From positions 1-64,000 of the forward strand of contig JADGNY010000008.1 in the NCBI GenBank assembly GCA_017883235.1: a stretch of DNA of 64,000 bases, written 5' to 3'. This DNA is from Thermoanaerobaculia bacterium (GTDB lineage Bacteria; Acidobacteriota; Thermoanaerobaculia; Gp7-AA8). Shown here one piece after another: positions 1 to 64,000 of the stretch (positions are counted from its first letter, which is position 1; every line of letters starts with the position of its first letter). Both the position numbers and the translations under genes were made by a program. Below the pieces are notes generated by a model. That model was not told the DNA's origin and did not search any database. It worked only from the letters and a program-made list of their open reading frames with translations.

Positions 1-494
1 GAGCAGAGGCTCTTTGGTCTGGACCTGGAGTTCAGCGGTGAGCTCGGAGGCGAGGTAGCCGCGGCCGGCACGGTTCACGAAGGCCTCTACCGTATCCAGC
101 TCGACTCATACTTCCCCCAAGCGCCACGCGGCTTCGTCCAACTGAACTCTTTCCCGCATCCTGATCTTCGCGCCACCACAGGCATCGTCGACCGACGCTC
201 GCCGCGATTGGCACCATCGCTCTGTAGCCGGATGCGGTAAAGAGTCCTATGAGTTAGGCGGCGCGCGTTCGGGCCAATTTGACGAGACGCGCGACCGCAT
301 CGTTGCCACTTGCCCACGCTCGAGCAGACGAACGCCTGGTTGGGCGGCATGCCCTCCACGAAGAGCCTCAGATCGGCTCGTCGATCCCTTCGATGATCGA
401 CGCAGCAAGGATGGCCCGCTCGTGCCACCGATCAAGCCGCGCCAGATCCTTCTCGTCATGAAAAGAGCCGGATCCTGACCGGCAGCCCCGCGCA
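1..494. other. Left-edge region without a convincing intact gene
   Basis: No frame gives a recognisable complete protein. On the minus strand bases 1 to about 110 read as an open tail (GYLASELTAELQ...) leaving the window. Bases 350-470 read, in another minus frame, as a short stretch (DEKDLARLDRWHERAILAAS) that ends at a stop. These look like remnants of one or more decayed genes, but I cannot name a family. Confidence 0.3.
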
Positions 495-926
495 TCACGG
501 GCACGTGCCCGGCGTGAAGAACCCTACCGCGTCGAGCTCGGCCCCCGACCGTCCGAAGAACCCCATCACCTGCAACCCCGTGAGGGCGGAGAAGACGTTG
601 CCACCACCGCCGCCGTACGGACCGAAGACATTGCCCTTGTTCGTGGTGAACTGGAGCGAATCGATACTGTTCCCCGAGCGGCCGTCGACGCGGGTGATGA
701 ACTCGCCGGCGACGAGCGTGAAGCTATCCAACGTTCCGCCACTGCCGCCGTACCTGGGCCCGGGGACGTTGACACCGCTGGGCGTCGAGTAGATTCCTTG
801 GATCGCATCCACCCGGCCTCCGTGGCGGATATTTACCCCCACCAGCGCACAGGCCTCGGTGAGGTCGTCCGAGAACGGGCTGCCGCCACCGCCGCCATTC
901 TGCACACTGCGAACATTTGCACACAT
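495..926 (-). CDS. Jacalin-like lectin domain protein
   Basis: 143 aa, made up almost entirely of one jacalin/mannose-binding lectin fold. Seen: the glycine-rich opening GGGGGSPFSD, two internal strand motifs around IDSLQFTTNKG and GPYGGGGG, and the family signature GFFGRSGAELDAVGFF close to the C-terminus (residues about 117-132), where the sugar-binding loop GxxxD lies. There is no signal peptide or membrane segment, so it is cytosolic or exported by an unrecognised route. The start is set by a strong AGGAGG about 7 nt upstream of ATG. The long upstream region has a duplicated 21-bp motif. Jacalin folds bind carbohydrates; the ligand here is unknown. Confidence 0.75.
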   Translation of the reverse strand: MCANVRSVQNGGGGGSPFSDDLTEACALVGVNIRHGGRVDAIQGIYSTPSGVNVPGPRYGGSGGTLDSFTLVAGEFITRVDGRSGNSIDSLQFTTNKGNVFGPYGGGGGNVFSALTGLQVMGFFGRSGAELDAVGFFTPGTCP

Positions 927-1355
927 GATGAATCCTCCTCTTCGCGATGCCTACGATCGATGTCACAGTCATGCGGCGTCACTCGTTCCGGATCTACTGC
1001 AACAGCCAGGCTGTCCCTGGGGTACCTTGCCTTTTTTCGATGACGGTGCGCATGAGTCGCGATCGACGTCTTGGTGTCATTAGGATATCCTGACGGCCTA
1101 ACGGCTGGAATTGATCAAGATATTCCGACGGCCTAACGGACCTGCGGTTCACCCGCGCAGCCCGCGACGGGAGGAAGTATAGCCTCGCGCAGCGGTAACG
1201 CAGCGGGCGGAGTCGGGTGCAACCGCCAGCGATTACAGCTAGCGTTCTTTCGCTCAGCCGCACGCGGCCTCACATTCCTGCAACGCGACGCACGGCGTCG
1301 CGCCAGCGAACGGCCGCGTGTCGGCTGCCGCGAAGAGTCGGGCCGCCGAAGCGAG
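927..1355. other. Gene-free upstream region of the lectin gene
   Basis: About 430 bp without a supported gene, between the lectin start and the 3' end of the trypsin-like gene. It contains the two 21-bp direct repeats listed separately. The rest (about 1140-1355) shows no clear ORF or repeat. Confidence 0.5.
1084..1139. repeat. Two 21-bp direct repeats 35 bp apart upstream of the lectin gene
   Basis: The motif GATATYCYGACGGCCTAACGG occurs at 1084-1104 and 1119-1139, differing at two positions. The 35-bp spacing lies about 160 bp upstream of the lectin ATG. This could be a paired regulator site or a duplicated promoter segment; which one is not decidable from sequence alone. Confidence 0.6.
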
Positions 1356-2213
1356 TCAATGAACCGTGACGCCGACGCCGAGAAATTGGCCTTTCGGAAT
1401 GTGCAATGAAAGGTCCGGCTGAATGGCCCGAATGGTTTCGAGGACGGCCGCAATCCGTGTAGCCTCCAAGCGATCGGGGTGTGTGCGATGAGCGATGCCG
1501 ACACCAACGACCTTCGGAGACGCTGTTCCTTGGTCAATTTCCGCCAGCGACCCGAGAGACCAGACGGCACAGCCGCTGGCGCCTTTGGGGTTCGGCGGCG
1601 TGCGAACGACCCCGTCGGGATGTTTGGTGTTTGGCGAATCAAAACGCATGGCGAGATGCATGGACAAATTTAACCCCAGCGCTTCGAACTCCGCCCATTG
1701 TAGGGTGACAATGCGGTACGGCAGTATCGTTGCCGTAAGAGTGTTCGTGTTTAGCTTCTGTTTGTTGAGGCTGGAGGGATGTCCGAGGAAACAGTAGATC
1801 GTCTTTGAGTTTACAACATGATTCGGCTCACATACGGCGATATCTACTGCCGAATAGCGAGATAGCAGTGAGTCGCGGAGTGCCGCTGGGAGGACGTTGA
1901 ATGCGACATCAAAATCAATTCCGTGTTGGAGATCGGGTCTCGCACAGTACATTTGCATTGCAAGCTGTTGGAAGCCGGCGTTGCCCATGACCCAAAGTCC
2001 AGCTTCGCGGCCTTCAGCGATGACGTGTGCCGCAGTGACGATGAAAATGACGCTTTCGATGCGGAGCAGAAACGCAGTGCCGACCAACACGGGCACGCGG
2101 TTAGACTTGAGGCCGTAGATAGGGACAGGAAACTCCGCGAGCGTGTCTTCGAGGTCGGAACACTTCTGGAATAGGGCGGCCCTTGCCGCTTCGACGCTTG
2201 CCATGCTGTGCAT
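1356..2213 (-). CDS. Trypsin-like serine peptidase, probably cytoplasmic
   Basis: 285 aa. The catalytic His motif TAAHVI lies about 50 residues in, after a VGTAF strand. DIAVCEP is a candidate for the Asp. A GASGCAVW segment supplies the nucleophile Ser in a GxSG context near residue 215. The family is chymotrypsin-fold trypsin_2-like peptidases. No signal peptide is visible with the chosen start. That start has AAGGA 8 nt upstream; a longer open frame upstream is arginine/serine-rich and non-conserved in appearance. It lies 61 bp downstream of the OPT transporter on the same strand, so co-transcription is likely. The substrate is unknown. Confidence 0.6.
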   Translation of the reverse strand: MHSMASVEAARAALFQKCSDLEDTLAEFPVPIYGLKSNRVPVLVGTAFLLRIESVIFIVTAAHVIAEGREAGLWVMGNAGFQQLAMQMYCARPDLQHGIDFDVAFNVLPAALRDSLLSRYSAVDIAVCEPNHVVNSKTIYCFLGHPSSLNKQKLNTNTLTATILPYRIVTLQWAEFEALGLNLSMHLAMRFDSPNTKHPDGVVRTPPNPKGASGCAVWSLGSLAEIDQGTASPKVVGVGIAHRTHPDRLEATRIAAVLETIRAIQPDLSLHIPKGQFLGVGVTVH

Positions 2214-2274
2214 TTTGCCATTCCTTCGCTGTGGTGGACGCGGCAACGTGCCCCACGAACGGCCAACTACGTGC

Positions 2275-4230
2275 CTACCTGCGCTGCTGTTGCACCTGTC
2301 CCCGATCGTCCGATCGTCCGGCTCTGTGCAGCAGCGCGCAGATGACGATGACCACGATGATGCCGGCGACGATGGCAGCGGCACCAGTGAGATGCGTGAA
2401 GTCTTTCGACGCGAAGTGCATGCTCGCGAGCGTGCTGGCGAGACCGGGAAACTTTCCTGACGCCGCGACGAGAAACGCGATCAACACGCCCACCAGTCCT
2501 TCTCCCGCGATCATCCCCGAGGCGGCGAGCACTCCTGGATCGCTATCGGCCGGTTTGCCGTTTCGCTTCGCATCCACCATCCGCCGGACGATGCCGCCGA
2601 CGAATACCGGCGCGAGCGTGCCGAGAGGCAGGTAGATCCCGACGGCGAATGAGAGTCCGGGCAGGCCGGCGATGATGGCGCAGATCGACAGCGCCGAACC
2701 GGTGCCGACGAGCGCCCAGGGAAGCGAGCCGGAGAGAACTCCCTCGATGACGGTTTTCATCAGCGTTGCCTGCGGCGCGGGGAGCTCGGGCGATCCGAAC
2801 GTGAATGCCTGGCCGAGAAGGAGAACGGTTCCGGCGATGGCCCAGCAGGCGCACGCGGCGCCGAGGAATTGGCCGAACTGCTGCTTCTCCGGCGTGGCGC
2901 CGACGAGATAGCCGGTCTTCAGGTCCTGAGAGATGTCGCCGGCTTTTGAGGCGGCGATACAGACCACCGTGCCGACCGTGAGAATCGCGGCGCGCGCCGA
3001 CGGATCGGTCCAGCCGCACAGCACGAAGACGACGGAAGCGCCGAGCAAGGTCACGAGCGTCATCGCCGAGGTCGGGTTCGACGACACGCCGATCAGACCG
3101 ACGATGCGCGACGACACGACCACGAAACAGACGCCGAAGATGGCCACTCCGAGCGCTGCCACGAGTCGCGGCCCGAAAGCCATGTTGCCTGCCAGCAATC
3201 CGGGAACGGCCACGAGGGTGACCACTACCGCCAGCGGGACGACGACCACGATCCATGACGGCACATCGCGATCCGTGCGCGGCGTGCTCTCGCCGTCGTT
3301 CCTGGCCATTCCGCCGCGGCGCAGGCCGCGCATGACGGCGGCGAACGAGCTGGCCATGGTCGGCAGGGCCTTGATCACCGCCACGATTCCGGCCGCCGCC
3401 ACCGCGCCGGCGCCGATGTAACGCACGTAGCGCGACCAGATCTGTGCCGCTGTCATCGCCGCGATCGTCAGCTTCATCTCGGGAAACATCGGCCGCGGCA
3501 ATCCCGCGCCGAACGTGGCGATGAGCGGGGTGAGCACAATCGCCGAGATCAGACTTCCCGAGACCATGATCGCCGACTGCTTGTAGCCGAGGATGTAGCC
3601 GACGGCGAGCAGCGCGGGAGCGATCTCCAGCGCAAGCTCCGCCTTGGCGAGCACCGGCAGATGCATGGCCAACCCTGATGGGATAAGCACGAAGGCACCG
3701 ATCGCCAGCTTGATCGCCGCGCCCGCAGCCAGTCCGATGAAGATCCACTTCCCGCCCGACGTTCCCGTAGTCGTTGCCCGCAACACCTCCGCGCACGCGG
3801 TTCCTTCCGGATACGGCAGTTCATCGGCCGACTTCACGATCAGCAGACGCCGCAGCGGCACCATCGCCGCGATGCCGAGGAACCCGCCGAGAAGCGCCAG
3901 GATCGCCACCTGCCAGAACGGCGGGGCCATGCCCCACAGGAACAGCGCGGGAATGGTGAAGATGGTTCCCGTCGCCAGCGAGGAACTGGCGGAACCGATG
4001 GTCTGGGAGATGTTCGCTTCGAGGATTACCCCGTCGCGGCGGCCCGGCATCAGCTTGAACAGCGCCACTGTCAGGACGGCGATCGGAATCGACGTCGAGA
4101 CCGTCAGCCCAACCTTCAACCCGAGGTACGCGTTCGCGGCGCCGAAGATCACGCCGAAGAGGACGCCGGCGATGACGGAGCGCGTGGTGAGCTCGATGAC
4201 CGATTGGTCCCGCTCCGCTGCAATGCTCAT
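2275..4230 (-). CDS. OPT family oligopeptide transporter
   Basis: 651 aa and highly hydrophobic, with about 14-16 predicted membrane segments. The N-terminal part (ELTTRSVIAGVLFGVIFGAA, then NAYLGLKVGLTVSTSIP) is the characteristic start of OPT/YSL proteins. DISQDLKTGYLVGATPEKQQ is the conserved central cytoplasmic loop. The length matches bacterial OPT members. It sits in the inner membrane and by family imports oligopeptides or metal chelates with protons; the substrate cannot be read from sequence. The trypsin-like gene follows 61 bp downstream, a pairing compatible with peptide use. A palindrome GCGACCGGTCGC lies 17-28 bp upstream of the start. Confidence 0.85.
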   Translation of the reverse strand: MSIAAERDQSVIELTTRSVIAGVLFGVIFGAANAYLGLKVGLTVSTSIPIAVLTVALFKLMPGRRDGVILEANISQTIGSASSSLATGTIFTIPALFLWGMAPPFWQVAILALLGGFLGIAAMVPLRRLLIVKSADELPYPEGTACAEVLRATTTGTSGGKWIFIGLAAGAAIKLAIGAFVLIPSGLAMHLPVLAKAELALEIAPALLAVGYILGYKQSAIMVSGSLISAIVLTPLIATFGAGLPRPMFPEMKLTIAAMTAAQIWSRYVRYIGAGAVAAAGIVAVIKALPTMASSFAAVMRGLRRGGMARNDGESTPRTDRDVPSWIVVVVPLAVVVTLVAVPGLLAGNMAFGPRLVAALGVAIFGVCFVVVSSRIVGLIGVSSNPTSAMTLVTLLGASVVFVLCGWTDPSARAAILTVGTVVCIAASKAGDISQDLKTGYLVGATPEKQQFGQFLGAACACWAIAGTVLLLGQAFTFGSPELPAPQATLMKTVIEGVLSGSLPWALVGTGSALSICAIIAGLPGLSFAVGIYLPLGTLAPVFVGGIVRRMVDAKRNGKPADSDPGVLAASGMIAGEGLVGVLIAFLVAASGKFPGLASTLASMHFASKDFTHLTGAAAIVAGIIVVIVICALLHRAGRSDDRGQVQQQRR

Positions 4231-4246
4231 GATGGGCGATCGTGTC

Positions 4247-4258
4247 GCGACCGGTCGC
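4247..4258. promoter_or_regulatory. Perfect 12-bp palindrome upstream of the OPT gene
   Basis: GCGACCGGTCGC lies just upstream of the OPT start codon. Its 10-bp core CGACCGGTCG is identical to the core of the palindrome heading the lipid operon at 35328-35339. Dyads of this kind are typical TetR-family operators. No promoter was recognised here. Confidence 0.35.
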
Positions 4259-4550
4259 GCATGTCAACGCGGCGCGGTTGTGGGTTGCTTGGTTGCAAGG
4301 TTGCTGAGTTGCTGGGTTTCAGAGTCAGGCCGGACTTGCAGTTCGCTCTCAGCAACCTTGTGGCGCCGCTGCGCGGAGAGCTGATCGTCGATTTCGTCTG
4401 TTCGCCGGTCGCGCACGGGCGGATTCGCGGGTTGGATCTCAAGCGGTTCAGACAGACTGTGAGAAATGCCGGCCAGCCCAGGTCGCGTTTTCGTTGACTT
4501 GGGGCTGCGGCCGGTTGACCGATTGCACTGACCACAATAGTGGACATGCG

Positions 4551-4853
4551 GACCAGTTGGGTGATCGAGCCAATCAGTTGGGTGATCGGGCCGATCACTT
4601 GGGTGATCGGGCCGATCACTTGGGTGATCGAGCCGATCACTTGGGTGATCGAGCCGATCACTTGGGTGATCGAGCCGATCACTTGGGTGATCGAGCCGAT
4701 CACTTGGGTGATCAAGCCGATCACTTGGGTGATCGAGCCGATCAGTTGGGTGATGGCGCCGATCAGTTGGGTGATCGAGCCGATCAGTTGGGTGATCGAG
4801 CGGATCAGTTGGGTGATGGCGCGGATAAGTCAACTGATGGAATGGATCAGTAG
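4551..4853. repeat. 21-bp tandem array A1, 13 full units plus a degenerate end
   Basis: The unit is close to GATCACTTGGGTGATCGAGCC, repeated head to tail with exact 21-bp spacing. Each consensus unit holds a dyad GATCAC-TTGG-GTGATC (6-bp arms, 4-nt loop). Edge units carry CAG for CAC, weakening the stem. Because 21 is a multiple of 3 and the unit has few stops, several frames stay open across it and read as heptads (for example WVIEPIT), which explains several spurious long ORFs. It lies between the OPT gene and the SDR remnant. Confidence 0.95.
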
Positions 4854-4901
4854 AACTTGAGCGCCGGGCACTCACTTCCGGGGCGGGCATCCATCGAGAC
4901 C

Positions 4902-4940
4902 GCACGACCCCGCAACCGCGAGACCGCGCAACCGCCTTCT
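4902..4940. repeat. Partial copy of palindromic element B
   Basis: GACCCCGCAACCGCGAGACC and following bases match the right arm of the element found complete near 7.9, 36.1, 49.7 and 59.7 kb. It separates array A1 from the SDR gene remnant. Confidence 0.7.
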
Positions 4941-5027
4941 GAAACCACGACCCCCATTGATATCGATCGTCATGCCGTTCAGGTAATCCGCCATCGGCGA
5001 GGCCAGGAAGAGGATGACGCCGGCTAC
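4941..5027 (-). pseudogene. C-terminal remnant of a short-chain dehydrogenase
   Basis: Directly after the TAA stop of the TPR-like gene the same strand reads VAGVILFLASPMADYLNGMT followed by IDINGG, the standard C-terminal signature of classical SDR/FabG-type reductases. No start and no Rossmann domain lie upstream, since the preceding bases are the intact end of another gene. After INGG the frame runs into element B sequence. It is a decapitated gene tail, left by a deletion or by the insertion that brought in the repeats. Confidence 0.7.
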
Positions 5028-6086
5028 TTAACTCGCGCTGTCGAACACCTTGCGAATCTTCTTCGAGAAGTATCGCTGCGGTAAGCCGCCGTTCCACTTG
5101 TGCAGGGTCTTGGCTTTGCGGAATGACTCCATCGCCTGGTTTTTGTAGTTGTCGTCGGCTTCGAAGGCGTATTGGGAGTATTGCGACGCGCCGAGGAAGG
5201 CCCAGATCCAGCCGTTGGCCGGCATCTCGCTCGAAAGCCTTTGGAACTTCGTCGAGGCCTCGTCGAAGTCGCCGCGGAAGTAGCTCTCCAGGGCATCGCG
5301 GACGCGGCGTGAGGAATCCGCCAGCACGAGGGCGCTGGCCTGCGTCGGACGGGTGGGGATGGCGGTGGGTTGTGGGGCGGGAGCGCCGGGCGCGGGCGCG
5401 AGGTCGGCGATGGCGGCCGCATTTTCCGCCGAGGCGATGGCGGCGTTCAGATCGTCATTCGACCGCGGGTTCGCGTTGCGGGTCATGGCATCGGTCAGTG
5501 ACTGCGTGGCCTGCGTGTACTGCGGCGTGTTGCCGGCTTTTCGCTGCTGCGCCGCGCCGATGCGCGACTTCGCCTGATTGATGGCAGCGATGGCCCGCTG
5601 GCGCAGCGCGGGATCGATCGCCGGCGCTGCCGGCTGCACCGGCATCGGAACGGGAGCCGGCACGATGGTGCGCGGCGCCGGTGCCACGGGTTGCGGCTGC
5701 GGCTCGGGCGGCGGAGCGCTGGCCTGCGCGAGCTTGGTCTTGGCGCGCGCCATGAGCGTCTCGATCGACCCGAGATCCTGCTCGCCGGCACCGCTGGATT
5801 GCTCGAGGTCGGCGACGGCCTGTTCGTACTTGCCGGTGTTCAGATAGGCCACGGCACGGTAGTAGTAGGGGTGATAGCTGATGAAGATCGCGCCGTAGGT
5901 TCGCGCCTTGTCGTTCTCCTTGGGATTGCCCTTGATGGCCGCGGACATCCTCTGGATGACAGCACCCCACTTGCCGTTTCTCGCGGCGGCAACTCCCGCG
6001 TCGTAGTCGTCGTACCACGATGCCAGAGCCGCGCTCGCGGCGAGCAGCAGGGCCAATCCGATCGTACAGGTGCGCGTTGCTCTCAT
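5028..6086 (-). CDS. Secreted TPR-like, proline-rich protein at the end of the kinase operon
   Basis: 352 aa with a signal peptide (hydrophobic stretch LALLLAASAALAS). Residues about 20-120 have TPR character (AIKGNPKENDKARTYG, YYRAVAYLNTGKYEQAVADL). A proline/alanine linker (about 120-155) follows, then a helical segment, a second PAPGAP linker, and a final helical repeat domain (DALESYFRGDFDEASTKFQ). It overlaps the upstream kinase by the ATGA configuration, so the two are translationally coupled. It is likely a periplasmic scaffold or output partner of the kinase; no enzymatic motif is seen. Confidence 0.65.
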   Translation of the reverse strand: MRATRTCTIGLALLLAASAALASWYDDYDAGVAAARNGKWGAVIQRMSAAIKGNPKENDKARTYGAIFISYHPYYYRAVAYLNTGKYEQAVADLEQSSGAGEQDLGSIETLMARAKTKLAQASAPPPEPQPQPVAPAPRTIVPAPVPMPVQPAAPAIDPALRQRAIAAINQAKSRIGAAQQRKAGNTPQYTQATQSLTDAMTRNANPRSNDDLNAAIASAENAAAIADLAPAPGAPAPQPTAIPTRPTQASALVLADSSRRVRDALESYFRGDFDEASTKFQRLSSEMPANGWIWAFLGASQYSQYAFEADDNYKNQAMESFRKAKTLHKWNGGLPQRYFSKKIRKVFDSAS

Positions 6087-7915
6087 GGTTTCGCGAGCTC
6101 CTTCTCGAGCTCTTCGTAGTTCACGCCGCCGAGGTCGAACCCCTGCTTCACCGGCTTGCCTGCTTGCACTCGAACGCTCATCGTCTGTGTCTTACCGTTC
6201 GGTCCGCCGACGGTGACCATGTACTGCCCCGGCTCGAGCTCGATACGAGTTGGTAACGAGCGTTCTTCCTCCGGGACGTCGATCGACTTTCCTTTGTCAT
6301 CGACGATCTTTTCGAGATCGCCCCATGGCGATGCTGAGAGTTTCAGCACGCCTTGTCCCGCCGGGATCGGTGCGGTCGAGGCCGGAGCCGTGGTGGTGAC
6401 GCTGGTCGTGCTGGCCACGCTGGCCGGTGTGGCTGGCTGTTTGCCCTTCCAGATGAAGAAGCCGGCGACGCCGAGCACGACCACGATCGCCGCGGCGATG
6501 CCGATCATCATCCCGGCGTTGCCTTTCTTCGTCCCGAGCGAGCCCGGCGAGATCGGCCGCTCGATCGTCGTGGCCTCGGCGTTGCCGCTCCACTTCTGTT
6601 CGGCTGCCGTCGGCGCAGCCTGCGACGAGAAGCGCTCCATCACGGTCGCTTCGTCGCTCCCGGAACGGGTTCCCGGCGCCCCGGGCATCGTGCCGCCTGT
6701 GAGAGTCGCGGGGCCGAGGTTGCGCTCCATGACCGTCGCTTCGTCGCTGCCGACCTTCGTTCCAGTCGGGCCGGTGCGCGGAGGCGGCATCGACTCGACC
6801 TGAGTCGGCTGGCCGGTCATCGTCTGTTGCGTCGACTGCTGGCCGCCGAATGTGCCGCCGGGGCCGGTGGTGAATTTCGGGAGCTCGGCCAACGTCTGCG
6901 CGCCGGAGAGCGTGATCATCCGCTCGCCCAGGCCGTACTTCTGATCGGGAGTCACCGTGTTGCGAATCGCTTCCAGCGCGTGCTCGAAATCGGCCGCGGT
7001 GGCGTAACGGTTGTCCCGGTTCTTCTCGAGCGACTTCATGATCACCGACTCGAGCTGTGGCGGCACCTTCACGGCGGGATTCAGCTCGTGGATCGGCTGC
7101 GGCTTTTCGGTGACGTGCTTGAGGATGTAGCCGTGCGGATTGGTGGCCTGGAACGGCGCGCGGCCGGCCAGCATCTCGTACATGACGATGCCGAAGGAGT
7201 AAAGGTCGGAGCGCGGGTCGAGGTGCTCGCCTTCTTGGAGAAAACCGGCCTGCTCGGGCGATGCGTATTTGAGCTTGCCCAGGAACATGCCGGTCTGTGT
7301 CAGCCCCTGTCCGCCCTCCCCCTCGGCGAGTTGTTTGGCGATGCCGAAGTCGATGACCTTCACAGCCAGTTTTCCGTGATGGTCCTGCGACAGCATGATG
7401 TTCTCGGGCGAGATGTCGCGATGGATGAGGCCCATGGAGTGGAGATGTTCCAGGCCGCTCAGCGCCTGGATGGAGATCTCGATGGCCAGCCGCGGCGGCA
7501 TGGGCCCGTTCTGGCCGATCCACTTCTGGATGTTCGTGCCGTCGATGAACTCCCACACCATGTAGTAGGAGCCGTCGTCGAGCTGGGCGAAGTCGTAGAG
7601 CATCGCCAGGTTCTTGTGCTTGATCATCGTCGAGGTGCGCGCTTCCTGGAGAAAGCGCTGCATGCCCTGATCGTCGGCCGCGACGTTCGGCCGCATGATC
7701 TTGATGACGCGCAGTTCGTTGAGGTGAATGTGCCGGACCTTGAATATCTCGCCCATGCCGCCGATGCCGAGGCGGTCGAGGATCTGATACTTGCCATCGA
7801 GGAGTTTTGAAGAATAGGTCCGCTGAAACACCGTCACCCGTTCGCCGCAGGCAGGGCACTGCTCGAGGCTGACGTCGATCGGTTGTTTGCAGCGTAGGCA
7901 GTTGAGTTGGCTCAT
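6083..7915 (-). CDS. Membrane-anchored Ser/Thr protein kinase with N-terminal zinc ribbon
   Basis: 610 aa. Cys6, Cys9, Cys20 and Cys23 form a zinc ribbon. The kinase domain spans about 43-310: G-loop GIGGMGE (50-56), Lys72 in VIKIM, catalytic loop HRDISPEN (165-172), DFG (189-191), then SPEQ and DLYSFG. Ser169 replaces the Lys usual in HRDLKPEN. A long Thr/Pro/Gly-rich segment with repeated SDEATVMER motifs, plausible phosphorylation sites and FHA ligands, leads to one TM helix (MMIGIAAAIVVVLGVAGFF) and an extracytoplasmic PEGA-like tail. GGAG precedes the ATG by 5 nt. It overlaps the next gene by 4 bp. Confidence 0.9.
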   Translation of the reverse strand: MSQLNCLRCKQPIDVSLEQCPACGERVTVFQRTYSSKLLDGKYQILDRLGIGGMGEIFKVRHIHLNELRVIKIMRPNVAADDQGMQRFLQEARTSTMIKHKNLAMLYDFAQLDDGSYYMVWEFIDGTNIQKWIGQNGPMPPRLAIEISIQALSGLEHLHSMGLIHRDISPENIMLSQDHHGKLAVKVIDFGIAKQLAEGEGGQGLTQTGMFLGKLKYASPEQAGFLQEGEHLDPRSDLYSFGIVMYEMLAGRAPFQATNPHGYILKHVTEKPQPIHELNPAVKVPPQLESVIMKSLEKNRDNRYATAADFEHALEAIRNTVTPDQKYGLGERMITLSGAQTLAELPKFTTGPGGTFGGQQSTQQTMTGQPTQVESMPPPRTGPTGTKVGSDEATVMERNLGPATLTGGTMPGAPGTRSGSDEATVMERFSSQAAPTAAEQKWSGNAEATTIERPISPGSLGTKKGNAGMMIGIAAAIVVVLGVAGFFIWKGKQPATPASVASTTSVTTTAPASTAPIPAGQGVLKLSASPWGDLEKIVDDKGKSIDVPEEERSLPTRIELEPGQYMVTVGGPNGKTQTMSVRVQAGKPVKQGFDLGGVNYEELEKELAKP

Positions 7916-7920
7916 GGTTA

Positions 7921-8082
7921 CTCCGGGGTTGCGCGGTTGCGCAGTCTCGCGGTGGACGTGCCGCGAACCTCGCTACCGCATTCAAAGGTCTCTTTTATAC
8001 GGGTTCTCGGGTTCTCGCGGTCCCGACGTCTCGCGGTGCGTTTACCGCGAGACCCCGCAACCGTGAGACCGCGCAACCGCAC
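7921..8082. repeat. Palindromic element B copy between two kinase genes
   Basis: The left part reads GCGCAGTCTCGCGGTG, the right part ACCGCGAGACCCCGCAACCG and GAGACCGCGCAACCGC. These are inverted arms around an AT-richer centre. It fills the 167-bp gap between the kinase-FHA and kinase genes, the longest gap but one in this operon. The transcript would fold into a large hairpin here. Confidence 0.75.
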
Positions 8083-9284
<1,202 letters not shown>

Positions 9285-9288
<4 letters not shown>

Positions 9289-9926
9289 TGCAGCGCACCC
9301 TCTTCATCCCAGTAGAAGCCTTCGTTGCAGAGCGGCATGAACAGGAACTTGTGCGAGCCGATGCGGACGACGTCCCTGTCCGCCAGATCGCGCCGCGGCT
9401 CGATCTCCAGGTCGTTCACGTACGTTCCGTTCGTGGAGTTGTGGTCCATCAGAATGAACCTTCGCTCCTCGGGGCGGAAGACGAGGTCGGCATGATGGGA
9501 CGACGCCTGGTCGTCGCCGATGACGATGTCCGAGCGGCGGTCGCGCCCGAGAACGTTGCGGCCGATGCGCACGGGGAACGATTCGCCGCGCGCGGCGCCG
9601 TTGAGTCCGATCAGCCAGCCGACGACATAGCGCTTCGGCGTCGCCAGCGGATCGAGCTTCTGTACGGCCACGGTGCGGTCGACAGGCTCGGACGCGACGG
9701 CCACGGCGGCCTCACGGCGTGCCATCGTCGGCGGTGGTGACGGTACCGCGGTGGGCCGGCGCACCGGTTCCGAGGGGACGGCCACGGGCCGCTGACCTTC
9801 CTGCGCGCCGAACCGCGTGGGCCGCACGACGGGAATGTCGGACTCGGCATTCTCGGCGGGGCAGTACGGACAGAGATCCCAGCTCTCATCGATGAAATGC
9901 CCGTTCTCACACCGCTTATCAGCCAC
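9285..9926 (-). CDS. FHA-domain protein with N-terminal zinc-ribbon-like motif
   Basis: 213 aa. The N-terminus (CENGHFIDESWDLCPYC) has a Cys-His/Cys-Cys metal-binding pattern often found ahead of FHA domains. A proline/arginine linker (about 35-85) follows, then a FHA domain (about 105-200) with IGRNVLGRD, SSHHADL and STNGTYVNDLEI. It is cytoplasmic. It starts 11 bp after the protease-FHA gene and overlaps the kinase-FHA start by 4 bp. It is likely an adaptor read out by the operon's kinases. Confidence 0.88.
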
Positions 9927-9937
9927 GTTTCAATGCC

Positions 9938-11569
9938 TCACGCATGGAAAGCCACCGCAACCGCGTTGCGGCCGCCGAAGTAGATGATGTCGCCGTCCTT
10001 CAGGAACCGCTTGTCGATCTTCTGGTCGTTGACGTACGTCCCGTTCGACGAATTCCTGTCGATGAGCAGCACTTTGCCGTCGATCGAGACCACTTCTGCA
10101 TGCAGCCGGGAGACCTTCGGGTTCTCCAATACGATCTCACACATTGCCGTTTCCCGTCCCACGCGGATGCCGGAACCGCCGAGCCCGAGCCGCTCGCCGG
10201 CGCGCGGTCCGTTGAGGATGGTGAACTTGCCGAGCATCAGCGGCGTACCGGGCGGCGCACTGGATGGCGAGACGACGCGCTCGGTGGTCACTTTGAGCAT
10301 ATCGGCGGCGATGCGTGGGCGTCGCACGCGCGGGATGGTCAGCCCGAGGGCCAGGGCGGCCAGTACGCCGCCGGCGCCGGCCGTGGCGAGGGGATGCTTG
10401 CGCCAGAGCGGCATCGACTGCAGCGCGCGGTCGGTGTCGTGTCGAAAGCGGATCAGATCGGGAGAGTTCGGGAAAAGATTGTTTGCACTGGCCAGCTCTG
10501 CCGAGGCCACGGTCCACTTCCCATCCTGGGCGGCATCGAGCGAGGCGCGGTAGTGGTGATCGAAATCGCCTTCCACGTTGACCGGAACATGTGCTTCGTT
10601 AAGAAAACCGCGAGCGACGTTGATCGGCACCAGGAACTTGATCGATTCGGCGTCACTGCGTCCCCATGTCGAGATGCCGACCACCTCGCCGGCGCGGTTG
10701 ACGACAGGCCCGCCGGAGTTTCCGCGGTAGATGGCCACATTCGACTGAAACACCGGCGTGTTGGCGATGTTGCGTTTGATGGCGGTGATGATGCCTGGGT
10801 TGAACGTGGACTCGAGATCGCTGTCGCGCGAAAGCCAGCCGCCGATGACGTCGTCGGTGCTGCTGGCGACGGCTGGGTAGCCGATCGACCAGATCGATTC
10901 GCCGACGCGCGTGGAGTCGGAGTCGCCGAGCGTGAGCACCGGCAGGTTCTTGTGGTTGACGCGCAGCAGCGCCAGGTCGGTGCCGCGCTGCGCCAGGTCG
11001 GGCGAGAAGTGTTCGATCGTGAAGGGCAGCTTCTCACCATTGGAAAGCTCGATCTCGTTCGTGACGACGCGCTTTTCCAGACGTCCGTTTTCGGCAAGCG
11101 TGGCGATGTAGCGGTCGAGGGCGTCGCTGCGATGCAGCTTGCGGAGGTCATCGACCGGAAAGTGTTTCAGCAGCGCCGAAATGGCGCCGTTGCGGAGCAG
11201 CTCGCGGTCGAGCGCATCGTCGTTCTGCGTCGGCGCCACGACATGACCGCTGGTGAGGATCAGACCATCGGGATGGATGATGAAGCCGCTGCCGGATCCG
11301 CCGGCGCCGGTGGGGACGGACAGGTCCTCACCGGCACCTCTCTTTTGAACGGCGACCTCGAATCCGTCGCGCTTCAAGGAATCGGCAATCGCCTGAATCG
11401 TCGCCGGCGTGTAGAGAAACTGGGCGGTGGCGAAGGCGTTGACCCGGACGACGGCCGGCTTCACGCCGTACGCCATCTTCGCCGCCTCATCGAGATGTGT
11501 CACCTCGCCGCGGCAGCCGAATGCGGTGAGTAGCAGGAGCACAAAGAGGAGACGGGGCGGGGCGGCCAT
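9938..11569 (-). CDS. HtrA/trypsin-like protease fused through a TM helix to a FHA domain
   Basis: 543 aa. The N-terminal signal or anchor ends near LTAFGC (possible lipobox Cys19). The protease domain covers about 35-330: His109 (TSGHVV), Asp198 (GTDLALL), Ser285 (YRGNSGGPV). A TPR-like stretch (335-390) is followed by a TM helix (about 394-412), then a FHA domain (455-543) with VGRETAMC, VSRLHAEV and SSNGTYVNDQKI. Signal sequence plus one TM predicts a protease outside the cytoplasm and FHA inside. No PDZ is seen. It would connect envelope proteolysis or peptide sensing with cytoplasmic phospho-signalling; that role is inferred. Confidence 0.88.
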   Translation of the reverse strand: MAAPPRLLFVLLLLTAFGCRGEVTHLDEAAKMAYGVKPAVVRVNAFATAQFLYTPATIQAIADSLKRDGFEVAVQKRGAGEDLSVPTGAGGSGSGFIIHPDGLILTSGHVVAPTQNDDALDRELLRNGAISALLKHFPVDDLRKLHRSDALDRYIATLAENGRLEKRVVTNEIELSNGEKLPFTIEHFSPDLAQRGTDLALLRVNHKNLPVLTLGDSDSTRVGESIWSIGYPAVASSTDDVIGGWLSRDSDLESTFNPGIITAIKRNIANTPVFQSNVAIYRGNSGGPVVNRAGEVVGISTWGRSDAESIKFLVPINVARGFLNEAHVPVNVEGDFDHHYRASLDAAQDGKWTVASAELASANNLFPNSPDLIRFRHDTDRALQSMPLWRKHPLATAGAGGVLAALALGLTIPRVRRPRIAADMLKVTTERVVSPSSAPPGTPLMLGKFTILNGPRAGERLGLGGSGIRVGRETAMCEIVLENPKVSRLHAEVVSIDGKVLLIDRNSSNGTYVNDQKIDKRFLKDGDIIYFGGRNAVAVAFHA

Positions 11570-11578
11570 GATTCGAGG

Positions 11579-12727
11579 TTACCTGGAGTGCGTGGTGGCG
11601 TTTCCTTGGCGTTGATGCTGCTTCCAGTATTGCCACCCGCCGGCAGCACCGCCGAGGATGAGGATGGTGATGAGCGCCCACTTGAGGAACGAGCCGCCGG
11701 AAGCCGGGGTCGTGCCGGCGATGGGAGTCTCCAGCGTCTTCTCCAGCCGCTCGGCCTGGAATGGCGTCTCGACGGTTGTCTCGGCGACGTCGGCCGGTTC
11801 CTTCGGCTTCGGTTGCGCGGCGACCTGCTCCTCGGTGATGGGAACGATCGGCGCGGTGTCGCGCTGCGTCTCGTCGAGCGGATGATCGGCCAGCGTTTCG
11901 TCGGCATCGATCAGCGTCTCGTTGCCGATCTCGCCGATCGGGACGATCTTCGCGACGATCACCGTGACGTTGTCGGGCGCGCCGCGGGAGAGCGCGAGCC
12001 GGACGTATTCCGTGGCTGCCTGATTGATCGGCAGCCCGGCGATCTGTTTCAGCTCCGGCTCTCTGACCAGACCGTGCAGGCCGTCGCTGCAGAGAACGAA
12101 GACATCGTTCTGCTGAATGGGAAACGGGCCGCTGACGTCGATCTCGACGTCTTCGCCGACACCCATCGAGCGCTGCAGGACGTTCCGGCGCGGATGCGTC
12201 TCCGCTTCCTTCGGCGTCAACAGTCCTTCCCGCACCATCGAGGCGACCAGGGAGTGGTCTTCGGTGATCTGGCGGATCTCGTCGCCGCGGACGAGGTAGA
12301 TGCGCGAGTCGCCGACGTGAGCGAACCAGCCCTGATTGTCTTTGACCACGAGCGCCGAGGTCGTGGTTCCCATCCCTCGCAGGTCGGGATTGGCCTGGGC
12401 CTCCGTGAAGATGCGGGCGTTGGCGCGCGTCAGAGACTCGCGGAGGGCCTGGCCGATGTCGTAGGTCTCGCTGCCGAGGTACTGCGCCTTGACCGTCTCG
12501 CCGGCCAGACGGGAGGCGGTGGCGCCGCCGCGATGTCCACCCATGCCGTCGGCGACGACGAGCAGCCGTCCGCCGGGATGGCTATGGCTCTCTTCGCGGG
12601 GTGTGGTGTAGGTGCCGAAGTCCTGATTCTCGGAACGAACGAGTCCCACGTCCGTGCGCAGCACTGCCTGAACGCCGAGACGCGGCGTCGTGACGGCTGA
12701 TTCTTCTGCCGTGGCTGACTCGCTCAT
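11579..12727 (-). CDS. PP2C-type Ser/Thr protein phosphatase, membrane-tethered
   Basis: 382 aa. The PP2C domain is at about 18-260 with metal-binding motifs: RSENQDFG, the VADGMGGH loop, GTTTSALVV, HVGDSRIYLV, LCSDGLHGLV and GAPDNVTVIV. A low-complexity acidic/Thr-rich linker is followed by one C-terminal TM helix (LKWALITILILGGAAGG) and a short basic tail. The catalytic domain therefore faces the cytoplasm. The chosen ATG begins MSESATAEE; longer reading upstream crosses the C-element repeat and is arginine/serine-rich. It presumably reverses phosphorylation by the two operon kinases. Confidence 0.9.
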   Translation of the reverse strand: MSESATAEESAVTTPRLGVQAVLRTDVGLVRSENQDFGTYTTPREESHSHPGGRLLVVADGMGGHRGGATASRLAGETVKAQYLGSETYDIGQALRESLTRANARIFTEAQANPDLRGMGTTTSALVVKDNQGWFAHVGDSRIYLVRGDEIRQITEDHSLVASMVREGLLTPKEAETHPRRNVLQRSMGVGEDVEIDVSGPFPIQQNDVFVLCSDGLHGLVREPELKQIAGLPINQAATEYVRLALSRGAPDNVTVIVAKIVPIGEIGNETLIDADETLADHPLDETQRDTAPIVPITEEQVAAQPKPKEPADVAETTVETPFQAERLEKTLETPIAGTTPASGGSFLKWALITILILGGAAGGWQYWKQHQRQGNATTHSR

Positions 12728-12800
12728 ATGCGTGGAAACAGACAGAGGATTATACAGGGTTAACCAAAGGAGCCCTTGGGTGTCTTCCGCCACAGCGGTC

Positions 12801-12925
12801 GGAGCGCTGGCGTCTCGCCGGCTGGCTCGGCGGCGTCTCGCCGCTGAGGTCACGAGCGACTGTGTGGAGTCTTGCAGACCTGGGGCGAGACGCCCCCGGG
12901 CCAGCCGGCGAGACGCCAGCGCTCC
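12801..12925. repeat. 125-bp element C, copy 1, perfect 26-bp terminal inverted repeats
   Basis: The left end (12801-12826) begins GGAGCGCTGGCGTCTCGCC; the right end (12900-12925) is its exact reverse complement. The central part holds a second copy of GGCGTCTCGCC and its complement GGGCGAGACGCC. No coding capacity. It sits inside the signalling operon between the FecR and PP2C genes. The size and inverted ends resemble a MITE or REP/BIME-like element. Confidence 0.9.
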
Positions 12926-12959
12926 GACGAGCAAGCGCTGCCGCGCCAGCGCTCCCTTC

Positions 12960-13682
12960 TCAGTGGTGTCCGTTTGGCGGCGGTGCCGGACGTGGCTGCG
13001 GTGGCTGTCCGGGCGGCTGGGAGCCGTGCGCGCCCGAATCGCCGGGACGGCCACCAGGTGCACCTTGTCCGGCAGTGTGCGGGTCGCCGCCGTCGCGGTG
13101 GTCCGGGGCACCCTGGTGGCGCTCGGGCGGCGTGTTCGTCGGATGTTCTGGGGGCGGCATTTGGCGGCTGAAGACCGAGCTCTGGCCGGCATGGACCAGG
13201 ATCGGCTGGGGGCGGAGGGGCGACTGGACCTCGACCGTCCCCTCGAGCACGTCGAGAGTGGCCTTTCCGGAACTGTCCACCTCGACGTTGTACTGCGTGC
13301 CGCGGACGGCCAGAAGCGCGCCGGGCGTCTGTACGATACGCGGCTCGCTGCCGGTGATCTTGTCGAACAACGCGTGGATGCGGCCACGCTCGAGGGAGAG
13401 AATCACGCCCGGGGCACCGCCGGCGAGCTGCACATCGGTCAGCGAGAAGATCTCGAATTTTGCACGATGCTCCTCGGCGGCGATGAGCGCGTACGAGAAC
13501 AGGCCGGTGTGAACCCGGTCACCGCTCTGGGCATGCAAGCCCTTTGCGGCGGCGGAATCATGGTTCGCCGTCTTGAGGATGACGTTGTTCTTCACATCGT
13601 CGAATCGATAGCCGACCGGCGCCAGTGGCGTGGTGGCTGCCGCGGCGGCGAGCATGACGAACGATGCAAGGAGTGTCTTCAT
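12960..13682 (-). CDS. Secreted FecR-domain protein
   Basis: 240 aa from the ATG preceded by GAGG 5 nt upstream. A signal peptide (TLLASFVMLAAAAATTP) is followed by a FecR-like beta domain at about 30-160 with SGDRVHTG, ILSLERGRIHA, TPGALLAVRGTQY and VLEGTVEV. The last 70 residues are proline/glycine/histidine-rich and disordered. It is periplasmic. FecR domains frequently accompany CHASE2 sensors and FHA/kinase genes, and it lies 7 bp after the response regulator here. It may act as an envelope-side sensor or scaffold. Anti-sigma function is unlikely because no sigma factor is nearby. Confidence 0.8.
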   Translation of the reverse strand: MKTLLASFVMLAAAAATTPLAPVGYRFDDVKNNVILKTANHDSAAAKGLHAQSGDRVHTGLFSYALIAAEEHRAKFEIFSLTDVQLAGGAPGVILSLERGRIHALFDKITGSEPRIVQTPGALLAVRGTQYNVEVDSSGKATLDVLEGTVEVQSPLRPQPILVHAGQSSVFSRQMPPPEHPTNTPPERHQGAPDHRDGGDPHTAGQGAPGGRPGDSGAHGSQPPGQPPQPRPAPPPNGHH

Positions 13683-13689
13683 TACGGCC

Positions 13690-15048
13690 TCACTGAGGTT
13701 CTGTCGAAATATCGAGTCGTTTGATTTTCCGCGCAAGTGTCTTGCGCTCGATGCCCAGAATGAATGCGGCCTGCGTCTGATTCCCGCCCGTGGCGCGTAG
13801 GACGGCGACGATGTGGCGCTTTTCCGCTTCGTCGAGACTGATCAGTTCCTCCTCGGCCGGCGCGGATACGGCGGCCGTCTGCGTTTCGGCCGATGGCGCG
13901 ATGTCGCGTAGCGCACTCGCCGCGGCCACCGGATCGACGAGCGCCCGGGAGTCGATGATGGTGCGCCGGATGACCTGTTCCAGCTCGCGAACGTTGCCGG
14001 GCCAGCGATGCGCGGCCAGGACGTCGAGCACTGCCTGCGACGGTCCCGGAATCGACTCGCGTTTCATCTCCGCGGCGATGCGGCGCCGGAAGTGGTCGGC
14101 GAGCAAGGGGATGTCGGAGGCCCGTTCGCGCAGCGGCGGGACGGCGATCTCGTATCCGGCCAGCCGGTAGTACAAGTCCTCGCGAAACCTGCCGTCGGCG
14201 ACTAGCCGCTTGATGTCGCGATGTGTGGCCGCGATGAGCCGGACGTCGACGCGATGACTTTTCTCAGCGCCGAGCGGCGTGACGATTCCATCCTGCAGGA
14301 AGCGAAGGAGCTTGACCTGGAAGGCGGGCGAGATGTCGCCTATCTCGTCGAGAAAGAGCGTGCCGCCGTCGGCCTGGGAGAGTGCGCCGCGCCTGTCCTG
14401 CCGTGAATCGGTAAACGCTCCCCGGGTCGAGCCGAAGAGCTCATTCTCGAGGAGCGTGTCGGGGATCGCGCCGCAGTTGATGGCGATGAACGGTCCGGAA
14501 ACGCGGTCTCCGAGGTCGTGAATCGACTGCGCCACCAACTCCTTGCCGCTGCCGCTCTCGCCGAGAATCACCACCGGTACGTTGAGCGAAGCCACGCGGG
14601 CGATCGCTTTGTACATGGCGATCATCGACGGGTGCGATCCGACGATGCGCGATGCGGGGCCGGTCTCGATCTCGACTTCGTCGGCAACGTGGCCGCCGAG
14701 GGCGGCACGGACGCGCGCGATCAACTCGCCGAGGTCGAAGGGCTTGGCCAGATAGTCGAAGGCACCGATGCGCTGCGCCAGCGCGGTGGTCTCGATCGTT
14801 CCCCGCGCGGTCATCAGGATCACGCGCGGCGGATCGCGGCGCTCGGCGATCGCCTGGAGCAGCGTCAGGCCGGTTTCGCCGGGCATGTAGATATCGCTGA
14901 GGACGACGTCGACGCGATGCGCGCGGAGCAGTTGCAGCGCGGAGGTGACGTCGCCGGCCTGCAGCGTTTTCAGACCGACTTTCTCCAGCGCCATGGCCGC
15001 GCTCTCGCGGATGCCGGCATCGTCATCGACCACGAGCACCGTCGCCAT
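13690..15048 (-). CDS. NtrC-type sigma-54 response regulator
   Basis: 452 aa. Receiver (1-120) with Asp8/Asp9 and phosphoacceptor Asp52. AAA+ domain with Walker A GESGSGKE (163-170) and Walker B LFLDEI (231-236). Fis-type HTH at the C-terminus (GGNQTQAAFILGIERKTLA). The sigma-54 contact loop, usually GAFTGA, reads GAFTDS (210-215). It begins directly after the stop of the CHASE2 kinase (TAG ATG), so the pair forms a two-component system. The target promoters would be sigma-54 dependent; none was recognised in the operon itself. Confidence 0.92.
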   Translation of the reverse strand: MATVLVVDDDAGIRESAAMALEKVGLKTLQAGDVTSALQLLRAHRVDVVLSDIYMPGETGLTLLQAIAERRDPPRVILMTARGTIETTALAQRIGAFDYLAKPFDLGELIARVRAALGGHVADEVEIETGPASRIVGSHPSMIAMYKAIARVASLNVPVVILGESGSGKELVAQSIHDLGDRVSGPFIAINCGAIPDTLLENELFGSTRGAFTDSRQDRRGALSQADGGTLFLDEIGDISPAFQVKLLRFLQDGIVTPLGAEKSHRVDVRLIAATHRDIKRLVADGRFREDLYYRLAGYEIAVPPLRERASDIPLLADHFRRRIAAEMKRESIPGPSQAVLDVLAAHRWPGNVRELEQVIRRTIIDSRALVDPVAAASALRDIAPSAETQTAAVSAPAEEELISLDEAEKRHIVAVLRATGGNQTQAAFILGIERKTLARKIKRLDISTEPQ

Positions 15049-16803
15049 CTACATCGCTCCTGCTTTGGCCGCTTCGGCCGCCAGCGGTAGTGTGATCCGG
15101 AATCGCGAGCCGCCGCCTGGCATCGGCTCGACGCCTGCCGTACCGCCGTGCCACCGCGCGATCTCGGCGACGAGCGAGAGTCCCAGGCCGAGGCCGTTTG
15201 TCCCCGCCGCGGTCGTCCCTCGCACGAAGCGTTGAAAGATGCGCTCCCGATCCGCTTCGGCAATGCCGGGACCGCGGTCTTCGACGATGACGGCCGCATC
15301 GCCGCCGCTGCGCGCGACACGAACGGTGACCGGCGCCGGTGCCGAGGTGTATTTCAGAGCGTTGCCGACGAGATTGTCGACTACGCGCTCGATGAGCGCC
15401 GCGTCAGCACGGACGAGAAGTTGCGGATCGGCAGAGACGAACAATGTGCGGTCAGTGCTGGCGCGCAGAAAATCGATGCGCGCCGCGACGAGGGCTCCGA
15501 GGTCTATGACGGACGAGGAGGATGCAAAGTCCCGAAGCGGCAGACGCTCGAGATCGAGCAGGGTACCGACCATCGTCTCCAGCTTCCCCGCTTCGTGTTC
15601 GAGGAGCGACGAGACGCGCTTGCGCTCCGCGTCGGTGAGCTCGAATCCACCCATGAGCTGCGTGAGACTGCGCATCGAGGCCAGCGGCGTCCTGAGCTCG
15701 TGCGCAAGCACGCGTTTCGATTCCGCATCGCGCTCCCGGTGGTCGATGTAGCGCTCTTCGCTGCTGCGCAGAGCGGCGATGATGGTCCTCGTCTCGATCC
15801 CGGCTACGGCGAGCGCGGAGGAAGCGATCAATGTCACGAACGGGATGGCGATACCATCTGCAAGCAGCAGGAATCCCCCGGCGATGATGGCAATGATGAC
15901 GATCGCGGCGGCGATGCGCCGGCGGCGGACGAGGACGATCGCGCCGACAGCAACAGAGGCGAAGAGGCCACCCACGATGGGCGGAAGCTCGCGAATGACG
16001 TCGCCGCGGATGATCGATTCGGCCGCGGCGGCATGAACGGTCACACCGGGGTCGGGCCTGTGGCGCGTGGTGGTGGGAGTCAGAACGCGGTCGCCGAGGG
16101 CGAACGCGGTCGGGCCGATGAACACCAGCTTGCCGTGCAACCGCGAGGAGAGCGCGGCATGGCGAAGAAGATCGGCGGCGCTGATCGCCGGGATGGCGTT
16201 GGGACGGGTCCGGAACGACGGCGAGATCGACAAACCGACAGGGGTGGGCGCTCCGGTGATCAGCGACGCCGCGTCGATCGACAACGCCGTGAGCGCACGG
16301 TCGCCGCTCTGTTTCGTCGAGGAGAGCCGCCGGAGGATGCCGTCGTGGTCGAGCTCGAAGTTCCCATGCGCCGCCACCATCGCCTGCGCCAGCGACGGCC
16401 CGGGCACGAGCCAGCGGCCATGTTCATCGACGACCGCGACGGCGAGCACGGGCAGGCGCCGCGCCGCGGCCGCGAGCTGTTCATCTCCCGGCCGGGCTTC
16501 GGCGAGGAGGATGTCGAGGACGGCGCCGCGCGCGCCGGCATCGGCAGCGCGGTTCACGATGGCCGCGAGTGTCGCACGGTCCCACGGCCATGGGCCGATC
16601 GCGCGCAACGACTGCTCGTCGATGGCCACGACCACGGTCGCCGCCGCCGCGCGCGGCGGTAGAAGCCGCAAGGCTGCGTCACGCGCCGGTAACTCGAGCG
16701 CGTCGAGGAGATCAAACGCGAGCAGCAGCATGACGGCGACGCCGGCCGCCGCCGCGATCCAGAGCGCGGTGCGCCTGCGCAGCATGGAGGTATGGTCGCA
16801 CAC
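15049..16803 (-). CDS. CHASE2-domain sensor histidine kinase
   Basis: 584 aa from a GTG, or 578 aa from the ATG at 16785; neither has a clear Shine-Dalgarno. An N-terminal TM is followed by an extracytoplasmic CHASE2 domain (about 35-250, with VVAIDEQSLRAIGPWPWDR typical of the family) and three hydrophobic segments (about 270-335). The HisKA box is AHELRTPLASM and the HATPase has DNLVGNALKYT, DRGPGIAEAD and GLGLGLSLVAE. CHASE2 detects an unknown extracellular or periplasmic signal. It phosphorylates, by position, the adjacent NtrC-type regulator. Confidence 0.9.
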   Translation of the reverse strand: MCDHTSMLRRRTALWIAAAAGVAVMLLLAFDLLDALELPARDAALRLLPPRAAAATVVVAIDEQSLRAIGPWPWDRATLAAIVNRAADAGARGAVLDILLAEARPGDEQLAAAARRLPVLAVAVVDEHGRWLVPGPSLAQAMVAAHGNFELDHDGILRRLSSTKQSGDRALTALSIDAASLITGAPTPVGLSISPSFRTRPNAIPAISAADLLRHAALSSRLHGKLVFIGPTAFALGDRVLTPTTTRHRPDPGVTVHAAAAESIIRGDVIRELPPIVGGLFASVAVGAIVLVRRRRIAAAIVIIAIIAGGFLLLADGIAIPFVTLIASSALAVAGIETRTIIAALRSSEERYIDHRERDAESKRVLAHELRTPLASMRSLTQLMGGFELTDAERKRVSSLLEHEAGKLETMVGTLLDLERLPLRDFASSSSVIDLGALVAARIDFLRASTDRTLFVSADPQLLVRADAALIERVVDNLVGNALKYTSAPAPVTVRVARSGGDAAVIVEDRGPGIAEADRERIFQRFVRGTTAAGTNGLGLGLSLVAEIARWHGGTAGVEPMPGGGSRFRITLPLAAEAAKAGAM

Positions 16804-16804
16804 A

Positions 16805-16826
16805 GCACAGACAAGAGTGTCTGTGC
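16805..16826. repeat. Hairpin GCACAGACA-AGAG-TGTCTGTGC at the left edge of the repeat island
   Basis: A perfect 9-bp stem with a 4-nt loop. The same stem with a 3-nt loop recurs at 17835-17855, so the 1-kb repeat island is bracketed by two copies. It lies immediately upstream of the CHASE2 kinase start. Confidence 0.8.
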
Positions 16827-16865
16827 CCTGGAGATTGGACAGCTACGACGCCGCTATCGCGGCGC

Positions 16866-17202
16866 TGGAGGCAGTCAACCTGCCTCTCGGAGGCAGTTAA
16901 TACGCTCCTGGAGGCAGTTAACACGCTACCGGAGGCAGTTGAACAGCCTCTCGGAGGCAGTTAATACGCTCCCGGAGGCAGTTAAACAGCCTCTCGGAGT
17001 CCGTTAATACGCTCCTGAAGGCAGTTAACACGCTCCCGGAGGCAGTTAAACTGACTCCCGGAGGCAGTTAACACGCTCCCGGAGGCAGTTAAACAGCCTC
17101 TCGGAGTCCGTTAACTGCCTCCGGGAACGAGTAACTGACTCTGGGAACGAGTCAACTGCTTCTGGTGAAGCAGCTTACTCGTTCCCAGAGTCAGTTACTC
17201 GA
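16866..17202. repeat. Array A2: 21/22-bp repeats based on GGAGGCAGTTAACACGCTCC
   Basis: About 15 imperfect units, alternating 21 and 22 bp. Two unit types (ending ACGCTCC and CAGCCTCTC) interleave, and the right end degenerates into ACGAGTAACTG-like units in inverted orientation. Each unit has a GTTAAC dyad, and unit junctions form CTCC-C-GGAG dyads. No credible protein is encoded. It occupies the region upstream of the CHASE2 kinase. Confidence 0.85.
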
Positions 17203-17213
17203 TCCATTCTGGA

Positions 17214-17560
17214 GAGGAATCGATCCAATCTGATGCGGTATCGATCCAATCTGATGCGGTATCGAATCAATCTGATGCGGCATCGATCCAATTTGATGCG
17301 GTATCGAATCAATCTGATGCGGTATCGATCCAATCTGATGCGGTATCGAATCAATCTGATGCGGCATCGATCCAATTTGATGCGGTGTCGAATCAATCTG
17401 ATCCGGTATCGATCCAATTTGATGCGGTATCGAATCAATCTGATGCGGCATCGGTCCAATTTGATGCGGTATCGAATCAATCTGATGCGGCATCGGTCCA
17501 ATTTGATGCGATTTCGGTCCGTTTGGAGCGGTATCGGTCCAATTTGATGCGATTCCGGTC
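17214..17560. repeat. 21-bp tandem array A3, about 16 units
   Basis: The unit is GATGCGGTATCGATCCAATCT with variation at GGT/GGC and GATCC/GAATC. The GATCC and GAATC versions tend to alternate, giving a 42-bp higher-order period. It contains the dyads ATCGAT and GATGC-G-GCATC. It is the reverse complement of array A5 at 55.3-55.8 kb. Several frames are open and read as heptads such as MRYRSNL; I regard these as non-coding. Confidence 0.93.
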
Positions 17561-17599
17561 CCAGCCCTGGCGAAGCCGGCGAAATTTGCCGCGTTCGCA

Positions 17600-17663
17600 C
17601 GTCGTAACGTCCAAACTCCAGTGCCGGCGAAGCCGGCTTGACTGGAGATTGGACGTTACGACG
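17600..17663. repeat. Long hairpin: 23-bp inverted repeat with one mismatch
   Basis: The left arm CGTCGTAACGTCCAAACTCC plus three bases (17600-17622) pairs with 17641-17663. The loop region itself holds GCCGGCGAAGCCGGC. A related half-site (CTGGAGATTGGAC) occurs at 16831-16843 near the other edge of the island. Confidence 0.8.
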
Positions 17664-17680
17664 CCGCGAGATTCGCGGCC

Positions 17681-17783
17681 GGAGCGCTGGCGTCTCGCCG
17701 CTGAGGGTTGCGAGGGAATGTTTGGTTTGGGCCCGTACGGGGGCGAGACGCCCCCGGGCCAGCCGGCGAGACGCCAGCGCTCC
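17681..17783. repeat. Element C, copy 2, 103 bp, internally shortened
   Basis: Both ends match the 12.8-kb copy (GGAGCGCTGGCGTCTCGCC and its reverse complement). The left arm lacks the inner GGCTGGCTCGGCGGCGTCTC segment. It lies in the repeat island upstream of the CHASE2 kinase and downstream of menE. Confidence 0.88.
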
Positions 17784-17834
17784 GGCCGCGCTTACGGCGG
17801 CTTCGCCGCCGGTTCGCCGGCTCCGCCGGCGAAA

Positions 17835-17855
17835 GCACAGACAAGATGTCTGTGC
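17835..17855 (-). terminator. Probable terminator after menE
   Basis: GCACAGACA-TCT-TGTCTGTGC (minus strand, 9-bp perfect stem) directly after the menE TAG and followed by TTTCG. The T-run is short, so termination strength is uncertain. A second copy of the stem lies at 16805-16826. Confidence 0.5.
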
Positions 17856-17856
17856 C

Positions 17857-18858
17857 CTAATTTCTTACCAGGGTGCCGGCCAGCTCCGCGCGCAGCAGCT
17901 TTCCCAATGGCGAGCGGGGGATCGCATCAACCCGATGAATCGCACGAATCCGCTCGAACGGATGAACGCGCGAATTGAATGCATCGGCGAAGGTTGGCTC
18001 GATCGTCGTGGCGAGATGGATCACATGCCCGAGGCGTTCGTCGGGCATGGCCACGATCGCCGCATCGTCACCTGCCAGTTCGTGCAGTATCCGATCGAGG
18101 CGTTTGAGGTCGACCGACTCACCTCCGATCTTGACGAAGTCTCCGGCGCGGCCGTCGACTCTCAGCATTCGTCCGCCGACTTCGCCAAGGTCCTCGGAGA
18201 TGAACCAGCCGTCGATCTTCGGATCGATCAGGCCTTCATCCGTGGCGTAGCCGGTGAAGAGTGATGGGCCGCGAAAAGCGAGGCGGCTATCGGATTCGCG
18301 GCGTGCTTCGATGTGCGGGAGGAGGAGGCCGTTGACCGAGATCGTCGAGCAGCATTCGCTCATGCCGTAGCTGGCCAGAACCGGCCAGCCGGAGGCCGCT
18401 ACCGGGTCGAACGCACCGCCGCCGACGAGGATCGCCCGTAACGTCGAGGGCGGCTTTAGTCCCGAGGCGATCAGGTCCCGTACCTGAGCCGGCACGAGCG
18501 AGGCGAGCGTGGCCTCGGATTCGACAAAGGTCCGCGGGTCCCACGGCATCGGCAGAACGCGCGCGCCGGCGAGATAGCAGCGCGCGTAAACGCCGAGACC
18601 GCCGACGTGGAACGTTGGCAGCACCGCCGCCCAGACATCCCGCGACGTCACCTCGAGCCGCTCATTCACACCGGCGGCGGAAGCGAGGATGGCTTGCTTC
18701 GACAGCGCCACGAGCTTGATCGCGCCCGTCGCTCCCGAGGTGGCGACGAAAACGTGCGCATCAAGGTCCGGTACGAGCCGCTCCAACCGTTCGCGCTCCT
18801 CGGCGGGCATGCGCGGGTTGAGGAGGAGGTGGGAGGCAGAGGATTGGAAGTCGATCAT
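17857..18858 (-). CDS. menE: o-Succinylbenzoate-CoA ligase-like AMP-binding enzyme (compact MenE)
   Basis: 333 aa, shorter than the usual 450-500 aa of MenE. It starts close to the P-loop (FVATSGATGAIKLV), so the N-terminal subdomain is nearly absent. The remaining adenylation motifs are present: YGMSECC, RGPSLFTGY, DGWFISEDLGE, RVDGRAGDFVKIGGE and PRSPLGKLLR with the C-terminal catalytic Lys. The assignment to menaquinone synthesis rests on neighbours menC, menA and menB on the same strand. It activates o-succinylbenzoate with CoA and ATP in the cytoplasm. No upstream open frame with the missing domain was seen. Confidence 0.75.
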   Translation of the reverse strand: MIDFQSSASHLLLNPRMPAEERERLERLVPDLDAHVFVATSGATGAIKLVALSKQAILASAAGVNERLEVTSRDVWAAVLPTFHVGGLGVYARCYLAGARVLPMPWDPRTFVESEATLASLVPAQVRDLIASGLKPPSTLRAILVGGGAFDPVAASGWPVLASYGMSECCSTISVNGLLLPHIEARRESDSRLAFRGPSLFTGYATDEGLIDPKIDGWFISEDLGEVGGRMLRVDGRAGDFVKIGGESVDLKRLDRILHELAGDDAAIVAMPDERLGHVIHLATTIEPTFADAFNSRVHPFERIRAIHRVDAIPRSPLGKLLRAELAGTLVRN

Positions 18859-18885
18859 GGGTTACCGCGCGGCTTCGCGGCGGTC

Positions 18886-19010
18886 GGAGCGCTGGCGTCT
18901 CGCCGGCTGGCTCGGCGGCGTCTCGCCGCTGAGGCTACGAGCGAATGTGCGGCGTCTTGCGGACCGGGGGCGAGACGCCCCCGGGCCAGCCGGCGAGACG
19001 CCAGCGCTCC
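18886..19010. repeat. Element C, copy 3, 125 bp
   Basis: Same length and same perfect 26-bp inverted ends as the copy at 12.8 kb, with differences only in the central 40 bp. It lies in the gap between menC and menE, splitting the men gene run without interrupting a reading frame. Confidence 0.9.
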
Positions 19011-19022
19011 GTCGCGCTATCG

Positions 19023-19880
19023 TCATAGCGTTCGCCAAGGCAATTTCTCCAACAGATCATCGAACCCCCATCCCTTCCCGCTCGGGGGGACGAGTCTCGC
19101 TCCGTCGATCCGCATTCGATTGATGAAGGAATCGGGCTCGAAGAGCACGTGCGTGACGAGGCCGCACGTCGTGGTGATGCCGGCGGTTGCGGCGGCGTAG
19201 GCGGCGCAAAGCTGACCGATGGGATGGTCCATGTAGGAGGTGACGACGAGCTCTGAATCCGTCCGAGGGATCTCCTCGATTGCGGGCTTGATGACGAGGA
19301 CATCGGCTCCGTTTCTTTGCCCCGCAACACCCGCGCGATCCAGAGCCAATCGCAACCCGGTGCGGACACGGAGCTCGGTCCACGTGGCCGCTTCGTACGG
19401 ACACGGATCCTCGATGAAGTCGATTCGCTCGCGTGGGAGGGTTGCAGCGATCCGCACGAATTCCTCCGGCGTGAGCGTAGCGTTGAAGTCGATCCTCAGG
19501 CGGACGTGCTCGGGGATTCGATCGATGCTCTTCAGCTTGACTGTATCGAAGCCGCCGGGAGGATCTGGGCCGGGCCAGTGGCTCGGCGGGATGGTGAGGC
19601 CGTCGAAAAGGCTCCGGCCATCATGGCGGGCGGCAGCATCGATCGCAGCGAACCTGAGGGACGCTCGCGTGAGCGGCGTTGTCTCACCGCGGGCGAGCAT
19701 CGCCAGTTGCTCGTCGAGTGGTGCGTCGCCGAGCTCGGACCAGGGATGAATGTCGGCGAAACCGCCATCGACGCGGATCAGCGCGCCGCGGCGTGGCCCT
19801 TCGGCAGCGATGGCGCTGAGCCGGCGTTTCGATTTCAGCTCGTATCTCCAGTAGTCAACCAAGAGCCGCTCCCGCCACAT
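19023..19880 (-). CDS. menC: o-Succinylbenzoate synthase
   Basis: 285 aa, enolase superfamily. Visible landmarks are the catalytic Lys in TVKLKSID, metal ligands in RIDFNATL, FIEDPCPYE and LALDRAG, and the second catalytic Lys in VLVIKPAIEE. The overall length is slightly under the family norm. It dehydrates SHCHC to o-succinylbenzoate. Its start lies inside the 3' end of menA (26-bp overlap), so the two genes are co-translated. Confidence 0.85.
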   Translation of the reverse strand: MWRERLLVDYWRYELKSKRRLSAIAAEGPRRGALIRVDGGFADIHPWSELGDAPLDEQLAMLARGETTPLTRASLRFAAIDAAARHDGRSLFDGLTIPPSHWPGPDPPGGFDTVKLKSIDRIPEHVRLRIDFNATLTPEEFVRIAATLPRERIDFIEDPCPYEAATWTELRVRTGLRLALDRAGVAGQRNGADVLVIKPAIEEIPRTDSELVVTSYMDHPIGQLCAAYAAATAGITTTCGLVTHVLFEPDSFINRMRIDGARLVPPSGKGWGFDDLLEKLPWRTL

Positions 19881-20724
19881 AGAGGATTCCGAAGATCCAT
19901 TCCAGCACGCCGGCCAGCGCCAGACAGCGATTGAGCTCCGTGCCGCGGCTGCGGGCGACTCGCAGGAGGAGCGCCAACGCCGGAATGAGAGCGAGCATCG
20001 GGATAGCCAGATTCCCCGATCCGCGGAGGTACGCGACTGCGGCGACGCAGAGAAACGGCGTCAGCGCGAAGGTCACGATCTCGGCGTGCGCGAAGACCGC
20101 GCCGAAACGCGCGGCCAGCGTCCGTTTGTTGCTGGCGCGGTCGTTATCGATATCGCGCAGGTTGTTGATGGCCAGGATTACGACGGCCAGCGATCCGACG
20201 GCGAAGCCGCCGATCCAGGCGGTGGGATCGAGCGTCAGACGTTGCAGATAGAACGATCCACAGACGGCGACGAGGCCGAAGAAGATCATGACGAAGACTT
20301 CACCGAGTCCGTGGTATGCGAGCGGATACGGTCCCCCGGTGTAGGCGTAGGCGGCCGCGATCGATGCGATGCCGATCGCGGCGATGGGCCAGCCGCCGCG
20401 GAGGATGAGTGGGATCCCGCAGAGCGCGGCCAGAAAGAAACAGACGTATGCACCGCGCAGCACGGCCTCGGCGCTGAGCAGGCCGGCGGCCGTCACGCGC
20501 AACGGTCCCAGGCGCGTATGCGTGTCGGCGCCCTTCCTGAAGTCGAGCGCATCGTTGACGTAGTTTGTACCGATCTGGATGAAGACCGCGCCGAGAAGCG
20601 CAAAAACGAACGGCTGCCAATGCATCGTGGCCAGGTCTCGGAACGCCAGGGCAGTGCCGACGAGCACGGGCGTGACCGATGCAGCGAGCGTTTTCGGGCG
20701 TGCGGCGAGGAGCCAGTTCTTCAT
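19855..20724 (-). CDS. menA: 1,4-Dihydroxy-2-naphthoate polyprenyltransferase
   Basis: 289 aa, eight to nine membrane segments, UbiA family. The first prenyl-diphosphate/Mg motif is NYVNDALDFRKGADT and the second is NLRDIDNDRASNKRTLA. The N-terminus KNWLLAARPKTLAASVTPVL is typical of MenA. It attaches the polyprenyl tail to DHNA at the inner membrane. It overlaps menC; a 187-bp spacer with a large inverted repeat separates it from menB. Confidence 0.92.
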   Translation of the reverse strand: MKNWLLAARPKTLAASVTPVLVGTALAFRDLATMHWQPFVFALLGAVFIQIGTNYVNDALDFRKGADTHTRLGPLRVTAAGLLSAEAVLRGAYVCFFLAALCGIPLILRGGWPIAAIGIASIAAAYAYTGGPYPLAYHGLGEVFVMIFFGLVAVCGSFYLQRLTLDPTAWIGGFAVGSLAVVILAINNLRDIDNDRASNKRTLAARFGAVFAHAEIVTFALTPFLCVAAVAYLRGSGNLAIPMLALIPALALLLRVARSRGTELNRCLALAGVLEWIFGILYVAGAALG

Positions 20725-20731
20725 TGCGCTT

Positions 20732-20903
20732 CGCGCGTTGTCTGCGGCTTCGCCGCGTTGTCTGCGCTCCGCGCGTTATCTGCGCACGGCGCGTGGCCCT
20801 TTTAATCTACAGCCTTGCGTCGGCGTAAAGCTAATGACCACGCGCGCCGCAGCACGCAAACAACGCGCGTAGCGCAGACAACGCCGAAGGCAGACAACGC
20901 GCG
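20732..20903. repeat. Long inverted repeat in the menB-menA spacer
   Basis: The left arm 20732-20768 (CGCGCGTTGTCTGC...GTTGTCTGCGCT) pairs with the right arm 20871-20903 (AGCGCAGACAACG...GACAACGCGCG). About 100 bp lie between the arms. Within the left arm the TTGTCTGCG motif is itself repeated three times. The menB transcript would fold strongly here before menA. Confidence 0.8.
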
Positions 20904-20911
20904 TAGCGCAG

Positions 20912-21736
20912 TTACGGGAATCTCGGGAATTTCTTGAAATCAGGCTTGCGCTTTTCGATGTAGGCGTTGCGCCCTTCCTGTGCTTCCTCGGAGAGGTAAT
21001 AGAGCAGGGTGGCGTCGCCACCGAAGTCGAGAAGGCCTAGCTGCCCGTCGCAGTCGGCGTTCATGGCTGCCTTGAGGAAGCGCAAGGCCATCGGCGAGAG
21101 GGCGAGCATCTCGCGGCACCATGTCATCGTCTCTTCCTCGAGCCGGGCAAGCGGCACGACGGTGTTGACCAGGCCCATCTCCAGCGCCTGCTGCGCGTCG
21201 TACTGGCGGCAGAGGAACCAGATCTCGCGCGCTTTTTTCTGGCCGACGATGCGGGCCAGATACGACGAGCCGAGGCCGGCATCGAAGGAGCCGACGCGCG
21301 GGCCGGTCTGGCCGAAGCGGGCGTTGTCGGCGGCAATCGTCAGATCGCAGACGACGTGCAGTACGTGGCCGCCGCCGATGGCATAGCCGGCAACCATGGC
21401 CACAACCGGCTTGGGCATGCTGCGGATCTGTTTCTGGACGTCGAGGATGTTGAGGCGCGGGATCTTTTCTTTCGGATCGATGTAGCCGCCCTTTCCGCGG
21501 ACGCGCTGATCGCCTCCAGAACAGAAAGCGTCTTCTCCTTCACCGGTAAGTACGATGACACCGACGTCGGAGTCGTCGCGGGCCATGTCGAGCGCTTGTT
21601 TCATCTCGCCGACGGTCAGCGGACGGAAGGCGTTGCGAACCTCCGGGCGATTGATGGTGATCTTGGCGATCCCGTCGCTCGTGCGCTCGTATTTGATGTC
21701 CTGAAAGTCGTGAAGCTTGATCCAGTTCTCTGCCAT
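20912..21736 (-). CDS. menB: 1,4-Dihydroxy-2-naphthoyl-CoA synthase
   Basis: 274 aa, crotonase fold. [20 protein letters not shown] opens the fold. [13 protein letters not shown], the oxyanion-hole region [12 protein letters not shown], the MenB-specific active-site stretch [20 protein letters not shown] and [11 protein letters not shown] identify MenB rather than a generic enoyl-CoA hydratase. It cyclises o-succinylbenzoyl-CoA. It lies 27 bp after the last VWA paralogue and may be co-transcribed with it. Confidence 0.95.
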
Positions 21737-21763
21737 GGCCGCGAGGCTATCAAGGGCGGCGCA

Positions 21764-23629
21764 CTACATCAACGGCACGCTGGTGCGCTGTCCGGCGGCG
21801 ATGCCCTTCTTGAAGACCGTCACGTCGAGAGCCGAGGCGCCGAAGGCATGGTCGATCTGGAGGACGACTTTCGTGACGCCGTTGCCTTCCGTGACACCGA
21901 GAACCTTCGTTTGCGGCCTGGTCTCAAACGTCAGGTCGGCCCGTTGCGCTCCGAAGATGAAGAGCGCGACCTTGCGCGATCCGCTGCTCGTGTCGAGGGT
22001 GGCGGTCGGGGAGAACGTCCGGCCGCCGTACTCGAAGGGGTAATCGACATTCTCCCGGCGAAGCCCGCGCACGAGGAGCCATTTACCGTCTTCATCGATC
22101 GGAATCGGCGGCAGGATGGCGATCTGTCCGGCCGCGGGAACGGTGATGTTGACGCGGGCGTAGCCGCGCTTCTCGGCTGCTTCCGCGGCGCCGCGGTCGG
22201 GGTCGCCGGTGCGAATGAGCGCTTTCACCGCGTATCGGCCGGGAGGCAGCATGAGCGTGCCGTAGTAGCGGATTCCTGTCTTGCGCACCTTCTCGCCGGC
22301 CTTGGCCACTTCCACGGTCAGGCAGTCGTAGAGACGGTCGCGCACGACGCCGTTCATGTCGAAGGCGTAGATGAAAACGTCGGCCCCGCCGATGGTCGCG
22401 CTCGTCTCGCGAATCAGATCGGCGCCGTTGATGTCGATGACGACCGGCACCTGCGCGGATTTGCCGGCCGCGGTGGGAGGGAAGGGGGCGGCCAGCAAAT
22501 TGATACGGAGGTCGTGCTGGGGCGTGTCGTTGACGATGATCTGCGCATTGGTCAGCGAGCGCTCGACCGGCGTGTCGCGCCCCTGTTCAAAGTACCCGGC
22601 GCCCTGCACTACGCGCGCGTTGTCCGGCACGTTCACCAGCCTGACGCTAACGTTGTGGAACGTACCGGGTGCGTGGTCGGAGACGTGAAAACCGAGGACG
22701 TAGACGACTTCCTGCTGACGAAGGATACGGGCGAGGTCGTCGTGCAATTCACCACTCTGCAAGACCTCGCCGCCGGTCGGCCGCACGAGTAGGAACAGAC
22801 TGGCGTTGGAGTTGATGTTGGAGACCGCTGCAGAGTTGTCCTGCACATTGATGGCGTGAAGGACGACGTCCGAGACGCGGAAGTTGTCCGTCATCCGGTC
22901 GATGATCTGCTCTTTGGCGTTATGCGTGTCGCCGGTCTGCAGGAGATGAACGTCAAATCCTTCCGAGAGGAGAACGATCTGTTTGCGGCCCGGCATCATG
23001 CGCAGCGAGCGGGCCAGGTTGCTGATGGAGTCGATTTCGCGCTCGATCCGCTGGGGATCGTTGAAACTGGATTTCTGATGAGTTTGGCTCTGCGCTTCAG
23101 GCTCTTTGACGATTGGTTCACTGCCGAGCCGAAGAGGATCGGAACTGCGGAACGAGACCGGATTGCCGATCGCCGATGCGACGAGCGGGCGATCCGTGGT
23201 GAACGCCGTGACGAAGCGGAACCCGCGATCCGGATTGACCGTGGCGACGGCGATGAGATCGTGCGGCCCTGCAATCTCATTCACGAAACGCCGCGCTGCA
23301 TCCTGAGCGCGCGGCAGTGAAACCGAAGAGGTGAAGCCGAGGTCGAACAGGAGGACGTAGGAACGGCGCGCGGCAGGATTCATCGGCGCGATGGCGCTCG
23401 CCTGGCTGTCCGAGGCAAAGTCGACGACGTCGAGCGAGGTGATGGGCTGCTTCTTCTTTTCGTCGTACAGCGCGAAGTTCGCCGCGGTCAGTCCGCGGAC
23501 GGGACTGCCCGAGGCATTGACGACGGTGACCGGGAACGCCACAGGGCGCGCGTCGACCGCCGCGCCCGATTGGGCGAGCGTGGCAATCGCGATCAGCGAC
23601 GTGGCGACAAGGACGAGAACGCGGCGCAT
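21764..23629 (-). CDS. Secreted acidobacterial-type VWA domain protein, paralogue 1
   Basis: 621 aa with a signal peptide (VLVLVATSLIAIATLAQ). An N-terminal Ig-like stretch FPVTVVNASGSPVRGLTAAN leads to FALYDEKKKQPI. A VWA-like domain (about 90-330) opens with SYVLLFDLGFTS, where the MIDAS DxSxS is reduced to DLGFT. It contains PGRKQIVLLSEGFD, then a long C-terminal beta-rich half. It is the third of three tandem paralogues, 9 bp after the previous one. No enzymatic function is assigned to this family; a secreted adhesive or binding role is likely. Confidence 0.8.
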   Translation of the reverse strand: MRRVLVLVATSLIAIATLAQSGAAVDARPVAFPVTVVNASGSPVRGLTAANFALYDEKKKQPITSLDVVDFASDSQASAIAPMNPAARRSYVLLFDLGFTSSVSLPRAQDAARRFVNEIAGPHDLIAVATVNPDRGFRFVTAFTTDRPLVASAIGNPVSFRSSDPLRLGSEPIVKEPEAQSQTHQKSSFNDPQRIEREIDSISNLARSLRMMPGRKQIVLLSEGFDVHLLQTGDTHNAKEQIIDRMTDNFRVSDVVLHAINVQDNSAAVSNINSNASLFLLVRPTGGEVLQSGELHDDLARILRQQEVVYVLGFHVSDHAPGTFHNVSVRLVNVPDNARVVQGAGYFEQGRDTPVERSLTNAQIIVNDTPQHDLRINLLAAPFPPTAAGKSAQVPVVIDINGADLIRETSATIGGADVFIYAFDMNGVVRDRLYDCLTVEVAKAGEKVRKTGIRYYGTLMLPPGRYAVKALIRTGDPDRGAAEAAEKRGYARVNITVPAAGQIAILPPIPIDEDGKWLLVRGLRRENVDYPFEYGGRTFSPTATLDTSSGSRKVALFIFGAQRADLTFETRPQTKVLGVTEGNGVTKVVLQIDHAFGASALDVTVFKKGIAAGQRTSVPLM

Positions 23630-23638
23630 CGTGGATCG

Positions 23639-25672
23639 CTACGGCCTCACCACGGCCACGGTAGTCGTCTGCGCCTCAGCCACGCCCTTCTTGTGCACCG
23701 TGACCTGAAGCGAGGAAACCTGCGCCGGGTCGTCGAGCTGGAGGACGAGCTTCGTGCCGCCGGTCATCGGAATCGTGCCGAGCAACTTCGTCTTCGGCGT
23801 CGTCTCCCAGGTCAGCTCGTTCGCGGTTGCGCCGTAAACGATCAGAGCGACTTTGCCCGATGCCGTCGCGCTCGGAATGAAGTTCTGCCCGTTCAGTTCG
23901 AACGGATAGCCGGCTTTGGCACCACGGTCCGCACCTTTCACGAGAATCCACTTCGGCTCTTCATCGATCGGGATCGGTGGCAGGACGGAGACATCGCCGG
24001 GCTTCGGCACGATCACGTTGACCCGTCCGAAGCCGCGCTTTTCCGACTCGCCGGAATTCTTCTTGTCGCTCTCACCCGCCCGGACCAGCGATTTGATCGC
24101 GTACGTGCCCGGCGGCAGAACGAGTGTGCCGTAGTAGCGGACCCCGCCGGAGCGAAGCCGGTCGCCGACTTTCGACAGGTCTAGCGTGAGCCGTTGGTAA
24201 AGGCGATCGCGCACGATTCCGTCGGAGTCGAATGCGTAGACGAAGATTTCGGCGGCAACCGAGTTTCCTTTGGCCTGACGGGCGAGGTCGGCGCCCCGGA
24301 GATCGAGGATTACCGGCACCTGCGAGTTGCCGTCGCCCAGGGGAAAGGGGGCAGCGAATGCAGCCATGTGCACATCGTCCTGAGGGACGTCGTTGACGAT
24401 GACTTCGGCCGTGGTCAGCGAGCGCTCGAGAGGGCTCTCAGCGCCGTTCTCGTAGTAACCCAGGCGGTACGAGACGCGTCCGGGCGAGTTGACCAGCTTC
24501 ACTTTCAGATCGTGGAACTTGCCGGGGCTCTTGGTCGGTGACTGGAAGGCGAGGACGTAGACCACCTCCTGCGCACGGAGCATGCGATCGAAGCTGGCCT
24601 TGAGGTCGTTCGAGTTCTCGAAGACTTCGCCGCCGGTGGGGCGGGAAAGGACGAAGAGTCCGGCGTTGGAGTTGAGGTTGGCCCCCTCCACACCGTTTTG
24701 AACGCGCACACCCTGGATGTCGATGGCATCGAGGACGACGTCCGAATTACGAAATGCCTGCGCCATCCGGTCGAGGATCGATTGGCTGGACGTGTTGCCG
24801 TACTTTTCATTGGTATCGATGTTCCAGACCTCTCCCGAGGCGGTGGCGGCGAAATCGCGCGCGTTGGCGGCGGCGTCGCGCGCATCACGCCCTTGCAGGT
24901 ATTTCGCGTTGAAGCCCTCGGTCAGGAGGATGACCTGCTTGCGGCCCGGGACCGCGCGGAGCGTCTTTGCCAGATCGCCGAGATAGTCGATCTGCTTTTC
25001 GACTCTGGCACGAACGAACTCCTCGTTGTCGCGCGCCAATCGCTGTCCGGTTTCGGCCATCTCGGCCTTCGCCGCAGCGTCACCGCGCGACATGGGCATC
25101 ATCGGTGGCGCTTCCCGTGCAAACTCGGTGTCTCCGCTCGCCAGCTCGGCGACGAAGGTCTTGTTTCCGATCTGCAGCGGATCGCTGCCACGGAAACTGC
25201 GCGGATCGTTGATGGCCGACGCGACGAGGTCGTGGTCGGTGGTGAACGCGGTGAGGAGCCGGAAGCCGCGATCGGTGTCGATCGTCCCGACACCGACGAG
25301 GTCTCGAGTTTGTACTGCCGTGGCTACAAAACGGCGCGCCGCGTCCTGGGCGCGCTCGAGTGAATGCGGAGTGGAGAAGCCGAGGTCGAAGAGAAGGAGG
25401 AACGATCGCCGCGCCGCGGGGTTGAGCGGCGAGATGGCGTTCACGGCCTCCTTCGATCCGAAGTCGATCTTGTCGAACGAGGTGATGGCCTGTTTCTTCC
25501 CGCCGTCATACACCTCGAAGTTCGCGGCCGTCAGTCCGCGAATGGGATTGCCGCTCGAGTCGACGACCGACACGGGCACTTCGACGATGTTGACGTTCAC
25601 GGTCTCGCGCAACTGCGCGAATGCCGTTGCTGCAAAGAGCAGCACGACAGCCGCCGCTGTGTAGAACTTCAT
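23639..25672 (-). CDS. Secreted acidobacterial-type VWA domain protein, paralogue 2
   Basis: 677 aa. A signal peptide precedes TVNVNIVEVPVSVVDSSGNP and GLTAANFEVYDGGKKQ. The VWA core begins SFLLLFDLGFSTPHSLERAQ and includes VPGRKQVILLTEGFN and SDVVLDAIDIQGV. The C-terminal half contains LPPIPIDEEPKWILVKGA, shared with paralogue 1. GGAG lies 6 nt before the ATG. It carries an insertion around residues 165-215 (Met/Glu-rich) absent from paralogue 1. Confidence 0.8.
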   Translation of the reverse strand: MKFYTAAAVVLLFAATAFAQLRETVNVNIVEVPVSVVDSSGNPIRGLTAANFEVYDGGKKQAITSFDKIDFGSKEAVNAISPLNPAARRSFLLLFDLGFSTPHSLERAQDAARRFVATAVQTRDLVGVGTIDTDRGFRLLTAFTTDHDLVASAINDPRSFRGSDPLQIGNKTFVAELASGDTEFAREAPPMMPMSRGDAAAKAEMAETGQRLARDNEEFVRARVEKQIDYLGDLAKTLRAVPGRKQVILLTEGFNAKYLQGRDARDAAANARDFAATASGEVWNIDTNEKYGNTSSQSILDRMAQAFRNSDVVLDAIDIQGVRVQNGVEGANLNSNAGLFVLSRPTGGEVFENSNDLKASFDRMLRAQEVVYVLAFQSPTKSPGKFHDLKVKLVNSPGRVSYRLGYYENGAESPLERSLTTAEVIVNDVPQDDVHMAAFAAPFPLGDGNSQVPVILDLRGADLARQAKGNSVAAEIFVYAFDSDGIVRDRLYQRLTLDLSKVGDRLRSGGVRYYGTLVLPPGTYAIKSLVRAGESDKKNSGESEKRGFGRVNVIVPKPGDVSVLPPIPIDEEPKWILVKGADRGAKAGYPFELNGQNFIPSATASGKVALIVYGATANELTWETTPKTKLLGTIPMTGGTKLVLQLDDPAQVSSLQVTVHKKGVAEAQTTTVAVVRP

Positions 25673-25686
25673 GTTGTTCTCCTGTT

Positions 25687-27714
25687 TTACCGGACGACCA
25701 GCGGCACGCTCGACTTTCGGCCGTCGACCGAGCCCTTCTTGTGCACGATCACATCAAATGAGGCCGGACCCCTCTGCAGATCGGCAGGAGAGTAGTCGAA
25801 AACAAGCTTCATAACGTCCTGCCCCTGCAGGCGCTTGACGAGCGACGGCGCTCCCGCGTGCGACCCGGCCGCATCGGTCACGGCCGTATCCCATGTCAGC
25901 TCGTCGGGCGAGACGTTGAAAACGAAGAGGGCCACGCGGCGTGGATGTCCATTGCTCACCTGCGCGCTGGCGCTGGGCATGAACGGCTCGCCGTTGATAT
26001 GGAATGGATAGCTCCCGGCATCGTCCCGAGATCCGCCCCGGACCACGACCCATGCCGATGGATCGTCGAGAAACATCGGCGGCAGGAGAGCGACGTCGTA
26101 GGAGGTGGGGACGTCGATGTCGGTCCGCACGAAGCCTTTGCGCTCCGTTCCCGCGACGCGCACAAGGGTCTTGAGTGCATATTTGCCAGGCGGGAGACTG
26201 AGCGTCGGGAAGTATTTGATGCCGTTGTGGCCGGCCAGTTTGGCGATTTCGATCGTGAGCCGCTGAAACGAACGGTCACGGACGATGCCTTGATCGTCGA
26301 AGGCATAGACGTAGATCTCGGCGATGACGTCTTTCGTTTTCGCATCGCGTACGAGACCTTCGGCGCCTATGTCGACGACCATCGGCACTCGGGAGTTGCC
26401 GCTTCTGGCGGGGAAAGGCGCCGCCAGCGTGGCCACCTGAACGTCGTTCTGTGGGACGTCGTTGAGAACGATCTCGGCGTTCGAAAGTGAGCGTTCCAGC
26501 GCACTCTCGGTCCCCGATGAGTAATAGCCGGCGCGATGGAAGACACGCGCGCCGGGAACGCCGGTGACGCGCACTTTCAGCTCGCGGAACTTCCCGTCGT
26601 TCGACGCCGGCGCGCGGAAGCCGAGGACGTACACCATGTCCTGCGCACGAAGCATCTTCTCCAGATCGGCATTGATGTTGTTGGAGTTCTTGAAGACTTC
26701 GCCGCCGGTGGGAGCGGAGAGGAGGTGCAGAGCATCGTTGGAATTGATGCGTGCGCCGTTTTCATCGCTCTGCACGCGCACTCCCTGGATGTCGACGGCG
26801 TGGAGTACGACGTCCGAGCCGCGCAGACTGCGCGCCATCTCTTCGAGAATCGTCAACGTCTCCGAACTGCCGTAGCGCGCGTCGCTGTCGAGGCGCCAAA
26901 TGTTGCCCGCAGTGGCCTGATTCAGGTCTTCCTGCTCCTCCGCGCTGGAGTGCGCGTCGCGTCCCCGAACCAGCCGTGGGTCGAAGCCTTCCGAGAAGAG
27001 GATCACCTGTTTGCGCCCGGGAAGAACGCGCAGCGTGCGGCCGAGATCGGACAGAAGACGCATCTGGCGCTCGATGCGCGACCGGTTGAACTGGTCGTTC
27101 TGCCGCTTCTCACCAAGAGCGATATCAATAGCGGAATCGCTACGGTCGTCGGCCGGCTTGCGAATCGCCGCATCGGGCGAAATCATCTCCTCCACGCCGC
27201 TGCCGCCGGCGATGCGCAGCGGGTCCGCAGAAACGAAGTTGCTCGGGTTGGCGATGGCCGCGCCGAGTAGGTTGCGGTCGGTCGTAAGCGAGGTGACCAT
27301 CCGGAAGCCGCGCTCGACGTCGATGGTGGCGATCGCGGCCAGGTCGCGGCGCCCCATCCCGCGGGCGATGAAGTTCTTCGCCGCTTCCTGCGCCTTGGAT
27401 CGTCCCATCGGCGAGGAGAAGGAAAGGTCGAAAAGCAGGATCCAGTTGCGGCGCGCCGATGGGTTGAGCGGCGAGGTGGTTCTGGCTCCCTCGGATGCCA
27501 GATCGATGGCGTCGAAGTTCGCGATCGGACGCTTCGCGCCCCGGTCGAAGAGCTCGAAGTTCGCCGCCGTCAGACCGCGTATCGGGTTGCCGGCCCGGTC
27601 AACGACCGTGACCGGCACCTCGACCAGGTGAACGTCGATCGTTTCCTTGACCTGTGCATATGCGGCGCTCGTTGCAAGCAGAAAGAAGAAGGCAACGCGG
27701 CCAGGCCAGCGCAT
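25687..27714 (-). CDS. Secreted acidobacterial-type VWA domain protein, paralogue 3
   Basis: 675 aa. Signal peptide, then TIDVHLVEVPVTVVDRAGNP and GLTAANFELFDRGAKR. The VWA core opens NWILLFDLSFSSPMG, with DLSFSS closer to a MIDAS DxSxS than in paralogues 1 and 2. LPGRKQVILFSEGFDPRLV and LPPMFLDDPSAWVVVRGG follow. It is the first gene of the three-gene tandem, 60 bp after the tetR stop, and the genes are spaced 9-14 bp, indicating one transcript. The C-terminal domain probably packs against the VWA module; partners are unknown. Confidence 0.8.
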   Translation of the reverse strand: MRWPGRVAFFFLLATSAAYAQVKETIDVHLVEVPVTVVDRAGNPIRGLTAANFELFDRGAKRPIANFDAIDLASEGARTTSPLNPSARRNWILLFDLSFSSPMGRSKAQEAAKNFIARGMGRRDLAAIATIDVERGFRMVTSLTTDRNLLGAAIANPSNFVSADPLRIAGGSGVEEMISPDAAIRKPADDRSDSAIDIALGEKRQNDQFNRSRIERQMRLLSDLGRTLRVLPGRKQVILFSEGFDPRLVRGRDAHSSAEEQEDLNQATAGNIWRLDSDARYGSSETLTILEEMARSLRGSDVVLHAVDIQGVRVQSDENGARINSNDALHLLSAPTGGEVFKNSNNINADLEKMLRAQDMVYVLGFRAPASNDGKFRELKVRVTGVPGARVFHRAGYYSSGTESALERSLSNAEIVLNDVPQNDVQVATLAAPFPARSGNSRVPMVVDIGAEGLVRDAKTKDVIAEIYVYAFDDQGIVRDRSFQRLTIEIAKLAGHNGIKYFPTLSLPPGKYALKTLVRVAGTERKGFVRTDIDVPTSYDVALLPPMFLDDPSAWVVVRGGSRDDAGSYPFHINGEPFMPSASAQVSNGHPRRVALFVFNVSPDELTWDTAVTDAAGSHAGAPSLVKRLQGQDVMKLVFDYSPADLQRGPASFDVIVHKKGSVDGRKSSVPLVVR

Positions 27715-27774
27715 TTGGATGTTTTCTCCCGAGGTACTGAGCGACAGAATGCCCTAGATCGCCGGGCCATTCCG

Positions 27775-28449
27775 TTACGGGTCGGTGGCGGTTTTGGCCG
27801 GGCGGGAGGTTCGGCGCCGGCGTTTCGTGTTAACCCCGTTCCGCAGCATCCCGCTCCGGAGAATACGCGAGATCTCACCCACGACCTCATCCGTGTTCTT
27901 GCCGAAGTGGTCTTTGACGCCGAAGATGATCTCGATGGAGAAGTAGTTGTAGAAAATGCGCGTGGCCAGCATCACCGCCGAAATCGGCGAAAGGCCTTCC
28001 TGAAGCCGGCCGGCCAGATCGTCTTCCATGCCGTGTTTCTTCATGAACGCGTCGAAGCGGCGGGCCATGTCGGAGTAGAACTTCCGGATGTGTGTGCCGT
28101 CGAACTCGACGACGTCGACATAGATGAGGGCGACGTATTCGCGATAGTCCTTCACCGTTTCGCGCGCGGCCCTGCCGAGCTCTTCGAGGTTCTCGGGAAA
28201 CGTGCCGGTGGCGAGGGCTCGGTTGAACGGGAAGTCGGGACTGGACATTGCCTGGAAGTACTGATCGAGCAGCGCGCGGAAGATCGTCTCCTTGTCGGAG
28301 AAGTGGTGATAGACGTTTCCCTTCGAGAGGCCGGCGTCTTCGGCGATGTCGCGCACGCTCGTGGCTCCATAGCCGCGGTGCGAAAAGAGCTTGAGCGCGG
28401 ACTCGAGGATTTGTGTCCGGCTGCGCTCGGATCGTTCTTCCTGGTTCAT
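27775..28449 (-). CDS. TetR/AcrR family transcriptional regulator
   Basis: 224 aa. The N-terminal HTH (about 8-55) is textbook TetR: RTQILESALKLFSHRGYGAT, SVRDIAEDAGLSKGNVYHHF, then SDKETIFRALLDQYF. The ligand-binding domain is divergent, as usual. It is the last gene of the lipid operon, 7 bp after the acyl-CoA ligase stop. A likely operator is the palindrome CCGACCGGTCGG at the head of that operon, which would give autoregulation in response to an acyl ligand. This is inference from position. Confidence 0.9.
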   Translation of the reverse strand: MNQEERSERSRTQILESALKLFSHRGYGATSVRDIAEDAGLSKGNVYHHFSDKETIFRALLDQYFQAMSSPDFPFNRALATGTFPENLEELGRAARETVKDYREYVALIYVDVVEFDGTHIRKFYSDMARRFDAFMKKHGMEDDLAGRLQEGLSPISAVMLATRIFYNYFSIEIIFGVKDHFGKNTDEVVGEISRILRSGMLRNGVNTKRRRRTSRPAKTATDP

Positions 28450-28456
28450 CGGTGAC

Positions 28457-29902
28457 TCACTCTATCAGCCGCTGAGCAAGCTTCGGCTTTTCGACTTTGC
28501 CATACGGCGTCCGCGGCAGGGCATCGACGAAAATGTATCGCTTCGGCAGCTTGAATCGCGAGATACGCGACGCGAGGTACGCGTTCAGCTCCTCCTCGCC
28601 GGCGTCGCCGACAATGAAGGCAACCGCGACTTCTCCCCACGTCTCATCGGCGATCGGAATGACGGCGGCATCGGCTACGCGTGGATGCGAGACGAGCTCC
28701 GCCTCGATCTCAGCAGGATAGACGTTGACGCCGCCGCTGATGAACATCTCTTTCCTGCGCCCGGCGATGTAGAAGAATCCTTCGTTGTCGCGGCGGGCCA
28801 GGTCGCCGGTGTGCAGCCAGCCGTCGTCATCAAAGGCCGCGCGGGTCGCTTCCGGGTTGTTCCAATAGCCGAGCGCGACGTGCGGGCCGCGTATCCACAT
28901 CTCGCCGATTTCGCCCGTTGCGACGTCGCCTCCGTCGTCACCGGCGATGCGAACCTCGGTGAACATCATCGGCCTGCCGATCGATCCTGCCTTGCGCCGC
29001 GCGTCGTCGATCGTCATGGAGAAGCAGTTCACGCCGGCCTCCGTCATCCCATAGCCCTGCTTCATCTCGACGCCGCGCGTCTGGTACGCCTCGATGATGT
29101 AGTGCGGCAGCGGCGCGCCGCCGGAGATGAACCAGCGGACGTGGCTGAGATCGGTCGTCGCGAACTCCGGTGCGTCCATCAGCATCTTCAGCGTCGTCGG
29201 CACGCCGAGGACGACCGTGCAGCGCTCGCGCTCGACCGTCCGCAAGACCTCGGCGGCGTCGAAGCCTCGATGCAAGATGATCGTGCCGCCCACCGTAAAG
29301 ATCGGAATGAGAAACGCGGCCACGCCGCCGGCGTGGTAGAGCGGCGTGTAGATCGGACTGACCTCGTCTTCGCGCAGTCCCCAGTTGACGGCCGTGTTGT
29401 AGCCGTTCCAGTAGAGCTGACGCTTCGGGATCATCACGCCCTTGGGTTTGCCAGTAGTGCCGGAGGTGTAGAGGAGGCAGTAGGGGTCTTCGGGGCTCTG
29501 CCTGGGAGCGCGTGCGTCCCGCACGCCGTTGATGCTCGACGTGCTCTCCACTGGCAAGACCAGATCGGCGAACTCCGGACCACGGAAGCAGATCTTCATC
29601 CCGCAGTCGTCGACGATTTGCCGAAGCTCATGGACCGTCGCCCTTGTCGATAGCGGCACAACGATCGCTCCGCACTTCGCGGCAGCGAAGAAGAGTGCAA
29701 GAAAGTCGACCGAGTTGTGGAAGAGGATGCCGTAACGGTCGCCGGGGCCGGCGCCGGCGGCGATGACCGCGGCGGCGGCACGCTCGGTGCGGGCGTTCAG
29801 CTCGAAGTAGCTGATCCGCTCGCCGGTCTCGGTGGCGACAAGGGCGATTTTGCCGGGAGTGAGACGAGCCCGCTCCGCGAGCAGGTCTCCATCGAAGATC
29901 AC
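28457..29902 (-). CDS. Acyl-CoA synthetase / AMP-dependent ligase
   Basis: 481 aa, ANL superfamily, near full length. P-loop YTSGTTGKPKGVMIPK, central A5 motif GYGMTEAGVN, WIRGPHVALGYWNNPEAT, DGWLHTGDLARRDNEGFFY, hinge GRRKEMFISGGVNVYP, and the C-terminal catalytic Lys region RTPYGKVEK. By family it activates a fatty or other carboxylic acid with ATP and CoA. It overlaps the alpha/beta hydrolase stop by 4 bp. In context it would load or recycle the acyl chain used by the KAS III-like enzyme. Confidence 0.85.
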   Translation of the reverse strand: MIFDGDLLAERARLTPGKIALVATETGERISYFELNARTERAAAAVIAAGAGPGDRYGILFHNSVDFLALFFAAAKCGAIVVPLSTRATVHELRQIVDDCGMKICFRGPEFADLVLPVESTSSINGVRDARAPRQSPEDPYCLLYTSGTTGKPKGVMIPKRQLYWNGYNTAVNWGLREDEVSPIYTPLYHAGGVAAFLIPIFTVGGTIILHRGFDAAEVLRTVERERCTVVLGVPTTLKMLMDAPEFATTDLSHVRWFISGGAPLPHYIIEAYQTRGVEMKQGYGMTEAGVNCFSMTIDDARRKAGSIGRPMMFTEVRIAGDDGGDVATGEIGEMWIRGPHVALGYWNNPEATRAAFDDDGWLHTGDLARRDNEGFFYIAGRRKEMFISGGVNVYPAEIEAELVSHPRVADAAVIPIADETWGEVAVAFIVGDAGEEELNAYLASRISRFKLPKRYIFVDALPRTPYGKVEKPKLAQRLIE

Positions 29903-30783
29903 GGGAGCGCCTCGCGCAACAGGCGCGTGAATTCCGCCGGCGCCTGCCGGTGGGGGATATGCGCCGCCTTGTCGATGATGTGCAGCGTCGATCCCGGCAG
30001 GTGTTTCCGCAGTGCTTCGGCGTATGCAATCGGAAGGAGCCCGTCGTGCGCACCCCAGATCAGCGTCACAGGCATGGTGATGTCGTGCAGCCGAGTGTCG
30101 ACGACTGCGAAGATCACGCCGGCCTGTAGTACGCGCGCCTGCGGCATCTTCGCGGCATCTTTCAGCATCGCGTCGACCAGGTAGTCCGCGATCGGCGTGT
30201 CAGGACCATGCACCATCCGAAGCAGCTTCAACGCTTCCTCTCGGTTCTTGGGGAAGAGGGGTACGTGACTCACGTCCCACGACATGCCGCTGGCGTCTTC
30301 CAGCACGAGGCGGGAGACGCGTGCCGGATGGTCGGCGGCGTAGAGCATGCTTACCCATCCGCCCATCGAGTTGCCGACCAGAACGATCGGTTTCTCCGGC
30401 GATTCGCGATCGATGACGGTTTGCAGAGCCTTGACCAGCAACAGCATCGGCAGCGCCCCGGTAGCCGGAGCACTTTCGCCGTGGCCCGGCAGGTCGATGG
30501 CGATCACGCGCGAGTCTTTCATCAGCACCGGGATGACCGAGACCCACGTACCTGCCTGATCGTTCACGCCATGGACGAGAACGATCGTCCGGCCGCCGCT
30601 GCCACCGGCGAAATAGACGATGCGATTGCCATCGACGTCGATCGTCCTCCTGGCCATACCCGCCCGCGCCAGACCGCGGCGCGTCATCTTCACAAACGCC
30701 TCGAGCGGATGACGGCGGACGTATGCGGTCGTCGCGGCAAAGATGCCGATGAGGATGACGACGAGCACTACTGCAAGTTTCAT
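29899..30783 (-). CDS. Membrane-anchored alpha/beta hydrolase
   Basis: 294 aa. One N-terminal TM helix (LAVVLVVILIGIFAATTAYV) anchors an alpha/beta-hydrolase fold: VLVHGVNDQAG (oxyanion loop), IDLPGHGES, nucleophile elbow GNSMGG with Ser, acid in WGAHDGLLP and catalytic His in KAAHIPHRQAP. The Ser nucleophile separates it from the Asp-dependent OleB/haloalkane dehalogenase branch. It overlaps both neighbours by 4 bp. It probably acts as an esterase or thioesterase on the operon's acyl product at the membrane. Confidence 0.85.
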   Translation of the reverse strand: MKLAVVLVVILIGIFAATTAYVRRHPLEAFVKMTRRGLARAGMARRTIDVDGNRIVYFAGGSGGRTIVLVHGVNDQAGTWVSVIPVLMKDSRVIAIDLPGHGESAPATGALPMLLLVKALQTVIDRESPEKPIVLVGNSMGGWVSMLYAADHPARVSRLVLEDASGMSWDVSHVPLFPKNREEALKLLRMVHGPDTPIADYLVDAMLKDAAKMPQARVLQAGVIFAVVDTRLHDITMPVTLIWGAHDGLLPIAYAEALRKHLPGSTLHIIDKAAHIPHRQAPAEFTRLLREALP

Positions 30784-31796
30784 TTGATGAAGAGCCTCGC
30801 TCCATCTTCAGCGATCCGGAACGCGACGCCGGCCTGGTTGTAGCCGACGCCGGAGCCGATGAGGACGACCAGGTCACGCGGCTTGATCTTCCCCGCTTGC
30901 AGCGCATCGTCGAGCGCCATCGGAATGCACGCCGAACCGGTGTACCCCACGGTCTCCATGATCATGTGCGTCTTGCCCATCGGCAAGCCGAGATCGTTCA
31001 TTACCAGCTCGATGGTCGGCTTGCGGACCTGAGTGAAGATGAGGAAATCGATGTCGCCTACCGCGAAGCCGCCGTTCTTTGCCACCTGGCGTACGAGCAG
31101 CGGCCACCCCTCGTTGTTGATCTCGGGCGGATAGCGGTCGTACATCTTGACGCGCGTGTGGCCGTTGCGGATCGATTCTTCAGTGGTCGGTTCGACCGTG
31201 CCGCCGGCATGGATGGCCCAACGCGGCGCGTAGGAACCGTCGGCTCGGAATGCCGAGGAGATAAAGCCCTGCGTTTCGCTCTGCTCCAGCACGGCTGCGC
31301 CCGCGCCGTCGCCGTAGAAGAAGATCATCGGGTCGTCGTCAGCGGTGAGTTTGTGCATCAGATAGACGCCGATGACGAGCACGTTCTTCAGGTGCGGGTT
31401 GGTAGCCATCATTCCGGCTGCCGAGGAGAACGCGGTAGGGAACGAAGCACAAGCGCAGCCGACGTCGAAGGTGCCGGCGTTTTTCGCGCCGAGCTTCGCC
31501 TGCACGATCACCGAGGTGGCCGGCGTGATGTAGTCGGGCGAATCGGTGCCGACGATGATGAGGTCGACGTCTTCCGGCGTTTTACCAGCACGCGCGAGCG
31601 CGATGCGGGAGGCGCGCACGGCAAGGTCGGAGGTGACGACGTCGTCCGGTGCCCACCACCGCGCCAGGATGCCGGTGGACGCTTCCATCTTGTCCACGAA
31701 CTCCGGCGCCGTAACGTCGAAACGCGCACGCAGGTCGTCGTTCGTGACTTTGATCTCCGGAATGTAGGAGCCGGTGGAGACGATGTTTGCGTGCAT
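30780..31796 (-). CDS. 3-oxoacyl-ACP synthase III-like enzyme with altered catalytic triad
   Basis: 338 aa, thiolase/KAS III fold. Cys116 lies in FDVGCACASF at the FabH active-site position. The usual His (HQAN) is replaced: FTQVRKPT puts Thr256 there. The usual Asn (GNT) is replaced by Tyr286 in GYTGSACIPMAL. FYGDGAGAAVL and the C-terminal LIGSGVGYNQAG fit the family. It may work as an acyltransferase or non-decarboxylating condensing enzyme rather than as FabH. The start shares one base with the SDR stop. Confidence 0.82.
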   Translation of the reverse strand: MHANIVSTGSYIPEIKVTNDDLRARFDVTAPEFVDKMEASTGILARWWAPDDVVTSDLAVRASRIALARAGKTPEDVDLIIVGTDSPDYITPATSVIVQAKLGAKNAGTFDVGCACASFPTAFSSAAGMMATNPHLKNVLVIGVYLMHKLTADDDPMIFFYGDGAGAAVLEQSETQGFISSAFRADGSYAPRWAIHAGGTVEPTTEESIRNGHTRVKMYDRYPPEINNEGWPLLVRQVAKNGGFAVGDIDFLIFTQVRKPTIELVMNDLGLPMGKTHMIMETVGYTGSACIPMALDDALQAGKIKPRDLVVLIGSGVGYNQAGVAFRIAEDGARLFIK

Positions 31797-32518
31797 CAGG
31801 TTCCGAGCACCAGCCCGCCGTCGACCGAGAGCACCGCTCCGCTGACGAATTTCGCCGCATCGCTGGCCAGCCAGGCATAGGCATTGGCGATGTCGTCCGG
31901 CTCCCCGAGTCTGGCCAGCGGTGTCTTCGCCTCCATGGAGTCGACGACCTTCTGCGGCATGGCACGAACCATCTCGGTGGCGATGAAGCCGGGAGCGACG
32001 GCGTTGACGCGGATGCCGTAGCGCCCGAGCTCGCGCGACCACGTCTTCGTGAAGCTGATGACGCCCGCTTTCGTGGCGGCGTAATTGGTCTGTCCGAAGT
32101 TGCCGTATAAACCGACGATCGATGAGGCGTTGAGGATCACTCCGCTCCGCGCCTTGATCATGTGCGGCACGACCGCGCGCGTGCAGAGAAAGACGCCTTT
32201 GAGGTTGACGTCGATGACGGCGTCGAACGTGGCGTCGTCCATCATGCCGGCCACGCCCTCTTTCCACTTGATGAGCTGCGCGTCGCGAACGATTCCGGCG
32301 TTGTTGACGAGAACGTCGATGCGTCCAAACCGGGTCATGACGTCATCGACCGCCCGTTGTACGGATGCGCCGTCGGTGACGTCGACTTTCGGATCCGTGG
32401 TGAGGTCCCACGCCACCACGTTCGCACCCTCGGCACGGAAGCGCTCCACCGTGGCGCGGCCGATGCCGGCCGCGCCCCCGGTGACGATGACGACTTTGTC
32501 TCTCAGGTTGAGGTCCAT
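31796..32518 (-). CDS. FabG-like short-chain dehydrogenase/reductase
   Basis: 240 aa, classical SDR. Cofactor motif TGGAAGIGRAT, NNAGIVRD, catalytic Ser in LNASSIVG, YAATKAG with Tyr/Lys, and C-terminal FVSGAVLSVDGG. The ATG has GGAG 4 nt upstream; a longer frame upstream overlaps the TonB receptor's 3' end and is not protein-like. It probably reduces a 3-oxoacyl intermediate using NADPH. It is translationally coupled to the KAS III-like gene. Confidence 0.9.
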   Translation of the reverse strand: MDLNLRDKVVIVTGGAAGIGRATVERFRAEGANVVAWDLTTDPKVDVTDGASVQRAVDDVMTRFGRIDVLVNNAGIVRDAQLIKWKEGVAGMMDDATFDAVIDVNLKGVFLCTRAVVPHMIKARSGVILNASSIVGLYGNFGQTNYAATKAGVISFTKTWSRELGRYGIRVNAVAPGFIATEMVRAMPQKVVDSMEAKTPLARLGEPDDIANAYAWLASDAAKFVSGAVLSVDGGLVLGT

Positions 32519-32534
32519 GATGCTCCGGGAGTTG

Positions 32535-35294
32535 CTAGTAAACCCACCGCAGCCCCAACTGAAATTCGCGGGCGGGTAACGTGGCCAGGAACTTTCCATA
32601 GTTTGGATTGGCCACGGCTGCTGCCTTCGGATTGGCGATGGTCGGACCGCTGAAGAACTGGCCGCCGGAAACCGACTGGACATCGAAGTTTTTGAAGTTG
32701 AAGAGGTTGAAGCCCTCGGCGATGGCCTGCAGCGCGCCGTAGCCGGTCAGCGCGATCTCTTTGGTCAGCCGCAGCGAGACGTTCTTGTACTTCGGACCGT
32801 TGTTCGTATTGCGGCCGACACCTGCCGGGCGGTCGGAGTTCTTGCCGTCGCCGTTGAAGTCGTAACCGAGACGCGTCGTCCATGGCTGGCCCGAACCGTA
32901 CTCGACGATCGGCGCCACCGTCGTCGTCCAGGGCGCGTGGAAGACGCCGCTGAGCACGAAGCGGAGACGCTCGTCGCCGCGGGCGCGGCCGTATTCCTGG
33001 CCGATGTCGGCCGGGTCGTTCGGGTAGCCGGTCGGGAAGTCGGGGGAGAAGTCGTCGCTGATGTTCTTCTTGTTGGCGAAGGTCACAGAGGCCGTGACGA
33101 GATCGTTCTTGCGCACGCTGCCGTTCAGGCTGAAGACGAGGGCCTTGTACTGCGAGTGGCCGTCGTTTGTGTACATATTGATCTGGTCGAACGCCGTATT
33201 CGGACGGACGTGCGTGGCGTTGCCGCTCCAGTTCACGTCGCGGATCACGATCTCGTTCGTGCCCTTGACGTAGACGCCTTCCGTGTCGAGGAACATGCGC
33301 GACTCACCGAGTTTCATCGTATATCCCAGCGACGCCTGCGTGGCCTCGGGGGCCTTATACGTCGGCGAGAGGAGAGCGATGGCCGGCTTGGAGACGATGC
33401 CGGTCGTGGTCGGGTTATTCGGATCGAGAGTAAACGCCGGGAAGCCAAGAAGCGCGCCGTTGACGCGCGTGTAGGTCACACGGCCGCCGGTGACGCCGTT
33501 CTGCTGCAGTTCCGTGAGTGCCGGAACCAGGAGGAAACGTCCCGTGAACCTGCCCGCGCCGCCGCGAAGAACGTTTGTTCCGTCTCCCTTCACGTCGTAG
33601 GTGAACGAGGTGCGCGGCTGGATGTTGTTCTTGTCTTCCTTGCGCGGCGTCGGGACGAGCGGATGCGTGAAGCCGGCGTTGTTGCCGTTCGTGTCGAGGT
33701 CGTAACGAACGCCGAGGTTCACGAGCAGGTTCGCATTCGGCCGCCACGCGTCTTCGAGAAATGCTCCGTAGATGTCCGTGCTGGTGGCGACGTCGGAGGA
33801 ACCGACGCCGTATGCGTACGCAAGCGGCAGCGCGGTGGTGTCTGTCAGGTAGATGAAAAGCCCATTCTGATAGGTGTCGATGCGAAGGCGCTCGTGGACG
33901 TGCTGCGCGGAGATGCCGGCCTTGAGATCGTGCGACGAGTGTCCGGCCGTCAGGCTGTGGTGGAAGGTGTCGCGCAGCTCGTAGGTGTTTCCATCGCCGA
34001 GAAGGTCGCCGAGGATGTTGGTGCCCGTCATCAGCGTGTTTCCGGATGAGAACCACACGGCCGGTCCGCTGCGTGTGTTCGTCGGCTCGAAGAAGCGGCG
34101 GTGGCCGAACTGCGCACGTAATTCATTCGAGCTGGAGTTGGAGACGGCGGTGTTGTGCTCGAACGTGCCGTTCCAGTTCTTCCGTTCGAGAGTCTGTCCG
34201 TACGAGGCATCGGCTACACCGCCGACGCGGAAGTTGTCTTCGTTGTAGTCCTCGTAAACAGCCTTGAAGCCGGCCGTCATCTTCGAGTTGATGTTCTCCT
34301 CGAGACCGCCGTAGAGCAATGTCTGTTTGAAGGGATGGCTGACGTCCGCGGCGAGCGAGGTGTACGCACCGCCCGGGCGGAAGAGAACGATGTTCTTCTC
34401 GTCGATCTGTTCAGCCGAGGCAAAGTAGAAAAGCTTGTCCTGCGTGACCGGGCCGCCGAGCGTGAAGCCGAGCTGGTGGCGCGAGTAGTCGTTGTTCTTC
34501 TGAAGGTCGAGCGCCCCTTTATCGCGAAGGGCGGCATCGCGGAAGAAACCGAAGACGGTGCCGTGCGTGGTGTTCGTCCCCGACTTGGTGACCACCGAGA
34601 TTGCTCCACCGGCCGAACCGCCGATCTCGGGGTCGAAACGGTTGGCGATGACGCGGAACTCCTGGACGGCGTCCTGGCTGAAGCGCACGCGCGACAGACC
34701 GTTGACCTGGTCGGTGAAGTCGACGCCGTCGACGACGATCGTCGCCTGCGAGGCGTTGCCCCCCGCGCCGACGACCGGGCCGCCGTTGATGAACCGGAAG
34801 CCGCCGCGCTCTCGCTGCACGCCGGGCGTGATGAAGGCCAGGCGCTGGAAGTCGCGGTCGGCGACCGGAAGCGATTCGATCTGCTCGGGAACGATGTTCG
34901 TCGAGGAGTCGGTCTTGTGGATGTCGACCATTGGCACGGCCGCGTTGACGGTGATGGTTTCGCTGGCTGATTGTTGCAGCGTCACCGCCAGCTTCGCGGT
35001 CTGGCCGACGAGCAACGTCAGACTTTGCTCCTTCACCGGGGCGAAGCCTTCCAGCGTGAACGAGACCGAGTATTTGCCGGGAGCGAGAGCGTTGAAGCGT
35101 GCCACGCCGGCCGCATCGGTGACGTCAACGGCTTCGAAGCCGGTTTCCGGCCGCCGAACGGTGACGGTGACGCCGGGCAGTGGTGCCTTTGCCTGATCGA
35201 GGGCCAGGGCTTCGACGGCCGCTTTGTCGATCTGTGCAAACGAGGGAATTGCGAACAGCATGGCGAGAACGGCGAAGAGCAGTTTGCGCGACAT
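32535..35294 (-). CDS. TonB-dependent receptor with N-terminal carboxypeptidase-regulatory domain (Oar-like)
   Basis: 919 aa from the ATG placed 6 nt after GGAG. Signal peptide (LFAVLAMLFAIPSFAQ), Ig-like carboxypeptidase-regulatory domain (about 25-105, PLPGVTVTVRRPETGFEAVD), plug (about 115-235, with LPVADRDFQRLAFITPGVQ and SRVRFSQDAVQEFRV) and a large beta barrel ending in LGLRWVY with the C-terminal aromatic used by the BAM machinery. It is an outer-membrane protein. It heads the lipid operon, 16 bp before the SDR gene. Uptake or export of an amphipathic ligand is inferred; no siderophore genes are nearby. Confidence 0.88.
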   Translation of the reverse strand: MSRKLLFAVLAMLFAIPSFAQIDKAAVEALALDQAKAPLPGVTVTVRRPETGFEAVDVTDAAGVARFNALAPGKYSVSFTLEGFAPVKEQSLTLLVGQTAKLAVTLQQSASETITVNAAVPMVDIHKTDSSTNIVPEQIESLPVADRDFQRLAFITPGVQRERGGFRFINGGPVVGAGGNASQATIVVDGVDFTDQVNGLSRVRFSQDAVQEFRVIANRFDPEIGGSAGGAISVVTKSGTNTTHGTVFGFFRDAALRDKGALDLQKNNDYSRHQLGFTLGGPVTQDKLFYFASAEQIDEKNIVLFRPGGAYTSLAADVSHPFKQTLLYGGLEENINSKMTAGFKAVYEDYNEDNFRVGGVADASYGQTLERKNWNGTFEHNTAVSNSSSNELRAQFGHRRFFEPTNTRSGPAVWFSSGNTLMTGTNILGDLLGDGNTYELRDTFHHSLTAGHSSHDLKAGISAQHVHERLRIDTYQNGLFIYLTDTTALPLAYAYGVGSSDVATSTDIYGAFLEDAWRPNANLLVNLGVRYDLDTNGNNAGFTHPLVPTPRKEDKNNIQPRTSFTYDVKGDGTNVLRGGAGRFTGRFLLVPALTELQQNGVTGGRVTYTRVNGALLGFPAFTLDPNNPTTTGIVSKPAIALLSPTYKAPEATQASLGYTMKLGESRMFLDTEGVYVKGTNEIVIRDVNWSGNATHVRPNTAFDQINMYTNDGHSQYKALVFSLNGSVRKNDLVTASVTFANKKNISDDFSPDFPTGYPNDPADIGQEYGRARGDERLRFVLSGVFHAPWTTTVAPIVEYGSGQPWTTRLGYDFNGDGKNSDRPAGVGRNTNNGPKYKNVSLRLTKEIALTGYGALQAIAEGFNLFNFKNFDVQSVSGGQFFSGPTIANPKAAAVANPNYGKFLATLPAREFQLGLRWVY

Positions 35295-35327
35295 CAGCAT
35301 CTCCTGTTTCGGTTGACTATTTACCGT

Positions 35328-35339
35328 CCGACCGGTCGG
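35328..35339. promoter_or_regulatory. Perfect palindrome CCGACCGGTCGG, candidate TetR operator
   Basis: A 12-bp perfect dyad located 17 bp downstream of the -10 box of the operon promoter and upstream of the receptor ATG, so a bound repressor would block transcription. The operon's last gene encodes a TetR regulator. The flanks (TA...TA) suggest a site of about 14-16 bp. Confidence 0.6.
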
Positions 35340-35356
35340 TATGTTGGAATGGGCGC

Positions 35357-35385
35357 ACTGTAGGCTCGCGGCGATTCCGTGTCAA
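35357..35385 (-). promoter_or_regulatory. Sigma70-like promoter of the receptor/lipid operon
   Basis: Minus-strand TTGACA (35380-35385), 17-bp spacer, TACAGT (35357-35362). This is a perfect -35 box and a good -10 box at ideal spacing. It is the strongest promoter match I saw in the window. It sits in the 128-bp divergent region shared with the V4R-like gene. Confidence 0.75.
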
Positions 35386-35422
35386 GTCGGTATCTCGCCG
35401 ACAAGCTACAATCCCCCTCCCT

Positions 35423-36058
35423 ATGTCCCTTCTTCTGCAGCGCAAAGGCCCTGCCGCCCCCCTGCCCCGTCTCGAAGGAAAAGAAGTTCTCGTCGGGCCG
35501 AATCCTGACGCCGCCAAGGTGAAAGGTGTGATGTTCGGAGGGCGCAAACAGCTCCTGAGCGACGTCGCGGGCGAGGAAGGTTTCGCCGCGATGATCGCCA
35601 AACTCTCGCCGAGGACGGCCAACTATACGAAGACGCCACTGGCCTCGAGCTGGTGCGAGTTCGCGTCGCTCATCGAGCTCGATCGCACCATCTACGAGAC
35701 GTTGAAACTGAAACACCCCAACATTCTCGCCTTGATCGGTGCGGCGTCCGCGGAGCTCGGAATCGGCCGCGTCTACAAATCGCTCGACAGCACGGAGCTG
35801 GTGAACTTCCTCGAGAGCCAGGCGCTCTTTCACAATCAATTTCAGAAGTTCGGAAATGTCCGTTTCGAGAAGACGCCGAACGGCGGCCGGATGATCTGCA
35901 GCGACTATCCCGTCTACAGCCCGATCTACTGCGCCAGCGGGGTCGGCTTCTATCTCGAATCGATTCTCCGCCATGGCGGCAGCGAACCGAACGTCGTCGA
36001 AACAAAATGCCAGACGCTCGGTGACGCGTTCTGCTCGTTTGAGATGACGTGGAGGTGA
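35423..36058 (+). CDS. V4R-like ligand-binding domain protein (tentative)
   Basis: 211 aa, no signal peptide. The C-terminal end VVETKCQTLGDAFCSFEMTW has the Cys-GD-Cys-F pattern of V4R/heme-NO-binding-like domains, which bind small hydrophobic or metal ligands. The N-terminal half (EGKEVLVGPNPDAAKVKGVM, then GGRKQLLSD) is unrecognised. It is divergent from the lipid operon across 128 bp holding that operon's promoter and palindrome, so shared regulation is possible. Family assignment rests mainly on the terminal motif. Confidence 0.5.
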   Translation: MSLLLQRKGPAAPLPRLEGKEVLVGPNPDAAKVKGVMFGGRKQLLSDVAGEEGFAAMIAKLSPRTANYTKTPLASSWCEFASLIELDRTIYETLKLKHPNILALIGAASAELGIGRVYKSLDSTELVNFLESQALFHNQFQKFGNVRFEKTPNGGRMICSDYPVYSPIYCASGVGFYLESILRHGGSEPNVVETKCQTLGDAFCSFEMTWR

Positions 36059-36190
36059 TGCGGTTTCGGGGCCTCGCGGTTGCTTTTGAGGTCTCGTGGT
36101 TGCGGGGTCGCGCGGTTGGTGAGTTGCAGAGTTTCTGATCCAACCACACACCGCGAGACCGCGTAACCCCGAGACCGCGAGACCCCCAAA
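36059..36190. repeat. Palindromic element B copy
   Basis: The left part has GCGGTTGC, GAGGTCTCGTGGTTGCGG and GCGCGGTTGG. The right part has ACCGCGAGACCGCGTAACCC, then GAGACCGCGAGACCCC. It lies between the V4R-like gene and a metallo-beta-lactamase remnant. Confidence 0.75.
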
Positions 36191-36192
36191 CC

Positions 36193-36417
36193 ATGCACTG
36201 CGCGATCCACGACGGCGAGGTATTGCGCGTCGGTGGCGTCGAGCTGCAGGCGATTGAGACACCGAGCCATACGCCGGAATCGATCTCCTGGCTGGTGAGC
36301 GAGAACGGCCGGCCGACGAAGCTCATGACCGGCGATACGCTGTTCATCGGCGACGTCGGCCGCCCCGACCTCGCAGGCTCCCGCGGTTACACCACCGAGC
36401 AGATGGCCTCGATGCTC
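36193..36417 (+). pseudogene. Internal fragment of a metallo-beta-lactamase-fold hydrolase
   Basis: About 75 residues match the second half of persulfide-dioxygenase/glyoxalase II-type MBL proteins: VGGVELQAIETPSHTPESIS with the metal-binding His, then TGDTLFIGDVGRPDL with the bridging Asp. The N-terminal HxHxDH metal site is missing, and the frame runs at its 3' end into the antisense of the cNMP/DUF1003 gene without the normal C-terminus. Element B abuts its 5' end. It is non-functional as an enzyme. Confidence 0.75.
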
Positions 36418-37245
36418 TTACGTTTCCCCCCGCCTTCCCAACGTCCGCTCCACCACCGCCAGCCTTGCCAGCAACTCCGACTGTCCTCGCAGCAGTGCGG
36501 CGATCTCCATCTCGGACTTCAGGTTGACCTGGTAGTCGTTCTCTGCCAGCAGCTTGTCTTTCGCTGACTGGCGGTTCTGACTCATCATGATGATCGGCGC
36601 CTGAAGCGCCGCCACCGACGAAAGGGCGAGGTTCAAAAGGATGAACGGATAGGGATCGAAGTTCGCCATGCGGGCGACGTTGATGGCCATCCAGACGGTC
36701 ATGAAGACCGAGGCGAGGATGATGAACGGCCACGAGCCGCCGAATGCCGCCACACGATCGGCGATGCGCTGGCCGTAGGTCAGGCTCTCTTCCTGCTCCT
36801 GCAGCACGTTGCGCGACACCTGCCGCGACATCAGCTCGTTGGTCTGGCGCAAGCGGTCGCCCATCTCCTCGATGATGCGCAGCGCCGCGGCCGGGTTCTT
36901 GTGGACGAAGTCGACGAGGTCGTCGCGGTCGAGGCGGATCACATGTGTGTGCTTGACCGCGGTGGCAGTTGCCGAGCGTGGCGCTCCATCGAAGAGAGAC
37001 AACTCGCCGAAGTACTGGCCGTTGAACAGCGTGGTCAGCACAACCTTGCCCACTCCCTCACCGTACGCGATTTCCACCGCCCCCTCTTCGATCACCAGCA
37101 GCGATGAACCTTCGTCTCCCTGACGGAAGATGACGTCACCAGGGTCGTACTCGGCCTCCTCGAGGCGGATGGTGAGGCCGTTCAGATCGTCCTGTGTGAG
37201 CGATTCAAACAGCGGAATGTTCGCGAGAAGCTCCTGTCTCGTCAT
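36418..37245 (-). CDS. Cyclic-nucleotide-binding domain protein with DUF1003 membrane domain
   Basis: 275 aa. The N-terminal cNMP/Crp-type beta roll (about 5-125) has GDVIFRQGDEGSSLLVIEEG, FNGQYFGELSLFDGAPRSAT and a phosphate-binding-cassette-like Arg. DUF1003 follows (about 150-255): two TM segments (WPFIILASVFMTVWMAI and PFILLNLALSSVAALQAPII) and the signature MMSQNRQSAKDKLLAENDYQ. It is an inner-membrane protein with a cytoplasmic sensor, perhaps gated by cAMP or c-di-GMP; the ligand is unknown. Its 3' end meets the MBL remnant tail to tail. Confidence 0.85.
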   Translation of the reverse strand: MTRQELLANIPLFESLTQDDLNGLTIRLEEAEYDPGDVIFRQGDEGSSLLVIEEGAVEIAYGEGVGKVVLTTLFNGQYFGELSLFDGAPRSATATAVKHTHVIRLDRDDLVDFVHKNPAAALRIIEEMGDRLRQTNELMSRQVSRNVLQEQEESLTYGQRIADRVAAFGGSWPFIILASVFMTVWMAINVARMANFDPYPFILLNLALSSVAALQAPIIMMSQNRQSAKDKLLAENDYQVNLKSEMEIAALLRGQSELLARLAVVERTLGRRGET

Positions 37246-37329
37246 GCGACAGAAGAGTACGTCAGCGCCGCGCTTCCTCCAAGCGTGACGCTCGATCTGC
37301 TCCGGCAGGCTACCGAGGGGTCCTTCAGG

Positions 37330-37848
37330 TCATTTGGCTGCCGCATTCTTCGGTCTTGTCTCCCTGGTTACGCCTCGGGGCCGATCGGAAGATTCCTCTT
37401 CGAACATCATCGGCGCCGGACCATCCTCGGCACCAACGCTGTTGATGATCTCCTCGAACGTGTCGGCAAAGCGCCTCCGCTCCTCGGCCGGCATGCGATC
37501 GACCTCGGCAAGCAGACGCTCCTGCGCGACCGGGGGCGCTCTCTGAAGTAGCGCCCGTCCGGCCTTGGTGAGATGGAGCACGAGCCGCCGCGCGTCGCGC
37601 GCGTCGCGGTCTCGCGTGATCAGACCGGCTTCGACGAGGCGAGTCACGACGACGGAGACCGAGCTCTGATCCGTACGAGTCCGGGCGGCGAGATCGCCGA
37701 GGGACAACGCCGGTGTCTTTCCGAGCTCCGTCAGGACGAAAAGCTGCGCGCCGGAAATGCCGAGGTCTGCCTGCGCCTGCCGGTCGCTCACACGAAGAAG
37801 GCGGACCAGGCGGCGGATCGAATCGAGGATGCGTTGGCTGTCACTCAT
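37330..37848 (-). CDS. MarR family transcriptional regulator
   Basis: 172 aa from the internal ATG (MSDSQRILDS). The winged HTH is at about 40-105: GISGAQLFVLTELGKTPALS, LGDLAARTRTDQSSVSVVVT, then RLVEAGLITRDRDARDARR with the wing. The C-terminal 35 residues are a polar extension beyond the usual 140-150 aa. It is divergently arranged with a methyltransferase gene 83 bp away, a frequent regulator-target layout. Confidence 0.88.
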   Translation of the reverse strand: MSDSQRILDSIRRLVRLLRVSDRQAQADLGISGAQLFVLTELGKTPALSLGDLAARTRTDQSSVSVVVTRLVEAGLITRDRDARDARRLVLHLTKAGRALLQRAPPVAQERLLAEVDRMPAEERRRFADTFEEIINSVGAEDGPAPMMFEEESSDRPRGVTRETRPKNAAAK

Positions 37849-37931
37849 GGCGGCAGCGTAAAGATACTTGGGATCGCAAGAAACAGCCACCGTCACGTGA
37901 GGATGTGACGGAATGTTCCATAATCGAGGCG

Positions 37932-38531
37932 ATGACCGAGAAGCGTTATGACCGCGCCTACTTCGACCACTGGTACCGCGGACGAAATCGCGTCAGCACG
38001 AAAGACGACGTGCTGCGCAAGGTCTCGATGGCGGTTGCCGCCTGCGAATACTTCATCCGCCGGCGTTTGCGCTCCGTGGTCGACGTCGCCTGCGGCGAAG
38101 GAGCATGGCAGCCCCACATCAAGACGCTGCGGCCGGCCGCAAAGTACCTCGGCCTCGACCCGAGTGATTACGCGGTGAAGCGCTTCGGCGCCAAACGCAA
38201 CATCCGGAAAGCGGCATTCGCCGAGCTGTCGTCGGCGCACCTTCGCGGCCCATTCGACCTCGTCGTCTGCTCCGACGCGCTGCACTACATCAACGATGGC
38301 GACATCCACGCCGGCCTCCCGGAACTGATGCGCGTCGCCGGCGGCGTGCTCTTTCTGGAAGTATTGACCGCTGACGACGACATCATCGGAGATCTGCACG
38401 GGATGATCCGCCGGCCGGCGGCGTGGTATCGAAATCTCTTCCAGAAGGCCGGGCTGACACAGGCCGGGCCCTACACGTGGCTGGCCCCTGATCTACGTGA
38501 AGATGCGGCGGAGTTGGAAGTCGTGCGCTAG
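37932..38531 (+). CDS. SAM-dependent methyltransferase
   Basis: 199 aa, class I Rossmann fold. Motif I VVDVACGEGAW at about residue 50, acidic motif II YLGLDPSD, then FDLVVCSDALHYI and GGVLFLEVL. The N-terminal YDRAYFDHWYRGRNRV is common in small bacterial methyltransferases. The substrate is unknown. It is cytoplasmic and divergent from the MarR gene, which may control it. Confidence 0.82.
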   Translation: MTEKRYDRAYFDHWYRGRNRVSTKDDVLRKVSMAVAACEYFIRRRLRSVVDVACGEGAWQPHIKTLRPAAKYLGLDPSDYAVKRFGAKRNIRKAAFAELSSAHLRGPFDLVVCSDALHYINDGDIHAGLPELMRVAGGVLFLEVLTADDDIIGDLHGMIRRPAAWYRNLFQKAGLTQAGPYTWLAPDLREDAAELEVVR

Positions 38532-38690
38532 GCCGGCACGGCCCGGCAGCGTTGGTTGCCCGAAACGCGGCCACAATCTTCGTCAGATCTTTCTTACGGC
38601 AAGCTCCTGGCCGACACGACCTGCAGCGTTCACGGTGCGGCCGTTAACCCAGCTACTGCTATGCTGCTTGCAATTCGAAAGGAGTCTGAC

Positions 38691-39917
38691 GTGCGGACCA
38701 TCATCGGGATACTCACCATCCTTTTCGTCTCCTCGCTAGCTGCCCAGCCGCTGACTGTCGGAGTCCACGTTCCGGACCCTACGAATACCAGCACCATCAG
38801 CCAGACCCTTGCGCCGGTCAGCTATGTGAATCTGACGGACTTCGCGACGGCGGCCGGAACGGTGAACAAAGCGAGCGTGTACTGGAGCCGTGCATGTACG
38901 GCAGCATTCAAAGTCGTGTTTCTCCGAACGGGATTTACGACCAATTCATCATTCACCGTTGTAGCCACTCGTGGACCCTTTAATTCCGTAGACGGACGAA
39001 ACGACGTGACCCTGATCCCGCCGGTCACGCTCGTCGCCGGTGACCTCATCGGAGTCGTACAACTACAGCCGTTCAACACCTGCGGCTCGGTTCGTACGAT
39101 GGACTACGGCGGCAATGTTGGCTACAACCTGATCACCACCGGCGACATCAGCACGGCCGGAGCACTCGGATCGCCGTCGAACTACAGCCCCCGCTATCGC
39201 TTCAGCGCGGTCGCGTACGTCAGCGACCCGCTGCTCGTGCGGATACTGCCCGCCGCCGGAGCGGTGCAGGGGGCGAGCTCGTTTTTCCGCACCGCTGTGC
39301 AGATCCAGAACGCCGGCGGCACCACGATGACCGGAAGTTTTGTTTTTCACAAACAAGGTCAGTCTGCCAGCGCGGGCGATCCCTCGCTGCCGTTCATTCT
39401 GGTCCCCGATCAGATCCAGTCGTACCCGGACCTGATCGCCTCGATGGGAACCAGCGGACTAGGCTCGGTCGACATCGTCACGAACGGCGGCGCAATGCCG
39501 ATCGTCACCGCGCGCGTCTTCAGCGACGGCGGCGCCGCCGGCACCTCCGGCTTCTCGGAGGAAGGGCTCTCGCCGTCCGACGCCATCAACTTCTTCCGCC
39601 ACGGGGCTCTATTCACGCCGGACGACCCTGTGAATTTCCGGATGAACATCGGCGTGAGAACACTCGACAACGGGGCAACTCTCAATATCACCCTGGTTGA
39701 CGCCGCGGGAAACGTGCAAGCAACACGCTCGGTGACGTATCCGGCGAACTACTTCGAGCAGGATTCATTCGCTACGTTCACCGGCACCCCAACGATTCCG
39801 ACAGGTGGACAGATTATCGTCAGCGTCGCTGCCTTCCCAGGCACGGCATTCATCTACAGCTCCGTCATCGATAATCGGACCAACGACAGCACGTACCGCC
39901 TCGCCGACATCAAGTAA
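38691..39917 (+). CDS. Secreted beta-rich protein of unknown function
   Basis: 408 aa from GTG, preceded by AAAGGAG 6 nt upstream, which decides the start; an open frame upstream lacks a signal peptide. The signal peptide is IIGILTILFVSSLAAQ. The mature protein is Thr/Ser/Gly-rich with alternating beta strands and segments such as AVQIQNAGGTTMTGSFVFHK and GVRTLDNGATLNITLVDAAG. The latter resembles Ig-like repeats of secreted acidobacterial proteins. There are no catalytic motifs. Its 3' end overlaps the histidine-kinase remnant on the other strand by 8 bp. Confidence 0.7.
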   Translation: MRTIIGILTILFVSSLAAQPLTVGVHVPDPTNTSTISQTLAPVSYVNLTDFATAAGTVNKASVYWSRACTAAFKVVFLRTGFTTNSSFTVVATRGPFNSVDGRNDVTLIPPVTLVAGDLIGVVQLQPFNTCGSVRTMDYGGNVGYNLITTGDISTAGALGSPSNYSPRYRFSAVAYVSDPLLVRILPAAGAVQGASSFFRTAVQIQNAGGTTMTGSFVFHKQGQSASAGDPSLPFILVPDQIQSYPDLIASMGTSGLGSVDIVTNGGAMPIVTARVFSDGGAAGTSGFSEEGLSPSDAINFFRHGALFTPDDPVNFRMNIGVRTLDNGATLNITLVDAAGNVQATRSVTYPANYFEQDSFATFTGTPTIPTGGQIIVSVAAFPGTAFIYSSVIDNRTNDSTYRLADIK

Positions 39918-40134
39918 ACGTCACCCGAAACTCCGCCCCGCCCCCCTCCCGGTTCTGCAGCGTGAACGGGAGGTGATGATTGGTCAGGATCTCGGAGACG
40001 ATCGTCAGCCCGAGGCCGCAGCCCTCGCGTTTCGTGGTGAAGAATGGGGTGAACAGCTCGTCGCGCACCTCAGAATCGATGCCGTGGCCGGTGTCGGCGA
40101 CGGATAGCACGCCATCGCGCCATAGGACCGCGTA
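39910..40134 (-). pseudogene. C-terminal remnant of a sensor histidine kinase
   Basis: The minus strand reads YAVLWRDGVLSVADTGHGID, an F-box-like DELFTPFFTTKREG, the G2 box CGLGLTIVSEIL and a normal end at TGA: the last 75 residues of a HATPase domain. Upstream in frame there is a TGA inside the first repeat of array A4, and no HisKA or N-box. The kinase has lost everything before its G1 box, and the break coincides with the start of the tandem array. Confidence 0.85.
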
Positions 40135-40137
40135 GCA

Positions 40138-40345
40138 AGCTCAAAAAGCTCGTTCATGAGCTCCGAGAGCTCGTTAGCGAACTCGAGGAGCTCGTTCGTG
40201 AACTCCGAGAGCTCGTTAGCGAACTCGAGGATCTCGTTAGCGAACTCCGAGAGCTCGTTAGCGAACTCGAGGAGCTCGTTCGTGAACTCCGAGAGCTCAT
40301 GAACAAGCTCGGAGACCTCGTTCACGAGCTCGGAGTGCTCGCTCT
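40138..40345. repeat. 21-bp tandem array A4, about 9-10 units
   Basis: The unit is close to GAGCTCGTTAGCGAACTCGAG. On the minus strand GAGTTCG-CTAA-CGAGCTC forms a 7-bp stem (one G-T wobble) with a 4-nt loop in each unit. Two unit versions alternate (42-bp super-period). The minus frame reads as amphipathic heptads (LEFANELSEFANE), reminiscent of a coiled coil. It joins the kinase remnant directly and lies about 160 bp upstream of the 40.5-kb gene. Confidence 0.93.
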
Positions 40346-40390
40346 GAGTCAAACCTCAGGTACAGAATCAATCGGCTTTATTCCCCCAAA

Positions 40391-40405
40391 GTGATCACTA
40401 TAGTG
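40391..40405. promoter_or_regulatory. Overlapping palindromes GTGATCAC and CACTATAGTG
   Basis: Two perfect dyads (40391-40398 and 40396-40405) sharing three bases, in the leader region of the 40.5-kb gene, about 100 bp upstream of its ATG. They are a candidate operator; no adjacent regulator gene. Confidence 0.4.
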
Positions 40406-40503
40406 GTCTGTCGAAATCGGATTTTTTTCACATTTCGTCTTAGGCTGAACAGAAGACCCAAGGTTTGAGCTCAGGGCAACCCTGCGGAAAGGAGGTAAGG
40501 CCA

Positions 40504-41052
40504 ATGGAAACGATCAATAGTGAAAGCGGTACGACCCAGCCGACGGCGACGACGCCGGAAGCAGACCAGCTCGATGCGGTCATCCAGCAGGCGATCACGC
40601 ACCTCGGTGCCATGTATCAGATCCTGCCGGGTCTCCTCACGGCGCCGGTCGAAGGCGGCCAGTCGATTGCCTTCTCTCGTGCGATACCGAACGAGTTCCT
40701 CGAAGCCAGCGCCGTCGCGGCGGAACATGACACGACGATGCAGGCGACGACGGGTCTCGATCCGGTGAAGGCGCGGGAAGTCATCGCTCGCAATCTTCGG
40801 TACGAGCCGCTTGCTGCCGCCGCCGAGGCGCTCGCTCGGGACATTCGCTACACCGCCACCCACGAGCGTCGAGACGTCGTCCAGCAGTCGTTGCAGGTGT
40901 ACAGCCTCTCAAAGGCATACACCCGTAGCCCGCGCGGTGCCACGCTCGTCGCCCACGTGAAGACGATGCAAAGCGCCCTCGGGCGCAGCGGTCGCACGCG
41001 CAAGGCGAAGCCGGCACCCACGCCGGCTCCGGCCCCGCAGCAACAGCAGTAG
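40504..41052 (+). CDS. Conserved-looking hypothetical protein with proline/glutamine tail
   Basis: 182 aa, not recognised. The ATG follows an excellent AAAGGAGGT by 9 nt, and a CAGGG-CAA-CCCTG hairpin sits just before it. The protein is mostly alpha-helical: residues about 20-145 are a single helical domain (ADQLDAVIQQAITHLGAMYQ, EVIARNLRYEPLAAAAEAL). It ends in a basic then Pro/Ala/Gln-rich tail (KAKPAPTPAPAPQQQQ). There is no signal peptide or TM. The strong ribosome site and the strong terminator after it indicate a well-expressed single-gene unit. Confidence 0.75.
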   Translation: METINSESGTTQPTATTPEADQLDAVIQQAITHLGAMYQILPGLLTAPVEGGQSIAFSRAIPNEFLEASAVAAEHDTTMQATTGLDPVKAREVIARNLRYEPLAAAAEALARDIRYTATHERRDVVQQSLQVYSLSKAYTRSPRGATLVAHVKTMQSALGRSGRTRKAKPAPTPAPAPQQQQ

Positions 41053-41073
41053 TACGCAGTGATTGTAGGTCAG

Positions 41074-41112
41074 AACGGCCTGCGCGAGACGTCGCGCAGG
41101 CCGTTCTTTCCT
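41074..41112 (+). terminator. Strong intrinsic terminator
   Basis: A perfect 14-bp stem AACGGCCTGCGCGA, loop GACG, then the complementary arm and CTTTCCTT, 21 bp after the stop of the 40.5-kb gene. Confidence 0.85.
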
Positions 41113-41299
41113 TGTGCTCCTTGACGGTGACATCCTCGGTGACATCCGGAGGCAATCCCCTCGGGCATCTGGATACTGCACCCTCCGAGAAGAGCCGTCG
41201 CCGAGGACATGCTGCGCGCGGCCGCTGATGGAGGAAACAGGGCTAAGCGAGGGCTGAGCGGTTATGTCAGTCGCCGGCAGCGTTAGGGAGTAGGCGTAG

Positions 41300-41719
41300 C
41301 TAGCGACCCGATTTATGCTTCGTTCGATCCGTGATTCTGTAGGTGGTTCCTGCTTTCGGGCCGGGAGGAAGCGGTTTACCCTTGATCGCAGTGATCTCAG
41401 GACCTACTGCTCCCCGCGGTCCGATGGTCTTGTACTGACCTGATGCTGGCGCAGGAGTCCCTGGTTTGAGTGGAGCACGTTTCTTGCCCATCACGATCTC
41501 CTTCCGGTTGCGATCCAATTCTACGATCTCATCTCGCCGCCATGACACGCCGCGCGCCACATCCCCGGGACGACGTGGTTGAAGAGTTACGGCTTTCTTT
41601 CCACTCTGGCGACCTACTTCCTCAAGATACGCGCATAACGCGTCAAGATCGTAGTTGAAGCGCTCAAGCAGTTCTTCGCGCGCTGCGCGGGTCTCTTTGA
41701 CGATTGGATCTTCCCACAT
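41300..41719 (-). CDS. Antitoxin-like N-terminal half fused in frame to YjzC-like C-terminal half
   Basis: 139 aa. Residues 1-50 (MWEDPIVKETRAAREELLER, then FNYDLDALCAYLEE) match small antitoxin-like partners of PIN toxins. Residues 77-139 (MGKKRAPLKPGTPAPASGQY ... GTTYRITDRTKHKSGR) resemble the YjzC-type small protein family. AAGGAG lies 6 nt before the internal ATG at 41491, so the second part may be translated independently as a 63-residue protein. No stop separates the two. It starts 2 bp after the PIN toxin stop. Confidence 0.6.
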   Translation of the reverse strand: MWEDPIVKETRAAREELLERFNYDLDALCAYLEEVGRQSGKKAVTLQPRRPGDVARGVSWRRDEIVELDRNRKEIVMGKKRAPLKPGTPAPASGQYKTIGPRGAVGPEITAIKGKPLPPGPKAGTTYRITDRTKHKSGR

Positions 41720-41721
41720 AA

Positions 41722-42195
41722 CTATTCCTCGATTAGCTCTTCAGGTGTGCAGATGATGGGAGGCTCAAAGTTCGACTGCCGACACTTCTCCATGACGAAG
41801 CGCAGAATTCGAGCGTTCGCAATATGCTTACAGTTCCACGTGACCAAATAGTCCATCCCGTGCACCGTTGCAATGGCGATGTGCAGGGCATCCGACGAAG
41901 CTTTTCTCGGAAGCCCTCCTGCGGCAAGCAGTTTCGACGCGAGCGCACGACTCTCGGCCGTCTCGCTCAAGAGCGTGACCGGTGCGAGTATCGATAGCCG
42001 GGCAGCGGAAGCATCAGGATCACCGAGCTGTGCCTCCGCGACCACGAGGCGTGAGGCGTACATGTCGAACTCTGAGACAGCGAGCCGCCACCATTCGCGA
42101 GTAAGTTCCTGATGTGCCAAGGCGATAACGTCGCGGCTGGGCCGAGCAGTCAGATAGCTGATCACGCTTGTCTCCAAGTATAGTTTCGATCGCAT
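41722..42195 (-). CDS. PIN-domain toxin (VapC-like ribonuclease)
   Basis: 157 aa. The PIN fold has its acidic residues in LYLETSVISYL (Glu in place of the usual first Asp), VVAEAQLGD, SSDALHIAIA and YLVTWNCKHIAN. VapC-type PIN proteins cleave RNA with Mg2+. The candidate antitoxin is the next gene, two bases downstream, an inverted order relative to the common antitoxin-first layout. It is cytoplasmic. Confidence 0.82.
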   Translation of the reverse strand: MRSKLYLETSVISYLTARPSRDVIALAHQELTREWWRLAVSEFDMYASRLVVAEAQLGDPDASAARLSILAPVTLLSETAESRALASKLLAAGGLPRKASSDALHIAIATVHGMDYLVTWNCKHIANARILRFVMEKCRQSNFEPPIICTPEELIEE

Positions 42196-42314
42196 CTGAC
42201 AACACCGTAGCGCAACCTGAGGGAGGCCGCAATTCCAGGTTAGGAATCACCACCAGATGCGATCATGACCTGACATCAGCTTCCTCTAACCCACGCCAAA
42301 CCAAGGAGCCCTTC

Positions 42315-42680
42315 ATGCCTCCCATCTACGCGAACGGAAAGATCTGCTACATCGAGATTCCGGCGATCGACATCCCGCAATCCGTTGCGTTCTATGAGTC
42401 CGTCTTCGGATGGAAGACACGGAAACGCGGCGACGGCTCGACTGCCTTCGATGATGCCGTAGGTGAGGTAAGCGGTACCTGGGTTACCGGCCGGCCGCCG
42501 TCGGAAAAGCCGGGACTGCTGATCTACGTCATGGTCGACGACATCAACGTCACCATCGCCGCCGTCCTCGCGCACGGAGGCGTGATCGTGCAGCCGGTCG
42601 GCGTGGACGACCCCGAGATCACGGCGCGGTTCCGCGATCCCGGAGGCAACGTCCTCGGCCTCTACCAGCAGCCCGGCTGA
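42315..42680 (+). CDS. Glyoxalase/bleomycin-resistance (VOC) family protein
   Basis: 121 aa, a single VOC module. Landmarks are ICYIEIPAIDIPQSVAFYES with VFGWKTRKR, VYVMV-like second strand LLIYVMVDDINVT, and the end FRDPGGNVLGLYQ with its metal-site Glu replaced (LGLY). AAGGAG lies 6 nt before the ATG. It is cytoplasmic; the substrate is unknown. Confidence 0.88.
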   Translation: MPPIYANGKICYIEIPAIDIPQSVAFYESVFGWKTRKRGDGSTAFDDAVGEVSGTWVTGRPPSEKPGLLIYVMVDDINVTIAAVLAHGGVIVQPVGVDDPEITARFRDPGGNVLGLYQQPG

Positions 42681-42714
42681 TGCCTGTATCGTTGAGCGCA
42701 CAAGGAGGCAAGTA

Positions 42715-43122
42715 ATGCTGTATCGCATTCTTCAGAGCTACCTTCCCGTTCAGGCCCGCACGTACGAGGACGATGATCTGCCGAGGCCGCAGGTTCTCGG
42801 TCCCTGCGGGCAGTCGTCGGCGATGTTCTTCTCGGGAACGGCCCGGACGGTGGGGGGTTACGTCACCCTCGATTTCAACAAGATCGTCTGCGCTCCCCAG
42901 TTGTTCGGTGTGGCCTCGTTCGTCTGCACTCCCAATCAGCCCGACGCGCCGGCCATCCCACCGCCGCCGATCCTGATCACCGACATCCGCAACGCGGTGG
43001 TGACGGTGCGTTGCGTGAACACGCTCGGGGAACGGATCGACACCGAATTCTCGTGGCACTGCCAGATCGAGATCGTCGTCATCGAGACAGCCGGAGAAGC
43101 TGGCGCCTCTGATCTGACGTAA
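42715..43122 (+). CDS. Hypothetical protein
   Basis: 135 aa, unrecognised. A good ribosome site (AAGGAGG, 6 nt spacing) supports it. No signal peptide or TM. There are four cysteines. The second half (PPPILITDIRNAVVTVRCVN, EIEIVVIET-like strands) suggests a small beta domain. It is 34 bp after the glyoxalase gene and may be co-transcribed with it. Confidence 0.6.
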   Translation: MLYRILQSYLPVQARTYEDDDLPRPQVLGPCGQSSAMFFSGTARTVGGYVTLDFNKIVCAPQLFGVASFVCTPNQPDAPAIPPPPILITDIRNAVVTVRCVNTLGERIDTEFSWHCQIEIVVIETAGEAGASDLT

Positions 43123-43185
43123 CCCCACCCGTTTGTCGCGGCTCCGCGCCGGAAGCGTGCCGATCGCCGTTCAAAATCGGTGGTA

Positions 43186-43251
43186 GTGTCCTAACTTGGG
43201 TAATTAGGCCACTACTCAAAATAAACCCGCGTTGACGCTGAGGAACGCGGG
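43186..43251. repeat. Two adjacent hairpins before the pilus genes
   Basis: Stem 1: GTGTCCTAA (43186-43194) with TTAGGCCAC (43204-43212), one mismatch. Stem 2: CCCGCGTT (43226-43233) with AACGCGGG (43244-43251), perfect. They could terminate transcription from the left or structure the pilB leader. Confidence 0.55.
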
Positions 43252-43376
43252 CTGTACACTCGCTGGTCGACGCCAAAATCCCTCATGTCCCACGATTTAC
43301 GACGAACGAGGCGCGCGGCCTCTCACGCGCCCGACTCAACTGACTCGAACCCTCACCCAAACCCTTACCCGAACCT

Positions 43377-45092
43377 ATGAGCGTACGCCTCGGCGAACTC
43401 CTGACGAAAGCGAGCCTGATCAGCCCTGATCAGCTCAAGGAAGCGCTCAAGCTCCAGAAGGAGACCGGCGGGAAGCTCGGGGAGACGCTGATCAAGCTCG
43501 GCTTCGTCGCCGAGGAAGACATCACCGAGTGCCTCTCCCAGCAGTTCGGCGTCCCGTCGATCAATCTCGCCCACTTCGAGATCGACTCGTCGGTGATCAA
43601 ACTGATTCCGGCGGACGTTGCCCGCAAATACAACATCCTCCCTGTCAACAAGACCGGCGCCACGATCACCATCGCCATGGCCGATCCGACGAATGTCTTC
43701 GCCATGGACGACATCAAGTTCATGACCGGCTACAACGTCGAGCCGGTAGTGGCCTCGGAGCTGGGGATCAAGGGCGCCATCGACAACTACTACGGCACGA
43801 CCTCGTCACTCGAGCTCAAAAAGGTCATGGAAGACCTCCAGCAGTCGGAAAACGCCGACCTGGAGGTCCTGGAAGAGGAAGAGGAGTTTGACCTCGCCGC
43901 CCTGGCTGACTCGGCGGAAGAAGCGCCGGTCGTCAAGCTTGTGAACCTGATCCTGAGCGACGCGATCAAGCGCGGGGCATCCGACATTCACATCGAGCCG
44001 TACGAGAAAGAGTTTCGGGTCCGCTTCCGTATCGACGGGACGCTGTACGAGATCATGAACCCGCCGCTGAAACTGAAGGACGCGATCACCTCGCGCATGA
44101 AGATCCTGGCGAAGCTCGACATCTCCGAGAAGCGCCTGCCGCAGGACGGCCGCATCAAGCTGAAGATGAGGCTCAACGACAGGAACAAAGAGCTCGACTT
44201 CCGGGTCTCGGTGCTGCCCACCCTCTTCGGCGAGAAAATCGTCATGCGCCTTCTCGACAAGGACAACCTGAAGCTGGACATGACCAAGCTCGGCTTCGAG
44301 CCCGAGTCGCTGGTTCGCTTCGAAGAGGCTATTTTCAAGCCATGGGGAATGGTGCTCGTCACCGGCCCGACCGGTTCCGGGAAAACAAACACGCTCTATT
44401 CGGCGCTTTCGAAGGTCAATTCGCCGGAAGTGAACATCATGACCGCCGAGGACCCTGTCGAGTTCAACCTGCCGGGCATCAATCAGGTGCAGATGAAGGA
44501 GTCGATCGGCCTCAACTTCGCCGCTACTCTTCGATCCTTCCTGCGGCAGGACCCGAACATCATCCTCGTCGGCGAGATCCGCGACTTCGAAACCGCGGAG
44601 ATCGCCATCAAAGCCGCCCTCACCGGACACCTCGTGCTTTCGACGCTGCACACCAACGATGCCCCTTCGACGATCAACCGGCTCATGAACATGGGCATCG
44701 AACCGTTCCTCGTGGCGACGTCGGTGCAGCTCATCGCGGCGCAACGGCTTGCTCGCCGCGTCTGCGCGAACTGCAAGGAGCCGGTGGAGATGGCGGCGGC
44801 AGCGCTTCTCAACATCGGCTACAAGAAGGAGGAGATCGGCACGTTCACCGTCTACAAGGGCCGAGGATGCGACAAGTGCAACAACACCGGCTACAAAGGC
44901 CGCGTCGCATTAATCGAAGTCATGGCCATCGACGACACGATCCGCGATCTCATCCTCTCCGGCGGCACCGCCATCGACATCAAGAAACGGGCCGCGGAAA
45001 CCGGCATGATCAGCCTCCGCCGTTCGGGACTGATTAAGATCAAAGACGGCACCACGACGATCGAGGAAGTCGTTCGGGAGACGATCCTGTGA
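43377..45092 (+). CDS. pilB: Type IV pilus assembly ATPase PilB
   Basis: 571 aa. An N-terminal GSPII_E_N domain (about 5-145) is followed by a linker with acidic EEEEEFD and the ATPase core. Walker A GPTGSGKTNT (330-339), Asp box ITAEDPVEF-type (IMTAEDPVEF), Walker B ILVGEIRD, and a zinc-binding tetracysteine region CANC...CDKC. Full length. It powers pilus extension at the cytoplasmic face of the inner membrane. It is the first gene of pilB-pilT-pilC-pilS. The start lacks a clear Shine-Dalgarno. Confidence 0.96.
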   Translation: MSVRLGELLTKASLISPDQLKEALKLQKETGGKLGETLIKLGFVAEEDITECLSQQFGVPSINLAHFEIDSSVIKLIPADVARKYNILPVNKTGATITIAMADPTNVFAMDDIKFMTGYNVEPVVASELGIKGAIDNYYGTTSSLELKKVMEDLQQSENADLEVLEEEEEFDLAALADSAEEAPVVKLVNLILSDAIKRGASDIHIEPYEKEFRVRFRIDGTLYEIMNPPLKLKDAITSRMKILAKLDISEKRLPQDGRIKLKMRLNDRNKELDFRVSVLPTLFGEKIVMRLLDKDNLKLDMTKLGFEPESLVRFEEAIFKPWGMVLVTGPTGSGKTNTLYSALSKVNSPEVNIMTAEDPVEFNLPGINQVQMKESIGLNFAATLRSFLRQDPNIILVGEIRDFETAEIAIKAALTGHLVLSTLHTNDAPSTINRLMNMGIEPFLVATSVQLIAAQRLARRVCANCKEPVEMAAAALLNIGYKKEEIGTFTVYKGRGCDKCNNTGYKGRVALIEVMAIDDTIRDLILSGGTAIDIKKRAAETGMISLRRSGLIKIKDGTTTIEEVVRETIL

Positions 45093-45098
45093 GTGTTA

Positions 45099-45164
45099 GG
45101 GTGTCGGGGACCGGGTGTCGGGCGTCGGAGAGATAGACTCCGACACCCGACACCCGACACCCGG
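45099..45164. repeat. Inverted G-rich heptamer block D1 between pilB and pilT
   Basis: The left arm (to 45130) is built from GGGTGTC/GGGCGTC heptamers. The right arm 45138-45164 is CTCCGACACCCGACACCCG plus eight bases, giving a roughly 20-bp near-perfect stem. The top strand 45099-45122 has four G-runs of at least three with short loops, a G-quadruplex motif. It ends where the pilT Shine-Dalgarno starts. Confidence 0.85.
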
Positions 45165-45174
45165 AAGGAAACCA

Positions 45175-46302
45175 ATGTCCGTCACCCTTCATCAACTTCT
45201 CAAGACCATGGTCGAGCGTGGTGGCTCGGATCTGCACATCACCACCAACTCGGCCCCGCAGATTCGGATCGACGGCAAGTTAACGCCGCTGGATATGCCG
45301 CCGCTGATGGCTCCGGAGACGAAACAGCTTGCCTACTCGGTGCTGACCGACGCGCAGAAGCACCGCTTTGAGGAAAACCTCGAGCTCGATCTCTCGTTCG
45401 GCATCAAGGGGCTGGCCCGTTTCCGCGCCAACATCTTCAACCAACGCGGCGCCACGGCTGCCGTCTATCGCCAGATACCCTACGAGATCCTCGGATTTCG
45501 GGAGCTCGGTCTCCCGGCCGTCGTCGAGGAAATCTGCAACAAGCCCCGAGGTCTCGTGCTCGTCACCGGCCCCACCGGCTCAGGCAAGTCGACGACGCTG
45601 GCCGCGATGATCGACAAGATCAACCGCGAGCGTCACGAGCACATCATCACCATCGAAGATCCGGTCGAGTTTCTGCACGCACATAAGAGCTGTATCGTCA
45701 ACCAGCGCGAGCTTCACGCGGACACCCATTCGTTCGCCAACTCACTGAAGTCCGCGCTGCGCCAGGATCCCGACGTCGTGCTCATCGGCGAGATGCGCGA
45801 TCTCGAGACCATCGAGTCCGCGTTGCGCATCGCCGAGACCGGCCATCTGACTTTCGGCACGCTGCATACCAACTCCGCGGCACAGACGATCAACCGTATC
45901 GTCGATGTTTTCCCGTCGCATCAGCAGCCGCAGATCCGCGCCCAGCTGTCGTTCGTGCTCGAAGGAATCCTCTGCCAGTCACTCCTGCCGCGTGCCAATG
46001 GAAAAGGGCGGGCGATGGCGATGGAGATCCTCGTACCCAATGCCGCCATCCGCAATCTCATCCGCGAGGACAAGGTCCATCAGATCTACTCGATGATGCA
46101 GACCGGCCAGACCAAGTACGGAATGCAGACTTTCAACCAGTCGTTGGCGACCTTGTACTTCAAGAAGCAAATCACTCTGCAGACCGCGCTGGCCCGTTCT
46201 TCGAACCCCGACGAGCTTCAGGAAATGATTTCGCGCGGCGCTGGAGCCCTCGCGCCGCAGGGAACCGTGGCTCCGACCGGCGCCCGGCCCCGCACCGTGT
46301 GA
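45175..46302 (+). CDS. pilT: Type IV pilus retraction ATPase PilT
   Basis: 375 aa from the ATG with GGAAGGAA upstream. PilT hallmarks are GGSDLHITTNSAPQIRIDG, Walker A GPTGSGKST (132-140), ITIEDPVEF, Walker B VVLIGEMRDLET, the His-box HLTFGTLHTNSA and the PilT-specific AIRNLIRE. It depolymerises pili for twitching motility. The spacer from pilB is occupied by hairpin D1. Confidence 0.97.
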   Translation: MSVTLHQLLKTMVERGGSDLHITTNSAPQIRIDGKLTPLDMPPLMAPETKQLAYSVLTDAQKHRFEENLELDLSFGIKGLARFRANIFNQRGATAAVYRQIPYEILGFRELGLPAVVEEICNKPRGLVLVTGPTGSGKSTTLAAMIDKINRERHEHIITIEDPVEFLHAHKSCIVNQRELHADTHSFANSLKSALRQDPDVVLIGEMRDLETIESALRIAETGHLTFGTLHTNSAAQTINRIVDVFPSHQQPQIRAQLSFVLEGILCQSLLPRANGKGRAMAMEILVPNAAIRNLIREDKVHQIYSMMQTGQTKYGMQTFNQSLATLYFKKQITLQTALARSSNPDELQEMISRGAGALAPQGTVAPTGARPRTV

Positions 46303-46328
46303 TGGTGGGACGTTAACCGGAGGAGATG

Positions 46329-47528
46329 ATGCCTACATTCGAATGGAAAGGGTCGCGCGCCGGACAGATGCAGAGCGGCGTTCTCAACGCCGATTCGAAA
46401 GAAGCGGCTACTGAGATCCTTCGCCGGCAGCGCATCGAAGCCCCCTCGATCAAGGAGAAGGGGAAAGAAATCGCGTTTCCGAAGTTCGGCGGCGGCGTTC
46501 CGCCTCAGCTCGTCGCCATCTTCACCCGGCAGTTCTCCGTCATGATCGATGCCGGCCTGCCACTCGTGCAGTGCCTGGAGATCCTGGCCGGGCAACAGGA
46601 GAACAAGACCTTCAAGCGCGCGCTGATCCAGATCCGGCAGGATGTTGAATCCGGCTCGAATCTCGCCGACTCGATGCGCAAGCATCCCAAGATTTTCAAC
46701 GACCTCTTCACCAACATGGTGGCCGCCGGCGAAGCGGGCGGTATTCTCGACACGATCCTGCAGCGCCTCGCGCAGTACATCGAGAAATCGGTCAAACTGA
46801 ACAGCCAGGTGAAGTCGGCGATGATCTATCCGGTCGCCGTCATCTCGATCGCCTGCATCGTCGTGGCGGTCATCCTCTGGAAGGTCATCCCGGTTTTCGC
46901 GGCTCTCTTCAAGGGCCTCGGCGCCGAGCTTCCGATGCCGACGCAGATCGTCATCTGGCTCTCGAACTTCATCGCCGACTACTGGTGGCTCATCGGCATC
47001 GTCATCGTCGGCACCATCTATTCGCTACGCCGCTACCACGAGACCTACAAAGGCAAGCGCGTCCTGGACGGCATCATTCTGAAGATGCCGATTCTGGGAT
47101 TGCTGATGCGCAAGATCGCCGTGGCTCGTTTCTGCCGCACGCTCTCCACACTCACCGCCTCCGGCGTTCCGATCCTCGACGGCCTGCAGATCACGGCGCG
47201 CACGGCGGGCAACGCAATCATCGAAGACGCCATCATGGCCACGCGGAAGTCGGTCGAAGAAGGAAAGACCATCAGCGAGCCTCTCGCCGATACCGACGTT
47301 TTCCCCTCGATGGTCGTGCAGATGATCGCCGTCGGCGAGCAGACCGGCGCACTCGACACGATGTTGTCGAAGATCGCCGATTTCTACGAAGACGAAGTTG
47401 ACACCGCCGTCGCCGGCCTGATGAAGCTTCTCGAGCCGGTCCTGATCGCATTCCTCGGCGTCGCCATCGGCGGCATCGTCATCGCCATGTACATGCCGAT
47501 GTTCACGCTGATCGGACAGATCGGGTAG
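46329..47528 (+). CDS. pilC: Type IV pilus inner-membrane platform protein PilC
   Basis: 399 aa. Two GspF domains (about 65-190 and 270-395): FTRQFSVMIDAGLPLVQCLE and RFCRTLSTLTASGVPILDGL. TM segments lie near 170-190, 215-235 and the C-terminal end (LIAFLGVAIGGIVIAMYMPM). It anchors the motor ATPases to the inner membrane. It is 26 bp after pilT; GGAGG precedes the second of two adjacent ATG codons. Confidence 0.96.
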   Translation: MPTFEWKGSRAGQMQSGVLNADSKEAATEILRRQRIEAPSIKEKGKEIAFPKFGGGVPPQLVAIFTRQFSVMIDAGLPLVQCLEILAGQQENKTFKRALIQIRQDVESGSNLADSMRKHPKIFNDLFTNMVAAGEAGGILDTILQRLAQYIEKSVKLNSQVKSAMIYPVAVISIACIVVAVILWKVIPVFAALFKGLGAELPMPTQIVIWLSNFIADYWWLIGIVIVGTIYSLRRYHETYKGKRVLDGIILKMPILGLLMRKIAVARFCRTLSTLTASGVPILDGLQITARTAGNAIIEDAIMATRKSVEEGKTISEPLADTDVFPSMVVQMIAVGEQTGALDTMLSKIADFYEDEVDTAVAGLMKLLEPVLIAFLGVAIGGIVIAMYMPMFTLIGQIG

Positions 47529-47552
47529 GTCGGACTTTCGGATTCTGCTTTC

Positions 47553-47585
47553 GGGGCGGCGCGAAAGCGTCGCCCTTTCGTTTTA
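47553..47585 (+). terminator. Intrinsic terminator-like hairpin after pilC
   Basis: A 9-10 bp GC-rich stem (GGGCGGCGC/GCGTCGCCC with one G-U) closed by a GAAA tetraloop and followed by TTTCGTTTTA, between pilC and pilS. Confidence 0.65.
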
Positions 47586-47601
47586 TCCTGACAGCAAACA
47601 T

Positions 47602-49242
47602 ATGCCCACCGACGCCCGCATGCTCATGGCCGTTCGCGTCGTCGTCGTGACGACGTTGGTTCTGGCGGCACTCATCATTCAATACACCGTACGAGAGGTG
47701 TTGCCGATCAACTACCTCTATACGACGGCAGCCATAACCTACGGGCTCACCCTGGTGTACATCGGCGTCGGCCAGCTCGTAACCTCGCGCAAGATCAATC
47801 TGGCCGTGCAGGTCGCGGGGGATCTCGTCGTCGAGACATTTCTCGTTTACTTCACCGGCGGTCTCGACTCCCCGTTCTCGTTCCTTTATCTCGTCTCGAT
47901 CATCACGGCTTCGATGCTGCTCTATCGCCGCGGCGGTCTGCTCGGCGCCAGTGGAGCGGTCATCCTCTACGGTGCCCTCGGCGATTTGATGTACTACGGC
48001 GTTCTTCCACTGCCCGAGCAGTCATGGTTCGTTCCGACGCCGTGGACCTCGTCGCGGCTCTATCTGAATATGGCCACGAACTTCGCCGGCTTCTATGCGG
48101 CGGCGTTACTCACGTCCTACCTGTCGGAAAAACTAAAGAAAACCTCGCAGGAGCTGGACGCAAACCGTCAGAACCTGGCGGAGCTGCGCGCGCTGAATCA
48201 GAACGTCGTCGAGTCGATCCCATCCGGACTGATCACTCTCTCTCCGGATGGGGTAGCCACATTCATCAATCCTGCCGGATGTTTCATCCTCCGCCGTGAT
48301 CCGCAATCGGTGATCGGTAGTCCGGTCGCGCAGCTCGGTTTCTATGCCGAGAACGAATGGGAGCATGCGCGAGAGACGCTTACGGTCGGCACGGTCGTTC
48401 GCAATGAGAAACAGGACGTCCAGATCGGCGATGAGCTGCGCACGCTCGGCTTTGCGGTTACGCCGCTCAACTCGATCGAAGGGATCTCGTCGGGCTACAC
48501 GCTCATCTTTCAGGATCTTACCGACATGAAGACGCTCGAGGCGGAGCTGCGGCTGAAAGACCGCATGGCCGCCGTCGGCGAGCTATCGGCCGGAATCGCT
48601 CATGAGATTCGCAATCCGCTCGCGGCCATCGCCGGCTCGGTGCAGGTGCTGAAAAAATCGGCCGCGCTCAATCCGCAGGAACAGCGGCTGATGTCGATCA
48701 TCCTCAAGGAGTCGGAGCGGCTGAACAAATCGATTGCCGACTTCCTCCGCTTCGTGAAGCCGCAGGAAAAACGGCCCGCGGAGTTCGACATCGCCGCCAG
48801 TCTGGCCGAAACGCTCGAACTGCTCCGGAACTCGCCCGAGCTGAGCGCGGGTCACACGATCGAGGGCGAGATCGTTCCGCCAACGTACACCATCGTCGGC
48901 GACGCCGATCAGATCCGCCAGGTCTTCTGGAACATCGCCCGCAACGCCGTGCAGGCGATGCCCGACGGCGGCACGCTCCGCGTAACGACATTCGTGATCG
49001 CCGACCGCTACAACATCGTCTTCAGCGACAACGGCCGCGGCATGACCGAGGCCGACCAGCGCCGCCTCTTTCAACCGTTTCGTACGAACTTCCCCAGCGG
49101 GACCGGGCTGGGCATGGCCATTTCCTTCCGCATCGTGCAGGAGCACGGGGGCCGCATTGAAGTGAGCTCGCACGAAGGCGCCGGCACGGCCATCACCGTC
49201 TCGCTCCCGGCCTTGGCGAGGGTGCGCAATGCCGTAGCGTAA
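47602..49242 (+). CDS. pilS: PilS-like sensor histidine kinase
   Basis: 546 aa. Six TM segments fill residues about 8-190, with the typical linker FTGGLDSPFSFLYLVSII of PilS proteins. A PAS-like domain (about 205-325) precedes HisKA (ELSAGIAHEIRNPLAAIAGS) and HATPase (NIARNAVQAM, FSDNGRGMTEADQ, GTGLGMAISFRI). It presumably controls pilin transcription with a PilR partner, but no response regulator follows here. The nearest NtrC-type regulator in the window already has a kinase partner at 15 kb. It is separated from pilC by a probable terminator. Confidence 0.9.
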   Translation: MPTDARMLMAVRVVVVTTLVLAALIIQYTVREVLPINYLYTTAAITYGLTLVYIGVGQLVTSRKINLAVQVAGDLVVETFLVYFTGGLDSPFSFLYLVSIITASMLLYRRGGLLGASGAVILYGALGDLMYYGVLPLPEQSWFVPTPWTSSRLYLNMATNFAGFYAAALLTSYLSEKLKKTSQELDANRQNLAELRALNQNVVESIPSGLITLSPDGVATFINPAGCFILRRDPQSVIGSPVAQLGFYAENEWEHARETLTVGTVVRNEKQDVQIGDELRTLGFAVTPLNSIEGISSGYTLIFQDLTDMKTLEAELRLKDRMAAVGELSAGIAHEIRNPLAAIAGSVQVLKKSAALNPQEQRLMSIILKESERLNKSIADFLRFVKPQEKRPAEFDIAASLAETLELLRNSPELSAGHTIEGEIVPPTYTIVGDADQIRQVFWNIARNAVQAMPDGGTLRVTTFVIADRYNIVFSDNGRGMTEADQRRLFQPFRTNFPSGTGLGMAISFRIVQEHGGRIEVSSHEGAGTAITVSLPALARVRNAVA

Positions 49243-49245
49243 CGG

Positions 49246-49698
49246 TCACTCCCGCAGGTACTTCTCCATCAACGCGGCATTCTCGACCATCGCCTGCAGT
49301 TGGACCCAGTAGGCACGGCAGTACATCGCCAGCGATGCGATGAAAAGGCCGAGGTGAAGCCAGTGCGGCGTCTTCCCCGAGGCTACGCCGCCGCCCATGA
49401 TGAACGTCACCATCAGCACGGCCATCGCATACATCGCGGTCGGAAACACGTTGGTCTTGAACGCCTTCGTCCGCTGGACGACGGCTTCGTCGTTCTTCGC
49501 GGCGTCCTTGATCTCCTTCCCGGTGCCGATGAAGAAAAACATCGTCATCGACTGGGAGAAGAGCCCGAGGATCACCGTGCCGAGCGAGCAGAAAATGTGT
49601 TGCGCGACATGACCCGGCGAGGCGATGAACCCGACGACACCCGTGGCAATGAGACCGGCGATGGATAGCAGCGTGGTGATGAGTAGGAACTGGGCCAA
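49246..49698 (-). CDS. Four-TM membrane protein of unknown function
   Basis: 150 aa, four hydrophobic segments (about 3-27, 33-58, 88-110, 116-135) separated by a cytoplasmic-looking loop (GTGKEIKDAAKNDEAVVQRT). Not assigned to a family with certainty. It is convergent with pilS, with a 3-bp gap between stop codons. Confidence 0.75.
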   Translation of the reverse strand: MAQFLLITTLLSIAGLIATGVVGFIASPGHVAQHIFCSLGTVILGLFSQSMTMFFFIGTGKEIKDAAKNDEAVVQRTKAFKTNVFPTAMYAMAVLMVTFIMGGGVASGKTPHWLHLGLFIASLAMYCRAYWVQLQAMVENAALMEKYLRE

Positions 49699-49721
49699 GA
49701 GAGGGGGATTATAGGATCTTA

Positions 49722-49878
49722 CGGTTGCGGCGGGGTCTCGCGGTTGCGGGGTCTCGCGGTGGAGTGCGTCAACGCAACCATAACCTCGAACCTCCCATCC
49801 AAGCGTTCAACGTTCGGCAATTGGACTACTTGGCAACCGCGAGACCGCGTAACTACGCAACCACGTAACCGCGCTGAT
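49722..49878. repeat. Palindromic element B copy upstream of purM
   Basis: GGGGTCTCGCGGTTGCGG and GTCTCGCGGTGG on the left; ACCGCGAGACCGCGTAAC, then CGCAACCACGTAACCGCG on the right, enclosing an AT-richer centre. It fills nearly the whole divergent gap and ends 12 bp before the purM GTG, so it must contribute to or contain the purM promoter region. Confidence 0.8.
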
Positions 49879-49889
49879 ACACTCGCCCC

Positions 49890-50954
49890 GTGACCAACAA
49901 CTCCTCCTACCGCGACGCCGGCGTCAACATCGACGCGCAGGATGAAGCGTTGCGTGAGGTACGGCGCATCGCGCGCGGCACGTTTACGCCGCCGGTGATC
50001 TCCGACATCGGCTCGTTTGGCGGCCTGTTCCGCGCGTCATTCGAGGGGATCGAGAAGCCGATTCTCGTCTCTTCGACCGACGGCGTTGGCACCAAGCTTC
50101 GCGTTGCGCAGGCGATGAAGGTTCACGACACGGTTGGCTACGACCTCGTTTGCCACTGCGTGAACGACATCCTCGTTCAGGGTGCACGGCCGCTTTTCTT
50201 TCTCGACTACTACGCGACCGGCCGCCTGCGGCCGGCGGTGATGACCGACGTGGTTCGCGGCATGGCCCGCGCCTGCAGTGAGAACGGCTGTGCGTTGATC
50301 GGCGGCGAAACGGCGGAGATGCCCGGTTTTTACGGCGACGATGATTACGACATCGCCGGCTTCATCGTCGGAGTCGTCGACGAGCAGAACGTGCTGACCG
50401 GCAAAGAGGTCCGCGAGGGCGATGTCCTCATCGGGCTGCCGTCCGCCGGTCTGCACACAAACGGCTACTCGCTGGCGCGGCGCATTCTTTTCGACCAGCT
50501 CGGGCACGATCACCAGACCATCATCCCGGAGATCGGCAAGATCGGTGAGGCCTTGCTGGCGCCGCATATCTCGTATCTGAAGCCGCTCCTGCCGCTTGTC
50601 GAGCAGCGCGCCGTTCACGCTCTTGCGCACATTACCGGCGGCGGACTGACGGACAACGTTCCGCGCGTGCTCCCCGATTCGCTCGATGCGCACGTCAAGC
50701 TTGGCTCGTGGCCGGTGCTGCCGATCTTCAGACTTCTCGCGCAGCATGGAAACGTCGCGCGCGACGAGATGCTGCGCGTCTTCAACATGGGCGTGGGGAT
50801 GGTCATCATCGCCGGCAAAGAGCAGGTCGACACCATCGCACGCCACTTTGCGCGGATTGGCCAGAAGTTCTATTTCATCGGCAACGTGGTGAAGGGCAGC
50901 GGGAAGGTCGTATACGACACGCCGCCGGCGGGATTCGCCTCGTGGATCGAGTGA
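49890..50954 (+). CDS. purM: Phosphoribosylformylglycinamidine cyclo-ligase
   Basis: 354 aa, full length, GTG start. YRDAGVNIDAQDEALREVRR, LVSSTDGVGTKLRVAQAM, the CVNDILVQGARPLFFLDYYA loop, IGGETAEMPGFY and AHITGGGLTDNVPRVLP are all PurM signatures. It makes AIR from FGAM with ATP. No Shine-Dalgarno is visible in front of GTG; element B lies immediately upstream. Confidence 0.97.
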   Translation: MTNNSSYRDAGVNIDAQDEALREVRRIARGTFTPPVISDIGSFGGLFRASFEGIEKPILVSSTDGVGTKLRVAQAMKVHDTVGYDLVCHCVNDILVQGARPLFFLDYYATGRLRPAVMTDVVRGMARACSENGCALIGGETAEMPGFYGDDDYDIAGFIVGVVDEQNVLTGKEVREGDVLIGLPSAGLHTNGYSLARRILFDQLGHDHQTIIPEIGKIGEALLAPHISYLKPLLPLVEQRAVHALAHITGGGLTDNVPRVLPDSLDAHVKLGSWPVLPIFRLLAQHGNVARDEMLRVFNMGVGMVIIAGKEQVDTIARHFARIGQKFYFIGNVVKGSGKVVYDTPPAGFASWIE

Positions 50955-50955
50955 C

Positions 50956-51555
50956 GTGCGACTAGCCGTCCTTCTCTCCGGCCGCGGCTCGAACTTCGCC
51001 GCCGTTCACGACGCCATCGTCCACGGAGATCTCGACGCGGAGATCGTCTGCGTCCTCGCGAACCGTGCGAACGCTGCCGGGATCGAGCGTGCCCGCATCC
51101 TCGGTTTGCCCGGGCATGTGGTCGATCATCGCGCCTTCGCCAGCCGCGAAGGGCACGAAGCGGAGGTGCTGCGTATCCTCGAAGAAGCACGGCCCGACTT
51201 CATCGCGCTCGCCGGCTACATGCGTCTGCTTTCACCGGCCTTCATCGCCGCGTATCCGATGCGGATCGTCAACATCCACCCCTCGCTGCTTCCGGCGTTC
51301 CCCGGCGTCGACGCGCAAGCCCAGGCCATCGCCTATGGCGTGAAAATCTCCGGATGCACGGTCCACTTCGTCGACGAGAATCTCGACGCTGGACCGATCA
51401 TCGTCCAGCGCGCCGTTCCTGTGAGCAATGACGACGACGCTACGTCACTCAGCGCCCGCATCCTCAACGAGGAGCACATCGCGTATGTGGAGGCGCTGAA
51501 GAAACTGTCCAAGAGCCGTTATCGCATCGATGGCCGGCGAGTGGTCTTCAGTTAG
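50956..51555 (+). CDS. purN: Phosphoribosylglycinamide formyltransferase
   Basis: 199 aa, GTG start one base after the purM stop. The N-terminal LLSGRGSNFAAVHDAI binds GAR; catalytic residues are in NIHPSLLPAFPG (Asn, His) and the SGCTVHFVDENLDAGPII loop with Asp. It transfers the formyl group from 10-formyl-THF. It is translationally coupled to purM. Confidence 0.97.
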   Translation: MRLAVLLSGRGSNFAAVHDAIVHGDLDAEIVCVLANRANAAGIERARILGLPGHVVDHRAFASREGHEAEVLRILEEARPDFIALAGYMRLLSPAFIAAYPMRIVNIHPSLLPAFPGVDAQAQAIAYGVKISGCTVHFVDENLDAGPIIVQRAVPVSNDDDATSLSARILNEEHIAYVEALKKLSKSRYRIDGRRVVFS

Positions 51556-51630
51556 GAGTTTGCACAACAGAGTGTTCAATCGGAAATGGTGGCCGAGCCT
51601 TGGGCAACCAGCGCAGCCGGCCGTGCCGGC

Positions 51631-52815
51631 CTAAAACGGCCAGAACTTTCTCCACAATGGCTGCTTCTCGACGGCAGTCTGCGCGACGGCAGGCACTTTG
51701 CCGATCTGCTGCGCGCCCTGATTGACGACGATGAAGCCAATCTGCTGTCCCGCGCGGACAGGTGCCGTTACGTTTCCCGGCACGAACCGGACGTTGACCG
51801 AGCTCTCCTGGCCGCGCTGCACGAGAGTTTTCACGTCCGCGGAGGCGACGGCGGCGACGGTCTTCGTCTGTCCATCCGCGACGGCAACCTGACCGACGAC
51901 CGTTCCCTTCTTGAGCGGCGTCAACTGGCGCCAGTGACTGAACGAGTCGTTGAACAGCCTGGCGGCGATCTCGAACGAGCTTTCAGCGCCGGATGCGGCG
52001 CGCGCGCCCATGACCACGGCAACGATCTCCAGGTCGCCACGCTTCGCGGAGGCCGTGATGCAATAGCCGGCAGGCGCGGAGTAACCGGTCTTGATGCCGG
52101 TAGCGTCGCCGTAGTAGTCCCTGCTCTTCGGGTTGATCATGTGGTTCGGATTGGTCAACCCTGAGGTGTAGGTGGCGTTCGTGAACGCCATCCACGGGGT
52201 CTTCGCGTACTCGCGCATGAGCGGGTACTTCATCAACTCCATGCCCATGACCGCGAGATCGTGGGCGCTGGAGACGTCGATGCGCTTCGGGTCCTGGCTG
52301 TTCGGAAGTCCATGTGGATCGTAGAAGGTCGTCTCTTTGAGATTGAGCTGGCGGGCCTTGTCGTTCATCAGATCCGCAAAGGCTTCGGCGGAGCCGCCGA
52401 TCTTCTCCGCCATCATCTCCGCCGCGTCGTTCGCGGAACGGATCATGATCGCCGCGAGCAACGTCTGGACCGGAAAGACCTGTCCCTCGCGCGCGAAGAT
52501 CTGCGAGCCGCCGATCTTGCTGGACCGCGCCGAAACGGTCACGGGTGTGTCGAGTTTGAGCTGGCCTGATTGAATCTGCTCCATGGCCACGATGCAGGTC
52601 ATCATCTTGGCCATCGACGCCGTCGGCAGCGGCACGTGCGCGTTCTCTTCGAACAGCACGCGTTTGCTGGCCGGCTCGATCACGTACGCGGCGCTGTAGC
52701 CCTTACCGGTCATATTGACCTGCGCGCCCTTGGCGGCGCCGGCCCCTTCTTCCTCCTGCGCCAATGCGGCGGAGGCGATTGCGACAACAAACAGCGCAAC
52801 GAAACATCGTTTCAT
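51631..52815 (-). CDS. dacA: D-alanyl-D-alanine carboxypeptidase (PBP5/6 type)
   Basis: 394 aa, signal peptide ending near ALAQ20. Serine-type S11 motifs: SxxK at Ser67-Met-Ala-Lys70, SxN at Ser127-Ala-Asn129 and KTG at Lys242-Thr-Gly. The PBP5 C-terminal beta domain covers about 300-375. The last residues (KQPLWRKFWPF) form an amphipathic membrane anchor. It trims the terminal D-Ala of peptidoglycan stem peptides in the periplasm. It follows the 52.9-kb gene by 24 bp. Confidence 0.95.
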   Translation of the reverse strand: MKRCFVALFVVAIASAALAQEEEGAGAAKGAQVNMTGKGYSAAYVIEPASKRVLFEENAHVPLPTASMAKMMTCIVAMEQIQSGQLKLDTPVTVSARSSKIGGSQIFAREGQVFPVQTLLAAIMIRSANDAAEMMAEKIGGSAEAFADLMNDKARQLNLKETTFYDPHGLPNSQDPKRIDVSSAHDLAVMGMELMKYPLMREYAKTPWMAFTNATYTSGLTNPNHMINPKSRDYYGDATGIKTGYSAPAGYCITASAKRGDLEIVAVVMGARAASGAESSFEIAARLFNDSFSHWRQLTPLKKGTVVGQVAVADGQTKTVAAVASADVKTLVQRGQESSVNVRFVPGNVTAPVRAGQQIGFIVVNQGAQQIGKVPAVAQTAVEKQPLWRKFWPF

Positions 52816-52839
52816 CGTGAGAGCTCCGAAATGCTCAGG

Positions 52840-53142
52840 TCAGGCCTGTTCGGCCTGAGCGCCTTTTTGGCGCTTGGTGGCGCGCGAGGTTCGTGGGATC
52901 GAACCGATGACGATCCAGTCGTGTTTGTTCACGACCACCGGCTCATTCGTCTTCGGCCAGAGCTCGATGGGGATGTAGTAGTAGCCGTCGCCGAGGACGC
53001 GTGACTTGATGGCCAGGTCGCGCATGCTCTTGCAAAGGCCCTTCTTACCGCGGATGGCGCTTCGTTCCACCATCACACCCGTCTGTTCGCCGACGCCCTG
53101 ATAGATGCTGATCTCCGCACAAAGCGAGTTCACTAACGTCAT
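52840..53142 (-). CDS. Small hypothetical protein upstream of dacA
   Basis: 100 aa from the ATG with GGAG 5 nt upstream (MTLVNSLCAEISIYQGV); a 14-residue longer version lacks a ribosome site. Unrecognised; beta-rich with a basic tail (RATKRQKGAQAEQ). In the same transcript orientation as dacA. Its last codons form a GCCTGAAC-type stem with the spacer. Confidence 0.5.
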   Translation of the reverse strand: MTLVNSLCAEISIYQGVGEQTGVMVERSAIRGKKGLCKSMRDLAIKSRVLGDGYYYIPIELWPKTNEPVVVNKHDWIVIGSIPRTSRATKRQKGAQAEQA

Positions 53143-53191
53143 TGCAACTCCATTCGAACTGGTCAATAGCAAAACCTGAACCATGGCGAAT

Positions 53192-53287
53192 TCGGGAGTC
53201 GGGAGTCGGGGGTCGGGGGGGTCGGATCAAAGCGACAGCTCGCGGCGTTCCGACTCCCGACCCCCCGACCCCCGACCCCCGACTCCC
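53192..53287. repeat. Inverted G-rich heptamer block D2 before the ABC exporter
   Basis: The left arm is made of GGGAGTC/GGGGGTC heptamers (53194-53221) with four G-runs, a G-quadruplex motif on the top strand. The right arm (53249-53287) is its C-rich complement, a G-quadruplex motif on the bottom strand. It lies in the divergent region between the small gene and the ABC exporter, ending 13 bp before the exporter ATG. Confidence 0.85.
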
Positions 53288-53300
53288 ATACAATCCACCA

Positions 53301-55160
53301 ATGGCCGATCAAGACGCGGACGAGAAGACAAAGACGAAGAAACGGATGGACAAGGCCCGCTTACGGGCCATCCTCAAGGACGCGGGCGAGATCATCTGGC
53401 GTTCGCGGGCGCGGCTGGCCATCGGCATTCCGCTGCTGCTCGTCAACAGGCTATCGAGCATCGTCCTGCCGTACATGTCGAAGCTGCTCTACGACGATGT
53501 GATCGGGAAAGGCCACGTGGACCTGCTGCCGAAGCTCGTTTTGGTGAGTCTCGGCGTGGCGATCTTCGGAGGCACGACCGACTACGCCCTCGCCCAGATC
53601 CTCGGCATCGCCGCGCAGCGATCGATCACCGATCTGCGCACGCGGCTGCAGCAGCACGTGCAGCGGCTTCCGATCCGCTACTTCGACTCGACCAAGACCG
53701 GCGTCCTGGTGTCGCGCGTCATGAACGATGCGGAAGGGATTCGCAACCTGGTCGGCACTGGGCTGGCGCAAATCTTCGGGGGCGTCGTGACGGCCGGCTT
53801 CGCCACCGCCTTCCTCTTCCATCTCAGCTCGCGCCTGGCGTCGATGGTCTTCCTGGCGTTCTTTGCCTTCGCCGCTATCCTGTTCTGGGCGTTTTCGACC
53901 GCGCGTCCTCTCTTCAAACAGCGCGGGGCGGTCAACGCCGAAGTGACCGGACGTCTGACGGAAAGTTTCTCCGGCATTCGCATCGTCAAGGCCTACACCG
54001 CCGAGGAGCATGAGGAGAAAGTCTTCGAGGAAGGAGCCCGGAAGCTGCTCAACCTCATCGTCGGCACGATGCGCACCATCTCCACCGCCGGCGCCATGAC
54101 CACCTTTCTTGTCGGTGCGGTGAGCGCGGTTGTGATGTACGTCGGCGGCCACCAAGTGGTCGCGCACAAAGCCAACCCACTGGTCGGAATGACGCCGGGT
54201 GACCTGATCGCCTTCACGCTGTACCTCGCGCTCGTCATCGGCCCTGTCGTGCAGATCGTCTCGATCGGCACGCAACTCTCCGAGGCCTTCGCGGGCCTGG
54301 AGCGGATGCGCGAAGTCTTCAGCGAGACGCGCGAGGATGAAACTGATGCCGCGAAGACGACCACACCCGACATCGCCGGCAGCATCGAGTTTCGTGACGT
54401 CGGGTTCGAGTACACCCCCGGAGTGCCCGTGCTGAAGAACATCAACCTTGTCGCACCGGCCGGGAAGTCGATCGCTCTCGTCGGCCCTTCGGGGTCAGGC
54501 AAGAGCACGATGATCTCGCTCATCGCGGCGTTTCATCATCCGACGCAGGGCGAGATCCTCGTCGACGGCAAGCCGATGAATGACCTGCGTCTGGCCGACT
54601 ATCGCTCACACCTCGGCATCGTGCCGCAGGACTCGTTCCTTTTCGCGGAATCGATCTACGACAACATCGTCCTCGGCAATCCGCGGGCCTCGCGCGAGGA
54701 GGTCCTGCAAGCCGCGCATATCGCACACGTCGACGAGTTCACTGAAAGCTTTGCCGACAAGTACGCCACCATCGTCGGCGAGCGCGGCGTTCGCCTCTCC
54801 GGCGGCCAGAAACAGCGCGTCGCCATCGCCCGCGCAATCGTGGCCAATCCGCGGATTCTCATCCTCGACGAGGCCACATCATCGCTCGACAGCGAATCCG
54901 AGGCGATGATCCAGGACGGCCTCAACGCGCTGATGAAAGGCCGCACCACGTTCGTCATCGCTCACCGCCTCTCCACGATCCGTAACGCGGACCAGATCCT
55001 CGTCCTCGAGAACGGCGAGATCACCGAGCGCGGCACGCACCAGGAACTGATGCTCCACGGCGGCCGCTACCGCAAGCTGTACGAGAAGCAGTACGGCGTG
55101 ATGGTCAACCGTTTCGTGAACGAAGGGGAAGAGCTGCGGGATCTCGCGGCGAAGGTCTGA
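53301..55160 (+). CDS. ABC exporter, permease and ATPase fused (MsbA-like half transporter)
   Basis: 619 aa from MADQDADEK. Earlier in-frame residues translate the G-rich repeat, so they are not used. The TM domain (about 45-330) has six helices. In the NBD, Walker A GPSGSGKST, Q-loop VPQDSFLF, signature LSGGQKQR, Walker B ILILDEATSSLD and the H-loop IAHRLST are all present. It forms homodimers in the inner membrane and exports lipid or drug-like substrates; lipid A/phospholipid flipping is the likely class. Confidence 0.93.
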   Translation: MADQDADEKTKTKKRMDKARLRAILKDAGEIIWRSRARLAIGIPLLLVNRLSSIVLPYMSKLLYDDVIGKGHVDLLPKLVLVSLGVAIFGGTTDYALAQILGIAAQRSITDLRTRLQQHVQRLPIRYFDSTKTGVLVSRVMNDAEGIRNLVGTGLAQIFGGVVTAGFATAFLFHLSSRLASMVFLAFFAFAAILFWAFSTARPLFKQRGAVNAEVTGRLTESFSGIRIVKAYTAEEHEEKVFEEGARKLLNLIVGTMRTISTAGAMTTFLVGAVSAVVMYVGGHQVVAHKANPLVGMTPGDLIAFTLYLALVIGPVVQIVSIGTQLSEAFAGLERMREVFSETREDETDAAKTTTPDIAGSIEFRDVGFEYTPGVPVLKNINLVAPAGKSIALVGPSGSGKSTMISLIAAFHHPTQGEILVDGKPMNDLRLADYRSHLGIVPQDSFLFAESIYDNIVLGNPRASREEVLQAAHIAHVDEFTESFADKYATIVGERGVRLSGGQKQRVAIARAIVANPRILILDEATSSLDSESEAMIQDGLNALMKGRTTFVIAHRLSTIRNADQILVLENGEITERGTHQELMLHGGRYRKLYEKQYGVMVNRFVNEGEELRDLAAKV

Positions 55161-55166
55161 GCGACG

Positions 55167-55197
55167 GAGCGCTGCCGTCTCGGCGGCTGGCTGGTTT
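55167..55197. repeat. Partial end of element C
   Basis: CGGAGCGCTGCCGTCTCGG and GGCTGGCTGG match one terminal arm with two changes, immediately after the exporter stop. Confidence 0.6.
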
Positions 55198-55288
55198 TAG
55201 GCGCTACCGTTTGGCCACACTTGGCCTGTCATTTCACGTGGCAGCGATACGCTGCGCCGTGATCTGAGCCGATCCGACTCAGGTACCG

Positions 55289-55770
55289 GTTTAAATTGGT
55301 CCGAAATCGCATCAAATTGGATCGATGCCGCTCCAGACGGATCGATGCCGCATCAAATTGGTCCGAAATCGCATCAAATTGATTCGATGCCGCATCAAAT
55401 TGATCCGATACCGCATCAGATTGGATCGATGCCGCATCAGATTGATTCGATGCCGCATCAGATTGATTCGATACCGCATCAGATTGATTCGATACCGCAT
55501 CAGATTGATTCGATGCCGCATCAGATTGATTCGATACCGCATCAGATTGATTCGATACCGCATCAGATTGATTCGATACCGCATCAGATTGATTCGATAC
55601 CGCATCAGATTGGATCGATGCCGCATCAGCTTGATTCGATACCGCATCAGATTGATTCGATACCGCATCAGATTGGATCGATGCCGCATCAGATTGGTTC
55701 GATGCCGCATCGTTGGATCGATACCGCTCCAAATTGGATCGATATCGCATCAAATTGGAGCGATGCGCCT
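55289..55770. repeat. 21-bp tandem array A5, about 22 units
   Basis: The unit is GATTCGATACCGCATCAGATT, with GATGCC/GATACC and GATTG/GATCG variants. It is the reverse complement of array A3. It has dyads GATGC-C-GCATC and ATCGAT. Terminal units are diverged (AAATTG, GCTCC). Several frames stay open and give artificial heptad proteins. It lies between the convergent ABC exporter and MCE genes. Confidence 0.94.
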
Positions 55771-55811
55771 GGCCTCAATGGCCTGAACTTAAGCTTAAGC
55801 GCGTTACGGTC

Positions 55812-55949
55812 GGAGCGCTGGCGTCTCGCCGGCTGGCCCGGCGTGCGTCCCGCCGCCGGGTTACCCGCGAATGTTGGGAGTCTTGCCGGTTCGGGGGCGA
55901 GACGCCTGGCGAGATGCCCCGTGGCCAGCCGGCGAGACGTCAGCGCTCC
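55812..55949. repeat. Element C, copy 4, 138 bp, diverged
   Basis: The left end matches the 12.8-kb copy exactly for 26 bp except one transition; the right end has one change (GACGTCAGC). The central part carries an insertion GGCGAGATGCC-like duplicate. It directly follows array A5. Confidence 0.85.
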
Positions 55950-55969
55950 GGAAAACCGCCTCCGCCCGC

Positions 55970-56085
55970 CCGGCAAGACTCTAAACATTTGCGGTAACCC
56001 GGCGGCGGGACGCACGCCGGGCCGGCCGGCGAGACGCCAGCGCTCCGGAAAACCGCCTCCGCTCGACCCGGCGAGACGCCACGGC
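55970..56085. repeat. Rearranged element C pieces
   Basis: From 55970 the middle of element C runs inverted relative to copy 4 (CGGCAAGACTCTAAACATTT, GGTAACCCGGCGGCGGGACG). It ends at 56046 in an intact right terminus, followed by a further GGCGAGACGCC fragment. This indicates repeated rearrangement of the family at this site. Confidence 0.7.
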
Positions 56086-56109
56086 TCGGTTCGTAGGCAC
56101 GCCGGAGCG

Positions 56110-57642
56110 CTATTTCGGGATCGGAATGCTCCCCAGCAGGTACTTCAGATCGTCGTCGCGCCAGCGGATGCCGCCGCCGAGGGTGAACGCGGTGTGATTC
56201 AGGACGTTGTCGACGCCGCTGCGCAGAAAAATCGTCGGCGTGGTCGGCTTCTCCTGGCGGAAGACGTACTCGCCATAGAGACGCAGATGCGGGTTGTTGT
56301 CTCCGGAGCGATGGCCGAAATCGAATGCTTCTCCAGTGACGCGGATACGGTTGTTTAGGTAGTAGTCGACGCCCGCCCCGCCGGTGGAGTCGATCATGCC
56401 GAGGCGGACGGCGAACGGCGCCAACGTCCAGCCGGCCTGGGCGGAAACGAGGAACGACCGGTCGAACCTCGTCTGTTGCGTAATGGTCGTCTGTGATTGA
56501 CCGGTGGCAGGGTTCGTCACCGTTTCCTCAATCGTCTTGTCGTTGCGCTTCCCGTAGGGTGTATCGGCCAACTCGACGTTGTAGAAGCGGTTGCGTTCCG
56601 GATTCGGAGTGAGGCGTAGCCAGACCGCTGACCGTGAATTGCCGAGCTTGTCGCCGCCTCCGCTCTGCGCCGGCAGGTTGGCGTAGTAATCGCCATTCAG
56701 GCCCAGGTCGAGCTGCATCTTGCCGACGCGGCCGAGGGTATTGCGCAACTCGTTCACACCGCTTTCGACGGAACCGAGCGCCGCGGTCAGGCGGTCATGC
56801 GCCTCATTGCTGTACAGCAACTTCCCGACCGTTCCTTCGCCGCTGCGGACCTGGGCAGTGACAGCGTTGAGGTTATCGGATGTCGTCTTCAAATCCGTCG
56901 AAAGCGTGCGCAGGTTCTCGACGATCTGGCGGACGTCCTGGCGATTCTCGCCGACGGTGCCGTTCATCTGCGTGGCCATCCGATCGATCGAGTCGGCCAG
57001 CCGCGGAATCTCGACGCGCAGCGAATCGCTGATCACGCGTGCGTTGGCCACGGTGGCATCGACATTCGTTCGATTCGCGGCGATGAGGTCGCGCACCTGA
57101 GCCGTGATGGTGCGGACGTTTTCGACGATATCCTCGAGCCGCTGCTGCCCCGCCGGTCCGGTCATCACGCCGCGCAGCGAGGCGGTAATCGCTTTCACGT
57201 CGTTCGCGATCGCCGACACCTGGTTGGTGATGTCGTCCATCGAGGCTGGCTGCGATCCGTGCAGAACGACGCTCTGCTCCTGTGGAACCACCGGTCCGGT
57301 GGATGGGCCGGGATCGAGCTCGATGTACTTCTCCCCGAGCAGGCCGAGGTTGGCGACATGCGCGCTTCCACCCGGGTGAAACACGACGTCAGGGTCAACG
57401 TCAAGCGTCACCTCGGCCTTGCCATCGGGCCGGAGCTTGATGTTCGACACCTTGCCGACACGCACGCCGGCCACGCGGACGGCCGACTTGTTGTCGAGAC
57501 CGGCGACGGAGTCGAAAATCGCCGTCACCTTTCGCGCTCCGGTTCCGTGCCCGATCTGCACATCCTCGATCTTCAGGATGAAATACCCGAGGATCGCCAG
57601 TACGATCAACATGAAGACGCCTACTTTGGCCGCGGATGACAT
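56110..57642 (-). CDS. MlaD/MCE-domain protein with C-terminal beta-barrel-like domain
   Basis: 510 aa. An N-terminal TM (VGVFMLIVLAILGYFIL) leads to an MCE domain (about 35-120: GLDNKSAVRVAGVRVGKVSN, NLGLLGEKYIELDPG), then a long helical coiled-coil stretch (about 150-320, DDITNQVSAIANDVKAI ...). The last 190 residues have strand-like alternating polar/aromatic segments (SAVWLRLTPNPERNRFYNVE, RLYGEYVFRQ, FTLGGGIRW). That tail looks like an outer-membrane barrel. A lipid-transport bridge across the periplasm is inferred. AGAGG precedes the ATG by 5 nt. No MlaE/MlaF genes are adjacent. Confidence 0.85.
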   Translation of the reverse strand: MSSAAKVGVFMLIVLAILGYFILKIEDVQIGHGTGARKVTAIFDSVAGLDNKSAVRVAGVRVGKVSNIKLRPDGKAEVTLDVDPDVVFHPGGSAHVANLGLLGEKYIELDPGPSTGPVVPQEQSVVLHGSQPASMDDITNQVSAIANDVKAITASLRGVMTGPAGQQRLEDIVENVRTITAQVRDLIAANRTNVDATVANARVISDSLRVEIPRLADSIDRMATQMNGTVGENRQDVRQIVENLRTLSTDLKTTSDNLNAVTAQVRSGEGTVGKLLYSNEAHDRLTAALGSVESGVNELRNTLGRVGKMQLDLGLNGDYYANLPAQSGGGDKLGNSRSAVWLRLTPNPERNRFYNVELADTPYGKRNDKTIEETVTNPATGQSQTTITQQTRFDRSFLVSAQAGWTLAPFAVRLGMIDSTGGAGVDYYLNNRIRVTGEAFDFGHRSGDNNPHLRLYGEYVFRQEKPTTPTIFLRSGVDNVLNHTAFTLGGGIRWRDDDLKYLLGSIPIPK

Positions 57643-57650
57643 GTGAACCT

Positions 57651-58295
57651 CTATTCGTAAGTCGGAGGAAGCATATCGGAGCGGTCGGTAAGCTCCGGCG
57701 CCCGGCTTCCGACCCCCGACTCCCGCACAAAATCGACCCCTGCCCGTCTCAACATCTGGAAAAGCAAAGCAAGCGGTAATCCAACTACGTTCGTATAGCT
57801 GCCGTGGATGGAGTCGATAAAGATCGCTCCGATCCCCTGCGCAGCATAGGCGCCCGCCTTGTCGAGCGGCTCGCCGGTCGAGACATACCACGCGATGTCC
57901 CGCGCGTCCAACGGCAGCATGCGCACTTCCGTCTCGGCCACGCGCGTGTCGTGCCAGCCGCTCGCCGCGTTCTGCACCGTGACGCCCGTGTAGACCATGT
58001 GCGTCTTGCCGGAGATCGTGGCCAGCATCCGCTTCGCGTCGTCCGAGTCAAGCGGCTTTTCGAGCAGTTCGTCGCCGAAGAGCACCGTGGTGTCGGCGGC
58101 GATGATCCAGGCGTCCGGATGCGTCGCGGCGATGACCGCTGCTTTGCCTCTCGACAGGCGCGCCACATACTCCTCGGGGGACTCTCCGGGCTGGTGGACT
58201 TCAGGAATGTCGCTCGGCATCACGTCGAAGGTGAGGCCGATCGAAGAGAGCAGCTCGCGGCGGCGCGGCGATCCGGAAGCCAGGATGAACGTCAT
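57651..58295 (-). CDS. maf: Maf-like nucleotide pyrophosphatase
   Basis: 214 aa. ILASGSPRRRELLSSIGL is the Maf signature; AADTTVLFGDELLEKP and SYTNVVGLPLALL follow. Maf proteins hydrolyse modified or canonical NTPs (dTTP/UTP type, by the SPRR motif). The C-terminal 30 residues run into a G-rich heptamer remnant (GVGSRAPEL). The start overlaps the toxin stop by ATGA. It ends 8 bp before the MCE gene. Confidence 0.93.
   Translation of the reverse strand: MTFILASGSPRRRELLSSIGLTFDVMPSDIPEVHQPGESPEEYVARLSRGKAAVIAATHPDAWIIAADTTVLFGDELLEKPLDSDDAKRMLATISGKTHMVYTGVTVQNAASGWHDTRVAETEVRMLPLDARDIAWYVSTGEPLDKAGAYAAQGIGAIFIDSIHGSYTNVVGLPLALLFQMLRRAGVDFVRESGVGSRAPELTDRSDMLPPTYE
57692..57728. repeat. C-rich heptamer remnant D3 inside the maf 3' end
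   Basis: CGACCCCCGACTCCCGC plus flanks match one arm of blocks D2 and D4, here read as coding sequence for the last residues of Maf. The element's partner arm is absent. Confidence 0.5.
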
Positions 58296-58543
58296 CGCGC
58301 CATCACCAGCCCGATATTCAACACCACGATGAAACGCGCCTCGGTGACGATGCGATAGACGATACGGATCCCCTCGCTGCGGTAACTCCAATACCCGCGC
58401 AACGGCTCGAACAGCGGCGCGCCGATGATCGGATCTTCGTCGATCGTCTCCAGCGCGCGCGCCGCGGTGGCACGTTGTTCATCGGTCAGCGCGCGCCAGT
58501 CCTTTTCCACGCGCTCCGCAAAGCGCAAACGGTCATTCCACAT
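58292..58543 (-). CDS. RelE/ParE family toxin
   Basis: 83 aa. The compact RelE/ParE fold has RLRFAERVEKDWRALTDEQR and the core strand pair YWSYRSEGIRIVYRIV with Arg residues typical of the family. It starts 2 bp after the antitoxin stop and overlaps maf by 4 bp. It likely inhibits translation (RelE) or gyrase (ParE); motifs do not distinguish them. Confidence 0.82.
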   Translation of the reverse strand: MWNDRLRFAERVEKDWRALTDEQRATAARALETIDEDPIIGAPLFEPLRGYWSYRSEGIRIVYRIVTEARFIVVLNIGLVMAR

Positions 58544-58771
58544 GATCAGGTTTCCAGCAGATCCTCGACCGCCAGCATCGCCCCCCGCTCCACTTCCGCC
58601 TCTCCCTCGTCGATGGCGGCGCGGAGAGGAGCGTCGTCGGCGATGTCGATCGTCTCGCGCAAGGCGAGGTATTCGTCATGCGAGATGAGGATGGCGATGG
58701 GGCGATCGTTGCGCAGGAACGTCGTGCGGTTGCCGGTCAGCTCGCATTCGCCGACCAGGGCACGGACGTCT

Positions 58772-59680
<909 letters not shown>

Positions 59681-59704
59681 GTCGCGGGGAAGGATAGCAG
59701 TGAG

Positions 59705-59806
59705 GCGGGGGCTTCGCGGTCTCGTGGTTGCGCGGTCTCGCGGTGCATTCCCGCAACTTGCCCCCACCGCGAGACCGCGTAACCGTGAGACCCCGCAACC
59801 GCGTCA
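59705..59806. repeat. Palindromic element B copy between galU and the BNR protein gene
   Basis: GGTCTCGTGGTTGCGCGGTC and TCGCGGTGC on the left; ACCGCGAGACCGCGTAACCG, then GAGACCCCGCAACCGCG on the right. The element occupies most of the divergent intergenic region, so both promoters abut or overlap it. Confidence 0.8.
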
Positions 59807-59856
59807 AGGCAGCGTTATTGCTTTCGTCGTGGTAAAACTCTTCGAACTGGGCGGGC

Positions 59857-61773
59857 ATGCGTAAACTCCTGATCTCTCTCGTGATTCTCATTCTGGCGAC
59901 GCCGGCGTTCGCGCAGTGGCGGCGCGCCAATCTGTATGGCGCCGACGTCCGCGCGTTGATCATCGATCCTTCGAATCCCGACACGCTCTACCTCGGCACA
60001 AGCGGCGGCGAGGTCTACGTCTCGACCGACGGCGCCAAGTCGTGGCAGAACCCGCGCGGTGGCATCCCGTTTCCGGGATACGTCGTCGACCACCTCGTGG
60101 TCGACCGCAAGGGCCGTCTCTGGGCCGCTTGCTGGGGCGCGTGGGGCGGCGGCGTAATCGCCGTGTCGGAGGATGGCGGCCGTAACTGGATCCGCCGCGA
60201 TGCCGGCCTCGAAGACTTTTCGGTCCGCGCCATCGCCATCGACCCCCACGACGCCGACTTCGTTCTGGTCGGCGGCCTCACCGGCGTCTATCGATCGACC
60301 GACGGCGGCGAGTCGTGGTCAAAGATCTCCGATCAGATCAACGTCGAATCGCTCGCGCTGGATCCCCGCACGCATGACCGCATCTACGTCGGCACCTGGC
60401 GGCAGGGAACGCGCACGGACGACGGCGGCAAAACGTGGAAGCTGATCAACAACGGCATGGTGCTCGACACCGACATGTTCTCGATCACCATCGACCGCTA
60501 CAACCCCGATAAAGTCTGGGTCTCGACGTGCGGCTGGGTCTACAACACGCCGAACCGCGGCGAGAACTGGACCCGCTACCGAGACGGATTCAACAACCGC
60601 CGCATTCATGACATCGAGCTCGATCCCTGCGATCAGGACTCGATTTACGCCGGCTCCGTTGCCGGGCTGTATCACAGCCACGATGGCGGCAAGACCTGGT
60701 ACTCGATCGGCGACGAGTCGCTCGTCGTCAACACCATCGCCCTTCATCCGCAGCGGCCCGGCCGCGTGATCCTCGGCGTCGAGGGTGACGGCGTCTATCT
60801 CTCCAACGATGACGCGAAGACCTTCACGCGAACCTGCGACGGACTGCGAAACCTGACCATCACCTCGGTCGCTGCCGACGCTGCGCAGCCGAAAAACGTC
60901 TATGCGTCCGTGGCATTCGGAGGCGAATCGAGCGGCATCTATCGCTCGACCGACTCCGGAACGACCTGGACGAGACTGGCCACGAATGATCTGCCGCAGG
61001 TTCTGTCGCTCGTCGTCACCGAAGACGCCGAGGTCAGGTTCCTGGCAGGAACGGAAAAGGGATTCTTCTGGAGCAGCGACGGCGTGCAGTGGACACAGGC
61101 CCAACCGGCCAGCTTCCCCATTCGCGTCGACAAGGTGCTCCGTTTCAACAACGTCCGTTATTTCGCGGCGACCTCCGAAGGCGTCTTCACCAGCCGTGAC
61201 TCCGGGAAAAGTTGGTACCGCCTGGCAGGTGCCGACAATCGCGCCGTCGACATGGCCATCGGCAACCTCGGCGACAAGCACGCTCTCTTCGCCCTGACCA
61301 GCGCCGGCGTAATCGCGTTCGACGGCACTCAGTGGCTGGCGATCGATGGTGCTCCCGCGAAAGGCCGCACGCTGGCCGTACGCGGCACGGGTGAGGGCCA
61401 GCTCGTCTTCGTCGCCGGCGCGCAGGGCGTAAAGGCGGGACGCGTCAACGCGGATGCCAAATGGAGCGAAGTCGAAGCGCCCGACGCTCAGTTCGCCTCC
61501 GTCTTCGGCGGCTGGCGCAGCAACGACAGCTTTGTCTTCCTCACCTCGCGCCAGCAGCAGCAGATGCTCGTGGCCGAACCGAGAGAATCCGAATGGCGCT
61601 CCTTCCCGCTGCCCTCACGCACCGCTGAGGTGACGTCGGTGGCCCTCGACCCCTTCAACCCCGACCGCCTCTACGTCGGCACCCTCGGCGAAGGCATCTT
61701 CATCTACGAGGGAAAGTCGGAAAAGTACGAGGCAAAGAAGAAGGTCGCGGAGGCTGTGGCAGGGACGAATTGA
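59857..61773 (+). CDS. Secreted BNR/sortilin-like beta-propeller protein
   Basis: 638 aa with signal peptide (LLISLVILILATPAFAQ). At least eight BNR-type Asp-box repeats: STDGAKSW, SEDGGRNW, STDGGESW, TDDGGKTW, SHDGGKTW, STDSGTTW, SSDGVQW and SRDSGKSW. The spacing is that of a photosystem-stability/sortilin-type propeller. The C-terminal KYEAKKKVAEAV is a short coiled tail. It is periplasmic or secreted; glycan binding or scaffolding is possible. Sialidase catalytic residues were not recognised. Confidence 0.85.
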   Translation: MRKLLISLVILILATPAFAQWRRANLYGADVRALIIDPSNPDTLYLGTSGGEVYVSTDGAKSWQNPRGGIPFPGYVVDHLVVDRKGRLWAACWGAWGGGVIAVSEDGGRNWIRRDAGLEDFSVRAIAIDPHDADFVLVGGLTGVYRSTDGGESWSKISDQINVESLALDPRTHDRIYVGTWRQGTRTDDGGKTWKLINNGMVLDTDMFSITIDRYNPDKVWVSTCGWVYNTPNRGENWTRYRDGFNNRRIHDIELDPCDQDSIYAGSVAGLYHSHDGGKTWYSIGDESLVVNTIALHPQRPGRVILGVEGDGVYLSNDDAKTFTRTCDGLRNLTITSVAADAAQPKNVYASVAFGGESSGIYRSTDSGTTWTRLATNDLPQVLSLVVTEDAEVRFLAGTEKGFFWSSDGVQWTQAQPASFPIRVDKVLRFNNVRYFAATSEGVFTSRDSGKSWYRLAGADNRAVDMAIGNLGDKHALFALTSAGVIAFDGTQWLAIDGAPAKGRTLAVRGTGEGQLVFVAGAQGVKAGRVNADAKWSEVEAPDAQFASVFGGWRSNDSFVFLTSRQQQQMLVAEPRESEWRSFPLPSRTAEVTSVALDPFNPDRLYVGTLGEGIFIYEGKSEKYEAKKKVAEAVAGTN

Positions 61774-61790
61774 GGCCGAACGCCACCATC

Positions 61791-62045
61791 ATGAAGAAGA
61801 ATCACGCCGCTGAACCAACCCCCGACGGGATGCGATCCCACTACGACTTCGACTATAGCAAGTCGCGCCCGAATCGTTTCGCTGCTCGTCCCAAGCTCGG
61901 CCGTGTTCGTTCCATTGTTCTCGAGCCCGACGTCGCCGAAGTGTTCCACTCGTCGGATCAAGTCAACGAGTTGCTCCGTTCGATCATTACAAACCTGCCC
62001 TCTCGGCGAGCGGAGAAGAAGCCCCTGAAGAAGCGCGCTAGTTGA
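61791..62045 (+). CDS. Small antitoxin-like hypothetical protein
   Basis: 84 aa from ATG (a TTG at 61770 would add seven residues and overlap the previous stop). MRSHYDFDYSKSRPNRFAAR resembles the N-terminus of small antitoxin-like proteins, and IVLEPDVAEVFHSSDQVNEL with LLRSII is a ribbon-helix-helix-like end. No toxin gene is adjacent. The basic tail is KKPLKKRAS. Confidence 0.55.
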   Translation: MKKNHAAEPTPDGMRSHYDFDYSKSRPNRFAARPKLGRVRSIVLEPDVAEVFHSSDQVNELLRSIITNLPSRRAEKKPLKKRAS

Positions 62046-62091
62046 TGTCTACGCCCGACCTCAAGATGACAACCGAACACCGCGAGACCCC

Positions 62092-62565
62092 TCATCTCGC
62101 CGGATCGTAATACCGCACCACCACCATCCCCACGCCCTTCCGCGCCTGTTCGGACTTCGGATCGGCGGAGAGAACGGCCATCACATTCGGCAGGGTATGG
62201 TCGTACAGGAGAATCCTCTTCGTTCCCATTCGCGGCTTACCGAGCGACCCGCGCAGGAAGGCGCGTTCCTCTTCGAACGCAACCGGAGCATCCTGCAGGA
62301 TCGTAAAGAGCTCGAAGCGTATCGAGTCCAATCGATCGCGGCGGAAATGAAGCGTGATCGATTTGTCGTCCGCGTAGTCGACTACGAGTTGGCCGTCGGA
62401 ATCGCCGCGCTTCGTCTTCCAGCCGTTCGACTCCAGCGCCTTCACCGCAGCGGCGCGATTCATCCCAACCTTCAGATGGAACGACTCGGGGCGCATCCAC
62501 GACGTCTTGCTGTTCGATGGAAAGACCGTGGCGAAAAAAAGGGCGAGGATGGCGATGGCGATCAT
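62092..62565 (-). CDS. Membrane-tethered or secreted hypothetical protein
   Basis: 157 aa. A hydrophobic N-terminus (IAIAILALFFATVFP) works as a signal or anchor; the rest is an alpha/beta domain (KVGMNRAAAVKALESNGW, DKSITLHFRRDRLDSIRFEL). The LKVGMNRAAAVKAL segment resembles the SmpA/BamE-type small outer-envelope fold. GGGAG precedes the ATG by 4 nt. It overlaps the small upstream ORF by ATGA. Confidence 0.65.
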   Translation of the reverse strand: MIAIAILALFFATVFPSNSKTSWMRPESFHLKVGMNRAAAVKALESNGWKTKRGDSDGQLVVDYADDKSITLHFRRDRLDSIRFELFTILQDAPVAFEEERAFLRGSLGKPRMGTKRILLYDHTLPNVMAVLSADPKSEQARKGVGMVVVRYYDPAR

Positions 62566-62741
62566 GCCGCTCCCTGCGTCGTGGCCTCAGCTTTCATCTG
62601 CGGATCCCAGCCGACGACTGCGTTCCCGGTTCCGATGACGGTCCAGTAGCCGTAGACCTCGGCGGGATACGCCGGAAAGCCGAGCGCGGAGAGCATCCAC
62701 GCCAGCCCGCCGGCCTTCACCTCGCTGACGGCCATGTCCAT
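62562..62741 (-). CDS. Short ORF coupled to the next gene
   Basis: 59 aa (MDMAVSEVKAGGLAWMLSAL ...). The ATGA overlap with the downstream gene and the lack of a repeat origin make it plausible. No family is recognised, and no clear ribosome site was seen. Confidence 0.4.
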   Translation of the reverse strand: MDMAVSEVKAGGLAWMLSALGFPAYPAEVYGYWTVIGTGNAVVGWDPQMKAEATTQGAA

Positions 62742-62826
62742 GAACTCTAAATAGTGTACTAGGCCGCATGTCGGCTGCGATGGTTGCCGAAAAGACCCGA
62801 CAACCGACAACGCGCGAAACGCCCGC

Positions 62827-63126
62827 TTACGCGTCGGGACGCGCTTCTTCCATCTCGCGAACTTCGACGTCCATGTCGTCTTCGTCGCTCTGCATCTGGG
62901 TCCGCCAGCGCTGCGCCTTCATCTGCTCGAAAATCCCGCCGGTATGGCCGGCCGGAATCCACGAGTTGCCGCCGCACTTCGGGCAGCGTCCCCGGAAGGC
63001 GATGTTCTTCCCGCAATCAGGACAGATGATCACGAGCGAGTGCGACAGCTCGAACTTCTGCTCACCCTCCGCATCGAGGCTGTTCAGGAACGAGGCGAGA
63101 TTGATGAAGGTGTCTTCAAGAGACAT
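62827..63126 (-). CDS. Small zinc-ribbon protein
   Basis: 99 aa. CPDCGKNIAFRGRCPKCGG (Cys at about 35, 38, 49 and 52) is a treble-clef/zinc-ribbon finger. Flanking helices are acidic. No membrane segment. It could be a nucleic-acid or protein adaptor. It lies 121 bp after the rng stop with block D4 between. Confidence 0.7.
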   Translation of the reverse strand: MSLEDTFINLASFLNSLDAEGEQKFELSHSLVIICPDCGKNIAFRGRCPKCGGNSWIPAGHTGGIFEQMKAQRWRTQMQSDEDDMDVEVREMEEARPDA

Positions 63127-63163
63127 GACTGCTCAGCTTGATCAAACTGCATGGGGCGTGCCG

Positions 63164-63241
63164 TGTGTGTCGGGGGTCGGGGGTCGGGAGTCGTAGAAGA
63201 GGATCTCGGTTTTACTTCCACCCCCGGCTCCCGACTCCCGT
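63164..63241. repeat. Inverted G-rich heptamer block D4
   Basis: The left arm 63168-63193 (GTCGGGGGTCGGGGGTCGGG) pairs with the C-rich right arm 63220-63241. It lies between the rng 3' end and the zinc-ribbon gene. The same heptamer family as D1-D3. Confidence 0.8.
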
Positions 63242-63247
63242 CACCAC

Positions 63248-64000
63248 TCAAATCCGCATGACGTCAAACTGCTCGTGATGCAGCGAGTCATCCGGTTTGA
63301 AGACGAGGTGGACGCCGAGATTTCGCTCGATCTCCTCGAAAATCGGATCGTTGGCGTTGTTCAGGGAACTGTAGACGACCGGGTTGAGACGGACGATGAC
63401 ATCCTGCCCTTCGTGCAGGTCGCGCAGCTTCATCAGCTCGCGCCAGATCTCGAAGGCAATGGTCGTATTCGACTTGATGCGCCCGCTGCCGCCGCAGTAC
63501 GGACAGGCCTGCGTCAGCGAGCGCTCCAGGCTCTGGCGCACGCGCTTGCGCGTCATCTCGATCAGGCCGAACTCCGAGATCTGCAGGATCTTCGTCTTCG
63601 ACCGGTCTTTCCGAATCTCGATCTCCAGCGTTTCGAAAAGCCTGGCGCGGTTGGAGGGATCCTCCATGTCGATGAAGTCGAGGACGATGATTCCGCCGAG
63701 GTCGCGTAAGCGGATCTGGCGGACGATCTCTTTCGCCGCCTCGAGGTTCGTCTTGAAGACCGTCTCCTCGAGGTTGCGCTTACCGACATACTTGCCGGTG
63801 TTCACGTCGATGGCGACGAGGGCCTCGGTCTGGTTGATGACGATGTAGCCGCCGGACTTGAGCCACACCTTCGACTTCAATGCCTTGGCGATCTCCCCCT
63901 CGATGCTGAAGTCTTCGAAGATCGGCTCCTCGCGCCGGAACAGCCGCACGCGTGAAACGAGGTTCGGCTGGATCTGGTCGAGGAACTCGACGATGCGCTG
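63248..64000 (-). CDS. rng: Ribonuclease G/E, C-terminal part (cut by window edge)
   Basis: About 250 residues visible; the N-terminus with the S1 domain lies beyond the window. The RNase E/G catalytic core is clear: ALVAIDVNTGKYVGKR with Asp, IIVLDFIDMEDPSNR with the second catalytic Asp, and the zinc-link CPYCGGSGRIKS. The C-terminal small domain (LNPVVYSSLNNANDPIFEEI) is of RNase G length without the long RNase E scaffold tail. It processes 16S rRNA and mRNA ends. Confidence 0.93.
   Translation of the reverse strand, partial: QRIVEFLDQIQPNLVSRVRLFRREEPIFEDFSIEGEIAKALKSKVWLKSGGYIVINQTEALVAIDVNTGKYVGKRNLEETVFKTNLEAAKEIVRQIRLRDLGGIIVLDFIDMEDPSNRARLFETLEIEIRKDRSKTKILQISEFGLIEMTRKRVRQSLERSLTQACPYCGGSGRIKSNTTIAFEIWRELMKLRDLHEGQDVIVRLNPVVYSSLNNANDPIFEEIERNLGVHLVFKPDDSLHHEQFDVMRI

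Follow-up and report, generated by a model that had tools for sequence, protein, structure and literature searches.

Intergenic 21-bp tandem arrays in a Thermoanaerobaculia genome resemble a bacterial form of satellite DNA

Results

A 21-bp array in a gap of decayed gene space

The window analyzed here, a stretch of 64,000 nucleotides, belongs to a Thermoanaerobaculia genome (G000; 6.92 Mb in 246 contigs), and its closest named relatives are metagenome bins of Acidobacteriota. For comparison we refer throughout to G001 and G002, two genomes of the same genus. In a 797-bp intergenic gap of the window, between an OPT transporter gene and a gene for a TPR-like protein, lies a tandem array that we call F1 (Table 1). 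A previous sequence-only reading had described thirteen exact 21-bp units at this place, and this was borne out both by TRF (4557-4817, period 21, 12.4 copies, 95% match, 0% indels) and by a unit read-out, in which exact 21-bp steps could be followed from 4557 to 4829. An array of this make-up agrees with the description of a minisatellite (head-to-tail units of ~10-60 bp in several copies); it is not a CRISPR, as its units abut and unique spacers are absent.

Table 1. Positions of genes, gene remnants and tandem arrays in the window.
Feature	Position	Strand	Remarks
OPT oligopeptide transporter (PF03169), flanking gene	2275..4230	-	
27-residue remnant, xanthine-dehydrogenase-like gene	4360..4440	+	tblastn 85% over 27 aa, E 9e-9
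Partial leading unit of F1 array	4549..4556	+	TRF 42-bp row 4549-4851
F1 array	4557..4829	+	13 head-to-tail 21-bp units, consensus TTGGGTGATCGAGCCGATCAC, indels 0, family F1
Degenerate last unit of F1 array, TCAACTGATGGAATGGATCAG	4830..4851	+	homologous to end of the copy on contig C69
Non-repeat terminus beyond F1 array	4852..4894	+	common to the C69 copy of F1; 82% over 50 bp
TPR-like protein, flanking gene	5028..6086	-	TPR_1 scores below its cut-off
A2	16867..17165	.	21/22-bp units, family F2; last units turn round, facing next array
A3	17199..17551	-	family F3, like A5, which has the opposite orientation
A4	40147..40341	+	21/42/84-bp units; same family as L128:12514-12685
A5	55308..55757	+	family F3

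The claim that every unit encodes a hairpin proved slightly too strong. The strong hairpin core, GATCAC-TTGG-GTGATC, is present at 7 junctions, with CAC as the last letters of the units that start at 4578-4704. A GATCAG ending leaves a stem of 5 bp, stems are shorter in the later units, and the units at 4746 and 4809 (GATGGCGC) form a hairpin even weaker than the 5-bp stem. The structure of the array as a whole exceeds chance even given the repeat, with RNA folding z values of -3.2 (+) and -3.4 (-) relative to 60 arrays with shuffled unit columns. Plain dinucleotide shuffles yield z values of -10 to -15, which overstate the folding because such shuffles also destroy the repeat. Rfam gave no match in the window, promoter- and terminator-like sites by the array numbered 0 and 1, the same as in shuffles, and no similar DNA was found in the plasmids and phages searched. 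A derivation of the unit from 7-bp repeats was not apparent either, self-identity at shift 7 not being raised (0.219 vs 0.240).

The gap looks like decayed gene space, because it contains what appear to be pieces of genes at 4360-4440 and 4932-5027. On the same side of the OPT gene, G001 lacks the array and has an intact counterpart of the first piece, a gene of 778 residues that reads as a xanthine-dehydrogenase-type subunit; gene loss in G000 and gene gain in G001 would both fit. The second piece is probably a gene remnant as well, since its reverse strand resembles the last part of a short-chain dehydrogenase (GVILFLASPMADYLNGMTIDINGG). These about 95 bp are 95% identical to contig 56:116841-116938. 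Close to them is a degenerate octamer-like repeat (ACCGCGAGACCCCGCA), present in the window at 4899-4935, 8044-8080, 36150-36186, 49730-49760 and 59766-59803 and dispersed at about 50 places in G000.

Other arrays of the window and their relatives

The sequence-only reading had further listed arrays A2 to A5. The 21/22-bp units of A2 were confirmed by unit read-out. A3, A4 and A5 had been described as sharing the period and differing in sequence; these arrays exist and have the period, but A3 and A5 are of one family, being 88% identical on opposite strands. A3 forms the core of a dispersed element at about 17167-17621, and its family, F3, has 17 matches in its own genome, A5 itself included, with more distant ones in G002. 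Family F1 has 6 matches in its own genome, itself included; genomes of the same family gave no match, and one 30-bp match was found in G024. The relatives of F1 retain the half TTGGGTGATC and lack the dyad (p about 0.75 for those on C68 and C168).

Several other repeats were seen in the neighborhood of arrays. The A2/A3 junction is a near-perfect inverted repeat (AACTGACTCTGGGAACGAGT ... ACTCGTTCCCAGAGTCAGTT; 17134-17196), at which the A2 units turn round. Beside A5, at 55811-56048, is another dispersed repeat of about 95 bp, and pieces similar to it occur in both orientations near several other 21-bp arrays. On contig 68 of G000, a 36-bp repeat (GTCCGAATGAGTGCGCCGCTCGAAGGCGATTGCGAC) recurs at periods of 69-75 bp in several blocks of L007:7552-14623 that resemble CRISPR arrays; two 21-bp arrays lie a few kb away.

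The period is shared across the sampled arrays and the sequence is not

Tandem arrays were counted by a fixed TRF rule (at least 80 bp, at least 3.5 copies, period up to 60) in unbiased stretches sampled from the genomes. The outcome that the sequence-only reading had set against itself, other periods being equally common, was not observed: 25 of the 29 arrays in 547 kb of G000 had a period of 20-22 or 40-44 bp (45.7 per Mb), as did 17 of 19 in G002 (33.4 per Mb). This extrapolates to roughly 300 such arrays in the whole G000 genome and 200 in that of G002. No such array was found in the 359 kb sampled from G001, in 160 kb of G012, in the further family and class members sampled, or in 400 kb of unrelated high-GC control replicons (a Paraburkholderia chromid and a Curtobacterium plasmid). 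G009, G016 and G097 had 2, 1 and 1, with 21-bp units of other sequences. The period is thus a peculiarity of a few genomes. Many contigs end inside 21-bp arrays (e.g. L015:1-204, L016:1-162, L019:3-453 and L072:1-163), so the arrays appear to break assembly and their true lengths are probably larger; array lengths and copy numbers from these draft assemblies are minimal values. Decayed arrays were sought in the remaining intergenic DNA of G000, where the autocorrelation at lag 21 is high (z 4.0), a signal inseparable from leftover coding signal because multiples of 3 are high too. A search of the open literature, with most subscription journals outside its coverage, gave no report of such arrays.

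The 59 arrays of G000 and G002 sort into 33 sequence families, some of which are common to more than one species. Over the arrays the period has a mean of 21.08 and an sd of 0.33, with 36 of 54 at 21.0. Variants occur around 20, 20.7, 21.4 and 22, as do 41 and 43, and there are higher-order periods of 42, 43, 84 and 107, in steps of 2, 4 or 5 units. Where arrays adjoin in one gap they are of different families in 6 of 8 pairs. What the arrays share is thus their period and not their sequence, in line with the constraint on period that had been proposed from the window. Of note, 5.2% of between-family pairs have at least 13/21 matches compared with 1.7% in shuffled units, a slight similarity beyond chance that fits descent with drift.

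Arrays turn over quickly and can be copied whole

Matched sites in the three congeners differ in the presence or absence of arrays, the variation between related genomes that is typical of minisatellites. One site measures 578 bp with an array in G002 and 10 bp in G001; another measures 790 bp with two arrays in G002 and 69 bp in G000. No target-site duplications were seen at these two empty sites. The G002 counterpart of the A5 site lacks the array, and none of the comparable sites examined carries an array in the other congener. Arrays thus turn over quickly between close relatives. They can also be copied whole with short flanks, because A3 and its copy on C1 have about 30-70 bp of common flank on either side, and F1 and its copy on C69 have about 45 bp in common past the last unit. 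As the non-repeat terminus of F1 is common to both copies, F1 copies have spread with a short flank.

The arrays are intergenic, non-coding and not classically bent

By simple in-house gene calls, 52 of the 59 arrays overlap no predicted gene, and 10% of array bases lie in predicted genes, versus 82-85% of the genomes. Flanking genes are in tandem for 23 arrays, convergent for 11 and divergent for 10 (124, 47 and 57 for all gaps), which gives no clear preference for a gene orientation. All six frames are closed in 17 of the 59 arrays, and open frames are scarcer in 21-bp arrays than in shuffled units (3.0 vs 4.3). At 10.5 bp, the A/T signal (harmonic 2) is depleted to about half of what shuffled units give (0.053 vs 0.099, t -5.3), so the arrays are not classical bent DNA, and we rejected phased curved DNA as an explanation. 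Dyads are enriched over the arrays (mean 5.19 vs 3.90), with 17 of 59 at p<=0.05. The set comprises families that are not independent, however, and many of its arrays lack dyads beyond chance. The dyad had been put forward as a constant feature, which does not hold, as members of the F1 family other than the array itself have none beyond chance.

Discussion

Taken together, the data are best explained by a fast-turnover, non-coding, intergenic minisatellite superfamily with a two-turn monomer (21 +/- 1 bp) that has spread in the form of short elements; we put the probability of this reading at about 0.6. Units would multiply and be homogenised by whole units at a time, either through slippage during replication or through unequal exchange, and array copies would seed new intergenic sites, sometimes at decayed genes. 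Since a homogenised indel would be rarer than a substitution, the sequence may drift while the period is inherited. Self-complementary or helically phased units probably slip or recombine more readily, which might account for both the dyad excess and the persistence of the 21-bp step. The data can be explained without invoking a cellular function. Among the three suggestions of the sequence-only reading, a replication-slippage habit fits best; a conserved protein-binding or nucleoid-anchor site is not supported, as the comparable sites are empty in the other congener and there is no gene-orientation bias.

Inheritance from an old superfamily with drift is our first choice for how the period is held, ahead of fixed-step synthesis or phase selection. 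Against it, most families show few signs of a common descent and may have arisen independently at 21 bp, in which case inheritance would leave the period unaccounted for. Furthermore, ordinary slippage has no preference for 21 bp, and the empty matched sites are compatible with either gain or loss. We also considered, as a tentative possibility, that some members of this acidobacterial class have a specific process, be it DNA synthesis in a fixed two-turn step or sequence-blind selection for two-turn phasing, that repeatedly makes 21-bp arrays from unrelated intergenic sequences. If so, a fixed-step or phase-selecting process would give these bacteria genome-wide satellite-like DNA. In the synthesis version, a dedicated or peculiar DNA synthesis would copy any sequence in a fixed step of ~21 nt, and arrays would be born independently with the same period. 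One period in many dissimilar units, neighboring arrays of different families in the same gap, the abundance of arrays in G000 and G002 next to their absence from the G001 sample, and the differing 21-bp sequences of G009, G016 and G097 all speak for this; but dispersed copies with common flanks mean that some arrays spread by copying, some families are common to different species, and the idea comes without a candidate enzyme, so that by itself we consider it rather unlikely. We are equally doubtful that the arrays are phased platforms for a putative DNA-binding or nucleoid protein that would place a dimer every two turns, always on the same side of the helix, while demanding little of the sequence. 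Its attraction lies in a mean period equal to two turns, the enrichment of dyads and the families of copies within one genome, and it is weakened by the 33 different families, the many arrays without dyads beyond chance, the depleted 10.5-bp A/T component, and sites that are neither conserved nor biased in orientation.

Two better-known kinds of repeat have much less to recommend them. If the arrays were REP/BIME-like palindromes moved by a REP-associated tyrosine transposase, their extragenic position, units of about 20 bp, partly palindromic nature and many copies would be expected, and Y1 transposase genes are indeed present (9 matches in G000). However, the F1 consensus, read cyclically on both strands, lacks the GTAG or CGTC tag expected at the foot of the stem, and a palindrome is missing from the F1 relatives and significant in 17 of 59 arrays where nearly every member should have one. 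G001 has 8 Y1 matches and no array in its sample, and of three Y1 loci scanned in G000 one (L161) is near an array; we thus regard this origin as very improbable. Least likely of all is that 21 bp stands for seven codons and the arrays encode heptad-repeat peptides. Although a 21-bp period keeps the frame, and frames are open at F1 (ORFs 4494-4853 and 4540-4860), periods of 20, 22, 41 and 43 are also found, both strands lack an open frame in 17 of 59 arrays, open frames are fewer than in shuffled units, and most arrays are outside predicted genes. Heptad-repeat coding was rejected, the frame not being kept throughout the arrays.

The unit lengths of bacterial tandem repeats are usually scattered. 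The arrays are like bacterial minisatellites and intergenic VNTR loci in their intergenic, head-to-tail units of 10-60 bp, their imperfect copies, higher-order steps and quick change between relatives, but differ in that one period dominates a whole genome, with dozens of dissimilar units and 33-46 arrays per Mb. Eukaryotic satellite DNA combines a fixed monomer length with drift between loci, homogenisation within them and higher-order repeats. The arrays are like it in all of these respects, whereas they measure hundreds of bp and occupy gaps between bacterial genes. Borg tandem repeats form many recently formed regions per genome with different units, are absent at the same place in relatives and are virtually absent from the host genome; they are perfect, A-rich, about half in genes and varied in unit length (PMC9879509). 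Our arrays likewise form many tandem regions with different units that are missing at the same place in relatives, but their copies are imperfect, they lie between genes and their unit length is tied to about 21 bp. REP/BIME elements are short extragenic repeats, partly palindromic, in many copies and sometimes in tandem (PMC3733652). Arrays here are similarly short-unit, extragenic, partly palindromic and multicopy; they differ in the untagged F1 unit, the inconstant dyad and the long regular head-to-tail arrangement, and no tie to a transposase gene was found.

Altogether, the arrays are more suggestive of a bacterial equivalent of satellite DNA than of a conserved control element. The array-rich G000 beside its congener G001, with none in the sample, is a natural contrast for what sets a repeat period, candidates being helical phase in recombination, a polymerase habit and selection. 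The finding would extend satellite-like genome behavior to bacteria.
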